From assembly GCA_002716355.1 (NCBI GenBank), contig PBAU01000013.1, positions 1 through 49,507 of the forward strand: 49,507 nucleotides of DNA, in the 5' to 3' direction. A program made the position numbers and the translations under genes. Under the pieces are notes generated by a model that was given only the letters and a program-made list of their open reading frames with translations, was not told where the DNA came from and made no database searches. This document shows, piece after piece, positions 1 through 49,507 of this stretch (its first letter is position 1; each line of letters starts with the position of its first letter). The DNA comes from a bacterium. Lineage in GTDB: Bacteria > UBP7 > UBA6624.

Positions 1-123
1 CTTTACTTCTGCTTCTAAAGCCTTATCTTTGGCCTTGATGAAGTTTGGAAGTGCTAAAGCAACAAGAATTCCGATGATTGTTATAACCACCAAAAGTTCA
101 ATAAGAGTAAAACCTCTTTTCAT
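1..123 (-). CDS. Type IV prepilin-like protein, N-terminal fragment (cut by window edge)
   Basis: Only the first 41 codons lie in the window; the gene runs off the left edge. The protein starts MKRGFTLIELLVV, a class III (type IV pilin) signal: a short basic leader, cleavage after Gly4, Phe as mature residue 1, Glu5, then a hydrophobic helix. A strong Shine-Dalgarno AGGAGG precedes the ATG at 123. It is the third prepilin in a tandem set on the minus strand, after a hairpin-rich spacer of 175 bp. Known for the family: PilD removes the leader and the subunit enters a pilus or pseudopilus. Whether this is the major pilin cannot be judged without its C-terminus. Confidence 0.85.
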   Translation of the reverse strand, partial: MKRGFTLIELLVVITIIGILVALALPNFIKAKDKALEAEVK

Positions 124-160
124 AATGTATAACCTCCTAAAAATTATAAATATAAAGATT

Positions 161-205
161 CTTTCGTATCTTTGATAACGAAAGTACAAGGGTCGAAGCC
201 CTTGT
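161..205. repeat. Two perfect hairpins between prepilin genes
   Basis: Two adjacent inverted repeats lie in the spacer: CTTTCGT/ACGAAAG at 161-167 and 178-184 with a 10-nt loop, and ACAAGGG/CCCTTGT at 186-192 and 199-205 with a 6-nt loop. They sit between the stop of the second prepilin and the start of the third. They could be RNA processing or stability elements that set different subunit levels. No long T-tract follows, so plain intrinsic termination is not well supported. Confidence 0.55.
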
Positions 206-262
206 TCTTCCGTCCATTTCAATCTTTAAATCCATTTTCCTAAAACCTTTAAATTTTTGAGC

Positions 263-278
263 GGGGGGCGAACCCCCC
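263..278 (-). terminator. G6/C6 hairpin downstream of prepilin gene (possible attenuator)
   Basis: GGGGGG (263-268), loop CGAA (269-272) and CCCCCC (273-278) form a very stable stem in AT-rich surroundings, 20 bp past the stop of the prepilin at 299. On the minus strand it is followed by an A/T-rich stretch with only short T runs. It may be a weak terminator, attenuator or 3'-end stabiliser. Confidence 0.4.
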
Positions 279-298
279 ACTCTTGTTGTTTTCGTAGA

Positions 299-1423
299 TT
301 AGTTACCTCTTTTAACCCTGGCGTCTACACCAGATGCTAAAGTTGTAGCCAAAAAGTCAGTAATTCCATCAGGACCAGAACCACCTGGGTTCTCGTCACC
401 TGCAGGAAGAGCGTTAACTACCCAAGTACCACCTGGGCCATTAGAAGCCGCAGGACTTGCTCTTGGATCAGGTTCGAAGCTGAAGTATCCAGTTGGATGC
501 CACATAGCTCCTCCCCAGCCGTTCCACCAGTAGAAATCACATTCTGTACCATAAGTACTGTTACCACTCTGCCAACCACATGGAGTCATGTGTGTTACAT
601 CTTCACCTGGGCTAGTAAGACCAGAAAGTAGTGAAAGTGTGTAACCAGCAACTGCGTGACCAACGATCATTTGCGCAGGGTTTGAACCAGGTTCACCTAA
701 AGCGAATCTGTGGTTCAATGCTGACATTGTGTCCAAGAAAATTGGGTGATAGTAGAAGTGTCCAGGCATCTGATTCTGCATGTAAATACTGAAATCAGAG
801 TTGGTGTCTTCGTTTGCCCATGTACTTACCCATGGCCAGTCACCACGCGTATTTGAAACATCCATCATTAGGTTACCACCCATACCCATCCAACTAAAAT
901 AGTTGCCGCATGTGTGGCCTTGACCGTAACAGGACTGTTTTGAGAACTTCTTGAATGGGTTAGCTGGGTACTGTGAAAGGTATCCATTAACCATCAAAGC
1001 GTCCATACAAACAGGCAAACTGCCATAGTCATCACCCGCTGCTGGCAACAAGCTGTCAGTACAAAAACCTGGATCAGGTTGATTGTCCTGTACACCTGTT
1101 TGACCTGTAGCGTTGTTGATGTTGTCTGCAAACGCGCCTTCTACGTCCATGTAGGACCAGTAGAAGTTACCCGGTGCCATTCTTACTACATTGTAAGAAG
1201 GGTCACCACCACCAAGGAACCAAGGGTAAAGACCATTCCAGTCAGTACCATATCTCTCTAAAGCAACCTGAATTACACGTAAAGCAGATTTTGCTTGAGC
1301 TTCCTTAGCTTTATCTTTTACCTTAATGAAGTTAGGTAAAGCCATCGCTACGAGAATACCGATAATAACGATAACTACCAAAAGTTCGATTAATGTAAAT
1401 CCACGATTTTTAATATTATTCAT
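299..1423 (-). CDS. Type IV prepilin / pseudopilin-like protein with large C-terminal domain
   Basis: This 374-residue protein has the type IV pilin leader MNNIKNRG then FTLIELLVV, so cleavage after Gly8 leaves Phe1 and Glu5, followed by a hydrophobic helix and an amphipathic stretch ending near residue 55. The remaining ~320 residues are rich in Trp, Gly, Asn and Cys and match no pilin head I recognise. The C-terminus carries GPDGITD and then SGVDARV, a motif shared with the neighbouring prepilin. The start is fixed by GGAGG just upstream; the previous prepilin stop overlaps this leader region, so the two are probably translated from one mRNA. Typical pilins have 130-200 residues, so this is a long variant. 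Confidence 0.85.
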   Translation of the reverse strand: MNNIKNRGFTLIELLVVIVIIGILVAMALPNFIKVKDKAKEAQAKSALRVIQVALERYGTDWNGLYPWFLGGGDPSYNVVRMAPGNFYWSYMDVEGAFADNINNATGQTGVQDNQPDPGFCTDSLLPAAGDDYGSLPVCMDALMVNGYLSQYPANPFKKFSKQSCYGQGHTCGNYFSWMGMGGNLMMDVSNTRGDWPWVSTWANEDTNSDFSIYMQNQMPGHFYYHPIFLDTMSALNHRFALGEPGSNPAQMIVGHAVAGYTLSLLSGLTSPGEDVTHMTPCGWQSGNSTYGTECDFYWWNGWGGAMWHPTGYFSFEPDPRASPAASNGPGGTWVVNALPAGDENPGGSGPDGITDFLATTLASGVDARVKRGN

Positions 1424-1437
1424 ATATATTACCTCCG

Positions 1438-2517
1438 TTACTCGTGCATATTTGGTAGATCAGCATCGTCCATAGGGACTCTTGCGTCAACACCACTTGA
1501 GATCACTGTAATGACTCCATCAAACTGACCATCAGGACCATTATTCATGTCTGATACCTGTCTGTTTTTGCAGTCAAGTCTTGTGTCTCCATCTATATCC
1601 CCGGTGTATGGAGAGTCGCCTTCACAGAAATAAGTATTCTCTCTGAAGTCTCCATATCCGTCATATACATCATGACCTTTGTTTCCTGGAGCACCATATA
1701 CTGAAATGTGGTAACCTAATGGGGCTTCACCCATCCACCACTGTCCGTACATTTTTTCTCCACCGAAAATTGGGTAGTAATAGAAATTACCAGCCATAAA
1801 AGGTCTGTGATACATCTTCGCAGTCTGACAAAGTTGTTGAGCACAATTTACAGTGCCGTTGTTTGCAGGTAATGGTGGAGGCGGAGGATGTCCGTTCCAA
1901 CCACGAGATCGGCCAGGACCACCAGCTATGCTTGGTGCTATACATCCATAACCTCCCTCTGTTACTTCCCACATTGCGTCCCCTGAAGGACCACCAACGC
2001 GTCGACCACCTAAACTACCAGCATTGCCAGTAGCAGATCCAGTAGGACTGCTTGCACAGTCACCACTTCCCCAAGCTTCATCATCCCACTCAAAAGCACT
2101 GTTTGTGCTTCCGTCTGCGTAGGCCCAAGTCATACCTGGAACTGAGAAGTTGTGCCCACCGCCGCCTGCGGCAAATGGGTTCTTAGGGTAAATGGAAAGA
2201 TATCCAAAAGTCAAAAGTGCATCACCGTCGCCACAGCGAGCGTTGCTTGCACAATATTGATTGAAATAAGGAGAGAGTGGCGAAGCGTTTGGATCTGTCG
2301 CATCTCCTCCCATCAACCAGTATGGATATTTTCCGTCATGTTCAGTTGCGTATCTTTCAAGAGCAACTTGGATAACTCTAAGATTACTCTTTACCTGGGA
2401 TTCCATAGCTTTCTCTTTAACTCTTATGAAGTTAGGAAGAGCAATTGCTATAAGAATACCGATGATAACGATAACAACTAACAACTCGATTAGGGTAAAA
2501 CCCTTGTTTCGATTCAT
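1438..2517 (-). CDS. Type IV prepilin / pseudopilin-like protein with large C-terminal domain
   Basis: I place the start at 2517, giving 359 residues: MNRNKG then FTLIELLVV, preceded by AGGAGG at good spacing. The reading frame stays open to 2631, but that would put 38 unlikely residues before the pilin leader. After the N-terminal helix comes a long Gly- and Cys-rich head with a run of five prolines, ending GPDGQFD...SGVDARV, as in the next prepilin. It lies 113 bp downstream of pilC; that leader holds a small hairpin, TCTGAT/ATCAGA at 2552-2565. It is probably a subunit of the same pilus or pseudopilus, but major and minor roles cannot be assigned. Confidence 0.83.
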   Translation of the reverse strand: MNRNKGFTLIELLVVIVIIGILIAIALPNFIRVKEKAMESQVKSNLRVIQVALERYATEHDGKYPYWLMGGDATDPNASPLSPYFNQYCASNARCGDGDALLTFGYLSIYPKNPFAAGGGGHNFSVPGMTWAYADGSTNSAFEWDDEAWGSGDCASSPTGSATGNAGSLGGRRVGGPSGDAMWEVTEGGYGCIAPSIAGGPGRSRGWNGHPPPPPLPANNGTVNCAQQLCQTAKMYHRPFMAGNFYYYPIFGGEKMYGQWWMGEAPLGYHISVYGAPGNKGHDVYDGYGDFRENTYFCEGDSPYTGDIDGDTRLDCKNRQVSDMNNGPDGQFDGVITVISSGVDARVPMDDADLPNMHE

Positions 2518-2630
2518 CGAAATACCTCCTAAAAATTGAGATTTAATCCTGTCTGATAAATCAGAAGGAATAAGACATTTAGAACTACCTTTTTCAAGGT
2601 TTAAAAAATTAAAAAACTTACTAATCATCA

Positions 2631-3842
2631 TCAGAACAAATCCACAATACTAAATACAGGCAAGTAAAGAGCTACAACTATAACTCCAACAATGACACCT
2701 ATAACCATAATCATAATCGGTTCAATAAGACTTGCCAACTGTTCTACAGTTGCATCTATTTCCTCGTCATAAAAATCAGCTACTTTATGCAACATAGATT
2801 CAAGATTACCTGCCTCTTCCCCAACCGCAACCATGTTATATACCATAGCAGGAAAAACACCTGTTCTTCTCATTGGTATACTTATGGCTTCACCCTCTCT
2901 AACCCTGTCTCGTATATAGTCAACAGTTTTTTCAATGACATGATTATCAGCTGTCGTTTTGGTAACATCTAAAGATTCCATTAATGTTACACCTGACTGT
3001 ATTAGCGTCCCCAATGTTCTGGTAAACCTGGAAACACCAACCATTCTTGACAATTTTCCAAAAATCGGTATCCTCATAATTAAACCGTCTAGCAAAATAT
3101 GCCCCCATTTTGTTTTTCTAAACAAATAAAACAACCAAATGGCGACCAGTGGCAAAGGTATCAATAATGGATTTGCTATTATCCAATCTGAAGCATCCAT
3201 AAGTGTTTGAGTCATAGCTGGCAATGGGGTCTTTCCTTCTGATATCTCCTCAAAGAAAGAAGCAAATTGAGGAACAATAAACAACAAGATACCCATTGTG
3301 ATTAAAAAAGCAGCAATGATAACAAATAAAGGATAGGACATAGCAGCTTTTATTTTATGCCTGAGCTTTAATTCTTTTTCAAAAAAGGTTGCCATCCTCT
3401 CTAAAACATCCTCTAAAACACCACCAATCTCTCCTGCTCTGACCATAGATCTGAAGAATGGAGAAAAAGCTCTCTTGTGCAGACCCATTGAATTATGTAA
3501 AGTTTCACCTGCTTGGATCTTCTTTCTTAAATCAACAAGAATGTCTTTAAAATGTGGGAACTCTGCTTGTTCCTCGAGTGTTGACAATGCCCTAGCTAAA
3601 GTCAAACCAGCTGAAACTAGAAGAGCAAATTGCCTACTGAATATAGTCAGAACCTTAAGGCTGACAGGTTGAGCAGTTCTTAATTTCTTGAGGAACTGAT
3701 TTTCTTTTTGCTCTTTAATTCTTATTACTGTCAAATTTTCAGCCTGTAGAGCATCTATAACAGTTTGAGCAGTATCAGCATTTAATCTTCTGGTGATCGT
3801 CTTCCCGGACGTATCGCGCGCAGTAAACAAATATGTAGGCAT
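2631..3842 (-). CDS. pilC: Type IV pilus / type II secretion inner-membrane platform protein (PilC/GspF family)
   Basis: This protein has 403 residues, the usual family length. It has two repeated T2SSF domains (about residues 65-190 and 270-395), each ending in a strongly hydrophobic segment, and a further membrane helix near residues 215-235. Motifs include LLVSAGLTLARALSTLEEQ and, in the second half, TLGTLIQSGVTLMESLD. The N-terminal stretch MPTYLFTARDTSGKTI is typical of the family. Known role: the inner-membrane platform that couples PilB/PilT ATPases to subunit assembly. It follows pilT on the same strand but has its own promoter in the 122-bp gap, and it heads the transcript that carries the prepilins. 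Confidence 0.95.
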   Translation of the reverse strand: MPTYLFTARDTSGKTITRRLNADTAQTVIDALQAENLTVIRIKEQKENQFLKKLRTAQPVSLKVLTIFSRQFALLVSAGLTLARALSTLEEQAEFPHFKDILVDLRKKIQAGETLHNSMGLHKRAFSPFFRSMVRAGEIGGVLEDVLERMATFFEKELKLRHKIKAAMSYPLFVIIAAFLITMGILLFIVPQFASFFEEISEGKTPLPAMTQTLMDASDWIIANPLLIPLPLVAIWLFYLFRKTKWGHILLDGLIMRIPIFGKLSRMVGVSRFTRTLGTLIQSGVTLMESLDVTKTTADNHVIEKTVDYIRDRVREGEAISIPMRRTGVFPAMVYNMVAVGEEAGNLESMLHKVADFYDEEIDATVEQLASLIEPIMIMVIGVIVGVIVVALYLPVFSIVDLF

Positions 3843-3888
3843 AATTTAAAAGCTATGTTTCTTGGCGCGAAAGAGACTTAGCCTTTTG

Positions 3889-3917
3889 ATTATACATAAA
3901 ATTAACGAAAATATCAA
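3889..3917 (-). promoter_or_regulatory. Sigma-70-type promoter for pilC-prepilin unit
   Basis: On the minus strand a -35 box TTGATA (3912-3917), a 17-bp spacer and a perfect -10 box TATAAT (3889-3894) lie about 47 bp upstream of the pilC start. This is the best promoter match in the pilus region and suggests that pilC and the prepilins can be expressed apart from pilB and pilT. Confidence 0.75.
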
Positions 3918-3919
3918 AT

Positions 3920-3944
3920 CCCTACGTAGTAGGGGGCAAATGCA
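3920..3944. promoter_or_regulatory. Operator-like inverted repeat and shared motif upstream of pilC promoter
   Basis: CCCTAC (3920-3925) and GTAGGG (3929-3934) are perfect inverted arms around a 3-bp centre, just upstream of the -35 box. The 12-mer GGGGCAAATGCA (3933-3944) overlaps it. The same 12-mer occurs at 49409-49420, next to the -35 box of another promoter. A shared regulator is a possible but unproven explanation. Confidence 0.45.
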
Positions 3945-3964
3945 ACTTTTGAAACAACTCTCCT

Positions 3965-5113
3965 TTATTGTGGTATAAATTCTGCTGTTGGCTCATTGTC
4001 AGAATCAGCTTCCTCACCAGAAGCTTCGGAAAGTTCTGCCTCCTTGGCGGCAATCAAATTCCTTAATTCCTTTGCATTATGACATCTAGACATAGCTGTC
4101 TCAAGTGTTATGAGGTTTGCAAAATAATAATCTCTTAAACATTGATCCATTGTTTGCATTCCTTCTTTCTTGTGTGTCATCATGGTTGATGGTATTTGAT
4201 AAATTTTCCCTTCCCTTATGAGGTTCCTAACAGCTGGAATACCTACCATCATTTCGAATGCAGCCAAACGGCCAGGACGATCAGACCTCTTCAACAACGT
4301 TTGAGACATGATAACCTGAATACAGTTAGCCAATTGCGCTCTAACCATTTCCTGCTGCTCAGCTGGAAAAACATCAATTATCCTGTCAATTGACATTGGT
4401 GCATTAATCGTGTGAATGGTTGCAAAAACCAAATGCCCTGTTTCAGCCGCAGTTATAGCGGCTGCTATAGTTTCCAAGTCCCTCATTTCTCCAACGAGAA
4501 TTATGTCTGGATCCTGCCTCAAAACCCTTTTCATTGATTCGGCAAAGGAAAAAGAGTCCACCCCAATTTCCCTCTGGTTCACAATTGAACTTTTGTGCTT
4601 ATGCGAAAATTCAATTGGATCCTCCAGGGTGACAATATGCTTATGGGTTACGTCATTGATATGATTCAACATAGCAGCCAAACTGGTGGTTTTACCTGAA
4701 CCAGTAGGTCCGGTAACAAGAACCAAACCTCTCGGTTCAAAAATTTTCTTTTTAATAATCTCAGGTAAAAGAATTTCCTCCATTGTTGGTATCCTTAAGG
4801 GCAAAGCCCTGATAGCAAAAGCAACAGATTCTCTTTGGAAGAAAAAATTACACCTAAACCTGCCGAGCCCCTCTTGTTCATAACCGAAATCTAATTCTTT
4901 TTCATTTTCAAATTTTTTCCTCTGCTCTTCACGAATCATGGAATAAGCCAAGGTTCTAGTGTCTTCACTCGTTAAAACAGGAAAGTCTTCAAACTGCTTG
5001 ATTTCTCCAAAAACTCTACAGGATGGTTTTGCTCCTACTGATACATGCAGGTCACTGCCGTTTTCCTCGTGCAACCTTACTAAAAGTTCAAGAATTGTTT
5101 CTTTAATTGCCAT
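3965..5113 (-). CDS. pilT: Type IV pilus retraction ATPase PilT
   Basis: This 382-residue protein has the PilT length and order of motifs: Walker A GPTGSGKT (135-142), Asp box TLEDPIEF, Walker B DIILVGEMRD (203-212), His box TGHLVFATIHT (225-235), and the PilT-typical AVRNLIREGK near residue 295. Known role: a hexameric cytoplasmic ATPase that depolymerises the pilus through PilC and drives twitching. The C-terminus has an acidic tail of about 25 residues. A GGGAGG Shine-Dalgarno fixes the start, and the gene lies 13 bp after pilB. The AVRNLIRE motif separates it from PilB-like extension ATPases. Confidence 0.95.
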   Translation of the reverse strand: MAIKETILELLVRLHEENGSDLHVSVGAKPSCRVFGEIKQFEDFPVLTSEDTRTLAYSMIREEQRKKFENEKELDFGYEQEGLGRFRCNFFFQRESVAFAIRALPLRIPTMEEILLPEIIKKKIFEPRGLVLVTGPTGSGKTTSLAAMLNHINDVTHKHIVTLEDPIEFSHKHKSSIVNQREIGVDSFSFAESMKRVLRQDPDIILVGEMRDLETIAAAITAAETGHLVFATIHTINAPMSIDRIIDVFPAEQQEMVRAQLANCIQVIMSQTLLKRSDRPGRLAAFEMMVGIPAVRNLIREGKIYQIPSTMMTHKKEGMQTMDQCLRDYYFANLITLETAMSRCHNAKELRNLIAAKEAELSEASGEEADSDNEPTAEFIPQ

Positions 5114-5126
5114 AAAGACCTCCCAT

Positions 5127-6947
5127 TTACTCCTTTACAAAAGGAGCAAGCATTTTTGGAGCTTCAGCGAGTTCAGGAATTTTCTTCTCAGATTTGGTTG
5201 TTTCTTCAGATTCCTCATACCCTCCACCTATTTCTATTGCAAGCTCTTCTGGAGGGCAAACTCTAAATAGCTCATCCATGGAAACCTGTCCGTCCAAGAC
5301 TCTAGTAAGGCCTGACTGAAATAATGTATCCATACCCTCATTAATCGCTTCAATTTTGATCTCTTTTTCACTAGCCCCTTGCAAACACATATTTCTTATT
5401 TTGTTTGTCATAACCATCATTTCAAAAATTGCTGATCTTCCTTTTGCCCCTGATCCATTACAAAATTTACACCCAGGAGCGTTATGAACCAATGGTGGTG
5501 TATCTTTGTCATACCCAACCTTTCTCAAAATTGGCTTCAAGCGATCAAACTCTTCCAAAGACATTTCTTCATGTTCTTTGCAATGCTCGCATAACTTTCT
5601 AACCAACCTCTGAGCAACAGCTCCAGATAAAGTTGCATTAACCAAAAAAGGCTCTATGCCCATATTGGTTAATCTTGTTATAGATGAAGCAGCATCATTG
5701 GTGTGAAGTGTTGAAAACACCAAATGACCAGTTAGAGAAGCTTGTATGGCCATCTCCCCAACCTCAAAATCACGAATCTCACCAACCATCATGACGTCAG
5801 GATCTTGTCGCAAAAAACTCCTAAGAGCAGATTCGAAAGTTAGACCCACTTTATTATTCACTTGAACCTGATTAATTTTAGGAATCTGATATTCAACAGG
5901 ATCCTCAATGGTGGTTACGTTAATATCATCACTTGCTATCCTTGAAAGGCTAGCATTTAATGTTGTAGTTTTTCCTGAACCTGTAGGTCCAGTTAGAAGA
6001 ATAATACCATGTGGTTTTTTTAAAAGCTCTGTCCATATGTCTTGTTCTTTTTTGGTAAAACCCAAATCTTCAAGCGTCAACATTGATGCTGACCTGTCCA
6101 ACACACGAGCAACAACCTTTTCACCATTGACAGTTGGAACTGTAGATACACGAAAGTCTATCTTCTTCCCAGAGATTTCTTTTGCTATCTTTCCATCCAA
6201 TGGCTTCCTTCTCTCGGAAGTATCCAGGTTTGCCAAAATCTTAAAACGAGCCACAACAGCAGATAAAGCTGTTTTTGGAATGTCCATCATTTTTTGCAAG
6301 ACTCCATCAACCCTAAATCTGACTTGAAGCTTTGTTTCTTTGGGTTCAAGATGAATATCACTGCATCCCATCTCTACAGCACTCGTCAACAGGCTTTCCA
6401 CAAGCTTGATGATTGGAGCATCATCAACATCCAAAGCCTTGGTCATCTTTTCTAGCTCTTCAGAAAGTAAACCCTCAGCACGTCTCTGGTCTTCAAACTC
6501 CTTTACGGCTTTTTCTGCTTCATGCGCTTTGCCGAAATACTCATCAAATGCATGTTTGTAAGATTCATCACTGGTGATCAAGGGCTTAACCGCTTTGCCT
6601 GTAGAAATCCTGATATCATCGATTGCAATAACATTTAAAGGATCAACCATAGCAACAAGGAGGGTGCTATCAACCTCTTTGATTGGTATGGCTCTATATT
6701 GCTGTATTTTCTCAACAGATAAAAGTCTTGCAGTGGTTAAATCAATCTCCTCTTCATACAAATCAACTTTCTGAATTCCCATCTGACGAGATAGTGCATC
6801 GAGAATCTCATCTGGAGTTGAAATTCCCATATCGATGATGGCTTGACCTAGCCTCTTTCCCGTTTTTTGCTGGTTTGAAAGAGCCTCCTTAAGTTGGTCA
6901 GATGTTACTAAACCTTCATCAACTAATATATCTCCAAGTCTTTTCAT
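5127..6947 (-). CDS. pilB: Type IV pilus extension ATPase PilB (GspE family)
   Basis: This is a 606-residue GspE/PilB ATPase. An N-terminal MshEN/T2SSE-N domain covers about residues 1-140. The ATPase core follows, with Walker A GPTGSGKT (320-327), Asp box TIEDPVEY, Walker B VMMVGE (385-390), His box TGHLVFSTLHT, and a zinc-binding tetracysteine CEHC...CKFC (453/456 and 493/496). Known role: it powers pilus polymerisation at the cytoplasmic face, opposing PilT. A GGAGG site precedes the ATG. It sits 30 bp after the transglutaminase-like gene. The ~65-residue acidic/Lys-rich C-terminal tail is longer than usual. Confidence 0.95.
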   Translation of the reverse strand: MKRLGDILVDEGLVTSDQLKEALSNQQKTGKRLGQAIIDMGISTPDEILDALSRQMGIQKVDLYEEEIDLTTARLLSVEKIQQYRAIPIKEVDSTLLVAMVDPLNVIAIDDIRISTGKAVKPLITSDESYKHAFDEYFGKAHEAEKAVKEFEDQRRAEGLLSEELEKMTKALDVDDAPIIKLVESLLTSAVEMGCSDIHLEPKETKLQVRFRVDGVLQKMMDIPKTALSAVVARFKILANLDTSERRKPLDGKIAKEISGKKIDFRVSTVPTVNGEKVVARVLDRSASMLTLEDLGFTKKEQDIWTELLKKPHGIILLTGPTGSGKTTTLNASLSRIASDDINVTTIEDPVEYQIPKINQVQVNNKVGLTFESALRSFLRQDPDVMMVGEIRDFEVGEMAIQASLTGHLVFSTLHTNDAASSITRLTNMGIEPFLVNATLSGAVAQRLVRKLCEHCKEHEEMSLEEFDRLKPILRKVGYDKDTPPLVHNAPGCKFCNGSGAKGRSAIFEMMVMTNKIRNMCLQGASEKEIKIEAINEGMDTLFQSGLTRVLDGQVSMDELFRVCPPEELAIEIGGGYEESEETTKSEKKIPELAEAPKMLAPFVKE

Positions 6948-6977
6948 AAAATTCCTCCAGCTTTAATGATTATAAGT

Positions 6978-9077
6978 TTAAAAAAAAGAACTTTTCCCAT
7001 ATAAAGCAATCTCAAAAGCTTTTAACTCGTTTATTATCCGGCTTTTTTTTGTTTTTACATGCCATCTCAAAGCAAATTCCCTAAGGGTTTCATGATTTCT
7101 TTTTGACACACCATCTTTTTTAGCCAAGTGTATCCATTTTCGAATCTTCCTTACAAGCAATCTTTTTTTTGAAAAAAAATCAATCTTCCTGATAAAGCGA
7201 ATGAGACCGTAAAAAGAAATCAAGAAAAATAAACCAATCAAATAAATCCTGATATTTGTCCATATTGCATCTAACCTATTGCTCCATGTTAGGAATTCAA
7301 TATTCTCAACCAGATTATCGACTGCTTTTCTGACTTGGCTAAACGCCCCAGCATCTGAATCTGATTGAGATTCACTTGAATTAGCAAGATTGCTTTCAGG
7401 TGTTGGGTCAATTGGAATCCAGCCATGCTCCTCTGACCAAAATTCAACCCAAACATGAGCATCTTTTTCACGAATCAAATAAGATGACTTCCCTGCAATT
7501 TTTTCTCCTCCTTGGTAACCGCCAACTAATCTTGTTTTTATATTCAAAATTCTCCCCATGACACCTAATGCTGAAGCGAACATTTCACACCATCCAGATT
7601 GTGATTCAAATAAAAACCAATCACTTGATTCAAAACCTACTGGCAAAGCATCAGTTTCAAGACTGTACTGCATGTTTTCTCTTAGATAAATGGCGATTCT
7701 TTCCATTTTTTCTATTGAATCTCCCTGTCCAGCAATAGATTCTGTCAACTCAATAACCCTTATCGAGATCTCAGGCAGAGAAAGGTAATCGATATATGGT
7801 TCTACTAATCCATTTGAATTTGGATTTGGTATATTTGGATTCAGCATTGCGCCATATGAAGAATCAAAAGAATCTGTATCCAGAATGCCTGTCTGCAATC
7901 GCTGTCCTTCTGTGAAGATGCTTTCAATTTGATAATTGAAATCTGCTTGCGTTTCAAAAGGGGTCAAAATAGCGCTATTAGGTGATTGATTCAAATATAA
8001 ATTTGAAATTGATAAAAAATTATTTATAGGCCCAAATGAGATACGATTCGGTATCCATGGTGTAAACAAAAAATTCCCATGGCTTTTCAAAAAGGTAACC
8101 GATCTATTTATTTTGATTAAATTTTGATCATTTTTCTCAAAATCAAAATACCTATACTCTTCAGGCTTTATATTAAAACCATTAATTGAAGTGTTTGAAT
8201 GTATAGACCTGGTTGACCTTCTAGAAGATTCCCATGATGACCCTGCAAAAACATCAAAAACCACACCTCTCCAATAGGTTGATGGGCCAGTAACCTCTAA
8301 AGCTGGCTCTTCGCTTAAATGAACATTCTCCTTTCTGCTTAAATTTAAAAATGGAGAAAATCCAGAATAAAAACTTCTTGGCACAATATCTGAAGAAAAA
8401 TTTGTATATCTATAAGGTGTTATGTTCTCGACTCCAACTTGAACATCTCCACCCAAATTTCTAATAATTTTCGATGGAGCAATTGATTCAGAAACAACAA
8501 CAAGCCCGAAGACTATAAAAAGCAATCTTGCAATATACCTTTTGAATACAAAAAACCATTCATTTTGAATTCTTTTATCCTCATCCGTGCGAACCAACAT
8601 TGGGCAACCTGTAATTAATCCGATAATAACAATAGATAAAATTATTGCATTAAATGTAAATAGAGACGATGGTGAAACACCAGCAACAAATACAGCAACA
8701 CTAAAAGGTATCAATGAAAAAAATTTAATATCCCTGGCATTAACTAATTTAAATGTATAAAGAATCAAAAACAAGGGCAGAATGTCTGAGAGAAAATCAT
8801 AAACAGACACACCATTTTTAAAACTTTCTGAAATCTTAATGTAAAACAAAATAGCTGCAACAACCTCAACAAACCATCCGGCAATATTGGTCCATTTCTG
8901 CGTTGAAATAAATCTAGAAAACAACAATCCCAAAACACAAGGAACTAATATTTTTGATAGAGCCATACCCATGCCATAAGATTGCGAAAAGATAACGGAA
9001 GTGGTGCAAATCATCAAAATTAACAAAAGCTCCAATGCGGCCCTTCTGCCTCTAGCCTGAACAAAAAAATATTTCAT
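6978..9077 (-). CDS. Membrane transglutaminase-like protein (DUF3488/TgpA family)
   Basis: This 699-residue protein has five to six membrane helices in residues 15-200, a large extracytoplasmic region, a transglutaminase-like core, another helix near 615-635 and a cytoplasmic tail resembling DUF4129. The catalytic triad is visible: Cys497 in GWCEMFASAL, His541 in DAHVWVEF and Asp557 in PIDPTPE. The family (TgpA of Pseudomonas) is usually encoded with MoxR and DUF58 genes, exactly as here. The substrate is unknown. It overlaps the DUF58 gene by ATGA and lies just before pilB, so it may act on envelope proteins linked to pili or glycan. Confidence 0.9.
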   Translation of the reverse strand: MKYFFVQARGRRAALELLLILMICTTSVIFSQSYGMGMALSKILVPCVLGLLFSRFISTQKWTNIAGWFVEVVAAILFYIKISESFKNGVSVYDFLSDILPLFLILYTFKLVNARDIKFFSLIPFSVAVFVAGVSPSSLFTFNAIILSIVIIGLITGCPMLVRTDEDKRIQNEWFFVFKRYIARLLFIVFGLVVVSESIAPSKIIRNLGGDVQVGVENITPYRYTNFSSDIVPRSFYSGFSPFLNLSRKENVHLSEEPALEVTGPSTYWRGVVFDVFAGSSWESSRRSTRSIHSNTSINGFNIKPEEYRYFDFEKNDQNLIKINRSVTFLKSHGNFLFTPWIPNRISFGPINNFLSISNLYLNQSPNSAILTPFETQADFNYQIESIFTEGQRLQTGILDTDSFDSSYGAMLNPNIPNPNSNGLVEPYIDYLSLPEISIRVIELTESIAGQGDSIEKMERIAIYLRENMQYSLETDALPVGFESSDWFLFESQSGWCEMFASALGVMGRILNIKTRLVGGYQGGEKIAGKSSYLIREKDAHVWVEFWSEEHGWIPIDPTPESNLANSSESQSDSDAGAFSQVRKAVDNLVENIEFLTWSNRLDAIWTNIRIYLIGLFFLISFYGLIRFIRKIDFFSKKRLLVRKIRKWIHLAKKDGVSKRNHETLREFALRWHVKTKKSRIINELKAFEIALYGKSSFF

Positions 9078-10183
9078 AAATCAGAAACCCAGTATTGAGA
9101 TTTTTTTTTCCAAAAGATTGAAACATTGTCACCAGTTGGTATTTTTTGTGGTGTCAAAATTCCAAAAGACTGTGTTGGGATTTTGACTTCACTAGGCAAT
9201 ATGAACAAAGAGTTACCGACATGTTTTTTCGGCGTGAAATCCTGGTTGGAAAAATCTTTTGGCAAAAGAGCCAATGAATGAAATATCTTATTTAAAATGC
9301 TTTCTCCATCAGAAGGCATAATCCTTACAACTTCATCCCCCTCATAAAGAAAACCAACAGGATATTTTCTGGAAGCCCAAAATGATGCCCATGCAGCAGC
9401 AATTTTGATTCCGTTTTCCCAATGGTCATGAGAGTCCCAACCTTTGTTGCTTAATCTTATCCAGGCACCAATCCCTTCAAGATGGTGGAATTTTTTAACC
9501 ATTAATTGCCCTGTTTTTTCAGAACTTACCCTGTCAATATTCTTTAAAGAGTCTCCAAAAACATACTTGCGTATACCTAAAAAATCCTGACTTGATCCTT
9601 CCCTTTCAACCATGCTCCCATCCTCAACCTGGAAAGGCAAGCCAAAACCTAAAGGTTGTCTTTCATTAATCTTCACCTGTATTCTTTGAGGATAAATAAT
9701 TATTTTTTCAGATTGGTTAATTTTTAAATTTCTGCTCACCAATCCAAAACAATCTTTCCAAATTAAATTTACATTTAAAGAATCAGTTACACCTCTTTTT
9801 TTTCTTTTGAAAACGCCTAAAACGCCTTCTTTGATGCTTTCATCAGTGCCAGGGTTAACTGAAACTTTAATTTTTTTATTTTCTTTATCTTTGCAATAAA
9901 TACTTAATCCATTCCAAGCTGCACTGCCAAGCTTCTCTAAAGAATATCGAATTTTGCTTTCCTCATAAGCGAAAATTTCTTTTGGGAATACAACCTTGAA
10001 ACCTTGTGGGTCAGACAAACGCTTAATCTCGATAAAACCCGAGACGACCAGAGAAACCAAGATAAAAGAAATAATTTCTAAACCTTTAATTCCCAAAACA
10101 TTATGTCCAAACTGATACAAAATAAACGCAAGAAAGACAACCGTCAAACCTTGTGGAGTAAACCCCGGTTTTGAATTTAGCAT
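9074..10183 (-). CDS. DUF58 (vWA-like) membrane protein
   Basis: This 369-residue protein has two N-terminal membrane helices (about residues 12-50) followed by a DUF58 domain. The family signature appears as FLGIRKYVFGDSLKNIDRVS followed by a TGQLMVKKF stretch; the usual Trp after IDxx is not conserved here. Known context: DUF58 proteins pair with MoxR AAA+ ATPases and TgpA-like transglutaminases. It overlaps the MoxR stop by one base (TAATG) and the transglutaminase by four, so the three are probably translationally coupled. The molecular function of DUF58 is not established. Confidence 0.88.
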   Translation of the reverse strand: MLNSKPGFTPQGLTVVFLAFILYQFGHNVLGIKGLEIISFILVSLVVSGFIEIKRLSDPQGFKVVFPKEIFAYEESKIRYSLEKLGSAAWNGLSIYCKDKENKKIKVSVNPGTDESIKEGVLGVFKRKKRGVTDSLNVNLIWKDCFGLVSRNLKINQSEKIIIYPQRIQVKINERQPLGFGLPFQVEDGSMVEREGSSQDFLGIRKYVFGDSLKNIDRVSSEKTGQLMVKKFHHLEGIGAWIRLSNKGWDSHDHWENGIKIAAAWASFWASRKYPVGFLYEGDEVVRIMPSDGESILNKIFHSLALLPKDFSNQDFTPKKHVGNSLFILPSEVKIPTQSFGILTPQKIPTGDNVSIFWKKKSQYWVSDL

Positions 10184-11106
10184 TATGCTATAGGAGCCGG
10201 TATGCTTTGAAGTATTTCTTTTATCTTGTCTTGACTTCTGCTTAAAGAACCACCGTCATCCATCATTCTGTGAGCAAGAACTGGAATTGCTAACTCTTTT
10301 ACATCGTCTGGTAAAACGTAATCCCTTCCTTTCACCCAGGCTCTAGACCTTGCCACTCTTGACAAAACAATAGCACCCCTAGTGCTTACCCCTATTAGCG
10401 AATTGTTTTCTCTGGTCAGTCTAACTAAATCAACAATATAACTTTGAACCAAATCACTAATATGAACTTTTCTTGCTGCATCTATACATTGCTTAACTTT
10501 AGAAACATCAAAACAAACCTTCAAGTCATTTAATGGATGTTTATCATTTTGTGAATTTAATATTTCAATTTCACTCTTCTTGTCAGCGTAGCCTAATGTA
10601 ACCCTGGCAGCAAACCTATCCAATTGAGCACATGGAAGCTGAAACACTCCTTCATGCTCAACTGGATTCTGAGTTGCAATTACCAAAAAAGGATCTGGCA
10701 AATCTCTCGTGATGCCATCAACAGTTATTTGTCTTTCCTCCATTGATTCCAGCATTGCAGATAAAGTTTTTGGAGATGCTCTATTTATCTCATCAGCCAA
10801 AACGATACTGGAAAAAAGTGGACCTTTGGAAAATTCAAAACCACTTCTATCTGTTTTCATAACTGTTGAACCAGTTAAATCACTAGGCAGCAGGTCAGGG
10901 GTCATTTGAATCCTTTTAAAATCTAAACCAAATGTTTTTGAGATCGCTTTTGCCAAAACCGTTTTGCCTGTTCCCGGAACATCTTCAATTAAAACGTGCC
11001 CTTCAGCAAATAAAACAGTAACAATAAGCTCTATCTCATTTTTTTTTCCAAAAACAACATTTTGCAAGCTTTGCAATAGTGAATCAACTTCTTTCTGAAT
11101 TGTCAT
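10183..11106 (-). CDS. MoxR-family AAA+ ATPase
   Basis: This 307-residue protein is the normal MoxR length. It has Walker A PGTGKT (44-49), Walker B VLADEINRA (102-110), sensor 1 FLVIATQNP, and the arginine-finger region ending LDRFAARV. The C-terminal lid has the family-typical GVSTRGAIVLSRVARSRAW. Known role: chaperone-like ATPase that remodels or matures partner proteins, commonly with vWA or DUF58 proteins. It is first of the MoxR-DUF58-transglutaminase trio and follows the sugar transferase by 18 bp. Confidence 0.93.
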   Translation of the reverse strand: MTIQKEVDSLLQSLQNVVFGKKNEIELIVTVLFAEGHVLIEDVPGTGKTVLAKAISKTFGLDFKRIQMTPDLLPSDLTGSTVMKTDRSGFEFSKGPLFSSIVLADEINRASPKTLSAMLESMEERQITVDGITRDLPDPFLVIATQNPVEHEGVFQLPCAQLDRFAARVTLGYADKKSEIEILNSQNDKHPLNDLKVCFDVSKVKQCIDAARKVHISDLVQSYIVDLVRLTRENNSLIGVSTRGAIVLSRVARSRAWVKGRDYVLPDDVKELAIPVLAHRMMDDGGSLSRSQDKIKEILQSIPAPIA

Positions 11107-11124
11107 GAGTCCAATTTGTATATT

Positions 11125-12531
11125 TTACACAGCTCCTTTTCTATTTACAACAGCAGGAAGTGTCAATATTAAAATTTTTATATCTTGCCAAGGTGACCAA
11201 TTTTGGACGTACCATGTATCCAGTCTCACCCTTGCATCATAAGATAAATTGCTTCTTCCTGAAACTTGCCATAAACCAGTAATTCCAGGTTTAGCTGAAA
11301 GCAATAAATCCTGCCAATCTCCATATCTTTGCAGCTCTTCATTTACAACCGGCCTAGGTCCAACAAGACTCATATCGCCCAAGACAACATTTAAAAATTG
11401 CGGAAGCTCGTCTAGACTCGTTTTTCTCAAAAAAGAACCGAGTTTAGTAATTCTGGGATCTTTTGCTATTTTATGATTTTTGTCAAATTCATCCTTTAAA
11501 TGAGGACTATCTTGGAAAACCTGCTCTAATGTTAAATTTTGCATTGTTCTGAATTTAAAAAGATTAAATTTTCTTCCAGACCTTCCTAATCTTGCATGCA
11601 TAAAAAAGGGATTGTGTCTATCTATCACCAAAATTAAAACAGCGGTAATTAACATGATTGGCAAGAATAACATAAACAAAAACAAACCTATGGAAAAATC
11701 AAAAAATCTTTTTGATATTCTTGCCGGTAAACCAACAAGTGAAAAATGGTCCCCGATCAAAGGAAGGCCTATTTCATCAACTGATATAAAGCCATAACCC
11801 TCCAGTCTAGGGAGTGTTTTTATTGGGATATCCCAACGATATCCAGCATATTTAATCAACCTTAAATTTTCCTGGCTGATTGTCTCCTCAACAATCCCCA
11901 TATAAACAAGCTTGCCTTCTTTCATCATCTCTATTTTTTTAATATTTTCAGCATTAATGGCAATCTTTCTAACTTTTACCTGAATATACCTAATATTAAA
12001 AATATTATCAATAAGTGCAAAATCTTGATCATTGCCAAACCACCACACTTCTGTTTTGATGCCTCTAGAAGCAATGATCCTGCGATAAACCCAAGACAGT
12101 AAATCATGATTCAATTGCAAAACCACTATCGCAAAAAACCACCAACTTAAAAAACGACCCGCTGGGGCAAACGGAGTCAAAAACATGGAATCAAAAAAAG
12201 ATTCAAACTCATTGGATGGAAATGAAAAAACAAAAAAGCCCCTCAGGAAAAACAACACGCAGAGGGAAATGGTTACAGAAGGAAAGGCCAGGCTCCAGGA
12301 TGAGAATGGCCTTAAATGCTTTTTAATTGGAAAATAAGCTTTTTTGTATGATTTTAAAAAAATACAAATCAAAGGCACAATCATCCCACTTAAGGGGATT
12401 GTTTCATCCAAACGAACATATACAGTGTCCGAAAAAGGGTTATAGCGACTTAAAACCAACAAATCCCAAAGCTTAAAAAGCAAAAAATAATCAAGCAATG
12501 CATGAAATATTTTTAAAAGCTCTCTCTTCAT
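11125..12531 (-). CDS. Polyprenyl-phosphate sugar-1-phosphate transferase (WbaP/WcaJ-like)
   Basis: This 468-residue protein has the polyisoprenyl-phosphate hexose-1-phosphate transferase layout: four N-terminal membrane helices, a CoA-binding-like middle domain, a re-entrant helix around residue 280 and a catalytic bacterial-sugar-transferase domain. Catalytic motifs include FKFRTM, RKTSLDELPQFLNV, MSLVGPRP and KPGITGLWQVSGRS. Known role: it loads the first sugar-phosphate on undecaprenyl phosphate at the inner membrane to start exopolysaccharide or O-antigen repeat synthesis. It is at the 3' end of the glycosyltransferase run. Confidence 0.93.
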   Translation of the reverse strand: MKRELLKIFHALLDYFLLFKLWDLLVLSRYNPFSDTVYVRLDETIPLSGMIVPLICIFLKSYKKAYFPIKKHLRPFSSWSLAFPSVTISLCVLFFLRGFFVFSFPSNEFESFFDSMFLTPFAPAGRFLSWWFFAIVVLQLNHDLLSWVYRRIIASRGIKTEVWWFGNDQDFALIDNIFNIRYIQVKVRKIAINAENIKKIEMMKEGKLVYMGIVEETISQENLRLIKYAGYRWDIPIKTLPRLEGYGFISVDEIGLPLIGDHFSLVGLPARISKRFFDFSIGLFLFMLFLPIMLITAVLILVIDRHNPFFMHARLGRSGRKFNLFKFRTMQNLTLEQVFQDSPHLKDEFDKNHKIAKDPRITKLGSFLRKTSLDELPQFLNVVLGDMSLVGPRPVVNEELQRYGDWQDLLLSAKPGITGLWQVSGRSNLSYDARVRLDTWYVQNWSPWQDIKILILTLPAVVNRKGAV

Positions 12532-12536
12532 AAACG

Positions 12537-13622
12537 CTATCCTGCTACCTTTATGGTTGATTTTATATTCTCTGCAAATCTATCTGAGCTGAATTTCAAA
12601 GCTTGATCCCTGCAGGCATCTGGAGATATTTTCAAATCTTCAAACCTCTCAATAGCATCATTTAAAGAATGATGATCGTCATTCTCGTAAAAAATACCAC
12701 TTTCGTCATTCTTGATGGTTTCAAGAGCTCCGCCTTGCCCTAAAGCAACAACAGGCGTACCACATGCCATTGCCTCAACGGGCACGAGTCCGAAATCCTC
12801 TACAGAAGTAAAAATCAAAGCTTTAGAGCTTCTATAAAGATGCCTTAACTTCTCATCACTTAAATTAGCCAAAAAATTAATATTGCTGTATTTTTGAACA
12901 TTAGGATAATCGATTTTTCCACTTCCAACTATGGTTATATTTTTTTTGTTCCTAACAAAAGCGTCTATAGCTGTGTTTATTCGCTTATACGGTACAAATC
13001 TACTAACAAGAAGATAACCATCTCTCTTCTTGGCTTTTGCTGGTTTGAAAAACCTTGTGTCGACTGGTGGGTAAATAACTTTTGAATCCCTTTTTAAATA
13101 CTTTTTAATCCTTCTTGAAACAAATTTAGAAATTGCTATAAATTGGTCGACTTGTTTTGATTTTTCAAACTCCCATTTTTTAATTCTTGGATGTATGTAA
13201 TCAAAAAACATTGCTGCAGCGCCACTTAAAGAATCTCTGTAAACACTCTTTTGATCGCTAATCCAACGTATAGGGCTGTAGCAATAACAATAATGGTAAG
13301 TTTCTTCTGAGACGTTGATCCCTTTAATAAATCCATGGCAATTTGAAATATGAACCTTGGATGTAACTGTTGGCAATTGCTCTACCGCGTGCTTTCCAAG
13401 CATTGGAATTAACTTTCTGTAGTTTTTTTTCATAGTGGGAATATTATTCAAATAACTAAAATAAAAATTTTCATCCTCTAATAAGGATTTCCATTTTTTC
13501 TGATCGGCCCACAAGCAATATAAATCTGATTTTGGAAAAATTTTCAAAAGCTCTAGGAAAACCCTCTCGCTGCCCGCATGGTCGCCAAGCCATGGATGAG
13601 ATATCGAAAAATCAGATTTCAT
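12537..13622 (-). CDS. Glycosyltransferase family 4 (GT-B)
   Basis: This 361-residue GT-B protein has a Rossmann-like C-terminal half with the GT4 EX7E motif in SVEDFGLVPVEAMACGTPVV and a phosphate-binding stretch at LLVSRFVPYKRI. The N-terminal half has HPWLGDHAGSERVFLELL, similar to the WcaA/RfaB-like GT4 group. It should transfer a nucleotide-activated sugar to the lipid-linked glycan; donor and acceptor cannot be read. It overlaps the preceding gene by 11 bp and lies 5 bp before the priming transferase, whose ribosome site AGGAT overlaps this stop. Confidence 0.87.
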   Translation of the reverse strand: MKSDFSISHPWLGDHAGSERVFLELLKIFPKSDLYCLWADQKKWKSLLEDENFYFSYLNNIPTMKKNYRKLIPMLGKHAVEQLPTVTSKVHISNCHGFIKGINVSEETYHYCYCYSPIRWISDQKSVYRDSLSGAAAMFFDYIHPRIKKWEFEKSKQVDQFIAISKFVSRRIKKYLKRDSKVIYPPVDTRFFKPAKAKKRDGYLLVSRFVPYKRINTAIDAFVRNKKNITIVGSGKIDYPNVQKYSNINFLANLSDEKLRHLYRSSKALIFTSVEDFGLVPVEAMACGTPVVALGQGGALETIKNDESGIFYENDDHHSLNDAIERFEDLKISPDACRDQALKFSSDRFAENIKSTIKVAG

Positions 13623-14541
13623 ACCAATTAAAATATTCTTTTAGTACATTTTCCCAGCTAAAGACTTTAACTATTTTATTTTGTTTTTTTGTCCAGCTAA
13701 TGTAATTTTTTTTTACGTTATGAAGCATTTCATCATGATTCCAATCAGGAAAGTCATTTTTTTTAAAAGGTGGCTTGTATGGAGGTGGTGAAAGCACTGG
13801 GATACCCATCTTTAGCAATGACAATAACGTTGTTCTTCTTGGTGACGTACCGTCTGCAAAAGGCAAAATTCCAATATCTCCCCATTTTATTTCACCTGCT
13901 ATCTCCTCAATAGAACAATTTTGTCTTAATTCAACATCTGTACATCCAGCAAGAAAGCTCTTTAAATTTAAATTATCTTTACTGTTGGTAAACACAACTG
14001 GCTGATCCCAACCCAAATCCACAGAGTAATTAAACAATTCAGACAAGGTGTCTATGTCCTTGCTTTTAGAAAAAAATCCAAAAAAAACTAACCTAAATTT
14101 TTGAGGTTTTATATCTTGTCTCAAAACAGCATCAAAAGAAGAACCTATAGGAAGGTAAGTTTTTGATTCAGGATTATTTTTAAAAAGGGGACATGCTAAC
14201 ATTTCAAATTGGTCAGAAAATCCAATTTTTTTTGACATTATTCCCAATATTGAATATTGAATTTTCCTCAATAAAGAAGCAAGGCTCCATTCGTGCAACA
14301 TTAAATATCTTTTACTTTTGGGAACCTGGGCATAAATTTTTATTTGCTCAAATTCATTTCTCCAACCTTTGCTTGGGGCGTGAAGATGAACAATTTCATC
14401 TTTTTTTAATTTAAATTCTTCATTCAAAGATGGATGCCAAACTCTTGAGCATGAACCCATCTGACGGCTTAAAGATTTGACAAAATCTCCAACTCCGCAC
14501 TTGCCTTTATCAACAGTGCCCACAATATGAACGATTTTCAT
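13612..14541 (-). CDS. Putative glycosyltransferase (GT-B fold, divergent)
   Basis: This 309-residue protein starts MKIVHIVGTVDKGKCGVGDF, a typical GT4 N-terminal strand and glycine loop. The C-terminal half has RLVFFGFFSKSKD and GILPFADGTSPRRTTLLSLL, matching the donor-side layout of GT-B enzymes but without a clean EX7E motif. It overlaps both neighbours (4 and 11 bp) in the glycan run, which supports the assignment more than the sequence does. It may use an unusual sugar donor or be a weakly active member. Confidence 0.68.
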   Translation of the reverse strand: MKIVHIVGTVDKGKCGVGDFVKSLSRQMGSCSRVWHPSLNEEFKLKKDEIVHLHAPSKGWRNEFEQIKIYAQVPKSKRYLMLHEWSLASLLRKIQYSILGIMSKKIGFSDQFEMLACPLFKNNPESKTYLPIGSSFDAVLRQDIKPQKFRLVFFGFFSKSKDIDTLSELFNYSVDLGWDQPVVFTNSKDNLNLKSFLAGCTDVELRQNCSIEEIAGEIKWGDIGILPFADGTSPRRTTLLSLLKMGIPVLSPPPYKPPFKKNDFPDWNHDEMLHNVKKNYISWTKKQNKIVKVFSWENVLKEYFNWYEI

Positions 14542-15596
14542 TTATTTACCTCTTTAAATATGCATTTAAATGCTTGCTTTATATCGTTTCCTTTTATTTT
14601 ATCCAACTGCAATTTTGCCTTTTCGTTAACGGCTCTGTATTGCTCTTCAGTCAAATTGCAAGAATTTTTGATGCTTGAAACAAGGCTTGATATTGTTGGG
14701 GCAAAATAATCAACTGCACTTCCCCCTACCTCTCTTGAAACCTCAGTATCAAGAGCACAAACTGGAATTCCAGCAACCATGCCTTCGACAATTGGCAAGC
14801 CAAAGCCTTCAATTTCAGATGGATAAACAAGGCAGTCAACATTAGCTAAGATCTTCCTTAAATTCTGATCAGTGCAATCCTGATGCCAGGCAACACCTAA
14901 ATTATTTGCTTTTTTCAAAACCGAAAAAGATTCTTTTCCACAGTAACCAACCCACTCCATGGAATATCCATCATCAACCAGTAAAGAAAAAGCTTCCAAC
15001 AGTAAATCTAACTTTTTTCTGGGGGAAATTGCGCCCAGGTATAAGATTCTTTTTTGACATGTAGTAAAACTCCTTTGGGAATTTTTTTCAAGCAAACCAT
15101 CTATGCTTGGGTAAAAATGAAGAAACTTCCCCTTTGGAAAAATTTTTTTCAATTGTTGACATGACCATGCAGAATCAGAAAAGACAAAACTTGCTTTGGA
15201 AATACTTTTTGGAGTTCTCAACTTAAACCAAAATTTGGCTTTCCAGTCTAAATCATTTGGGAATAACCAAGGTATAGGGTCATGGACTGTTAAAAATACA
15301 GGGCATGAAAAATCATATTGTGGCAAAGTCCAATCAGGAGACCAGAAAGCTGACATGGCTCTATGCTCTTTTTTCAAAATACCGGGCAATATTAAAACTT
15401 CCCATAAAGGCCTTGCGACACCCTCTCTAACAATCAGTCTTTGAGATTCTTTAAATAAATTACAAATATTATTTGGGATCTTTTTTCTAGAAACAAAAGT
15501 TACATTGCCTGGACTGAACCTTATAACATCACGAACATAACGACCAATGCCTCCGGTGAGAGTGCAAGAGGATATGTCAATAAAAAGAGACATCAA
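14538..15596 (-). CDS. Glycosyltransferase family 4 (mannosyltransferase-like)
   Basis: This 352-residue GT4 protein has an N-terminal glycine loop in TLTGGIGRYVRDV, a central LYLGAISPRKKLDLLLEAF stretch and the EX7E motif in SEIEGFGLPIVEGMVAGIPV. These are typical of retaining GT-B transferases such as WbdA/WbaZ-like mannosyltransferases; sugar specificity is inferred only. Overlaps of 4 bp with both neighbouring genes indicate translational coupling within the glycan operon. Confidence 0.88.
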   Translation of the reverse strand: MMSLFIDISSCTLTGGIGRYVRDVIRFSPGNVTFVSRKKIPNNICNLFKESQRLIVREGVARPLWEVLILPGILKKEHRAMSAFWSPDWTLPQYDFSCPVFLTVHDPIPWLFPNDLDWKAKFWFKLRTPKSISKASFVFSDSAWSCQQLKKIFPKGKFLHFYPSIDGLLEKNSQRSFTTCQKRILYLGAISPRKKLDLLLEAFSLLVDDGYSMEWVGYCGKESFSVLKKANNLGVAWHQDCTDQNLRKILANVDCLVYPSEIEGFGLPIVEGMVAGIPVCALDTEVSREVGGSAVDYFAPTISSLVSSIKNSCNLTEEQYRAVNEKAKLQLDKIKGNDIKQAFKCIFKEVNK

Positions 15597-17992
15597 TTTT
15601 TAACCTCATAAAACACATAGGTCCAACAAGATTTTTCGGGTTTTTGACCTGTTGCTTGATCGATAGCGTCCAAAAATAACTTGTGTGAATCAGGTCTTGC
15701 ATACAGGAAGCCTTCTTTTTTTGAAAACACAGAGGCATCTTCAATTGAGGCCTCAATAGCACTCCATGTAGATGCCATATCATCCTTGTTGGTCTCTCTT
15801 ACAAGAAGATACTGTCTTGGCTTAAGGTCAGACATTGCCTGCAATGTATAAATAAGCTCTGCAAGGTTTGATATAGTGTAACCATTTATAAAATCCTCCC
15901 TGTAGTAATCTCTTTCTGAAATTACAAATGTATCAGAATCCATATTAATTTCCTCTTTTGCCAAGCCCGCTAATGGGGTTTCGTACCCGCAATGAAGAGG
16001 GCCTTTGTTGAAAGCAGTCCCGACATAACCAAAACAACATATGACTGAAAACCATATTGAAAAATGTTTCTTTTGTTCTATTTCAAGGTTAGAAAAACAT
16101 TTAGACAAGATGATAGATAACGGCACAATTAAAAAAGCTATTCGTGTAGGGATAAATGAAATACCTATATTGATTCCAGAAGTCAAAATTAAACAAAAAA
16201 CAAATGCTCCTATTAAGTATTTAAAGACTGAATTTAATTCTTTTTTATTCACATTTAAGCCTTTAGAAAGAGCAAAGGGTATAAGAAGGAGGCAGAAAAT
16301 CCATATTGGATTAACAGGGTAATAATGACCAAAAATAAATGAAACTTGAGAATAAGCTGTTTTAATAATTGATTCCAAAACAATGTCTACAAAATCATTA
16401 CTGTTGCCTAATCGACCCTGCGCCTGATTAAAAAGTGTAAAAAATCCAGGTATCCAAAACAGAGATGAGAAAAAAGCATCTCTTCTTGTGTTTTGAATTG
16501 ATTTTTTTGGAGAAAATAAAGTTGTAAACCAAACAATAAGGATGCCTAAATGTGTTGTGTATGCAAGAATAGTTCCTGCTATTTTTCGAATATTGCAAGG
16601 CTTAACATGATCTCCAAGACGCATAATCCAGGCCGTCAAAAAAACGACCATCGAATAGTAACGAAATTGCAAACCAATAAAAAGAGTGAAGGGTAGCATC
16701 CATAATATCCAGGCTGCGATTTTTAACTCAGGCCTAGGCGACCTAATCAAAATTCTGCCACTTAACCAAGCAAACAGTATAGGCAATGCATATCCAAAAG
16801 ATCCTGCAACAGAAGAGAAAAACCATTGGGATAAAAAATAACCTGGAGGATGAACATCATTCGCCAAAAGGTTAAATACATTTTGAAAATTGCCAGACAC
16901 TACATGGTGTGTAAAAATTTCATCAGGCCATCCCCCTTGCTTAATTGCAGATAATTCAAAACCAATAAACAACCATAAAATCAATATCAACCAACCAAAT
17001 CTTTCTAGACCTATCAAGGGTCTGATTGCACGGTCATGAGCCCAATTTAAAAAACCATCAAAAGGGTTTTTTCTCTTGCTCCATCTAGGAGCAAACCATT
17101 TATGGATTTTTGAATCCTTCTGTGTTCTTATCAATTCAATTTCTTTTGATTTTCTAAAAAGAAAATATTGAGAAAAAACAATATGTATCCAGGCCAACAA
17201 TAAACCCAAAAGTCTATTTGTGTTTGTGATTGAATAAATTAATCTTGCAAATTCATTAATAAAAGAAAAGGGCATATACAAAAAACGTGTATGCCAAGTA
17301 TTCAAGCATTTCCAATTCACTATTCGATTTCTTTCTTGGTAGAAATATTTTTTCATAGGGTGCATAGCCTGATCAACAGAAGCTTGACCTTGATGCAAAA
17401 CAATGCAATCATTAGTTTTCTTAACTTGCAATCCAGCCAAACGTAATCGCCAACCAAAATTAACATCCTCTCCATACAAAAACAAATCTGAATCCATTCC
17501 ATTCACAGAAACCCAAGCCTGCCTGCTGGTGATAAAAATAGCACCTGATGGATAAAAAGTCATTGCTGGGTTGTGGAACCAATTTGGAATAGTTGTCAAA
17601 AAGGGATTGAGAGTGCCTCCCATTTTTTCATTTTGTTCTGATTTATTATTGATCAAGCAGCTTAAAGCACCAATTCTTTCATCTTTACTAATACCTTTAA
17701 GCAAAACTTCTAATACATTTTCTTCTAGCTCTAAATCAGGATTCAAAAATATTACAAAATCACCTTTTGATTTCGAAAAGCCTACATTACATCCCCCGGC
17801 ATATCCAGAATTTTTGCTTTGGGGGAAACATTTAAAGTTAAATTCGCTTTCCAATGGTTTCCAGCCACCTTCTCCTGAATTATCTATAACTATAATTTCA
17901 TCAGGTTGTCGGGTCTGCGATCTTAAACTCAATAATAAATTTTCTATACAGGGTTTTGATTTGTAAGCAACAATAACAACAGACAACTTCAT
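15593..17992 (-). CDS. GT2 glycosyltransferase fused to GT39-like (ArnT/PMT) membrane glycosyltransferase
   Basis: This 799-residue protein joins two enzymes. Residues 1 to about 270 form a GT2 domain of the rhamnosyltransferase type: KLSVVIVAYKS at the start, a FLNPDLELEE DxD-type site near residue 80 and LYGEDVNFGWRLRLAG. From about residue 340 it is a polytopic GT-C protein with the acidic motif PDEIFT and the GT39 signature DVHPPGYF, then many membrane helices. GT39/ArnT enzymes use polyprenyl-phosphate sugars at the outer face. An AGGAG site lies before the ATG. The fusion could make a sugar acceptor inside and modify it outside, but that is inference. Confidence 0.85.
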   Translation of the reverse strand: MKLSVVIVAYKSKPCIENLLLSLRSQTRQPDEIIVIDNSGEGGWKPLESEFNFKCFPQSKNSGYAGGCNVGFSKSKGDFVIFLNPDLELEENVLEVLLKGISKDERIGALSCLINNKSEQNEKMGGTLNPFLTTIPNWFHNPAMTFYPSGAIFITSRQAWVSVNGMDSDLFLYGEDVNFGWRLRLAGLQVKKTNDCIVLHQGQASVDQAMHPMKKYFYQERNRIVNWKCLNTWHTRFLYMPFSFINEFARLIYSITNTNRLLGLLLAWIHIVFSQYFLFRKSKEIELIRTQKDSKIHKWFAPRWSKRKNPFDGFLNWAHDRAIRPLIGLERFGWLILILWLFIGFELSAIKQGGWPDEIFTHHVVSGNFQNVFNLLANDVHPPGYFLSQWFFSSVAGSFGYALPILFAWLSGRILIRSPRPELKIAAWILWMLPFTLFIGLQFRYYSMVVFLTAWIMRLGDHVKPCNIRKIAGTILAYTTHLGILIVWFTTLFSPKKSIQNTRRDAFFSSLFWIPGFFTLFNQAQGRLGNSNDFVDIVLESIIKTAYSQVSFIFGHYYPVNPIWIFCLLLIPFALSKGLNVNKKELNSVFKYLIGAFVFCLILTSGINIGISFIPTRIAFLIVPLSIILSKCFSNLEIEQKKHFSIWFSVICCFGYVGTAFNKGPLHCGYETPLAGLAKEEINMDSDTFVISERDYYREDFINGYTISNLAELIYTLQAMSDLKPRQYLLVRETNKDDMASTWSAIEASIEDASVFSKKEGFLYARPDSHKLFLDAIDQATGQKPEKSCWTYVFYEVKN

Positions 17993-18924
17993 CCTTTTCT
18001 CCTAAATGGATTTAACCTGAATCCACAAATCCATTTTGCCATATTTTCTTCTGAACAAATCCGTCTTTTTTGTATGATTTCTCTCCAAGAGTTCAATTTA
18101 GCATTATCACCTGGATTAAAAGTTGCTGCCAAAGGATCTTTTAAAAAACCCCAGAAAAAACTAATAGCGCAAAATAAAGACGCTGACATTCTCTCGTTGT
18201 CTGATAAATTTTTAAAAATAATTTTCAAATAATTACTTGCCCCTTTTTTTCTGACTTTCAGTATATGCCGAACACCTGTAGATCCTCTTTGATGAATCGC
18301 TGGAGCACCAGGAATAATCCAACTTTCCCAATTTAAATGTCTCAACCTAATATTCAAATCAACATCCTCAAGGTAAGTTCCAAAAGATTCATCAAAGAAC
18401 TCGTTTGCAACTGCTGCCTCTTTTAAAGCTGAGTATCTATAAACTGTGGCAGTGGCAGAGAGTCCGAAAACTTCCTCAGGTTCATCTATCCTCTTGCCAG
18501 ACATTCCAGAAAATCTCTCAGTGCAAACCCAGTCATTCCATAACATATGGCCCGCAGTATCAACTTGTCCTTGTTTGTTTAAGATTAACCCTGAAACAGC
18601 TGCCGCCTTTTTGTTGTCGTCTAAAAATGACTCTGCATTCTTGATCCAGTCTAAAGGTATAAGGCAGTCCTGGTTCAAAATGCAAACATACTTTGATTTG
18701 TTCATTGACAAACCAATGTTTACAGATTTAGCAAACCCAACATTCTTTTTGTTATGAACAACATTAACTTTAATCCCGTCAAACAAACTTGCGGAACTGT
18801 CTTCAGAGGCATCATCAATAACTATAACCTGTTCCAAAAAAGATGAATATTTATTTATGGTTTCAATAAATTTTTTACTGATAATATTTTTTGCATTAAA
18901 AACAGGAATAATCAGAGTTGTCAT
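17989..18924 (-). CDS. Glycosyltransferase family 2 (rhamnosyltransferase-like)
   Basis: This 311-residue GT-A protein has an N-terminal strand TLIIPVFNA, the nucleotide-binding VIVIDDASEDSS and the metal-site region VCILNQDCLIP near residue 85, where NQD stands in for the usual DxD. EVFGLSATATVYR and FGTYLEDVDLNIRLR are typical of GT2 enzymes of the rhamnosyl type. ATGA overlaps link it to the genes on both sides. Acceptor unknown. Confidence 0.87.
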   Translation of the reverse strand: MTTLIIPVFNAKNIISKKFIETINKYSSFLEQVIVIDDASEDSSASLFDGIKVNVVHNKKNVGFAKSVNIGLSMNKSKYVCILNQDCLIPLDWIKNAESFLDDNKKAAAVSGLILNKQGQVDTAGHMLWNDWVCTERFSGMSGKRIDEPEEVFGLSATATVYRYSALKEAAVANEFFDESFGTYLEDVDLNIRLRHLNWESWIIPGAPAIHQRGSTGVRHILKVRKKGASNYLKIIFKNLSDNERMSASLFCAISFFWGFLKDPLAATFNPGDNAKLNSWREIIQKRRICSEENMAKWICGFRLNPFRRKG

Positions 18925-19925
18925 AATGTTTTCAACTCCTTTAGAGTTTCGCCAATTGCCTTTTCAACTGTTTTTGGTTCCCATTCATCGGGAGCCTTAA
19001 ATGAAGAGCGGTTTTTAAGGACTGCTCTAATCGCTCTCGGTAATGATTCTTTATCCTGGGGATCACCATAAGGCTTAACAACGGGTAACGCCTCTCTATG
19101 TGACGGAATGTCAGACATCAAAACGGGTGCGCCACAGGCAGCTGCTTCCATTGGCACGAAACCAAAACCTTCTGCAAGGCTTGGGCACAAAACAGCAATT
19201 GCAGATCTATAAAAACAAATAATCTCTTCCGTTGTTTTATACCCTTCGAATTCAACCTTATCCCCTAGTAAACCTTTTGCAAGGGTCTGAAGTTTTGCTG
19301 GAACAAGTCCCACTACTTTCAATTTTGGAGAATTCTTAACAGAAAATATTGCATGAATTACAGATAGAAAATTTTTTCGTTTCGGCCATGCCCCAACCAT
19401 TAAAAAATAATCCTGTGTGTTTGTTTCACGTTTCTTAAAAGCATCACTTAACCCATGCTGCACTACAACAGTTTTCCCTAGAGAGGGAAAAACTTTATGT
19501 AAGGTTTTTTGAGTTTCATAACTTACACAAATTCTCAAATCAGCTATTTGCCATGATTGTGGAACTATTTTTTGCCAATACCAACGATTAAAACGTCCTA
19601 GTTCATAAGGATGAGTCAAAGGTATTAAATCATGAACTGCAATTGCTAAAGGCATATTTTTTACCTTTTGAGCGCTGAATCCGGGACTAAAGAGGATATC
19701 GGCTGATGTCAAAGATGCATATGATGGCATTTGTATTTGTTCCCACCACGCTCTAGAAAGCGCTCCTGTAATGGGTTTATCTGATTTTCTTTTCAGCTCA
19801 ATGACATTGACATCTTTTCTTGCGGAAAAGCCTTTACGCATTAAATCTGTATAAACACCAACACCAGTATTCTTACCTCCAATGGCAGTTTGAATGTCAA
19901 ATGCTATTTTCACAAAACCCCCCAC
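18921..19925 (-). CDS. Glycosyltransferase family 4
   Basis: This 334-residue GT4 protein has an N-terminal glycine loop in GGKNTGVGVYTDLM, a central FLMVGAWPKRKNFLSV stretch and the EX7E motif within SLAEGFGFVPMEAAACGAPV. It overlaps the next gene by 4 bp and the previous one by 16 bp. It is likely one of three GT4 enzymes extending the same repeat unit. Confidence 0.88.
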   Translation of the reverse strand: MGGFVKIAFDIQTAIGGKNTGVGVYTDLMRKGFSARKDVNVIELKRKSDKPITGALSRAWWEQIQMPSYASLTSADILFSPGFSAQKVKNMPLAIAVHDLIPLTHPYELGRFNRWYWQKIVPQSWQIADLRICVSYETQKTLHKVFPSLGKTVVVQHGLSDAFKKRETNTQDYFLMVGAWPKRKNFLSVIHAIFSVKNSPKLKVVGLVPAKLQTLAKGLLGDKVEFEGYKTTEEIICFYRSAIAVLCPSLAEGFGFVPMEAAACGAPVLMSDIPSHREALPVVKPYGDPQDKESLPRAIRAVLKNRSSFKAPDEWEPKTVEKAIGETLKELKTL

Positions 19926-20683
19926 CTAAATAACAACTTACGCCATTTGAGCATTATTAAATCTTTTCCCTGGCTTAATATTTCAAAAAACCACCAGAAA
20001 ACATTCAACTTTAATGCTTTATAGTGTCTTGCTGTAAAAATTCTTTGCCCACGTAAAAAAATACCATTTAAACGATCTGGTGAAAAATCTCCTGTTGTAA
20101 CTCCACGAATATGATCTACCTTAACAGAGTCTGTGTAAACAATTGACAAACCTTGTTCTTTAGCTCTAAAGCTAATATCTACATCTTCCCAATATGCAGG
20201 ATGGAAAGCCTCAGAAAAACCATTAAGCTTACACCAATGCTCTTTTCTCGTTAGGAAACATGCACCATTAGCGTATCCTGGATGTTTTTGGTTGTAAGTA
20301 GGCCAAGGTCTAGCATTCCTAATATGCAAACCAATTAAAGATTCATTGATTGTCTTATTATTTTTTTGAGTGTTTATCATTGGAACAACTGCAAAAATAT
20401 CAGGATTGGATTTAATAATCTCCAACATAGATTCAACACAACCTTCTTTTGGTTTGATATCATCGTTCATTATGAGTATAAATTCAGATTGACAATGCTT
20501 AACAGCATTGTTGACAGATTTAGAGTAACTAGGTTCAGACTGAATAAAAGTCGTATGTTTGAAATTTGCACAATTTGACCCAGACAAAAAAATATTGCGG
20601 GAACCCTGTTTGTGAAGCCATTCAATAAGGCTTTCCAAATAACAGCTTCTACCCAAAGTGGGTATAACAACATCAAAAGACAT
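19910..20683 (-). CDS. Glycosyltransferase family 2
   Basis: This 257-residue GT-A protein starts MSFDVVIPTLGRSCYLESL, has the metal-binding region ILIMNDDIKP near residue 77 and a GT2 acceptor-side motif HPAYWEDVDISFRAKEQG. It is short because it lacks a membrane tail. There is no clear Shine-Dalgarno. It is the first glycosyltransferase after the lipoprotein pair, 9 bp downstream of the second lipoprotein, so the lipoproteins and the glycan genes probably share transcripts. Confidence 0.86.
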   Translation of the reverse strand: MSFDVVIPTLGRSCYLESLIEWLHKQGSRNIFLSGSNCANFKHTTFIQSEPSYSKSVNNAVKHCQSEFILIMNDDIKPKEGCVESMLEIIKSNPDIFAVVPMINTQKNNKTINESLIGLHIRNARPWPTYNQKHPGYANGACFLTRKEHWCKLNGFSEAFHPAYWEDVDISFRAKEQGLSIVYTDSVKVDHIRGVTTGDFSPDRLNGIFLRGQRIFTARHYKALKLNVFWWFFEILSQGKDLIMLKWRKLLFRWGVL

Positions 20684-20692
20684 ACTTAAAAG

Positions 20693-22816
20693 TTATGTAG
20701 AAGGGTTGGGGTCAAGTGGAACATCACCCATATCTATCGTTCTACCGGCTTCAACAATAACGGTTTCTGTTGTGCCCATGTAGCCACTGGCGGAAATATC
20801 AATCTCTTTAAAGCCAGGGATAATATTATCAATTCTGAATAAACCTATATTATCAGTAACATCTATCTGTCCAGTACTTCTTACAAGAACAACAGCGTTA
20901 GGGATTGGAAGATTCGTAACAGAATCTCTAACAATACCAGTTAATGCACCTGTTGTTGCATCTCCAATCTGGCTTATACCAATAAATCCAGAACCAAATG
21001 CATCTTCAATAATGGTAGTCTCTCCTGATGTTACACTGAATTCAACAGCTGCTGAATGGTAACCAGGTGCACTAACCGTAACAGATCTGATTCCAGGAGG
21101 TACAGTTGGGAAAGTTAACCTTCCTTCAGAATCTGTACTTCCAGTTACGTTTCCAGCAAACATACCTAAAACTACAGATGCATTTTCAATCGCAACACCT
21201 GTGCCTGAATCTCTAACAACAAGCTCAGCAGAACCGTTTCCTGGAACAGGACAATTCTCTCTAAAGAGTATGAGAAGTTCTGGATCTCCACCAACCCTCT
21301 TGTCCAAGACAAATATCCTGCAGAAGAAATCAAAAGAGACATCCATTGGCCCTTCGATACCAGCCGCAGGAGAGTGTGCTTGGTTGATTGTTCTCAAGAA
21401 GTTCAAGTTTGTGTCCAATACAGTAACCCTACCGTTTCCAAAATCAGATACATAAATCTCATTAGGGAAAACTTGTTTGTCTATACTGATTCCCCATGGC
21501 TGCAAGAAATGGACATTGTCTCCACCTGTATTTGATCCGAAACCACCTACACAATATTGTTGTTCAGGTGGTGCTGGAGGGGTATAAGGAGATGCACTAT
21601 GGGCATCTAGAAGATCTGGTATAGGTTGAGTTATGCAAACACCTGGACCCAAACCAACATTCCCAACATAAACCATTCTGTTGTCAGAAGTAAAATCAAA
21701 ATCAACCATTCTGCCAACATTGAAATTAGTTGGAAGACTCCAAGCAGCTGGTGCGCTTCCTGGTCCCGTAAAAACATGCATGCGGCAATCTCCAGGATTT
21801 GTGCTGAAACCATCTCCGGCATTGCTTTCATAAGGGCATGTTTGAGAATCACCTGGAGTGTATCCAGCACCTTCACCCTCTAAACCCTCACCTCGAGTCC
21901 AGCCAATAAGTAGGGCTTGTGGTGTATCGCCTCTAGTGTCAGGATTGTCATCAGTTGAATCTTCACATGTTATTTCCCCGAAATTTGGCCATACCGGCTG
22001 CCCTACAGTTCTTTGCCAAAGGTTTCCATAAGCATCCCATTCAACACCCAATTGACCAGGTCCTCCTGGAAGCCCATTAACCTGGAAAGGCGTTCCTTGT
22101 GCGTCATAAAGAGTATCTCCAGCAAATTCAACCAATTCATTGCCCATTAGCCAAAAATCTCTGGGGCCTATTGGACCACTGTCACCCTCTTCAAGATCAC
22201 AATTAAATGAATAGTCATCAGCTGCATCGCCACCAGGTATAGCATTTCTTGAAGTTAGTCTGTAACCCCCTAAACCACCCCAAACGCTTGCAGCAAAATA
22301 ACCAGCACCATTTAGTATTCCATGAGGATCGCCAACGAGATCCAGGAAAGTGCCGTCATTTTCAGGTGGCCATATGAAATTACCACCTTGGAAGAAACAA
22401 TCATCATCAAAATTCAACGGTCTTGCAATTGGTCTTCCAATACTGTCAAAAACCAAAACACCCTCTGTTGTTGAAACCAAAATAACATCTCCTATCTCTG
22501 GGAAGTAAGCATTGGTCAAACCTGTTAGACCAGGGTAATCACCCAAACCACTGCTATCAGCAGATATAGAAGGATTGGTCAATGGGTTTCTGAAAGGTGT
22601 CAAGGATCCATAAAAAGGATTGACACAGTCAGTTAGCTCACCATAAGCAACACCAGTTCCTGTAGAAGAATTACCACCATCGGAAGGTAATGTATCGCCA
22701 GGGAAACCGCCGCCAGCAGGATCTGGAACTATACCTACAGGACTTGAGTTTTGACATGCAGAAAAGAAAAGTGAAAACATGACTAAAAATGTAACTGTAA
22801 ATTTATTTTTAAACAT
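20693..22816 (-). CDS. Large lipoprotein with NHL-like repeat region and two carboxypeptidase-regulatory-like domains
   Basis: I start at the ATG at 22816 (707 residues), 9 bp after GGAGG; an upstream TTG is too close to that site. The N-terminus is a lipoprotein signal with lipobox FSAC, then a Gly/Ser/Pro linker. The middle holds a beta-propeller-like region with an NHL-like unit, WGISIDKQ...IYVSDFGNGRVTVLD. The C-terminal ~200 residues hold two Ig-like carboxypeptidase-regulatory (CarboxypepD_reg) domains: GTGVAIENASVVL...PPGIRSVTVSAPGY and LTGIVRDSVTNLPIPNAVVLV. It is probably an outer-membrane surface protein that binds glycan or protein. It overlaps the ribosome site of the previous lipoprotein gene, so the two are coupled. 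Confidence 0.75.
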   Translation of the reverse strand: MFKNKFTVTFLVMFSLFFSACQNSSPVGIVPDPAGGGFPGDTLPSDGGNSSTGTGVAYGELTDCVNPFYGSLTPFRNPLTNPSISADSSGLGDYPGLTGLTNAYFPEIGDVILVSTTEGVLVFDSIGRPIARPLNFDDDCFFQGGNFIWPPENDGTFLDLVGDPHGILNGAGYFAASVWGGLGGYRLTSRNAIPGGDAADDYSFNCDLEEGDSGPIGPRDFWLMGNELVEFAGDTLYDAQGTPFQVNGLPGGPGQLGVEWDAYGNLWQRTVGQPVWPNFGEITCEDSTDDNPDTRGDTPQALLIGWTRGEGLEGEGAGYTPGDSQTCPYESNAGDGFSTNPGDCRMHVFTGPGSAPAAWSLPTNFNVGRMVDFDFTSDNRMVYVGNVGLGPGVCITQPIPDLLDAHSASPYTPPAPPEQQYCVGGFGSNTGGDNVHFLQPWGISIDKQVFPNEIYVSDFGNGRVTVLDTNLNFLRTINQAHSPAAGIEGPMDVSFDFFCRIFVLDKRVGGDPELLILFRENCPVPGNGSAELVVRDSGTGVAIENASVVLGMFAGNVTGSTDSEGRLTFPTVPPGIRSVTVSAPGYHSAAVEFSVTSGETTIIEDAFGSGFIGISQIGDATTGALTGIVRDSVTNLPIPNAVVLVRSTGQIDVTDNIGLFRIDNIIPGFKEIDISASGYMGTTETVIVEAGRTIDMGDVPLDPNPST

Positions 22817-22818
22817 AA

Positions 22819-24486
22819 TCAACTTCCTCCACCCTCAGCGGTAGCAAAACCATTCTCGGGATAAAGCCTGAAATTACCAGTATCCCAGGTTCCTGGAGAC
22901 ATCACAACTATACGTGCATCCTGAGCCCTGTAGCCACTTGCTTCGACCTGCACTGTTAAGAAACCACCTATCGGAGCATAAAACTCAAATGCACAATAAG
23001 CATCCAATCCACTTGTGTATGTGATTTCAGAACATATTTCTTCTTCATTGAAGTCCAATAATCCTTGCGCAACCACTCTTACGGTAACTTCTTCTGGCAT
23101 ATTGTCGCCGATTGGCGCATTGGGATTTTTGATTTCAGCTGTACCTGTAACTTTAACAAGCCCTGGCTCTACAAGCTCATTGCTGTTATCGATAAGGTCA
23201 GTTGCTGTTAACGCTCTTGCATGCATCGCTGAACCAAAATTACTCAAATCCTTATCTCTTATAACAATCATGAACTCATCATTTGCAGTCAAGCCATTGT
23301 TTGTCAAGTTAGCCGAAGTTAAAGCAGTAAAGGCATTAAGAGTCGAAGAACCAGCATCACCAACAAAATAACGGAGATTCTGACCCCTCACAGGAATGTT
23401 TCCAAGTGCACCACCATTTCCAGCAAGAAAATCAAAAGCAATCGCTGAGCTTTGGAACGCGTGTGTGCATTCTTCATTTGTGAAGCATTGAATGGTGAAG
23501 CCTAAAGCTTGCTGTCCACCCTGCTCATCAGATCCATTTAAAACACCGATAGATAGGATGTTTGATTCCGCGGACTTCAATGCATTGGCAAGTATCTGAT
23601 CGTCAATTCGTGAATTTGCCCAAAAAAGCTGGAAATCAACATCATTAATCAGATTAAGCATTTCATTTCTGAGCTGTCCGCTATGTGGTCCAAAATAAAC
23701 GTCAATACCGTACCTGTTATCAACAATGATATTCTCGCAATGAGAAGCTGTGCTTTCTTTCTGACCCTGAAATTGATTGTTTTCAAACATCTGATCAAAA
23801 TCCTGGTTGAAACAATTCGCCAATAATGTGTTCTGAAGCCTCATTGAGAAATTAGACATTGAATAAAATGAATTTGATAAAAAGTTTCCTGAAGAAACTA
23901 TAACCTCATCACCATCAATGACCATGTATTTTGAGTTCATAAGTGTGTTTAAGTCATTACCGTCAGTAACAACAACCGCACCAGCAGTTTCTAAGTTTGA
24001 ATAAACAGTTGAATTTGTATTGTAAAAATAATTATCAACAACTATGTTCACGCTAACACCTTTAGCAAGAGCAAAAAGGATTGCATCTTCAATATCTGGC
24101 CTGTTAGCAATATCTGGAACAGCGATATTAACCACTGAATCAGCAGCACTAATATACTCTGATGCATCAAAAATTGCATTTACATGAGATGGGAATTGCT
24201 GCTTAATGCTGTTCAACAATAAAAAACCATCTGTGTTTGTGTCTACACATTCGGTATGAAACCCTATTGCTAAAGGATCTGAAACAAACGCCTCTAAGAC
24301 TTGACCTGAATCCTGATAGTAAACAATTGGATTTCGATAATTTGGATCTGTCGCATCAGGATCCCAACTATCACTGCCATAACCAGAGTAAGGACCACAA
24401 GAAACAACTTCAAGAGCATCCCCACTTGCGCAAGAAGTTACAACTGCCACAAACAGCAAAACTAAAAAATTCAACTTAACTTTCAT
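22819..24486 (-). CDS. Lipoprotein with two degenerate phospholipase D-like domains
   Basis: This 555-residue protein has a lipobox VTSC (Cys19). Residues 100-240 and 255-410 resemble PLD-like domains: AKGVSVNIVVDN, then IDGDEVIVSSGNF, and in the second copy TSANLTNNGLTANDEFMIVI. The HxKxxxxD catalytic motif is N184-S-K186...D191 in the first copy and N370-L-R372...D377 in the second, so both catalytic histidines are Asn. It is therefore probably a non-catalytic phosphodiester- or glycan-binding surface protein. A C-terminal beta domain (about 440-545) resembles a carboxypeptidase-regulatory fold. It precedes the other lipoprotein with overlapping translation signals. Confidence 0.7.
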   Translation of the reverse strand: MKVKLNFLVLLFVAVVTSCASGDALEVVSCGPYSGYGSDSWDPDATDPNYRNPIVYYQDSGQVLEAFVSDPLAIGFHTECVDTNTDGFLLLNSIKQQFPSHVNAIFDASEYISAADSVVNIAVPDIANRPDIEDAILFALAKGVSVNIVVDNYFYNTNSTVYSNLETAGAVVVTDGNDLNTLMNSKYMVIDGDEVIVSSGNFLSNSFYSMSNFSMRLQNTLLANCFNQDFDQMFENNQFQGQKESTASHCENIIVDNRYGIDVYFGPHSGQLRNEMLNLINDVDFQLFWANSRIDDQILANALKSAESNILSIGVLNGSDEQGGQQALGFTIQCFTNEECTHAFQSSAIAFDFLAGNGGALGNIPVRGQNLRYFVGDAGSSTLNAFTALTSANLTNNGLTANDEFMIVIRDKDLSNFGSAMHARALTATDLIDNSNELVEPGLVKVTGTAEIKNPNAPIGDNMPEEVTVRVVAQGLLDFNEEEICSEITYTSGLDAYCAFEFYAPIGGFLTVQVEASGYRAQDARIVVMSPGTWDTGNFRLYPENGFATAEGGGS

Positions 24487-24555
24487 AAATTATCAACCCC
24501 ACGATTGTATTACAACAAAATGCCTTATCGTACATTTTGATCAACTTGGTTTAAG

Positions 24556-25392
24556 CTAATGCTTATACTGTAAGTATAAATCCCTTAAAGAATCCTTCCA
24601 ATGCGGCATTTCCCCAAAACCTAAATCACTCCATCTTTCCTCTAAAAGTATTGATCTTTTTGGCCTTTTTGCCGCTAGAACGAGATTTTCTGTAGAGATT
24701 CGATTTAGCTGTACATCAATGGATTTAAGCTTGAGGAGCTTGTAGGCAAAATCAAACCAGGATGCCGTCCCTCTTGAAGATATGTGTACAACACCCCTGA
24801 AATCACCTTGCATTAAATCAACCAACCTTTGGGCAAAATCAAAAACATATGTTGGTGAGCCAACTTGGTCATCAACTATATTGAGCTTCTTATTCCTTCT
24901 TGCAGCTTGAGTGATCTTTTCTGGAAAATGATTAGCTCCAATTCCATAAAGCCAAGACGTTCTTGCGATAATTGAATTTGGCACTCGTGCAACCTCAACC
25001 TCTCCAAGCATTTTTGATTTTCCATAAAAATTTATTGGATTAACTTTGTCTGAAAATCTATATTCACCAATGGAACCGTCAAAAACATAATCAGTTGAAG
25101 GATAAACCAATTTAACATTATTACGAATACACCAACTCGACAAAGCTCCGATCGAAAAAGTATTTAATGCTAAACATAATCCTTTTTCTGATTCTGCCTT
25201 GTCTACAAGAGTGTAAGCGGATGCTACCAAGACATGAGTTGGACCAAAAGACTGCAGAGCATCAAAACAGGGATGCTTCTCCATAGGTAAATCATTCCTT
25301 GAAAAATTTACTAAATCAATATTTTTATACTCAGAATAAGCTCTTGCTGCTTGAGCGAGTTGTCCATATTTACCTATTATTGCTAATCTCAT
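24556..25392 (-). CDS. rfbD: dTDP-4-dehydrorhamnose reductase-like (RmlD/RfbD family)
   Basis: This 278-residue Rossmann protein starts MRLAIIGKYGQLAQAARAY (NADPH-binding GxxGQL variant). It has VYPSTDYVFDG, NFYGKSKMLGE with the catalytic YxxxK, and RTSWLYG, all typical of RmlD. Known role: NADPH reduction of dTDP-4-keto-6-deoxyhexose to dTDP-L-rhamnose. It is the first minus-strand gene of the glycan region, fitting the rhamnosyl-like GT2 enzymes downstream. RfbA-C are absent from the window, so another 4-keto sugar could be the substrate. It diverges from the plus-strand small membrane gene with 38 bp between starts. Confidence 0.85.
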   Translation of the reverse strand: MRLAIIGKYGQLAQAARAYSEYKNIDLVNFSRNDLPMEKHPCFDALQSFGPTHVLVASAYTLVDKAESEKGLCLALNTFSIGALSSWCIRNNVKLVYPSTDYVFDGSIGEYRFSDKVNPINFYGKSKMLGEVEVARVPNSIIARTSWLYGIGANHFPEKITQAARRNKKLNIVDDQVGSPTYVFDFAQRLVDLMQGDFRGVVHISSRGTASWFDFAYKLLKLKSIDVQLNRISTENLVLAAKRPKRSILLEERWSDLGFGEMPHWKDSLRDLYLQYKH

Positions 25393-25430
25393 ATTAAAGT
25401 ATTTTATGTTATCCTCTATTCTGTAACAAT

Positions 25431-25694
25431 ATGAATGATTTGTTTGACATTCTTCAAAATTACTCTATTGGATTGCCTAGAGAGTGGGTGGAATTAATAA
25501 TTATTGCCATTTTAGGCTTCATTTTTACTATCATTTATCGAACTTCAAAAATATTCATGAAGGTAACAATTTGGCTTACTGTTGTTGGAGTTATCTTTTT
25601 GTCCATTTACTCATTGCTACAAAAAAACAAGCTGATTGAACAGGATTCAATTTCGCTTGAGCAATCAATGCCCGAGCCAGCAAGTGACAGATGA
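25431..25694 (+). CDS. Small membrane protein, unknown
   Basis: This 87-residue protein has two predicted membrane helices (about residues 20-37 and 42-62, IIIAILGFIFTIIYRT and WLTVVGVIFLSIYSLL) and a short polar tail. I do not recognise a family. Its stop overlaps the lpxC start by ATGA, so the two are translationally coupled, and a role in lpxC control or envelope assembly is possible. No strong ribosome site is seen. Confidence 0.65.
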   Translation: MNDLFDILQNYSIGLPREWVELIIIAILGFIFTIIYRTSKIFMKVTIWLTVVGVIFLSIYSLLQKNKLIEQDSISLEQSMPEPASDR

Positions 25695-26479
25695 AAAGAA
25701 AAACAGTTCAAAATTCAATTACTGCAAGCGGCCTAGGTGTTTTTAGCGGCAAGGAAACACAATTAAAAATTTCACCTGGGGATGAAGGTCTGATATTGTC
25801 TTTCGGCGGAAAGTCTATAAGAATTGGTGAAAACTGGAAACACTTGGGCAGATGCTCTTCTGTAAGGGTCAATGACGCTGATATAAAATTGACAGAACAT
25901 TTTTTAGCAGCTGCAAGAATATGGGGGCTTACAGATGCATTCATTGAGATAAGCTTTCCTGAATTTCCAATACTAGATGGATGTGGTTTAGAGTGGTTTC
26001 AAATGCTCGAAAGAGGCAAAGCAAGCTTTTTAGATAAAGAAATTGAAATATTCACCCCATCCAAAACGATAATTTACGCACAAGATGATATCTTCCTTTG
26101 TTGGAAACCGTCAAAAGACTTAAAGGTAACAATTCTTTATCATCATTTAGATGATCGTATTCCTGTTTATTACGAAACATTTGATCTCAAGAATGAAAAT
26201 GATAAAAAAACAATCTTGAAATCAAAAACATTTATTTTTGAAGAGGAGATTAAAGGCTTACTTGAACAAGAAATCATCAATCATGAATCCGAAAAAGCTA
26301 TAAATTCTGTAGAAATAATCGGCCAGAAAGAACCTGGTTTATTCATCCCAGCACATAAATGTTTAGATTTAATAGGCGATATCTATCTTTCAGGTAAATT
26401 TTTTTCAGGAGAATTTTTAAGCGTAAGAGGGGGACATGCATCAAATCAAAAATTATTAGAAAAAGCTTTAAAAAAATAA
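25691..26479 (+). CDS. lpxC: UDP-3-O-acyl-N-acetylglucosamine deacetylase LpxC
   Basis: This 262-residue protein has the LpxC plan of two beta-alpha-beta domains: TASGLGVFSG at the start, LTEHFLAAARIWGL (zinc ligand His70), FPEFPILDGCGLEWF, AHKCLDLIGD (zinc ligands His222 and Asp226) and RGGHASN (catalytic His249). Known role: the committed, zinc-dependent deacetylation step of lipid A synthesis in the cytoplasm. It is shorter than the usual ~300 residues, mostly in the second domain. It is coupled to the small membrane gene upstream, and another small membrane gene follows. Confidence 0.9.
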   Translation: MKRKTVQNSITASGLGVFSGKETQLKISPGDEGLILSFGGKSIRIGENWKHLGRCSSVRVNDADIKLTEHFLAAARIWGLTDAFIEISFPEFPILDGCGLEWFQMLERGKASFLDKEIEIFTPSKTIIYAQDDIFLCWKPSKDLKVTILYHHLDDRIPVYYETFDLKNENDKKTILKSKTFIFEEEIKGLLEQEIINHESEKAINSVEIIGQKEPGLFIPAHKCLDLIGDIYLSGKFFSGEFLSVRGGHASNQKLLEKALKK

Positions 26480-26498
26480 TCTAGAATCAGAGTCTAGT

Positions 26499-26666
26499 AT
26501 GAACAGTCAATTAATTTTGCCAACAATATTACTCTTTGGTTTTGTTTTCATAATTGCAATGCTTATGAGAAGCCTTAGGCCCAGAAGATCAAGTGCTGGT
26601 TTAAAAAGAGCCAAGTTGAAAAATGAAATTGACAAGATATTAAAAAAAGATAAGGACGGTTTTTAA
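26499..26666 (+). CDS. 55-residue single-pass membrane protein
   Basis: This ORF, too short for common cutoffs, reads MNSQLILPTILLFGFVFIIA at the start, one membrane helix (about 5-24), then a basic tail with RPRRSS and KNEIDKILKK. It lies 19 bp after lpxC and ends one base before the purE ATG, so it fills the gap in the same transcription unit. No family recognised. It is a plausible real gene because of its spacing, hydrophobic pattern and lack of any overlap. Confidence 0.6.
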   Translation: MNSQLILPTILLFGFVFIIAMLMRSLRPRRSSAGLKRAKLKNEIDKILKKDKDGF

Positions 26667-26667
26667 A

Positions 26668-27114
26668 ATGATTGGAATAGTTTTAGGTTCACCCTCAGAC
26701 AAAAAAATAGCTGATAAGGGAATAGCAATTCTGGAGGATTTAAACATACCTCACAAGTTGTTTATTCTTTCTGCACACAGAACTCCTGACCTTTTGGAAA
26801 AAGCTATTAATGAAAATGGCGATATCAAAGTATGGATTGGTTTTGCAGGCTTAGCTGCGCATCTTTGTGGTGTGATAGCCTCACATACAACAAAACCTGT
26901 TATAGGTGTTCCTGTTGCATCAGGGGCGCTTGCTGGCATGGATTCATTATTGGCAATGGTTCAAATGCCATCTGGTATACCTGTTGGTGTTGTGGGTATA
27001 AACAATGCAAAAAATGGCATGCTCCTAGCATGTCAAATATTAGGCATTGAAGATTCTTCAATATCTGAAAAAATAAAAAACCAGAGGCTCGAATCAAGAA
27101 AAAAATATGGTTGA
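26668..27114 (+). CDS. purE: N5-carboxyaminoimidazole ribonucleotide mutase PurE (or class II AIR carboxylase)
   Basis: This 148-residue protein is near the usual length for PurE. It has the phosphate-binding GSPSDKKIADKG (8-19), LSAHRTPDLLEKA (34-46), IGFAGLAAHLCGVIAS and IGVPVASG. Known role: a step in de novo purine synthesis converting N5-CAIR (or AIR plus CO2 in class II) to CAIR. PurK is not in the window, so the class cannot be settled here. It overlaps the following DUF151 gene by 8 bp. Confidence 0.88.
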   Translation: MIGIVLGSPSDKKIADKGIAILEDLNIPHKLFILSAHRTPDLLEKAINENGDIKVWIGFAGLAAHLCGVIASHTTKPVIGVPVASGALAGMDSLLAMVQMPSGIPVGVVGINNAKNGMLLACQILGIEDSSISEKIKNQRLESRKKYG

Positions 27115-27649
27115 TAGATCAAATGATCGCATCTCTTTAAGAGTTGCTTATTTGATTACGGGTATACATGCTGTTCCCGGTTCTAATCTGCTGTTGCTTG
27201 AATCAAGTGATGAACCAGATTCTGTTATACCGGTGGTGATTGGTCATAGAGAAGCTGAGGCTATCCGAGAGGGTTTAACTCAAAACTATAAAGAAAGACC
27301 GTCTCCTTATGACCTGTTTGTAAATATGGTTGAAATAGCCGATCAGGAAGTGGTTGAAGTTTTGATTGACAAGGTAAAAAAGGGAGCCTATCATGCAAAA
27401 ATCACAATTGTTGTTAATGATAAAAAGATTCAACTTGACAGCAGAACTAGTGATGCAATATCAATTGCATTAAGAACTCATTCACCATTTTTTACAACAA
27501 GAGAAGTTTTTGAACTATCAAGAAGAGACAAATCTCAATACGCAGCCTTGATACAAAAACAACCAAAAATTACCAATGATGAAAAAGACGGATCAGAGTT
27601 TAAAGACTTTCTTGATGAGGCTAACCTAGAGGAACTTCAAGAAGAATAA
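27107..27649 (+). CDS. Bifunctional nuclease-domain protein (DUF151)
   Basis: This 180-residue protein has the DUF151 (BFN) core: LLLLESSDEPDSVIPVVIGHREAEAI, RPSPYDLF and LDSRTSDAISIALRTHSPFF. Homologues are reported with DNase/RNase activity; whether this one cuts nucleic acid is unknown. An acidic C-terminal tail follows the domain. It overlaps purE by 8 bp, and ends 2 bp before a tRNA gene on the other strand. Confidence 0.88.
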   Translation: MVDRSNDRISLRVAYLITGIHAVPGSNLLLLESSDEPDSVIPVVIGHREAEAIREGLTQNYKERPSPYDLFVNMVEIADQEVVEVLIDKVKKGAYHAKITIVVNDKKIQLDSRTSDAISIALRTHSPFFTTREVFELSRRDKSQYAALIQKQPKITNDEKDGSEFKDFLDEANLEELQEE

Positions 27650-27650
27650 T

Positions 27651-27740
27651 CGGAGAGTGTGGGATTCGAACCCACGATACAGCTCATCGCCGCATACACG
27701 CTTTCCAAGCGTGCGCCTTCGTCCACTCGGCCAACTCTCC
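27651..27740 (-). tRNA. tRNA-Ser (anticodon GGA)
   Basis: Class II cloverleaf of 90 nt on the minus strand: acceptor GGAGAGT/ACTCTCC, anticodon stem CACGC/GCGTG, loop TTGGAAA with anticodon GGA (27704-27706 on the plus strand), long variable arm, and GGTTCGAATCC in the T arm. CCA is not encoded. It reads UCC and UCU. Confidence 0.97.
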
Positions 27741-27779
27741 AACGAAAAAATTCTACCCCCGTATACAATAAAAAACATC

Positions 27780-27929
27780 ATGAAGAAAAGTGAAAATTCA
27801 AACAATGATAAAGATCAATACAGTGTAGGAATGATTGTTTTGAGCATGGCTTTTTTTGCCAGTGAAAATCCTGCCTTAGGTATTATTTTCTTGGTAGTTG
27901 CAATAGCCCCATCCTTAGAGAAAAATTAA
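27780..27929 (+). CDS. 49-residue membrane protein, unknown
   Basis: This ORF starts at the ATG at 27780 and reads MKKSENSNNDKDQYSVG then one or two hydrophobic stretches (MIVLSMAFFAS and LGIIFLVVAIAPSL) and a short basic end. The open frame could extend leftward, but that would run through the tRNA, so I reject the longer form. No ribosome site is obvious. It ends 16 bp before the convergent SMUG1 gene. Support is modest. Confidence 0.5.
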   Translation: MKKSENSNNDKDQYSVGMIVLSMAFFASENPALGIIFLVVAIAPSLEKN

Positions 27930-27945
27930 AAATAAAACCCAAAAA

Positions 27946-28659
27946 CTACATCAAACCATACGAAATCATCTGCTGAGTTGCTAAGTTTGACCAACCTTTA
28001 TTTGCTAAGGGACTTGCTGGTGATGGATGAAGCACTTTGCCAATTTCTACATTTCTATTTTTAAGAATTTTTCTTGCTTTAGATTCTGCATAATTACCGA
28101 TCCCAATAACCCACTTGCAATTCATAGCCATCACCAAATCTAATAAAAATTCACCACATAACTCTTCAAGAGCAAGCCTTTCGGTTAAATTTATTTTTTC
28201 AGGTGTAATGTTCCTGCCTTGGGTGTCAAAAAAAGCCAATGGGCAATAATTATGCACAAAACAATTACAAAAAAAATTATCGGCATTGCTCCAGTTCTCC
28301 TCAACCCACGCCCAAAACCTAGATCCTGAAACCTCCTGTCTGGAACAGGCAAAACCATCAATTGGCCTTTTGTTATGCTCTAAAGCTGGCTTGCCTATTT
28401 TTGTTTCAATTTTTAAAAAATTTTTAACAGGATGAATTGCGCCAAAAGGAATCCCTGTTTGGGCCATGCCCCAAGGTCCAGGATTCATGCCCATAAATAA
28501 TATATCTTTTTGGCCGTTTCCATATTTTTTCAAATATAAACTATATGAATCAACAGCATACTCAATGGGGTTGTAAACAATCAGATCTCTATCAAAAATC
28601 AAATTATTTAGATTGTTTGAAAAAATTTTGACTTTTTGCAAAATGCTATAACCAGTCAT
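27946..28659 (-). CDS. SMUG1-type uracil-DNA glycosylase
   Basis: This 237-residue protein has the SMUG1 signatures: GMNPGPWGMAQTGIPFG (motif 1, catalytic Asn), FCNCFVHNYCPLAFF and HPSPASPLAN (motif 2, His). SMUG1 is known mainly from animals, with scattered bacterial homologues. Known role: base-excision removal of uracil and 5-hydroxymethyluracil from DNA. It overlaps the PqqB-like gene by 4 bp (ATGA), at the 3' end of a run that includes the MazG-like gene, fitting nucleotide-pool or DNA quality control. Confidence 0.88.
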   Translation of the reverse strand: MTGYSILQKVKIFSNNLNNLIFDRDLIVYNPIEYAVDSYSLYLKKYGNGQKDILFMGMNPGPWGMAQTGIPFGAIHPVKNFLKIETKIGKPALEHNKRPIDGFACSRQEVSGSRFWAWVEENWSNADNFFCNCFVHNYCPLAFFDTQGRNITPEKINLTERLALEELCGEFLLDLVMAMNCKWVIGIGNYAESKARKILKNRNVEIGKVLHPSPASPLANKGWSNLATQQMISYGLM

Positions 28660-29507
28660 AAAAACGTCAACTCTCCGTCTTCAGCAACACCAAAATGATT
28701 TTCTCTTAATTTTTTAAACTCACTACTTGACTTATCCAATAATGGATTTGTTTGATTGAGGTGAATAAATTTCAATTTTCTTTTCATTTCTACACTTAAA
28801 TCTTTCAGATCTTCAATTAAATTTTCAACAAGTGGATGAGGCACTGAATTGATATTTCTTGAATCCAATTCTTTCCTGTTCCAAAATGTACCATCTAGAT
28901 AAAACACGTCTACTTCATGCAGTATCTTCAAAAAATCACCCTTCCATTTCTGCAAACTGTCACAATCAGGAAAATAACCAATTTTTCGGTCGCCTGTTGC
29001 TATAACATAACCAAAAGTATCCCCTTTTGCCCTATGAGGAACCTTTACAGCTTTAGCTTTAATATTTCTAGTCAAATGAAACAAATTTCCTTCCGTTATC
29101 TTTTCAAAAAAAATATTTGTGTTGAATTCAAAAATGTCACAATACTTTTTAATTATTGAAATGTTGTCACAGCTTGAAAAAATTTTAAAATCTTGATGAT
29201 TTAACCCTTCCTTGCTCAACCAACCAAGGCCCCCTATGTGTCCCCAATGGGTATGGGTAATGAGTATTCCTGAAAGAGGGTTTTTTGATAATTCTAAAAG
29301 TTTATCTAGCTGATAAGGCAAATGCGGAGTTGCATCTATCAAAAAACTTTTTTTCTCTATTCTGTCAACAATCCCCAAGCATGTTATTTTTTCTTTGATT
29401 ATTGCATTTTGAAAATATTCTTGCTGTTTCATGTTAAGAGAACCCACATGAGGGTAACCACCATCCTGCACAATACCTAAAACTATTCCAAAAAAATCTT
29501 TACTCAA
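28656..29507 (-). CDS. Metallo-beta-lactamase-fold hydrolase, PqqB-like
   Basis: This 283-residue protein has the metal site HTHWGHIGG (about 89-97) and a family-typical start with FGIVLGIVQDGGYPHVG. A second-site His appears in the KVPHRAKGDTFG region and Asp in FPDCD. The N-terminal pattern resembles PqqB, but no pqq genes are in the window, so the substrate is unknown. Translation probably begins at TTG (29507); no ATG fits before the conserved strand. It overlaps SMUG1 and lies 4 bp after the MazG-like gene. Confidence 0.82.
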   Translation of the reverse strand: MSKDFFGIVLGIVQDGGYPHVGSLNMKQQEYFQNAIIKEKITCLGIVDRIEKKSFLIDATPHLPYQLDKLLELSKNPLSGILITHTHWGHIGGLGWLSKEGLNHQDFKIFSSCDNISIIKKYCDIFEFNTNIFFEKITEGNLFHLTRNIKAKAVKVPHRAKGDTFGYVIATGDRKIGYFPDCDSLQKWKGDFLKILHEVDVFYLDGTFWNRKELDSRNINSVPHPLVENLIEDLKDLSVEMKRKLKFIHLNQTNPLLDKSSSEFKKLRENHFGVAEDGELTFL

Positions 29508-29511
29508 ATGC

Positions 29512-29958
29512 TTATTGCTTCAAATCCTTTTTTAGGATTTCTTGGATTTTTGGTTCAGGTTTCCAGTAACCAGGACCCTTTAAGACTTTACCTCTGTCAT
29601 CATAAATAGGATTTCCATCCTGGTCCAACTTAGAGAAATTTGAATCCATAATAACATTCAAAATATCCTCCATTGGAAGACCCCAGCTTTGAGCCTGGGT
29701 GAAACAATAAACAACTATATCCCCTAGCCAATCAGAAACTGCTGTAAGTATCTCAAGCTGTTCCTCCTTGGACAAATCTTTGCCTTTTTTACCCTTGTAC
29801 ATTTCGAAAATATCTTCAGCTTCCTTTACCTCTTCAAGAATAATATCTTGAAACCCCTCTAAAGTTTTCAATTCACGTAATCTTGGGCTTGAAGGCATAT
29901 CAAGCTTATACATACTGTTGAATTTTTTTATATCATTAATAAATTTTTTAGAAACCAT
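29512..29958 (-). CDS. MazG-like nucleotide pyrophosphohydrolase
   Basis: This 148-residue all-alpha protein has the metal-binding EExxE...ExxD pattern: EEVKEAED near residue 40 and VSDWLGDIVV near residue 75, then FSKLDQDGNPIYDDRGKVLK. This fits the MazG/dUTPase-like NTP pyrophosphohydrolase superfamily, which hydrolyses dNTPs or NTPs to monophosphates. A housecleaning role with the adjacent uracil-DNA glycosylase is likely but not shown. The PhoD gene ends directly upstream. Confidence 0.82.
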   Translation of the reverse strand: MVSKKFINDIKKFNSMYKLDMPSSPRLRELKTLEGFQDIILEEVKEAEDIFEMYKGKKGKDLSKEEQLEILTAVSDWLGDIVVYCFTQAQSWGLPMEDILNVIMDSNFSKLDQDGNPIYDDRGKVLKGPGYWKPEPKIQEILKKDLKQ

Positions 29959-31389
29959 TTACTCGTCAATCCTTTCTGCCGACCAAGAATACCGATATTC
30001 ATTTTCATCTGAGAACTTCCACTCTCCAAACATGAAATCCTGATTTCTGCTTAATGAAAATCGCACTTGCCCACTTTTTGGATTAGAGGAAGGGTTTTCC
30101 CATTCAGCTTTCAGAACAATTTTGTCACCAATACGTGTGACCAATCCTCTAAATGTTCCTATTGGCAATCCTGTTTCTGGATCGCTGTAACTACCTAAAT
30201 AATATGTTTTTCCTTTTTCTTTCACTTTCTTAACCTGCATTAAACCATAAGAAGAGTCCCAATCACCTTCAAACTTAGGAGTAAAAAAATTTCGATATAT
30301 AGATGAGCTGATAAGTTTCTTTTCGAGTGTGTATTTAGGATTACTCAGGCTGCTCAAATTAAAAGAATGAAACAACTTCTCCTCTCCTTCAACATTTATT
30401 ATGCCCAGCTTTATCGTTGGGTCGCTGAGGTCCCAATCAATTTCAACAAATCCAAAATTTTTATCAAGAAAAGGTTTTTTTATTCTGTTTTTATTCGGAG
30501 CAACACCGCTCCAAACATTAGTTAACCCACTTGAAGTAAGGTCATAAAGAGGATAAAGCCCTTCTTTTTCAATCATGGATAACTCAGCCCAATGTGTGTC
30601 TCCACTTAAAAAAATTACGCCTTCCGCCTTTGTTTTTTGAATCAATTGGATCATTCTCTCTCTTTCTAACGGCATATTGGCCCAAGCTTCCCATCCATTA
30701 AACTCAGGAAGAAATTGAGTGCTCATGCCAAACAACCTAACCTTTGCTGGAATTTGAAGCTGTTCCTCAAGCCATTGCCATTGCTCCTCACCAAGCATTG
30801 TTGCTTTTTGATCGATTGTTGGAACATATGAACCCATAAATCTTTGAGACATGCGGTCATTTCTTGGGCTTGAAGAAAGCTTGGTGCGAAATGTCCTCAC
30901 ATCCAAAAGGATTAATTGCACTCTTTGTTCTGCAGGGCCAAAAAGATATGAATGATAAATTCCTGGATGTTGCCATCTTTCTGAATCGTTGGGTTCCTCG
31001 AAAAAATCAAGCATTACCTTTTTGGATTCTTCTTTTTTGGGATACTCTAAACCTCCATCGTTGACTCCATAATCATGATCATCCCAGGTTGCAACAACAA
31101 ATGAATTTCTTTTTAACATTTGATAACCGGGTTTTTGTCCAAGCTTCTCATATTGAGCCTTAAGATGATCCATATTTTCAGTATCACCATAAACATTATC
31201 TCCAAGGAACATGAAAACGTCAGGACCCCAATCATTAACTGCAGACCAAATAATCTGCTCTGCATTTTGATTTGCACAGGACCCAAAAGCGATTCTTGTG
31301 ACCACTTTATCAAATGCTTCTTGTGCCTTTAATTCAAATAAATTAAACCAAACAGAGAAAACAAAAAATAATAAAAGTCTTTTACACAT
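29959..31389 (-). CDS. PhoD-like phosphatase/phosphodiesterase, exported
   Basis: I start at 31389, giving 476 residues with the signal peptide KRLLLFFVFSVWFNLFELKA. The open frame extends to 31542, but that extension is Cys-rich and runs over repeats. Metal-binding motifs of the PhoD family are present: FGSCANQN, FLGDNVYGD, TWDDHDYGVNDGG, LLDVRTFR and LSGDTHWAELS. Known role: calcium/iron-dependent hydrolysis of phosphate esters outside the cytoplasm. The C-terminal ~130 residues form a separate beta-rich domain. It is the promoter-proximal gene of the unit leading to SMUG1. Confidence 0.9.
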   Translation of the reverse strand: MCKRLLLFFVFSVWFNLFELKAQEAFDKVVTRIAFGSCANQNAEQIIWSAVNDWGPDVFMFLGDNVYGDTENMDHLKAQYEKLGQKPGYQMLKRNSFVVATWDDHDYGVNDGGLEYPKKEESKKVMLDFFEEPNDSERWQHPGIYHSYLFGPAEQRVQLILLDVRTFRTKLSSSPRNDRMSQRFMGSYVPTIDQKATMLGEEQWQWLEEQLQIPAKVRLFGMSTQFLPEFNGWEAWANMPLERERMIQLIQKTKAEGVIFLSGDTHWAELSMIEKEGLYPLYDLTSSGLTNVWSGVAPNKNRIKKPFLDKNFGFVEIDWDLSDPTIKLGIINVEGEEKLFHSFNLSSLSNPKYTLEKKLISSSIYRNFFTPKFEGDWDSSYGLMQVKKVKEKGKTYYLGSYSDPETGLPIGTFRGLVTRIGDKIVLKAEWENPSSNPKSGQVRFSLSRNQDFMFGEWKFSDENEYRYSWSAERIDE

Positions 31390-31400
31390 ACAGATTAATT

Positions 31401-31478
31401 TTATACGCTTCGCCAGCGCGCAAGCGCATATACATCGCACATAATGCGATCGAACATGCGCGCAAGCGTATGTATAAA
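31401..31478. repeat. GC-rich dyad and direct-repeat region
   Basis: Two direct repeats GCGCGCAAGCG (31416-31426 and 31458-31468, 42 bp apart) flank a perfect inverted repeat ATCGCA/TGCGAT (31434-31439 and 31445-31450). ATACGCTT (31403-31410) is complementary to AAGCGTAT (31464-31471), so the whole block could fold as one long structure. It is strikingly GC-rich and alternating for this AT-rich region. It lies between divergent starts (PhoD gene and orphan gene at 31576). Confidence 0.6.
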
Positions 31479-31513
31479 GAAACCAACAACACTTATCCCA
31501 AGTATATGTATTA

Positions 31514-31529
31514 GTGAATTTAAATTCAC
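31514..31529. promoter_or_regulatory. Perfect 16-bp palindrome GTGAATTTAAATTCAC
   Basis: The 16 bp are fully self-complementary, centred 54 bp upstream of the plus-strand ATG at 31576 and near the divergent start of the PhoD gene. It has the size and position of a dimeric repressor or activator site. It is not the CRP form (the GTGA arms are 8, not 6, apart). Confidence 0.5.
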
Positions 31530-31575
31530 AGCCCTTTATCACATTGATTTTAGGGAATAATTAGGAGGTATATTT

Positions 31576-32121
31576 ATGTCTATAGACAAACTAAAAACTT
31601 TAGCACAAACTGCATTATTCATAGTTTTGGCAGTGGGAATGTGGAGAGTGTTAGATGCATCAGCAACATATATCATGAGTGCAGACAGTATGACTGGGCG
31701 TATTGATGGAATTCTTGTTGAATACCAAACAGCTGTAGGTGACGTTGGCGACAAGCTAAACACAATGATGGATGCTCAAATTGAAGTAGTTGGAGCTATT
31801 GAACAAAGTGTTTCAGCTTCAACTTCACTAATTGAACAAAGCAAAGAAAGAATCACCTGGGCAGCAAACATGTCTGAAAATCTTTTTCCTGCAGAAGCGC
31901 AGACAAATATCGGATCATTGTTAAGAATGGCTGTTGCAGCTTTGACTGATGCTATAACTTATCTTGTAGAAAACCCAGATGATGTCAATGGAGCATTAGA
32001 AGGTTTATTTGCTGCTTGGAGGGAAGCGGCACCTATGAATACAATGGCTCAAGATTTACAAGATGCTGTAGATGGTTGGATGGGTACAACTATCGATCAA
32101 GTGGAAACTTTAAACGAGTAA
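31576..32121 (+). CDS. Orphan membrane-anchored coiled-coil protein, unknown
   Basis: This 181-residue protein has one N-terminal helix (about 8-25, TLAQTALFIVLAVGMWRVL) followed by long amphipathic stretches around residues 40-100 (EYQTAVGDVGDKLNTMMDAQ, IEQSKERITWAANM) that look like a coiled coil, then a C-terminal Ala-rich half. I recognise no family. The gene has a strong AGGAGG site 7 bp before ATG, a dyad-rich upstream region and its own terminator, so it may be highly expressed and separately regulated. The neighbour on each side is on the minus strand. Confidence 0.8.
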   Translation: MSIDKLKTLAQTALFIVLAVGMWRVLDASATYIMSADSMTGRIDGILVEYQTAVGDVGDKLNTMMDAQIEVVGAIEQSVSASTSLIEQSKERITWAANMSENLFPAEAQTNIGSLLRMAVAALTDAITYLVENPDDVNGALEGLFAAWREAAPMNTMAQDLQDAVDGWMGTTIDQVETLNE

Positions 32122-32136
32122 CGCTTGACTTTCGTT

Positions 32137-32161
32137 AAAAGGGAGGGCGACCTCCCTTTTT
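32137..32161. terminator. Bidirectional Rho-independent terminator
   Basis: AAAAGGGAGG (32137-32146), loop GCGA, CCTCCCTTTT (32151-32160) then T. The stem is perfect with A/T flanks on both strands, so it can end the orphan gene at 31576 and the convergent cstA-like gene at 32170. Confidence 0.9.
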
Positions 32162-32169
32162 AACATTCC

Positions 32170-33810
32170 TCAACTCACCTTCTTCTTCTTTAAAACCTGA
32201 AATGATTCTTGGATTATTAAAATTGCAAGAATGAAAATTCCTAAACCAACAGAGAAAGGTTCCCATTGTTTTTCAGTATAAAAAGTATTCAAATTAATAA
32301 CCATAGCCCATATGGTCATCGAAAATAAAAACATCATGGGCCAATAGGTTAACCAAGTTGGTTTTTTTGTTTTTGCAAGCCAAACAGTTATGACAAGCAA
32401 TGCTAAGCCCCCAAGCAACTGATTGGTTGTTCCAAAAAGAGACCATAACGTTAATCCAGCTGGCTTTCCGCCTATTTTCATAAATGCAAAAAATGCTATT
32501 GAAACTATGGCAAAAAACCCAGCCGTATATTTGTTTTGCAGCTTAGAAAGGTTGAATGATTTACCAATTTCCTCTACGTTGTATCTTAAAAGCCTTGTAG
32601 CGCTATCTAATGTGGTCATAGCAAAAGCTATTGTGACAACAGCAACAAATGTTTGTGAAAACGTTACGTCTAAACCAAGCCCGGCAATCATATTGCCGCC
32701 ACCAACAATAAAAGATGACAAAGCACCTCCTTCTATAGAGTTCCAAACCATATAATTTTTATTCCAAAAATCCTCTCCAACTCCAGACGTGCAAGCAATT
32801 ATCACCAAGATTGCGAACGCTCCTTCCAGCAACATTGCTCCATAACCAAGCATTTGGCTATCTGTTCTTTTTTCTAGCTGTCTAACAGTAGTGCCACTTG
32901 AAACCAAGCAGTGAAAACCTGAAATTGCCCCACACGCTACCGTAATAAACAGAAATGGGAATATAGATGGAGCCCCTTCAACAACTGGCTGTATTGCTGG
33001 AGCAACCATTTGAAAATCCTGATTTCCGAAAAACAAACCTAGTGTAATTGCGCCTAAAAAAACATAAAGTTTGTAAGAGTTTAAATAATCCCTTGGTGTT
33101 AGCAGTAACCAAACAGGTAAAACACTTGCTAACATTGCATAAACTAATAATATTGTTATCCATTGTTCCGAAGTGCCCCATTCGACAGGATTTTTGATAC
33201 CAATCAAGATCAATCCTAGATTCAAACCTACACCTACAATTGAAGCAGGAACCAGCGGCACTCCCATTTTCTTCAACGCAGTTCCAAAAATCATAGCAAC
33301 AGCAATCAATCCAAAAACAGGAACTATAACTTCATGGAATTTCCCAAAAAGTCCAGCAATCAATATCGCAAAAACACCCATTGCTAAAGCAAGTAAAAAG
33401 AAAATAATAATTAAAAAAAGATTTTTTGCTCTTTTGCCAACAATTTCTTCTGTTATGTCGCCAATACCTCTTCCTTGATGATTCAAACTGGCAGCCAATG
33501 ATCCAAAATCATGGACTCCACCAATAAAAATTGAACCCAAAACAACCCAAAGCAATGCCGGTGCCCAACCCCAAATTACCGCAATTGCAGGACCTACAAT
33601 TGGTCCTAAACCAGCAATGCTAGCAAATTGATGTCCAAATAAAATCCATCTGTTTGTTGGAACATATTCAACACCGTCATTCTTTTCTACAGCAGGAGAT
33701 TTTTTATTATCGTTTATTTGAAAAATCCTCTTTCTTAAAAACCCTCCATAAAATCGATATGCGATCAATAACAACAAAAATGAAACAATGGTGATGGTTG
33801 AGGCGTTCAT
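32170..33810 (-). CDS. cstA: CstA-family transporter (carbon starvation protein A)
   Basis: This 546-residue polytopic protein has about fourteen membrane segments and the CstA N-terminus with FGHQFASIAGLGPIVGPAIA near residue 60. HDFGSLAASLNHQGRGIGD and FHCLVSSGTTVRQL are also family motifs. Known role: peptide or pyruvate uptake induced by carbon starvation. It is shorter than E. coli CstA (701 residues), matching the short subgroup. Its start overlaps the DegT gene stop by ATGA, an unusual partner for CstA. Confidence 0.93.
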   Translation of the reverse strand: MNASTITIVSFLLLLIAYRFYGGFLRKRIFQINDNKKSPAVEKNDGVEYVPTNRWILFGHQFASIAGLGPIVGPAIAVIWGWAPALLWVVLGSIFIGGVHDFGSLAASLNHQGRGIGDITEEIVGKRAKNLFLIIIFFLLALAMGVFAILIAGLFGKFHEVIVPVFGLIAVAMIFGTALKKMGVPLVPASIVGVGLNLGLILIGIKNPVEWGTSEQWITILLVYAMLASVLPVWLLLTPRDYLNSYKLYVFLGAITLGLFFGNQDFQMVAPAIQPVVEGAPSIFPFLFITVACGAISGFHCLVSSGTTVRQLEKRTDSQMLGYGAMLLEGAFAILVIIACTSGVGEDFWNKNYMVWNSIEGGALSSFIVGGGNMIAGLGLDVTFSQTFVAVVTIAFAMTTLDSATRLLRYNVEEIGKSFNLSKLQNKYTAGFFAIVSIAFFAFMKIGGKPAGLTLWSLFGTTNQLLGGLALLVITVWLAKTKKPTWLTYWPMMFLFSMTIWAMVINLNTFYTEKQWEPFSVGLGIFILAILIIQESFQVLKKKKVS

Positions 33811-34934
33811 TGAGCAATCTCACTTATAGACTGAAGCAAAGCTTCCACTACCTGTTTTTGTTGTTCTGGTTTTATCTCAGGCCATATAGGAAGAGATAAA
33901 ACCTCTTTAGACAACCTTTCAGACACAGGACAATCTGGGAACCTGTCGCCAAAAACAGGCAATTTATTCGCAGGTATGGGGTAATAAACCATACTGATTA
34001 CACCCTTTTCATACATTTTTTCTTTTACCTTGTCTCTGTCTAAATTCGGAATACGGATTGTGTACTGATGGAAAATATGTCCACAAGTTATCTCAGGAGC
34101 GATAACTTGATTACATCCATTCAATAAACTATCATATCGTTCTGCTGCTTCCCTTCTTTGCATGTTCCATTTATCAATATGTTTCAATTTCACTCTCAAG
34201 ATTGCTGCCTGAATCGCATCCAACCTGCTGTTGTAACCCAACAACTCATTGTTATAACGTGATTTTTCACCATGCTGTCGGAGCATCCTAGACTTAATTG
34301 CGATGCTTTCATCATCAGTTGTCAGCAAACCACCATCACCAAAAGCAGATAAGTTTTTAGTCGGATAAAATGAAAAACAACCAATATCACCAAGGGCCCC
34401 TGCTCTAGGTGAACCAGCACCAAAAGCCTGGCAAGCATCTTCAATAATTGGAATTCCACTTGCTACTTCTTTAAGATTGGACATATCTGGCTTTCCATCT
34501 TCCGATCCAGCAATTCGTCCATATAGGTGAACAGGCATTATTGCTTTAGTTCTTTTGTTTATTAAATCTTGGACCTGACATACATCGATATTAAAAGAGC
34601 TTTCTTGAATATCCGCAAAAACCGGTGTTGCACCAACAAGGCATATGGCCTCAGCCGTTGCAAAGAAAGTGAAGGGGCTAGTTACAACCTCATCACCTTC
34701 ACCTACCCCTAATGCACGTAAAGCAATGACTAAAGCATCTGTTCCGGAGTTTAAACCAATTGCATGTTTTGAGCCTATATGTTCAGCACAATCACTTTCA
34801 AAAAGCGCAACTTCATCACCAAGAATGAAATTGCCTGTGTCAATCACTCTGTTTATCGCTTCATCAATCTCCTGACGTATTGAAGCTGTTTGTTCTTGAA
34901 GATCAATTGGCGGAATTATTTTTTTTTCAGGCAT
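33807..34934 (-). CDS. DegT/DnrJ/EryC1/StrS-family PLP sugar aminotransferase
   Basis: I choose the ATG at 34934 (375 residues), where MPEKKIIPPIDLQEQ matches the family start; a TTG at 34991 would overlap the WecB stop. Conserved motifs: GLNSGTDALVIALRALGVG (cofactor-binding loop), SPFTFFATAEA, EDACQAFGA and the PLP Lys in FSFYPTKNLSAFGDGG. Known role: amination of 4-keto (or 3-keto) nucleotide sugars. With WecB upstream it would form an amino-sugar pathway, and its end is coupled to cstA. Ribosome sites are weak for both starts. Confidence 0.9.
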   Translation of the reverse strand: MPEKKIIPPIDLQEQTASIRQEIDEAINRVIDTGNFILGDEVALFESDCAEHIGSKHAIGLNSGTDALVIALRALGVGEGDEVVTSPFTFFATAEAICLVGATPVFADIQESSFNIDVCQVQDLINKRTKAIMPVHLYGRIAGSEDGKPDMSNLKEVASGIPIIEDACQAFGAGSPRAGALGDIGCFSFYPTKNLSAFGDGGLLTTDDESIAIKSRMLRQHGEKSRYNNELLGYNSRLDAIQAAILRVKLKHIDKWNMQRREAAERYDSLLNGCNQVIAPEITCGHIFHQYTIRIPNLDRDKVKEKMYEKGVISMVYYPIPANKLPVFGDRFPDCPVSERLSKEVLSLPIWPEIKPEQQKQVVEALLQSISEIAQ

Positions 34935-34987
34935 ATTTTCTATCTTAATATTATTTGTTCTATTTGTTACTTGATGTTTAACAGTTT

Positions 34988-36088
34988 TCAAACTTTACAC
35001 AAACCGTAGGATTCATGAATAACATTAATTATCCTTTCAGAAGCATGCCCATCACCATAAGGATTTTCTGAAAATGAAATTCTGCCTTGTGAAATTTTTT
35101 CAAAAAAATAACAAAGATTTTTTTGAAATACATCTTGTTTCCTGCCCATTAACATTGACACCCCTAACTCTACACCTTCGATTCTTTCAGTATTATCTCT
35201 AGCAATCGCAACCGGGATCCCTAGGGATGTGGCTTCTTCCTGTATTCCACCAGAATCCGACACAACGAACAAAGACTCTTTGATCAAATTTAACATTTCT
35301 AAATAATTAACCGGCTCCATCAGGGTGACATTATTGATGGAATCCAGAGTTGGCATAATTAGTTTACGTATTTTGGGATTTTTATGAAGGGGAAAAATGA
35401 AATCAAGATTTTGATGCAATTGAGCGAACTTTGCTAGCTCCATTGCAATTCCCTTCAGGTAAATCATGCTATCCTGCCTGTGAAGGGTAATTAAAACCTT
35501 TCTGTTAAAAAGATAATTTTGACACTTTTCAACTCCAGCATTTTTAATAGAGTCAACAATAGTATTGCCAGTGACAAAAATTGATTCCCCTTTAATCCCC
35601 TCTCTGATTAAATTTTGGCGTGATTTTTCAGTAGGAGAAAAATTAAAATCAGCCATTTTGCTAATAAGTACACGATTCATCTCTTCGGGAAATGGCTCCT
35701 TTTCGGTATGCGTTCTTAAACCTGATTCAACATACGCCAAAGGAATCTTTAAAGAATTAGCAACAATAGCTCCACTTAACGTAGATACTGTATCCCCTTG
35801 AATGAATAAACAATCTGGCTTCAATTCAAGCAATTCTTTTTCGATTCTAGGTATTGCCCTGTGCAGAAAGGATATCCACTGTTGATCTCTCTTCATAAGG
35901 TTTAAATTAACATCAGGTTTAATATTAAAAATTCCAAACTGATCATCTGCTTGATCCTGATGTTGACCAGTGGACAAAAGTGTTACTTTATGACTTGTTC
36001 GCTTTCTCAAAGCCTGATAAATAGGTGCGATTTTAATAATTTCAGGCCTGGTTCCAAACAGAAAAGCTAAATTTAACATATCGGTCAT
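34988..36088 (-). CDS. wecB: UDP-GlcNAc 2-epimerase (WecB family)
   Basis: I start at 36088 (366 residues, MTDMLNLAFLFGTRPEIIK), because the longer frame would overlap the divergent zinc-ribbon start. Motifs: GTRPEIIKIAPIY, LLSTGQHQDQ, IQGDTVSTLSG, YVESGLRTHTEKEPFPEEMNR, and SDSGGIQEEATSLGIPV. Known role: interconverts UDP-GlcNAc and UDP-ManNAc in the cytoplasm. The second Met (36079) is also possible. It leads the WecB-DegT-CstA unit, each pair overlapping by 4 bases if the DegT TTG start is used. Confidence 0.9.
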   Translation of the reverse strand: MTDMLNLAFLFGTRPEIIKIAPIYQALRKRTSHKVTLLSTGQHQDQADDQFGIFNIKPDVNLNLMKRDQQWISFLHRAIPRIEKELLELKPDCLFIQGDTVSTLSGAIVANSLKIPLAYVESGLRTHTEKEPFPEEMNRVLISKMADFNFSPTEKSRQNLIREGIKGESIFVTGNTIVDSIKNAGVEKCQNYLFNRKVLITLHRQDSMIYLKGIAMELAKFAQLHQNLDFIFPLHKNPKIRKLIMPTLDSINNVTLMEPVNYLEMLNLIKESLFVVSDSGGIQEEATSLGIPVAIARDNTERIEGVELGVSMLMGRKQDVFQKNLCYFFEKISQGRISFSENPYGDGHASERIINVIHESYGLCKV

Positions 36089-36113
36089 CAATAATAATCC
36101 TAGAATTGAATAC

Positions 36114-36383
36114 GTGAATCCTTTGTATAAATACATAAATACCGATTCAAATTCCTGTGATTATTGTAGTAATAATGGTTTTGAAATAATTCAATCTATA
36201 AAAGATGACCCTGTAGAAAAATGTCCTAAATGCGACTGCAGGGTTACTAAAGTTTTTGGCAGACAAGCAAAAAATTATGCAACAGAAAGAAGAATGAATT
36301 ACTCACATACAAATCAAGATTACAAAAGAATGGGCTTAAAAAAATACAAAAAAACATCTAAAGGCTACAAAAGAGAGGCTTGA
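36114..36383 (+). CDS. FmdB-type zinc-ribbon protein
   Basis: This 89-residue protein starts with GTG. It has two CxxC knuckles, CDYC and CPKC, around FEIIQSIKDDPVEK, the FmdB/putative regulatory-protein pattern (normally YxYxCxxCGxxFE...DDPxxxCPxCG). The remaining C-terminus is Lys-rich (KKYKKTSKGYKREA). Its function is not established; family members are often called regulators. It overlaps the tail of folK on the other strand by 19 bp. Confidence 0.82.
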   Translation: MNPLYKYINTDSNSCDYCSNNGFEIIQSIKDDPVEKCPKCDCRVTKVFGRQAKNYATERRMNYSHTNQDYKRMGLKKYKKTSKGYKREA

Positions 36384-36838
36384 TTCTTGGAAATACCAAG
36401 GATTGAGGGGTGCTTTCTCAACCTTGCTGCTAACTGCTTTAAACTAAATCCATCAGGCCCTTTCAAATCACCTGCAACATCAGCTATTGGGATAATTCCA
36501 TAAGGTCTGCTTAAACCAGGGTTGTCAATCCACTTGCCATCAAACCATACAATGTCTAAATCCAAAGTTCTAGGCTGATTGGGATCATTGGACCTCTGTC
36601 TTCCTGATTTTTTTTCAATCTTCTTGAATAAAACCTTCCAATCCTCTATAGTTTTTTTGCCTCTTATCTTGATCGCTCTATTGATAAAGTTAGGAGCATC
36701 AGCACACCCTTCAGCTTTTGTTTTCCATGGTTTTCCAATTTTTTCTACTGATGAGCATGTTTGCAAAATTGAAATAATTTTTTCAGACCAGTATTCTGGA
36801 TCAACATTCGAACCCAGTAAAACAATTAGGCTAACCAT
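36365..36838 (-). CDS. folK: 2-amino-4-hydroxy-6-hydroxymethyldihydropteridine pyrophosphokinase (HPPK)
   Basis: This 157-residue protein has the HPPK core: LIVLLGSNVDP at the start, APNFINRAIKI and the signature RSNDPNQPRTLDLDIVWFDG. Known role: pyrophosphorylation of hydroxymethyl-dihydropterin in the folate pathway. It follows folB with a one-base TAATG overlap. Confidence 0.92.
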   Translation of the reverse strand: MVSLIVLLGSNVDPEYWSEKIISILQTCSSVEKIGKPWKTKAEGCADAPNFINRAIKIRGKKTIEDWKVLFKKIEKKSGRQRSNDPNQPRTLDLDIVWFDGKWIDNPGLSRPYGIIPIADVAGDLKGPDGFSLKQLAARLRKHPSILGISKNQASLL

Positions 36839-37218
36839 TAAGGCCTTGTGATCTGCACCGTTACGCTATCTGACCATCGCAAAGCACCCATCTTTGTTAC
36901 ATAAACAGTTGTACTTAAAATATTTTGATCTTCAAGTATTACCTCTGTTATCAAACATGCTAAACGTTCAATAGTTTTAATATCTGTTAATTTTTGAAGC
37001 TCTAAAACTTTTTTATTAACAACCTTGTAATCAACTGCATCTTTTATGTCATCTGTTTGACCAGCTTTTGAACAATCACATTCAAATTCATAGTCAATGA
37101 GAATCTCTTGCTTGTCTTTTCTTTCCCATTCCTCTATACCTATCACCATTCTCAAGGAAAGACTGCTTACGGAAATCTTGTCTTTTCCCTTGCCTGAACT
37201 CAAACCTCTCATTGTCAT
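36838..37218 (-). CDS. folB: Dihydroneopterin aldolase FolB
   Basis: I start at the ATG at 37218 (126 residues), which overlaps the SDR stop as TGATG. The frame also offers a TTG 3 bp upstream. The family pattern is visible: RMVIGIEEWERKDKQEILID, AVDYKVVNKKVLEL, IERLACLITEVIL and VYVTKMGALRWSDSVTVQI (catalytic Lys followed by Met where Pro is usual). Known role: retro-aldol step giving hydroxymethyl-dihydropterin, the HPPK substrate encoded next. Confidence 0.9.
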   Translation of the reverse strand: MTMRGLSSGKGKDKISVSSLSLRMVIGIEEWERKDKQEILIDYEFECDCSKAGQTDDIKDAVDYKVVNKKVLELQKLTDIKTIERLACLITEVILEDQNILSTTVYVTKMGALRWSDSVTVQITRP

Positions 37219-37916
37219 CAAGATATTTTACAAGCAACATTAAATCTTTGCTTGTCCCGTTTCGATGTAATGATACTCATGATCGCACTATTGATTTCGT
37301 CAAAAGTTCCAGCTCGACCATCAGGTGATTTCAGGATTTGTTTTTCAAAATCTTGAATTGTTCCTGATGAAGGTGGCAGAATGGGGCCCAATACAATTAA
37401 GCCTGTTCTAATGCCGATGTCAGAGTTTGAAATAACATCAAGCATAGACACTAATCCTGATTCGCTTACGGTGTAAGCCAAATGCTCTCTGCCTGGCTTT
37501 AGCGCCCGCCTGTCAACAAGACCAATAACAAGCTTTTCTTTTTCCTGCACACTCTCCAGCAATAATTGATTCAAAATAAAAGGCGCTGTTAGATTTACAT
37601 CTATATGATTTTCCCATTGGTTTAACTTGGTATTTTTAAGATTACCATTTTGAAAATAGCTAGCATTATGTATCACAACATCTATTGAGCCAAATTTTTG
37701 CTCACATGTTTTAAAAAAATCCCTAATAGAGCCAATATTCTTGAAATCGCAATGTTCAATACTGACACCATATTTATCTTTTAACTCTGAGGCTTGCTGA
37801 TTGCTATTGTTGTAATGAACAATAACATTCATCCCTTCGGAAATGAGAAATTTTGCAACTTCTGCACCAATCCTTTTTGCTGCACCAGTGATTAATACTG
37901 TTTTGTCTTTAACCAT
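37218..37916 (-). CDS. SDR protein, pteridine reductase/FolM-like, catalytic Lys changed to Glu
   Basis: I start at the ATG at 37916 (232 residues; GTG lies one codon upstream). The cofactor loop TGAAKRIG and central HNAS are typical of the pteridine reductase/FolM group. In place of the YxxxK catalytic pair it has Y148-T-V-S-E152, so the Lys is Glu. The usual C-terminal DGG motif is also absent. It is first in a folate unit with folB and folK, fitting a pterin role, but it may bind rather than reduce. The reading of Glu follows from the codon GAA. Confidence 0.78.
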   Translation of the reverse strand: MVKDKTVLITGAAKRIGAEVAKFLISEGMNVIVHYNNSNQQASELKDKYGVSIEHCDFKNIGSIRDFFKTCEQKFGSIDVVIHNASYFQNGNLKNTKLNQWENHIDVNLTAPFILNQLLLESVQEKEKLVIGLVDRRALKPGREHLAYTVSESGLVSMLDVISNSDIGIRTGLIVLGPILPPSSGTIQDFEKQILKSPDGRAGTFDEINSAIMSIITSKRDKQRFNVACKIS

Positions 37917-37949
37917 CACAAAATATCATTCTAGGATTAATGTTGAAAA

Positions 37950-38465
37950 GTGAAAAAAAAATTAAAGGGAAAAATCCTAATTGCAAATCCAAAATTAGAA
38001 GATCCAAACTTCAATGGTACTGTAGTGCTGATTGCTGAACATGATTCAAATGGAGCGATTGGCTTCATACTAAATAGAAGAATTGGCAAATTAGACAAAA
38101 GTGGATTTCATATCTCTGAAGGAGGGCCTGTTGATACAAATATATTCTGGGCAATAGCCCAAAATGAACAATTCGACTTTCTAAAGATTCGAAATGGTCT
38201 GTATTATGGGAAAGTTAACTCAAACCCTGAAGAGGATGAAAGCTTTTTAGATACTGATAATATTATTTTTTTTATAGGCTGTTCAGGTTGGACAAAAAAC
38301 CAATTAGAAAATGAAATAGATTCTGGAACCTGGATTGTGGACAGCATAAGTGTAAAAAATATATTTTCCAAAAAGGGTGTAAAAATGTGGATAGAAGAAA
38401 TCTCTAAAAATAACCCGGAATTTAAATGGACTGAATCGCTAGCTGAAGATCCAAGTAAAAATTAA
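37950..38465 (+). CDS. YqgE/AlgH family protein (DUF179)
   Basis: This 171-residue protein (GTG start) has the family pattern GKILIANPKLEDPNFNGTVV, HDSNGAIGFILNRRIG, EGGPVD and GCSGWTKNQLENEI. Function is not well known; it is often encoded near ruvX or in envelope contexts. Another start (TTG) lies a few codons upstream. It ends 3 bp before a convergent serine tRNA. Confidence 0.88.
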   Translation: MKKKLKGKILIANPKLEDPNFNGTVVLIAEHDSNGAIGFILNRRIGKLDKSGFHISEGGPVDTNIFWAIAQNEQFDFLKIRNGLYYGKVNSNPEEDESFLDTDNIIFFIGCSGWTKNQLENEIDSGTWIVDSISVKNIFSKKGVKMWIEEISKNNPEFKWTESLAEDPSKN

Positions 38466-38468
38466 AAA

Positions 38469-38558
38469 CGGAGAGAGTGGGATTCGAACCCACGAAGCGG
38501 GTCATCCCCACTCACTCGCTTAGCAGGCGAGCCCATTCGTCCACTCTGGCATCTCTCC
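38469..38558 (-). tRNA. tRNA-Ser (anticodon GCT)
   Basis: Class II tRNA of 90 nt: acceptor GGAGAGA/TCTCTCC, anticodon stem CTCGC/GCGAG, loop CTGCTAA with anticodon GCT, long variable arm and GGTTCGAATCC T arm. CCA not encoded. It lies 12 bp after the flavin reductase gene on the same strand and may be cotranscribed with it. It reads AGC and AGU. Confidence 0.97.
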
Positions 38559-38570
38559 AAGAATAGATAA

Positions 38571-39110
38571 TTATATCTTTTTGATGAAGTTTGAAAAAGA
38601 TTCAACGAATTCATCTATTCTTTCTGGGATGGGGTCCATCAAACCCTCGTCTCTCTTTCCATCCTTGTCCCAATGTTCATTTGCAGCAAACACAACTCTT
38701 GGATAAGCAATCGATCGCACTTCAAAAGATAAAATTTTCTGTAAGTCCTCTACAGCCATATAAGACATTGTTCCTCCAGATGCTGCAGCGATACCAAAAG
38801 GTTTATTGGCCATTCCGCCGCAACATATATCAATCATATTTTTAAATACACCACTAATCGAATAACAATAAACAGCCATGCCAAACACATAGGCATCTGC
38901 CCATTTGATCTTTTCGTCTAATTTAACAGCGTGCTCTCCATACTCAGACAAAGGGTGCCTGCCATCACAAAATGGTAACTCATAATCAATCAAGTCTACA
39001 AAATCAACATTCAAATCTACATTTTGCATTTTTTCTTCAATTATCTTTAACATTTTCCTACTTCTTGAACCTGGATTCAATGAGGTTGAAACTAATAAAA
39101 TATTTTTCAT
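38571..39110 (-). CDS. NADPH-dependent FMN reductase-like flavoprotein
   Basis: I start at the ATG at 39110 (179 residues), which overlaps the ferredoxin stop by ATGA. The flavodoxin-like phosphate loop reads STSLNPGSRSRKM; other family motifs are WADAYVFGMAVYCYSISGVF and KPFGIAAASGGTMSY. Known role: FMN-containing quinone or flavin reduction with NAD(P)H. The neighbouring ferredoxin and DoxX genes suggest electron transfer to or from a membrane partner. Confidence 0.85.
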   Translation of the reverse strand: MKNILLVSTSLNPGSRSRKMLKIIEEKMQNVDLNVDFVDLIDYELPFCDGRHPLSEYGEHAVKLDEKIKWADAYVFGMAVYCYSISGVFKNMIDICCGGMANKPFGIAAASGGTMSYMAVEDLQKILSFEVRSIAYPRVVFAANEHWDKDGKRDEGLMDPIPERIDEFVESFSNFIKKI

Positions 39111-39448
39111 ATAAACACTGTGTCTCCTTTGTCCTCTTCTTCTTTCTGGTGCCAACTTTCAAACTCTACTTCAATTTCACCGTCTTTCTCAACAACGCAT
39201 TGGCAAGACAGTCTTTCATTGCCATGCATGCCTTTCATGTCGAGCTTTTCGCTTTCATGCTCCATTTTTACACTTAGCAAATCGGCCCCTTTGTTAACTT
39301 TAGTACAACATGTCGTGCATCTACAATTAAATCCACAGGCATGCTCTATCTCCAAGCCGTTGTCAATACCATGTTGAGCAAGACTTGAACCAACAGGAAC
39401 GTCAATGATAGTTTTTTTTCCATTAATCAAATAAGTCACTTTTGCCAT
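39107..39448 (-). CDS. [2Fe-2S] ferredoxin
   Basis: This 113-residue protein has four cluster ligands in the adrenodoxin-like spacing: Cys38, Cys44, Cys47 (HACGFNCRCTTC) and a later Cys at 82 or 84 (LSCQC). Extra cysteines at 42 and 48 are unusual. The Glu/Asp-rich C-terminus is longer than in simple ferredoxins. It sits between DoxX (2 bp upstream) and the flavoprotein (4-bp overlap), so the three are translated together. Confidence 0.9.
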   Translation of the reverse strand: MAKVTYLINGKKTIIDVPVGSSLAQHGIDNGLEIEHACGFNCRCTTCCTKVNKGADLLSVKMEHESEKLDMKGMHGNERLSCQCVVEKDGEIEVEFESWHQKEEEDKGDTVFI

Positions 39449-39450
39449 GA

Positions 39451-40047
39451 TTAAACCTCTTTTGAAGAACAGCAGTCTCCATTATTTGTGCAACCACAAT
39501 TATTATTTTGTATTATTGTCTGTAGCCTGTTCACAAGACACCATCCACCTGCCTGAACATATAGCTGCCAACAAAGCACTAAAAGCAAGAACTGGTACTC
39601 CCATCCTTGCCCCATTGAATACCCTGCTTCAAAATGTATCTTAAAAATTGCACCTAGCATTATCGCTGCAAGTCCCAAACTACCAAGCATTCTTAATTGT
39701 TTTGGTCCAACCAATAATGTTAACGCTCCTCCAACCTCAATTAAGCCAACAAGAAACATGATTTCCTGATTGTCGGATAATCCAGGTCCGGCAAGTACCT
39801 TGCCTATACCGTGTTTAACAAAAACAATTGCCAAAACACCTCTGGATAAAATTTCAAGCATTGGAATAGGTCTAACAGACTGTTTATTCCAAGCTTTTAC
39901 TGATATCAACCAAATTGAAGCCCATAAAGCAATAACCACAGATGCAAAATTCCACCAAGGCCCACCTTGATCGATTTGACCCTGACCATAAACGTGCTGC
40001 CACATTGCAACAATAAAAACTACAAAACTAACAATTGGTTTATTCAT
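39451..40047 (-). CDS. DoxX-family membrane protein with Cys-rich tail
   Basis: I start at the ATG at 40047 (198 residues), preceded by GGAG; the longer frame has 13 extra residues. Membrane helices lie at about 4-22, 34-50, 65-85, 95-130 and 135-160, with DoxX motifs such as LSRGVLAIVFVKHGIGKVLAG and EVGGALTLLVGP. The tail CGCTNNGDCCSS could bind metal or persulfide. DoxX proteins are linked to thiosulfate-quinone or redox reactions. An operator-like repeat lies upstream. Confidence 0.82.
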   Translation of the reverse strand: MNKPIVSFVVFIVAMWQHVYGQGQIDQGGPWWNFASVVIALWASIWLISVKAWNKQSVRPIPMLEILSRGVLAIVFVKHGIGKVLAGPGLSDNQEIMFLVGLIEVGGALTLLVGPKQLRMLGSLGLAAIMLGAIFKIHFEAGYSMGQGWEYQFLLLVLCWQLYVQAGGWCLVNRLQTIIQNNNCGCTNNGDCCSSKEV

Positions 40048-40077
40048 AAAAAAAATCTCCTTTTTCAATAATAACAT

Positions 40078-40094
40078 ATACCCCATTAGGGTAT
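40078..40094 (-). promoter_or_regulatory. CsoR-family-like operator ATACCC-N5-GGGTAT
   Basis: A 17-bp inverted repeat with arms ATACCC (40078-40083) and GGGTAT (40089-40094) lies 31 bp upstream of the DoxX start. On the minus strand a weak -35 (TTTACG) and -10 (TATATG) could flank it. The arm and spacing match what I recall of CsoR operators (Cu(I) sensors); related CstR repressors sense persulfide. No csoR or cstR gene is in the window. Confidence 0.5.
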
Positions 40095-41800
40095 CAGTCG
40101 TAAAAACGCCAAACTGGCTTGTAATCGGATTTTATTTCCAATTTTGTTAGTAACATTCGCACCATCTCTATAGGAATTGAATTTACAACAAGAACATTGT
40201 CGTGAAAATCCTTCTCTGTCATTGTTCCATTTACGACAAGCTCCTTGTGCAATTCTCGAATCTGGATTCCGCCTAACATATAACCAGACTGATAAAGTGG
40301 ACCATAGCTTCCATCAATATACCTTCTGACCTCACTGACTGCATTGTCTCTTTCGTGCCCAACCCGATCAACAAGAAAGTCAACCATTTCATTGGCTGTC
40401 ATTTGGTTTAAATGGTACTTGATAGTAGTGATTATTCTGGCTGCTCGGTGCATTCGCCAAAAAAGCATTCCTATTTCATCTTCAGGACTGTTACCCCAAC
40501 CCAAATCAAAATATCTAAACTCCCAGTACAAAGCCCAACCCTCAACATAAAAAGGAGTATAAAACATTCTCCTATGGGTATTATTTCTTGAGGCGATAAA
40601 ACTTTGTAAGTGATGTCCTGGAATCAATTCATGAGGTGTAACATTGCGAGAAAAATGCATATTGTTACCTCTCATACTTTGTAATTTAGAACTGTGGTCC
40701 ATTTCTGATGTTGCAAAAGCAACACCCATAGACTGTCCGCTGTAATAAGCAAATGGGAAATATCTTTGGGACCTAGCGTTAATCATTTCCAGTCTCCAAA
40801 ATTCCTCTGCTAATGCTGGAATCGTAACTAAATCTCTACTTTTTAAAAAATCCAAAGATTCATTCATTTGAGCGTTCACCAGATCATCCTGCTTTCCTGG
40901 ATCAACATAAAGATTTTTCACATGCTCGAGAGCATCGTTCCTGTTTGTAAAACCTATTTCCTCTGATGCTTTGTCCATTTGATCCTCACACCATTTAAAT
41001 TCACTTTCAGCAATTTCCAATATTTCTTCTGGTGAATAAGCAATCATTTCATATGAAAGCTCCGATAACAATTTCTCTCTTCCTATAGGTGTTCCGATTA
41101 TCGGATCATCGTCATTGCCTCGCTGTCCTGCAATCTCAACACTGAGCCAAGAGGAAAAATCCTCTAGTGCTTGCTTTGTCTTTCTGTATTGCTCCTCTAC
41201 CCACCAATCAAACTCAGGGTCGAAATTATGGTAATAATTAAACCAAGTTGACAAAACACCATTTAACTGATTGAGCTTTTTGGAAGACTCATTTGCAAAA
41301 ACAGCATCTATAGCACTTGGATCAAGACCTTTTAGCTCTTCTTTTTTTGACTCTATTGCTTCTTGAACTCTCATTAATATTTTCGCTGACTCTTTTGGGT
41401 CAACCTCAAGCATTGATCTTCTGTTTTCTTCTAGGTAAAGTATGTCATCAATGAAAATGAAGAAATCTTTCATCTTTTTGTTCTCTTCTTTTTTGAATTT
41501 CACAACATCCAACTCATGCTGAATGTAATTTTTCAAAAGAATAAAATCAACCTTTCCCGCCCTGTCAAGAGAATCGAAATCAATCGAGTTCATCTTTTGA
41601 TGCCATTCTTGTTGAAAGCTCTCAAACCGCTCAAGGTAAAAATCACTAAAAACAAGGTTGTGGAATCTGTTTAGATCATTTTTGTCAACCTGATAATTTT
41701 CTAAAAAAACAACCATGTTCGAGTCAGTGTTCTCACCTCTTGAAAGAAAAGAATCTATTGGGTTTAAAAAACTTAAAAAAACAATTAAAAGATTAATCAT
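40094..41800 (-). CDS. DUF885 metallopeptidase-like protein, exported
   Basis: This 568-residue protein starts with a signal-like segment (INLLIVFLSFL) and has the DUF885 motif HELIPGHHLQ near residue 395 (HExxPGHH, a zinc-binding-like pattern), plus FYTPFYVEGWALYWEF and RVGHERDNAVSEVRRY. Family members are secreted and sometimes reported as dipeptidases; substrate here unknown. The start codon is only 11 bp past the 3' end of a serine tRNA, so no normal ribosome site fits. Confidence 0.85.
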   Translation of the reverse strand: MINLLIVFLSFLNPIDSFLSRGENTDSNMVVFLENYQVDKNDLNRFHNLVFSDFYLERFESFQQEWHQKMNSIDFDSLDRAGKVDFILLKNYIQHELDVVKFKKEENKKMKDFFIFIDDILYLEENRRSMLEVDPKESAKILMRVQEAIESKKEELKGLDPSAIDAVFANESSKKLNQLNGVLSTWFNYYHNFDPEFDWWVEEQYRKTKQALEDFSSWLSVEIAGQRGNDDDPIIGTPIGREKLLSELSYEMIAYSPEEILEIAESEFKWCEDQMDKASEEIGFTNRNDALEHVKNLYVDPGKQDDLVNAQMNESLDFLKSRDLVTIPALAEEFWRLEMINARSQRYFPFAYYSGQSMGVAFATSEMDHSSKLQSMRGNNMHFSRNVTPHELIPGHHLQSFIASRNNTHRRMFYTPFYVEGWALYWEFRYFDLGWGNSPEDEIGMLFWRMHRAARIITTIKYHLNQMTANEMVDFLVDRVGHERDNAVSEVRRYIDGSYGPLYQSGYMLGGIQIRELHKELVVNGTMTEKDFHDNVLVVNSIPIEMVRMLLTKLEIKSDYKPVWRFYD

Positions 41801-41811
41801 GCTTATAAAAT

Positions 41812-41901
41812 CGGAGGGTGAGGGATTCGAACCCCCGAGACAGGGTTTGCCCGCCTAACGGTTTTCAAGACCGCCGCCTTCGTCCACTCGGCCAACCCTC
41901 C
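41812..41901 (-). tRNA. tRNA-Ser (anticodon TGA)
   Basis: Class II tRNA of 90 nt: acceptor GGAGGGT/ACCCTCC, anticodon loop CTTGAAA with TGA, stem CGGT/ACCG, variable arm and GGTTCGAATCC T arm. CCA not encoded. It sits between the PUR-alpha-like gene (24 bp upstream) and the DUF885 gene (11 bp downstream), so RNase P and 3' processing would free both. It reads UCA, UCG and UCU. Confidence 0.97.
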
Positions 41902-41925
41902 TTTTAAAAAATATATTCTTGAATT

Positions 41926-42189
41926 TTAATATGAATCGTTTTCATCCTTGACAAAAACCTTATTCAAGTCAAAATGATCCTTGCAAGCATCCAGGGCATT
42001 AATAAATTTACTCATATCCTCTTCGTAGATAAAAACTGAAAAACGGTCAATTCGGCCTTCCTCTTTCCTTTTTTCGGTAATCTTTAAATATTTATCTCCG
42101 GTAGATGTTTTTTTTACATCTACATAATAAGTTCTTCTTCCTGCAAAGAACTTCTCTGTATGAACTTCATTATGACGATTGTCGCTCAT
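41926..42189 (-). CDS. PUR-alpha-like nucleic acid-binding protein (DUF3276)
   Basis: This 87-residue protein has the single PUR repeat: EKFFAGRRTYYVDVKKTSTG, DKYLKITEKRKEEGRIDRF and FIYEEDMSKFINALDA. The family includes BpuR of Borrelia, a DNA/RNA-binding regulator. A strong Shine-Dalgarno GGGGGAGG precedes the ATG, suggesting high expression. It lies 43 bp after the HAD gene and 24 bp before the tRNA. Confidence 0.9.
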   Translation of the reverse strand: MSDNRHNEVHTEKFFAGRRTYYVDVKKTSTGDKYLKITEKRKEEGRIDRFSVFIYEEDMSKFINALDACKDHFDLNKVFVKDENDSY

Positions 42190-42232
42190 AAAAACCTCCC
42201 CCTACTAACATAAAACAAAGATGAATTCTAAT

Positions 42233-42901
42233 TCAACTAATTAAATCAATTATCCCATCTGTATCGGAAAGATTTTCGAGAAGGATATCCGGTTTAGATT
42301 GAACAAGTCTTTGTTTGATCTTGTCATTGTGACATCCTGTCATTACGGCTAGGCATTTTGCATTGTTCGCATGAGCTGTTTCAACATCCCTATAAGTATC
42401 GCCAATAACCCATATGTTTTGGGTCTCTTTCCAACCATTTTCTTTTGCTTTCTGTAAGGCAACAGGGACTAATTCTTCACGAGTTGAACCATCATCTGCC
42501 CATGCTCCCCATCTGAAAAAATGGTTTAATCCATAAAAATCCAACTTCATCCTTCCTGTTTTTTCCCAATTACCCGTAAGCAAGCCATAACAAATATTCA
42601 ATTCATTCAATTTTTCCAATAATGGAAAAACGCCAGGTAAAACACTGCCTTGACATTTTTTCAAAGAGGTTGGCATTCTTTCTTCAACATAAGATTTAAA
42701 AATTCTCAAATCTTTACTGCTTGGATTTTCTCCTATGCCAGATATCCAAGCTCTTGCATTTTCTGAATCTAAACCACCTGCAAAATCAATACTTCCAGGA
42801 GACTTTTTGTACATTTTCTTCACCGAATGCTCAAAAGCATCTACACCAGCGAAACCGGTTAACATCAACGTTCCATCAATATCAAACAAAAGAAGAGTCA
42901 T
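42233..42901 (-). CDS. HAD-superfamily phosphatase (phosphoglycolate phosphatase-like)
   Basis: I start at the ATG at 42901 (222 residues), which places the HAD motif I at LLLFDIDGTLM near the N-terminus, as usual. Motif II is YGLLTGNWE and motif IV is VIGDTYRDVETAHANNAK. The cap domain is helical, so it belongs to the C1 class. Substrate unknown. It diverges from the amidohydrolase gene with 32 bp between starts. Confidence 0.85.
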   Translation of the reverse strand: MTLLLFDIDGTLMLTGFAGVDAFEHSVKKMYKKSPGSIDFAGGLDSENARAWISGIGENPSSKDLRIFKSYVEERMPTSLKKCQGSVLPGVFPLLEKLNELNICYGLLTGNWEKTGRMKLDFYGLNHFFRWGAWADDGSTREELVPVALQKAKENGWKETQNIWVIGDTYRDVETAHANNAKCLAVMTGCHNDKIKQRLVQSKPDILLENLSDTDGIIDLIS

Positions 42902-42933
42902 TCTTTGTTTGATTGTAAATAGAATCAATGTAG

Positions 42934-44346
42934 ATGGGAATCTTTTTAGCTGTTATTCTTGGAGTAGGGAATCTTTTCTCCAAAGAAAAAGAAGCAGTTG
43001 CTGAAGTCCAACCTCCATGGATAGAAATCAGGGGTGAACTTAAATTTGCAAATGATGCAAATCCAATACTGATAGAAAATGCAAAAATATTCCAAGGCGA
43101 AGGATTAGTTATTGAAAAAGGTTGGATTTTTTTAAAAGATCGACTTGTTCATTCGATTGGAGAGGGAAGCTTTGCTGGGGAAATTTATGATAATTTCACT
43201 ATTATCGATGCTGAAGGCAAATACATAACGCCTGGAATGATTGACATCCATTCTCATATGGGCGTATATGCCAATCCTGGACCAGCAGCACACAGTGATG
43301 GCAATGAGATGGTTAACCCTGTGACAGCTGGCATTGAAACCATACATGCATTTTGGCCACAAGATATAGCCATTGAAAGAGCTGTTGCTGGGGGCACAAC
43401 AACAATTCAGGTGCTTCCTGGTTCTGCAAACCTTATAGGTGGACGTGCTGCAACCCTGAAGCTACACCCAAGATTAACACCGCAGGATATGAGGTTTCCC
43501 GGAGCTAAAGATGGCCTAAAAATGGCATGTGGAGAAAATCCTAAAAGGGTTTATGGAGATAGGGGTGGCCCCCAAACAAGAATGGGCAACCTTTATCGCA
43601 ACAGACAGGTTTGGATCAATGCTGTTGAGTATTCAAAAAACTGGAAAAAATGGGAACAAGAATGGGAACAATGGAGCAAAAAACAACAAGGAGAAGAGCC
43701 AAATCCCCCCTCAAGAGATTTAACCATGGAGACCATGATGCTGTTAATGGACGGCGAAATTTTGGCTCAGGTTCATTGCTATAGGGCTGATGATCTGCTG
43801 CATATGATAGACCTGTCACATGAATTTAATTGGCATTTGAGGGTTTTCCATCACGCTATTGAATCGTACAAAATAAGAGATGTCTTGGCGAAAAACAATA
43901 CAGGCGTTGGTATTTGGGCAGACTGGTGGGGTTTCAAATATGAAGCATATGACGCTACAACGGCTGGACCAGGCTTGTCTCATGTTGAAGGCGTAAATGT
44001 AATTATTCATAGCGACAGTGCGATCGACATACAAAGGCTCAATCAGCGCGCAGCCCAAATCTATTATGAAGCTATTGAAAAAGGTTTAAACATAAAGGAA
44101 GAAGAGGCTATTGATTGGTTTACATACAATGCAGCTTGGGGTTTAGATATACATGAACAAACAGGAAGCTTGAAAGTTGGAAAAATGGCCGATTTGGTTA
44201 TATGGAGCCATCATCCTCTATCTATTCAAGCTTTGTCGGAAATGACAATCATAGATGGTGAAATAATGTGGGATATCACCAAAGGTTTCTCTAGTTGGAG
44301 TGATTTTGAAACAGGGCAATGGACATTTGACAGGAGTATGGAATGA
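42934..44346 (+). CDS. Exported amidohydrolase (metal ligands present)
   Basis: This 470-residue amidohydrolase has a short hydrophobic N-terminus. The metal site HSH is at DIHSHMG (His106, His108); further ligands are His281 (VHCYRADD), His306 or His307 (FHHA) and Asp361 (IHSDSAID). A C-terminal beta domain has KVGKMADLVIWSHHPL. Known family: cyclic-amide, imide or dipeptide hydrolases. The next gene, overlapping by ATGA, is a related protein without these ligands. Substrate unknown. Confidence 0.9.
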   Translation: MGIFLAVILGVGNLFSKEKEAVAEVQPPWIEIRGELKFANDANPILIENAKIFQGEGLVIEKGWIFLKDRLVHSIGEGSFAGEIYDNFTIIDAEGKYITPGMIDIHSHMGVYANPGPAAHSDGNEMVNPVTAGIETIHAFWPQDIAIERAVAGGTTTIQVLPGSANLIGGRAATLKLHPRLTPQDMRFPGAKDGLKMACGENPKRVYGDRGGPQTRMGNLYRNRQVWINAVEYSKNWKKWEQEWEQWSKKQQGEEPNPPSRDLTMETMMLLMDGEILAQVHCYRADDLLHMIDLSHEFNWHLRVFHHAIESYKIRDVLAKNNTGVGIWADWWGFKYEAYDATTAGPGLSHVEGVNVIIHSDSAIDIQRLNQRAAQIYYEAIEKGLNIKEEEAIDWFTYNAAWGLDIHEQTGSLKVGKMADLVIWSHHPLSIQALSEMTIIDGEIMWDITKGFSSWSDFETGQWTFDRSME

Positions 44347-45674
44347 ATGCTTTAATATTGCTATTTAGTTCTTTTTTTAATTTGACATGGATCTCTCAGG
44401 TCATTATGGAGTTTGAAAACAAAATTGCTATTCAGAATGTCGAAGCTTGGATTGGGACTGAAGAATGTGCAGGTGCTTCTTCTGGAAGATGTATCGAGAA
44501 AATTCCAAATGCAGTAATACTTATTAAAAACGGCCTTATCGAAAGTGTTTCTGAAAGCAGCCATGTTGGATGGCAGGAAAAAAACCCAGAAGGATATGTT
44601 GTCAAAGATGGACATGGGTTAATTGCGACTGTTGGATTTTTCGATATCGGTACATCAATAGGACTGCCTTCAATAAGCGGTTCTGATATTATGGATCTTG
44701 AATCCGTTCACAGTCATGGTCATTCCCATAACCATACAGCCTCTTCAGTAGCAGGCATACAAGAAGAAAGGGGGTTCGGTAAAAATAATATTGATGATTT
44801 CAAACCTGATGCAAGTCATGTCAAGTTAGCAAGAAGGGGCGGTGTGGCCTTGGCTTTAATAAGGGGAAGCGGCCTAAATGGAATTGTTTGCCTTTCAGAC
44901 AGCAAAAAAATTCCGGGGTATGCTGAAAAATGTAGTGATGTGCAGTCAATATCTCTTCCTTGGAATGGTGGCTCAAAAGGTAAAGAACTTTGGAAAAAAT
45001 GGAAAGAGGATGCTGACTTTTATATGAATAATTCAGAAAAATTCTCTATAGGTGAACTACACACACTATCCCTACCTTTTGAGGAGCTTGAAGTTCTTTC
45101 TAAAGCTTTTAACGGAGATATTCCTGTGTTTGTCTCGGTTTCTGATGCGAAATCAATTCTAGATGTAATAAAAATTGCTAAAGAATGGGGTATGAAACTA
45201 ATACTTCAAGGCGTACATGAAGGATGGGTAGTCGCTAAAGAGATTGCTGAAAGTCAATATTCTGTGCTGATAGACAGTGAGGCAAATCTTCTAGGTGGCT
45301 TTGATTCAATGGGAGCAACATTGAAAAATGGTCAGATAATGGCTGAACATGGGGTTAATGTTATTTTTTCTGCATTCAGCTCACACAACCTTCAAAGAAT
45401 TCGTTTTAAGGCTGGCATCGCTTGGGCAAATGGCTTATCTGAAGGTGATGCACTGGCAGCGATAACTGAAAATCCAGCTACTGCACTAGGGCTTAATGAC
45501 TATTCAGGAAAAATTGAAAAAGGCATGAGGGCAGATATAGCACTTTGGACAGATCATCCTTTTGAATACAAGGGTAGGCTGAACTCCTTGATGGTTGGCG
45601 GCAATTGGGTAGATCTAAAATCAAGACAAGACTACCTATTTGAAAAATACAGAGAACTGCCTGTTTACAAATAA
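44343..45674 (+). CDS. Degenerate amidohydrolase homologue
   Basis: This 443-residue protein matches its upstream neighbour in layout, with a start segment, an alpha/beta barrel and the C-terminal motif KGMRADIALWTDHPFE. The metal motif HxH is replaced by DIGTSIG (Gly103, Ser105), the later His position by SVSDAK and the Asp by SAFSSHN. A His-rich stretch HSHGHSHNH lies at residues 123-131. It is probably non-catalytic; the His-rich part could bind metal. The overlap suggests it is made with the active partner. Confidence 0.82.
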   Translation: MNALILLFSSFFNLTWISQVIMEFENKIAIQNVEAWIGTEECAGASSGRCIEKIPNAVILIKNGLIESVSESSHVGWQEKNPEGYVVKDGHGLIATVGFFDIGTSIGLPSISGSDIMDLESVHSHGHSHNHTASSVAGIQEERGFGKNNIDDFKPDASHVKLARRGGVALALIRGSGLNGIVCLSDSKKIPGYAEKCSDVQSISLPWNGGSKGKELWKKWKEDADFYMNNSEKFSIGELHTLSLPFEELEVLSKAFNGDIPVFVSVSDAKSILDVIKIAKEWGMKLILQGVHEGWVVAKEIAESQYSVLIDSEANLLGGFDSMGATLKNGQIMAEHGVNVIFSAFSSHNLQRIRFKAGIAWANGLSEGDALAAITENPATALGLNDYSGKIEKGMRADIALWTDHPFEYKGRLNSLMVGGNWVDLKSRQDYLFEKYRELPVYK

Positions 45675-45676
45675 AA

Positions 45677-47398
45677 CTAATCTTTTAGATTGAATTTAAA
45701 ACTAACAGATTTTGCTTTCTGTGCAGAAAAAATCATGTTTATCTTGCTGTTTCTCTTGCCCTCAACAAACATTGTTACCCATTTTTGGCCATATGAATCA
45801 ACATGTCCGATATGGGCACAATTGTCCCTGGTTTCAAACTGTGATGCAATTAAATGAAGATTGTGACCGGGTCTTAAATTCTTTTCTCTAGTTCCAGCAA
45901 TCGACAAATCGGCGCCTTCTAGACAAATCTTGTCAGAATGAGCATAACCACTTCTAACGCCTTGTGATGAAGCTGTTGGCATTGCTGATACGTTTTTCAA
46001 CTGGACATCAACCCTCCAAAGATTTCTGTCTATCTCAACAATCTCCATTTCTCCAAACTCAACCTTTGGCATGAATGAAGCATGCATAAGTGTGAATAAT
46101 GTATTCTGCATTGCCATATCAAAAAGCTCATCCGGTAAAGGCATCCTGGTACAAAAAGATTTCCAACCGCCTATTTCAATTTCACCAAGTTCTGGATGGT
46201 TATAAGGTTCCCAGTCAGCAAAACACGATCCGTGAGCAACTTCATCATTCCATTTCAATTTTTCTACCTGTGAAGAATACCCATCGCCATCATAATCAGG
46301 ATTGAAACTATACAACTCATTCGTAAAAGAAAAAATGCCCAATTCACCATATGTCCAATCAAAAAAACCGCCACTAACAGGGTAAAGCCCACTGTAAACC
46401 TCAAGATACTCATAATCAGGAAGAAAATTCTTAGCTCTTTCAGCCATAAAATCCATAACTCTTTTATCTTTTGAAGACAATCCTCTTTCGGAAGATTCCT
46501 TGGTGCCTGGAGGGCGCAAAATCATATCTCCTGCGTTGTGGTAGCTTTGCACAGCTGCAATATTTGGATGTTTACGAATAAAAGCAGCTGTCACATATGC
46601 TTCTGGTTCCGAAAGCATGTATGGACCTGCGCCATATTGCTTATGATCTGCAGCCCAATCCCAAGGCCACTGCCTGTTTAAATCTACACCTCCAAGGCCA
46701 TCTTCATTGATTGATCCATCAGAATCGTTATCAATGCCCTCCGTCCAGAAAACCTCCCATTCGCCATAGGCATCAAACTCCTTGCCATCCATCGCCCTGG
46801 AATCAATTGAGGATACCTGATTGCCGTAAATGCTTCTTCTTCTCATTTGCGTGATCTCACCATCTCCATTCAGGTCTTCAGGACCATCTTCGTCAAAATA
46901 ACCGTCTCTATCATTGTCAAAAGGTCTTATGTTCTGCCTTGGACTGTGTGGAGTGTTAGGTTCGTGAAAAAATCTATGCCGGCTATCCGGATTAACGGTT
47001 GGAGCAATATAAAAAGAATAATCATTTAATAACTGTGTTACCCATTCATCCTTGTTGAATCTTGTCACCAGATAATAAATTGTAAAAATTGAAATCTCAC
47101 TTCCCTGTATCTCATTGCCGTGTGTATTAGCGTCAATATACATTGCTGGCTTTGATGAATGCTCACCTGTTAAAGGATTATTTACTGTAACGACCCATAT
47201 ATCCCTGCCTTCACGACTTTTTCCCATAACATCAAGGGTCAAAAGCTCCGGGTAAGCATCTGTTAGATCTATCAATATATCCCTCATCTCCTCATAATCA
47301 TAATAAGTTGAAAAATCAATATTCACTTTGGGCTCAATTGTCCTTGGAGGAGTGAAAGCACATAGGGTAAAAATCAAAAAATACATAAAAAACTTCAT
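45677..47398 (-). CDS. Exported zinc carboxypeptidase, M14 family
   Basis: This 573-residue protein starts with a signal peptide (MKFFMYFLIFTLCAFTPPRT). M14 motifs are complete: His93 and Glu96 (NTHGNEIQG), Asn241-Arg242 (GVDLNRQWPW), His287 (SYHNAGD) and Glu361 (FTNELYSF). It also carries two EF-hand-like acidic loops, DNDRDGYFDEDG and DLNGDGEITQ, plus a third, DNDSDGSINEDG. A C-terminal beta domain follows. Known role: removal of C-terminal residues from peptides outside the cell. It overlaps the M14-like neighbour by TAATG. Confidence 0.92.
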   Translation of the reverse strand: MKFFMYFLIFTLCAFTPPRTIEPKVNIDFSTYYDYEEMRDILIDLTDAYPELLTLDVMGKSREGRDIWVVTVNNPLTGEHSSKPAMYIDANTHGNEIQGSEISIFTIYYLVTRFNKDEWVTQLLNDYSFYIAPTVNPDSRHRFFHEPNTPHSPRQNIRPFDNDRDGYFDEDGPEDLNGDGEITQMRRRSIYGNQVSSIDSRAMDGKEFDAYGEWEVFWTEGIDNDSDGSINEDGLGGVDLNRQWPWDWAADHKQYGAGPYMLSEPEAYVTAAFIRKHPNIAAVQSYHNAGDMILRPPGTKESSERGLSSKDKRVMDFMAERAKNFLPDYEYLEVYSGLYPVSGGFFDWTYGELGIFSFTNELYSFNPDYDGDGYSSQVEKLKWNDEVAHGSCFADWEPYNHPELGEIEIGGWKSFCTRMPLPDELFDMAMQNTLFTLMHASFMPKVEFGEMEIVEIDRNLWRVDVQLKNVSAMPTASSQGVRSGYAHSDKICLEGADLSIAGTREKNLRPGHNLHLIASQFETRDNCAHIGHVDSYGQKWVTMFVEGKRNSKINMIFSAQKAKSVSFKFNLKD

Positions 47399-48978
47399 TA
47401 TTTAATCTCCTTTGGGTCAATTGTTAAAGAATTGACAAACGACCTGGGGTGTGTTGGCGATACTTCAATTTTCTCTCTGCCTTTGATGACCCACTCCCAA
47501 GATCTGCTTTCTCCAGGTGCAAATGAACCTAAATTAATTTGCGGCAAGCCTACAACCAGCATTGAATCACTTTCAGGAAAACGAACCCAAACATTTGATG
47601 ATTCCCTGATTCGCGATGACATGTCTGAATCCGTACTCAACAAACCACTATTCCATACTCTCAATTTAACTTTTACAGTTTCTGAACCTAGCCTTTCAGA
47701 TTCCTCAATAGCTATATTGAGAATCGGCAATTCCCCAACCAAGGATTTCAGCCAACTATCGAGAATGCCTGTCAATCTTGTTTCGCCATCTGGAATCCTG
47801 CTTCTGCCATAAATTGGCCATCCTGAGGATTCTTCCCCCTCTTTGTAGCTTGTCCAATCCTGGTAACCAACAACATCAAACCATTCTTTTTCTGAAACCT
47901 GGTGCCATGCTTTTTCAAAAATTAACTCACCAGTTTCCTCATGCTCTTTTGGCAAGCCCCATAATCCAACAGAAACTGACCACCTGCCCAAACCCGCGTA
48001 AGCCCAATCCAAAAAATTTCCCTTCTTGGACCATGATTCAGGTCCATCTTTAGCCATGAAGAATGACTCATAAGGTGTTTGTTGTTTAAACCTTTCTCCA
48101 ATTGCCTCAAATATCTTCTTGTCTTTTTGAGGGGTTTTATCAGAAGATTCATTACTCATCGGATAAGCCATGCCTGCTCCTAGATCTCTAACGTTAACAA
48201 TAAATGCAACCTCAGGGGAAACCAGCAATTCATCTACAACAAACTTTACTTCACTCTCACTAACAGCAAAAGGGCCTCCGCCAGAATTGGAGTAGGGGAA
48301 CTGCCAGTTGTAAGGAAAATTCCTGTCCAATGAGATTCCTCCCAATCCATCCTCTCCGTATAAGCCATCTCCATCAGAGTCATCACCTTCAATGTCACGA
48401 AGTATCCATCCACCTTTCTCTCCTTTTACGAAGTCAGCTTTTTTCATTTTTGTTATTTCTAAATCGTCTTTTGACAATACTTCTTTCCATTCTCCCCAAG
48501 GCTTCTCTATTCTGACAGAACCAATCACTCCATCACCATTAAGGTCAAAAGGTGGATCTTCATCCTTGAATCCATCGCCATCATCATCCCAGGAAACACC
48601 ATTCCACGGGAACATTGCCGGAATGCCTGCAGCAAGCTTCAGGCCTGATGGGTTTAATCCTGGAATAGCCCTGAAGGTAACCCTGCTCAAAAGCTCAACA
48701 GCATCATCATCACCGTTTCTATAATCCTGATCAAGATTGATCATGAAATGCTCTATTGCAGCAACTGAATAAGGCTCATCGCCTCTCAATCCGCCTATAA
48801 GGAAAATAACGGGCTTTGAATCGTCTACGGGTAATCCTGAAACCTCCCAGAGATGACCCTCATCGCCTAATGAAGTCGTGAAACTTTTGGTAATCAGGCT
48901 TGGGGCAGATTCCAGATTCGCTTTGAGATCAAAACTGCTTGCAGTCAGAAAAAAAATAAAGATGAGTATTGTTTTCAT
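47398..48978 (-). CDS. M14-like protein with lost zinc ligands (pseudopeptidase)
   Basis: This 526-residue exported protein is colinear with the downstream M14 peptidase, but the zinc ligands are changed: GGLRGDEPYS replaces THGNEIQG (His93 to Arg65, Glu retained at 68), NVRDLG replaces SYHNAG (His287 to Arg264), and the catalytic Glu position is Gly. The substrate Asn-Arg pair is Asp218-Arg219. The EF-hand-like loops DDDGDGFKDED, DLNGDGVIG and DSDGDGLYGEDG are kept. It is probably a non-catalytic partner or binder. A tRNA-Pro gene ends 26 bp upstream. Confidence 0.82.
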   Translation of the reverse strand: MKTILIFIFFLTASSFDLKANLESAPSLITKSFTTSLGDEGHLWEVSGLPVDDSKPVIFLIGGLRGDEPYSVAAIEHFMINLDQDYRNGDDDAVELLSRVTFRAIPGLNPSGLKLAAGIPAMFPWNGVSWDDDGDGFKDEDPPFDLNGDGVIGSVRIEKPWGEWKEVLSKDDLEITKMKKADFVKGEKGGWILRDIEGDDSDGDGLYGEDGLGGISLDRNFPYNWQFPYSNSGGGPFAVSESEVKFVVDELLVSPEVAFIVNVRDLGAGMAYPMSNESSDKTPQKDKKIFEAIGERFKQQTPYESFFMAKDGPESWSKKGNFLDWAYAGLGRWSVSVGLWGLPKEHEETGELIFEKAWHQVSEKEWFDVVGYQDWTSYKEGEESSGWPIYGRSRIPDGETRLTGILDSWLKSLVGELPILNIAIEESERLGSETVKVKLRVWNSGLLSTDSDMSSRIRESSNVWVRFPESDSMLVVGLPQINLGSFAPGESRSWEWVIKGREKIEVSPTHPRSFVNSLTIDPKEIK

Positions 48979-49004
48979 AATACGTACATCCTAAGATAAA
49001 AAAA

Positions 49005-49081
49005 TGGTCGGGACGAGAGGATTCGAACCTCCGACCTCTGCACCCCCAGCGCAGCGCGCTACCAGGCTGCGCTACATCCCG
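49005..49081 (-). tRNA. tRNA-Pro (anticodon GGG)
   Basis: Cloverleaf of 77 nt including encoded CCA: acceptor CGGGATG/CGTCCCG with one G-U pair, anticodon stem CTGCG/TGCAG, loop CTGGGGG with GGG, and GGTTCGAATCC T arm. CCA lies at 49005-49007 on the plus strand as TGG. It reads CCC and CCU. Confidence 0.97.
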
Positions 49082-49101
49082 AAAACAAGTGAATAAATGA
49101 A

Positions 49102-49137
49102 AAAAGAATTTATTGCGGTGGCGTTAACCACCGCAAT
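49102..49137 (-). terminator. Rho-independent terminator of the 63-residue gene
   Basis: ATTGCGGTGG and CCACCGCAAT form a perfect 10-bp stem (49112-49121 and 49128-49137) with a 6-nt loop. On the minus strand a T-rich tract TTCTTTTTT follows at 49102-49110. It lies between the small gene at 49153 and tRNA-Pro. Confidence 0.8.
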
Positions 49138-49152
49138 TATGTGAACTTAAAA

Positions 49153-49344
49153 CTAACCTTTCTTTAGAAGAGGAAGTCCAGTTCTTGCTGACTCTGTAAC
49201 TACGTAGCCGCTTGGCATGTCACATGCATTTGCGCCTTCGCTTTTTGCGAACCAGTAAATCTGTTGTGTTCGTCCGCCTTTAAGATTAACCTGCTTACCG
49301 TGTAGGTACCAAGTTCCTTTAGCATTATCGTGTGAATATGTCAT
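49153..49344 (-). CDS. 63-residue conserved-looking protein, unknown
   Basis: This protein starts MTYSHDNAKGTWYLHGKQVN and contains GGRTQQIYWFAKSEG and a C-terminal ESARTGLPLLKK. I recall similar short hypothetical proteins in other bacteria but no known role. A GGAGG site precedes the ATG. The gene has its own promoter, an adjacent palindrome and a terminator, so it is probably a separately regulated and well expressed product. The basic, aromatic sequence suggests a small soluble binding protein. Confidence 0.72.
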   Translation of the reverse strand: MTYSHDNAKGTWYLHGKQVNLKGGRTQQIYWFAKSEGANACDMPSGYVVTESARTGLPLLKKG

Positions 49345-49379
49345 AAATTTAACCCTCCAGAGGTAATTAAGATATAAGT

Positions 49380-49408
49380 ATTGTGCCTAAGAAAATACGG
49401 TTTGTCAA
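49380..49408 (-). promoter_or_regulatory. Sigma-70-type promoter for the 63-residue gene
   Basis: On the minus strand a perfect -35 TTGACA (49403-49408), a 17-bp spacer and a -10 CACAAT (49380-49385) lie 35 bp before the ATG. The -10 is imperfect, but the -35 match and spacing make this a convincing promoter. Confidence 0.72.
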
Positions 49409-49429
49409 GGGGCAAATGCATTTTTCCCC
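49409..49429. promoter_or_regulatory. Palindrome abutting the -35 box of the 63-residue gene
   Basis: GGGG, then CAAATGCATTTTT, then CCCC form a near-perfect dyad around ATGCAT with two central-flank mismatches. It directly touches the -35 box. The half GGGGCAAATGCA is also found upstream of the pilC promoter (3933-3944). A regulator site is likely; which protein is unknown. Confidence 0.5.
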
Positions 49430-49507
49430 TCTGTATACCCCTGAAATCTAAAAAAAACCTAGAAAAAAGCCCAAAATTGCAAAAAACAGGGGGAAAAGCT
49501 TCAGGGA

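Follow-up and report, generated by a model that had tools for sequence, protein, structure and literature searches.

A candidate M14 pseudopeptidase encoded ahead of its active homologue: a possible two-component exported carboxypeptidase in bacteria

The window, by which we mean the whole stretch of 49,507 nucleotides that was analysed, comes from a 1.26 Mb genome bin that is 87% complete and whose nearest named relative is UBP7_UBA7824, itself metagenome-assembled. Two adjacent genes on its minus strand (Table 1) encode proteins that both match the Pfam profile Peptidase_M14 (PF00246, cut-off 21.6), the upstream protein with 47.7 bits (E 2e-12) and the downstream protein with 157.6 bits (E 7e-46), and 12/12 homologues of the upstream protein match the M14 profile as well. 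In addition, the upstream profile matches carboxypeptidase T with an E value of 5e-26, and both proteins match M14 only, the M16 fold with its HxxEH motif being absent. The stop of the first gene and the start of the second overlap in the junction ggagattaaaTAATGaag. The open reading frames, the Pfam matches and the junction agree with an earlier note on this DNA, which had described two exported M14-fold proteins overlapping by TAATG. Upstream of the pair, a tRNA-Pro gene (GGG; 49005-49081, minus strand) lies 26 bases ahead of the start of the pseudopeptidase gene. Convergent to the pair lie two genes (42934-45674, plus strand), both for amidohydrolases, the first with the metal motif HSH and the second without HxH. 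The two overlap by ATGA and repeat the live-plus-dead pattern; comparable amidohydrolases, in tandem or fused, occur in many genomes, and some second copies keep the HxH.

Table 1. Features of the M14 gene pair in the window. CPA numbering is given in brackets where residues were aligned to CPA.
Feature	Positions	Strand	Basis or remark
Upstream gene, exported putative M14 pseudopeptidase, 526 aa, N-terminal signal sequence	47398..48978	-	both zinc His and the catalytic Glu missing
Downstream gene, canonical exported M14 zinc carboxypeptidase, 573 aa	45677..47398	-	all CPA catalytic residues
TAATG overlap of stop and start (translational coupling); ggag some 9 nt ahead of the ATG	47396..47400	-	sequence
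R65, upstream protein, aligned with zinc ligand H69	48784..48786	-	alignment
R264, upstream protein, aligned with zinc ligand H196	48187..48189	-	alignment
G338, upstream protein, aligned with catalytic E270	47965..47967	-	alignment
ADxxKGE two-residue insertion, upstream protein, residues 181-187	48418..48438	-	alignment
HxxE zinc motif, canonical enzyme, H93 to E96 (H69, E72)	47111..47122	-	alignment to CPA
Third zinc ligand H287, canonical enzyme (H196)	46538..46540	-	alignment to CPA
Catalytic E361, canonical enzyme (E270)	46316..46318	-	alignment to CPA
Acidic loop 1, upstream protein, residues 131-150 (DDDGDG..DED..DLNGDG), Ca-binding-like	48529..48588	-	conserved in both proteins
Acidic loop 2, upstream protein, residues 197-214 (EGDDSDGDGLYGEDGLGG)	48337..48390	-	conserved in both proteins
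Acidic loop 1, canonical enzyme, residues 161-180	46859..46918	-	conserved in both proteins
Acidic loop 2, canonical enzyme, residues 220-237	46688..46741	-	conserved in both proteins

The downstream protein has the complete zinc site that had been read from the sequence earlier, including the catalytic Glu361, and its R154, N241, R242, Y339 and E361 correspond to R127, N144, R145, Y248 and E270 of CPA; it thus shares all zinc, substrate-binding and catalytic residues with M14 zinc carboxypeptidases such as carboxypeptidase T and CPA. Among the fetched loci, on which all residue tallies rest (71 canonical-clade and 76 upstream sequences), the full set of H69, E72, R127, N144, R145, H196, Y248 and E270 (HERNRHYE) is present in 71/71 canonical sequences. 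We infer from these residues that the downstream protein is a zinc exopeptidase cutting C-terminal residues. The preferred C-terminal residues are probably hydrophobic, as the position equivalent to CPA 255 is Phe in the enzyme of the window and, in 65 of the 71 relatives, is one of Leu, Ile, Val and Phe.

The upstream protein has lost this active site. The replacement of the catalytic Glu by Gly that the earlier note had reported was confirmed, with G338 at the E270 position. The claim that both His ligands had become Arg holds for the window itself and only partly beyond it: the upstream protein of the sister genus, at 49% identity, conserves Arg264 and Gly338 and has Gly instead of Arg65. 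Arginine does not seem to be a meaningful replacement either, as Glu or another residue usually stands there elsewhere. The zinc-ligand Glu, E68 in the motif RGDE, is kept in the window lineage. The histidines do not return in distant homologues either: H196 or E270 was found in 0/76 upstream sequences and more than one zinc ligand likewise in 0/76. At positions 93/96 the commonest state is Glu/His (28/76), a reversal of HxxE, and most upstream sequences have F[GS]xxDN in place of the third zinc ligand. The carboxylate clamp is largely, though not universally, kept, with Asn, Asp or Ser at 144 together with Arg or Lys at 145 in 59/76. The upstream protein can therefore be regarded as an M14 pseudopeptidase, namely a conserved homologue whose catalytic residues are lost and which is kept by selection.

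Compared with carboxypeptidase T and CPA, both members of the pair add a C-terminal domain and two acidic loop insertions. The acidic loops to which the earlier note had drawn attention in the upstream protein are indeed present and conserved, but the canonical proteins conserve both DxDxDG loops just as well, which makes them a feature of this M14 subfamily. As a partner-specific surface they were ruled out.

A profile search that sampled 290 genomes across the bacteria found tandem M14 pairs in unrelated families, after which the phyla of several positive groups were searched further. By a tally from the score tables, a full upstream-type match occurs in about 97/566 genomes from eight phylum-level groups (3/3, 24/247, 5/14, 24/200, 3/10, 2/4, 5/6 and 31/82 genomes per group), and the pair is present in 3/3 genomes of the phylum of the window. 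Recurrence in eight phylum-level groups is more than chance. In 57/57 scored pairs the two genes lie on the same strand with the dead gene first, the gap between them being mostly -4 to +13 nt, and both proteins have an N-terminal hydrophobic segment in 52/57, its absence from the other five being attributed to over-extended ORF starts. Genomes in which the two genes have come apart retain both of them, on different contigs in two cases (G480, G539) and a few kb apart in four (G748, G792, G793, G800), and in G793 and G800 the gene between them looks like htpG. Apparent canonical-only genomes were mostly set aside: 20 further unpaired M14 matches were fetched, of which 19 fall into other M14 subfamilies, the last being the canonical gene of G480, and in the remaining cases, G423 and G797, the locus ends at a contig edge. 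The exceptions are as follows. Besides a normal pair, genome G762 contains an orphan extra pseudo-copy with no canonical gene next to it (L223, 2728-4620, minus strand); in G404 (L135) the canonical gene is duplicated and the adjacent dead copy is broken into two reading frames; and in G799 (L232) the canonical gene itself carries a frame break. All three may reflect decay or assembly errors. No third neighbour conserved across phyla was found, so that the unit consists of these two genes. No copy of the pair was found in viral contigs, and the plasmid matches were weak and limited to the canonical protein. Given that the dead-then-live pair occurs in at least eight phyla, the two genes almost certainly form an ancient pseudopeptidase-peptidase unit, in which selection maintains the dead copy as a partner, as opposed to its being a broken gene.

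We propose, with a probability of roughly two in three, that the two genes encode a single two-component exported carboxypeptidase, made of a live enzyme and a dedicated non-catalytic subunit that go back to a single ancient duplication. The downstream protein would act as the exopeptidase, and the upstream subunit, inherited together with it ever since that duplication, would be made first, be translationally coupled to the enzyme and most likely bind it after export. Once bound, the subunit might stabilise the enzyme, or it might dock peptide C-termini through a vestigial pocket that has mostly retained the carboxylate-binding Asn144/Arg145 pair but has lost both the metal site and the catalytic Glu. 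AlphaFold2 models of both proteins, made from two-row alignments, had a mean pLDDT of 29, too low to be informative. A bolder extension, which we offer tentatively, is that two-subunit M14 systems are widespread in bacteria and that the ancient dead subunit, with a pocket rebuilt around the Asn-Arg clamp and F[GS]xxDN, captures peptide C-termini and either hands them to the active subunit or gates it.

The main rival to this two-component reading, which we judge rather unlikely, is that the upstream protein serves as a trans-acting inhibitor or folding chaperone, in the manner of the N-terminal prodomain of digestive M14 carboxypeptidases. That classical prodomain has about 95 residues, and the canonical proteins, which carry only about 50 residues before the catalytic domain, signal included, seem to lack it; the translation of the upstream protein before the enzyme in 57/57 scored pairs would also suit such a role. 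However, with a complete M14 fold and a C-terminal domain the upstream protein is not a small inhibitor, and many bacterial M14 enzymes function without a partner. It is improbable, too, that the upstream protein is an independent exported protein that binds peptides, glycans or cell wall and is merely co-regulated with the enzyme, with no complex between them. The eukaryotic pseudopeptidases AEBP1 and CPXM1/2 do bind collagen without an active partner (PMC11266112), but strict co-occurrence, fixed order and the persistence of both genes after separation suggest that the bacterial protein depends on its own enzyme.

The ancestry of the dead copies bears on a further alternative. In a tree built with the active-site columns removed, the canonical proteins form one clade (99/99) and the pseudo-copies another (95/93), and the best tree shows common ancestry of the pseudo-copies. 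The window lineage is basal in the canonical clade, and within the pseudo clade a long branch separates it from the rest. The mirror distances of the two proteins correlate with r = 0.88 over 56 pairs, a value that includes shared species history. The long branch, as well as an AU test that did not reject a sister relationship between the dead copy of the window and the canonical gene beside it (p 0.17), would fit a duplication that took place recently within this lineage, with an independent loss of the active site and a copy now in decay or of no more than local use. We nevertheless consider this very improbable: against profiles built without the window lineage, the dead copy scores 230 bits with the pseudo profile and 113 with the canonical one; it shares with the other pseudo-copies a two-residue insertion (Table 1) and a deletion around Tyr248, both absent from canonical and outgroup M14 proteins; and the dN/dS of its gene is 0.09. 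More generally, the pseudo-copies are under purifying selection, with dN/dS of 0.06-0.28 where dS could be estimated, mostly somewhat above the value of the canonical gene in the same pairs. The central claim of the earlier note, a selected non-catalytic partner instead of decay, is thus reinforced by histidines that are never regained, a fixed order, co-occurrence and purifying selection, and the upstream gene is not one that stands alone and decays quickly. As a separate observation, dS between two species (window 47398-48978 versus L007 2373-3953) is 0.16 in the pseudopeptidase gene and 0.61-0.73 in the three genes next to it, a difference suggestive of recent recombination across the pseudopeptidase gene. 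Finally, it is hardly probable at all that the upstream protein is itself catalytic through a remodelled active site, in which the reversed ExxH and the new Asp-Asn pair provide a new metal site or chemistry. Positions 93/96 vary widely (among others ED, KH, YQ, QQ and DT), and in the window lineage RxxE is found without the Asp-Asn pair, which makes a chemistry common to the pseudo clade unlikely.

The upstream protein of the proposed two-component system lacks the catalytic set of carboxypeptidase T and CPA, and in this it resembles the eukaryotic M14 pseudopeptidases, namely domain III of carboxypeptidase D (CPD), AEBP1, CPXM1, CPXM2 and Ecm14. M14 pseudopeptidases have been described in vertebrates, insects and yeast, and CPD domain III, an inactive domain linked to two active domains, has been proposed to present substrates (PMC11266112). 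The eukaryotic proteins are vertebrate, insect or fungal, whereas the dead copy reported here is a separate bacterial gene, always first and with an active partner of its own. The same pairing of active and inactive homologues in one operon is seen in MPP alpha/beta and bacterial M16B, where the inactive alpha subunit of MPP is essential and the bacterial homologues are encoded by a two-gene operon of one inactive and one active member (PMC11266112). M16B and MPP have an unrelated fold and endopeptidase activity, however, and complex formation is established there; for the present pair a heterodimer is proposed. By analogy, the upstream protein is most likely a non-catalytic subunit like MPP-alpha or CPD domain III. 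In the literature searched, whose coverage was incomplete and mostly lacked subscription journals and preprints, no description of bacterial M14 pseudopeptidases or of such paired systems was found.

The function of the vertebrate, insect and yeast M14 pseudopeptidases is hard to test. An obligate and ancient bacterial enzyme-pseudoenzyme pair would offer dozens of natural experiments in a small two-gene unit that is open to expression and knockout, and could thus make the idea of substrate presentation by CPD domain III directly testable. In addition, many genes annotated as zinc carboxypeptidase would not be enzymes. Apart from the pair, another M14 subfamily was encountered at L046, L051, L052, L056, L175, L184-L190, L193 and L194, in which HxxE and the catalytic Glu are kept and the third zinc-binding His is replaced by Asp.
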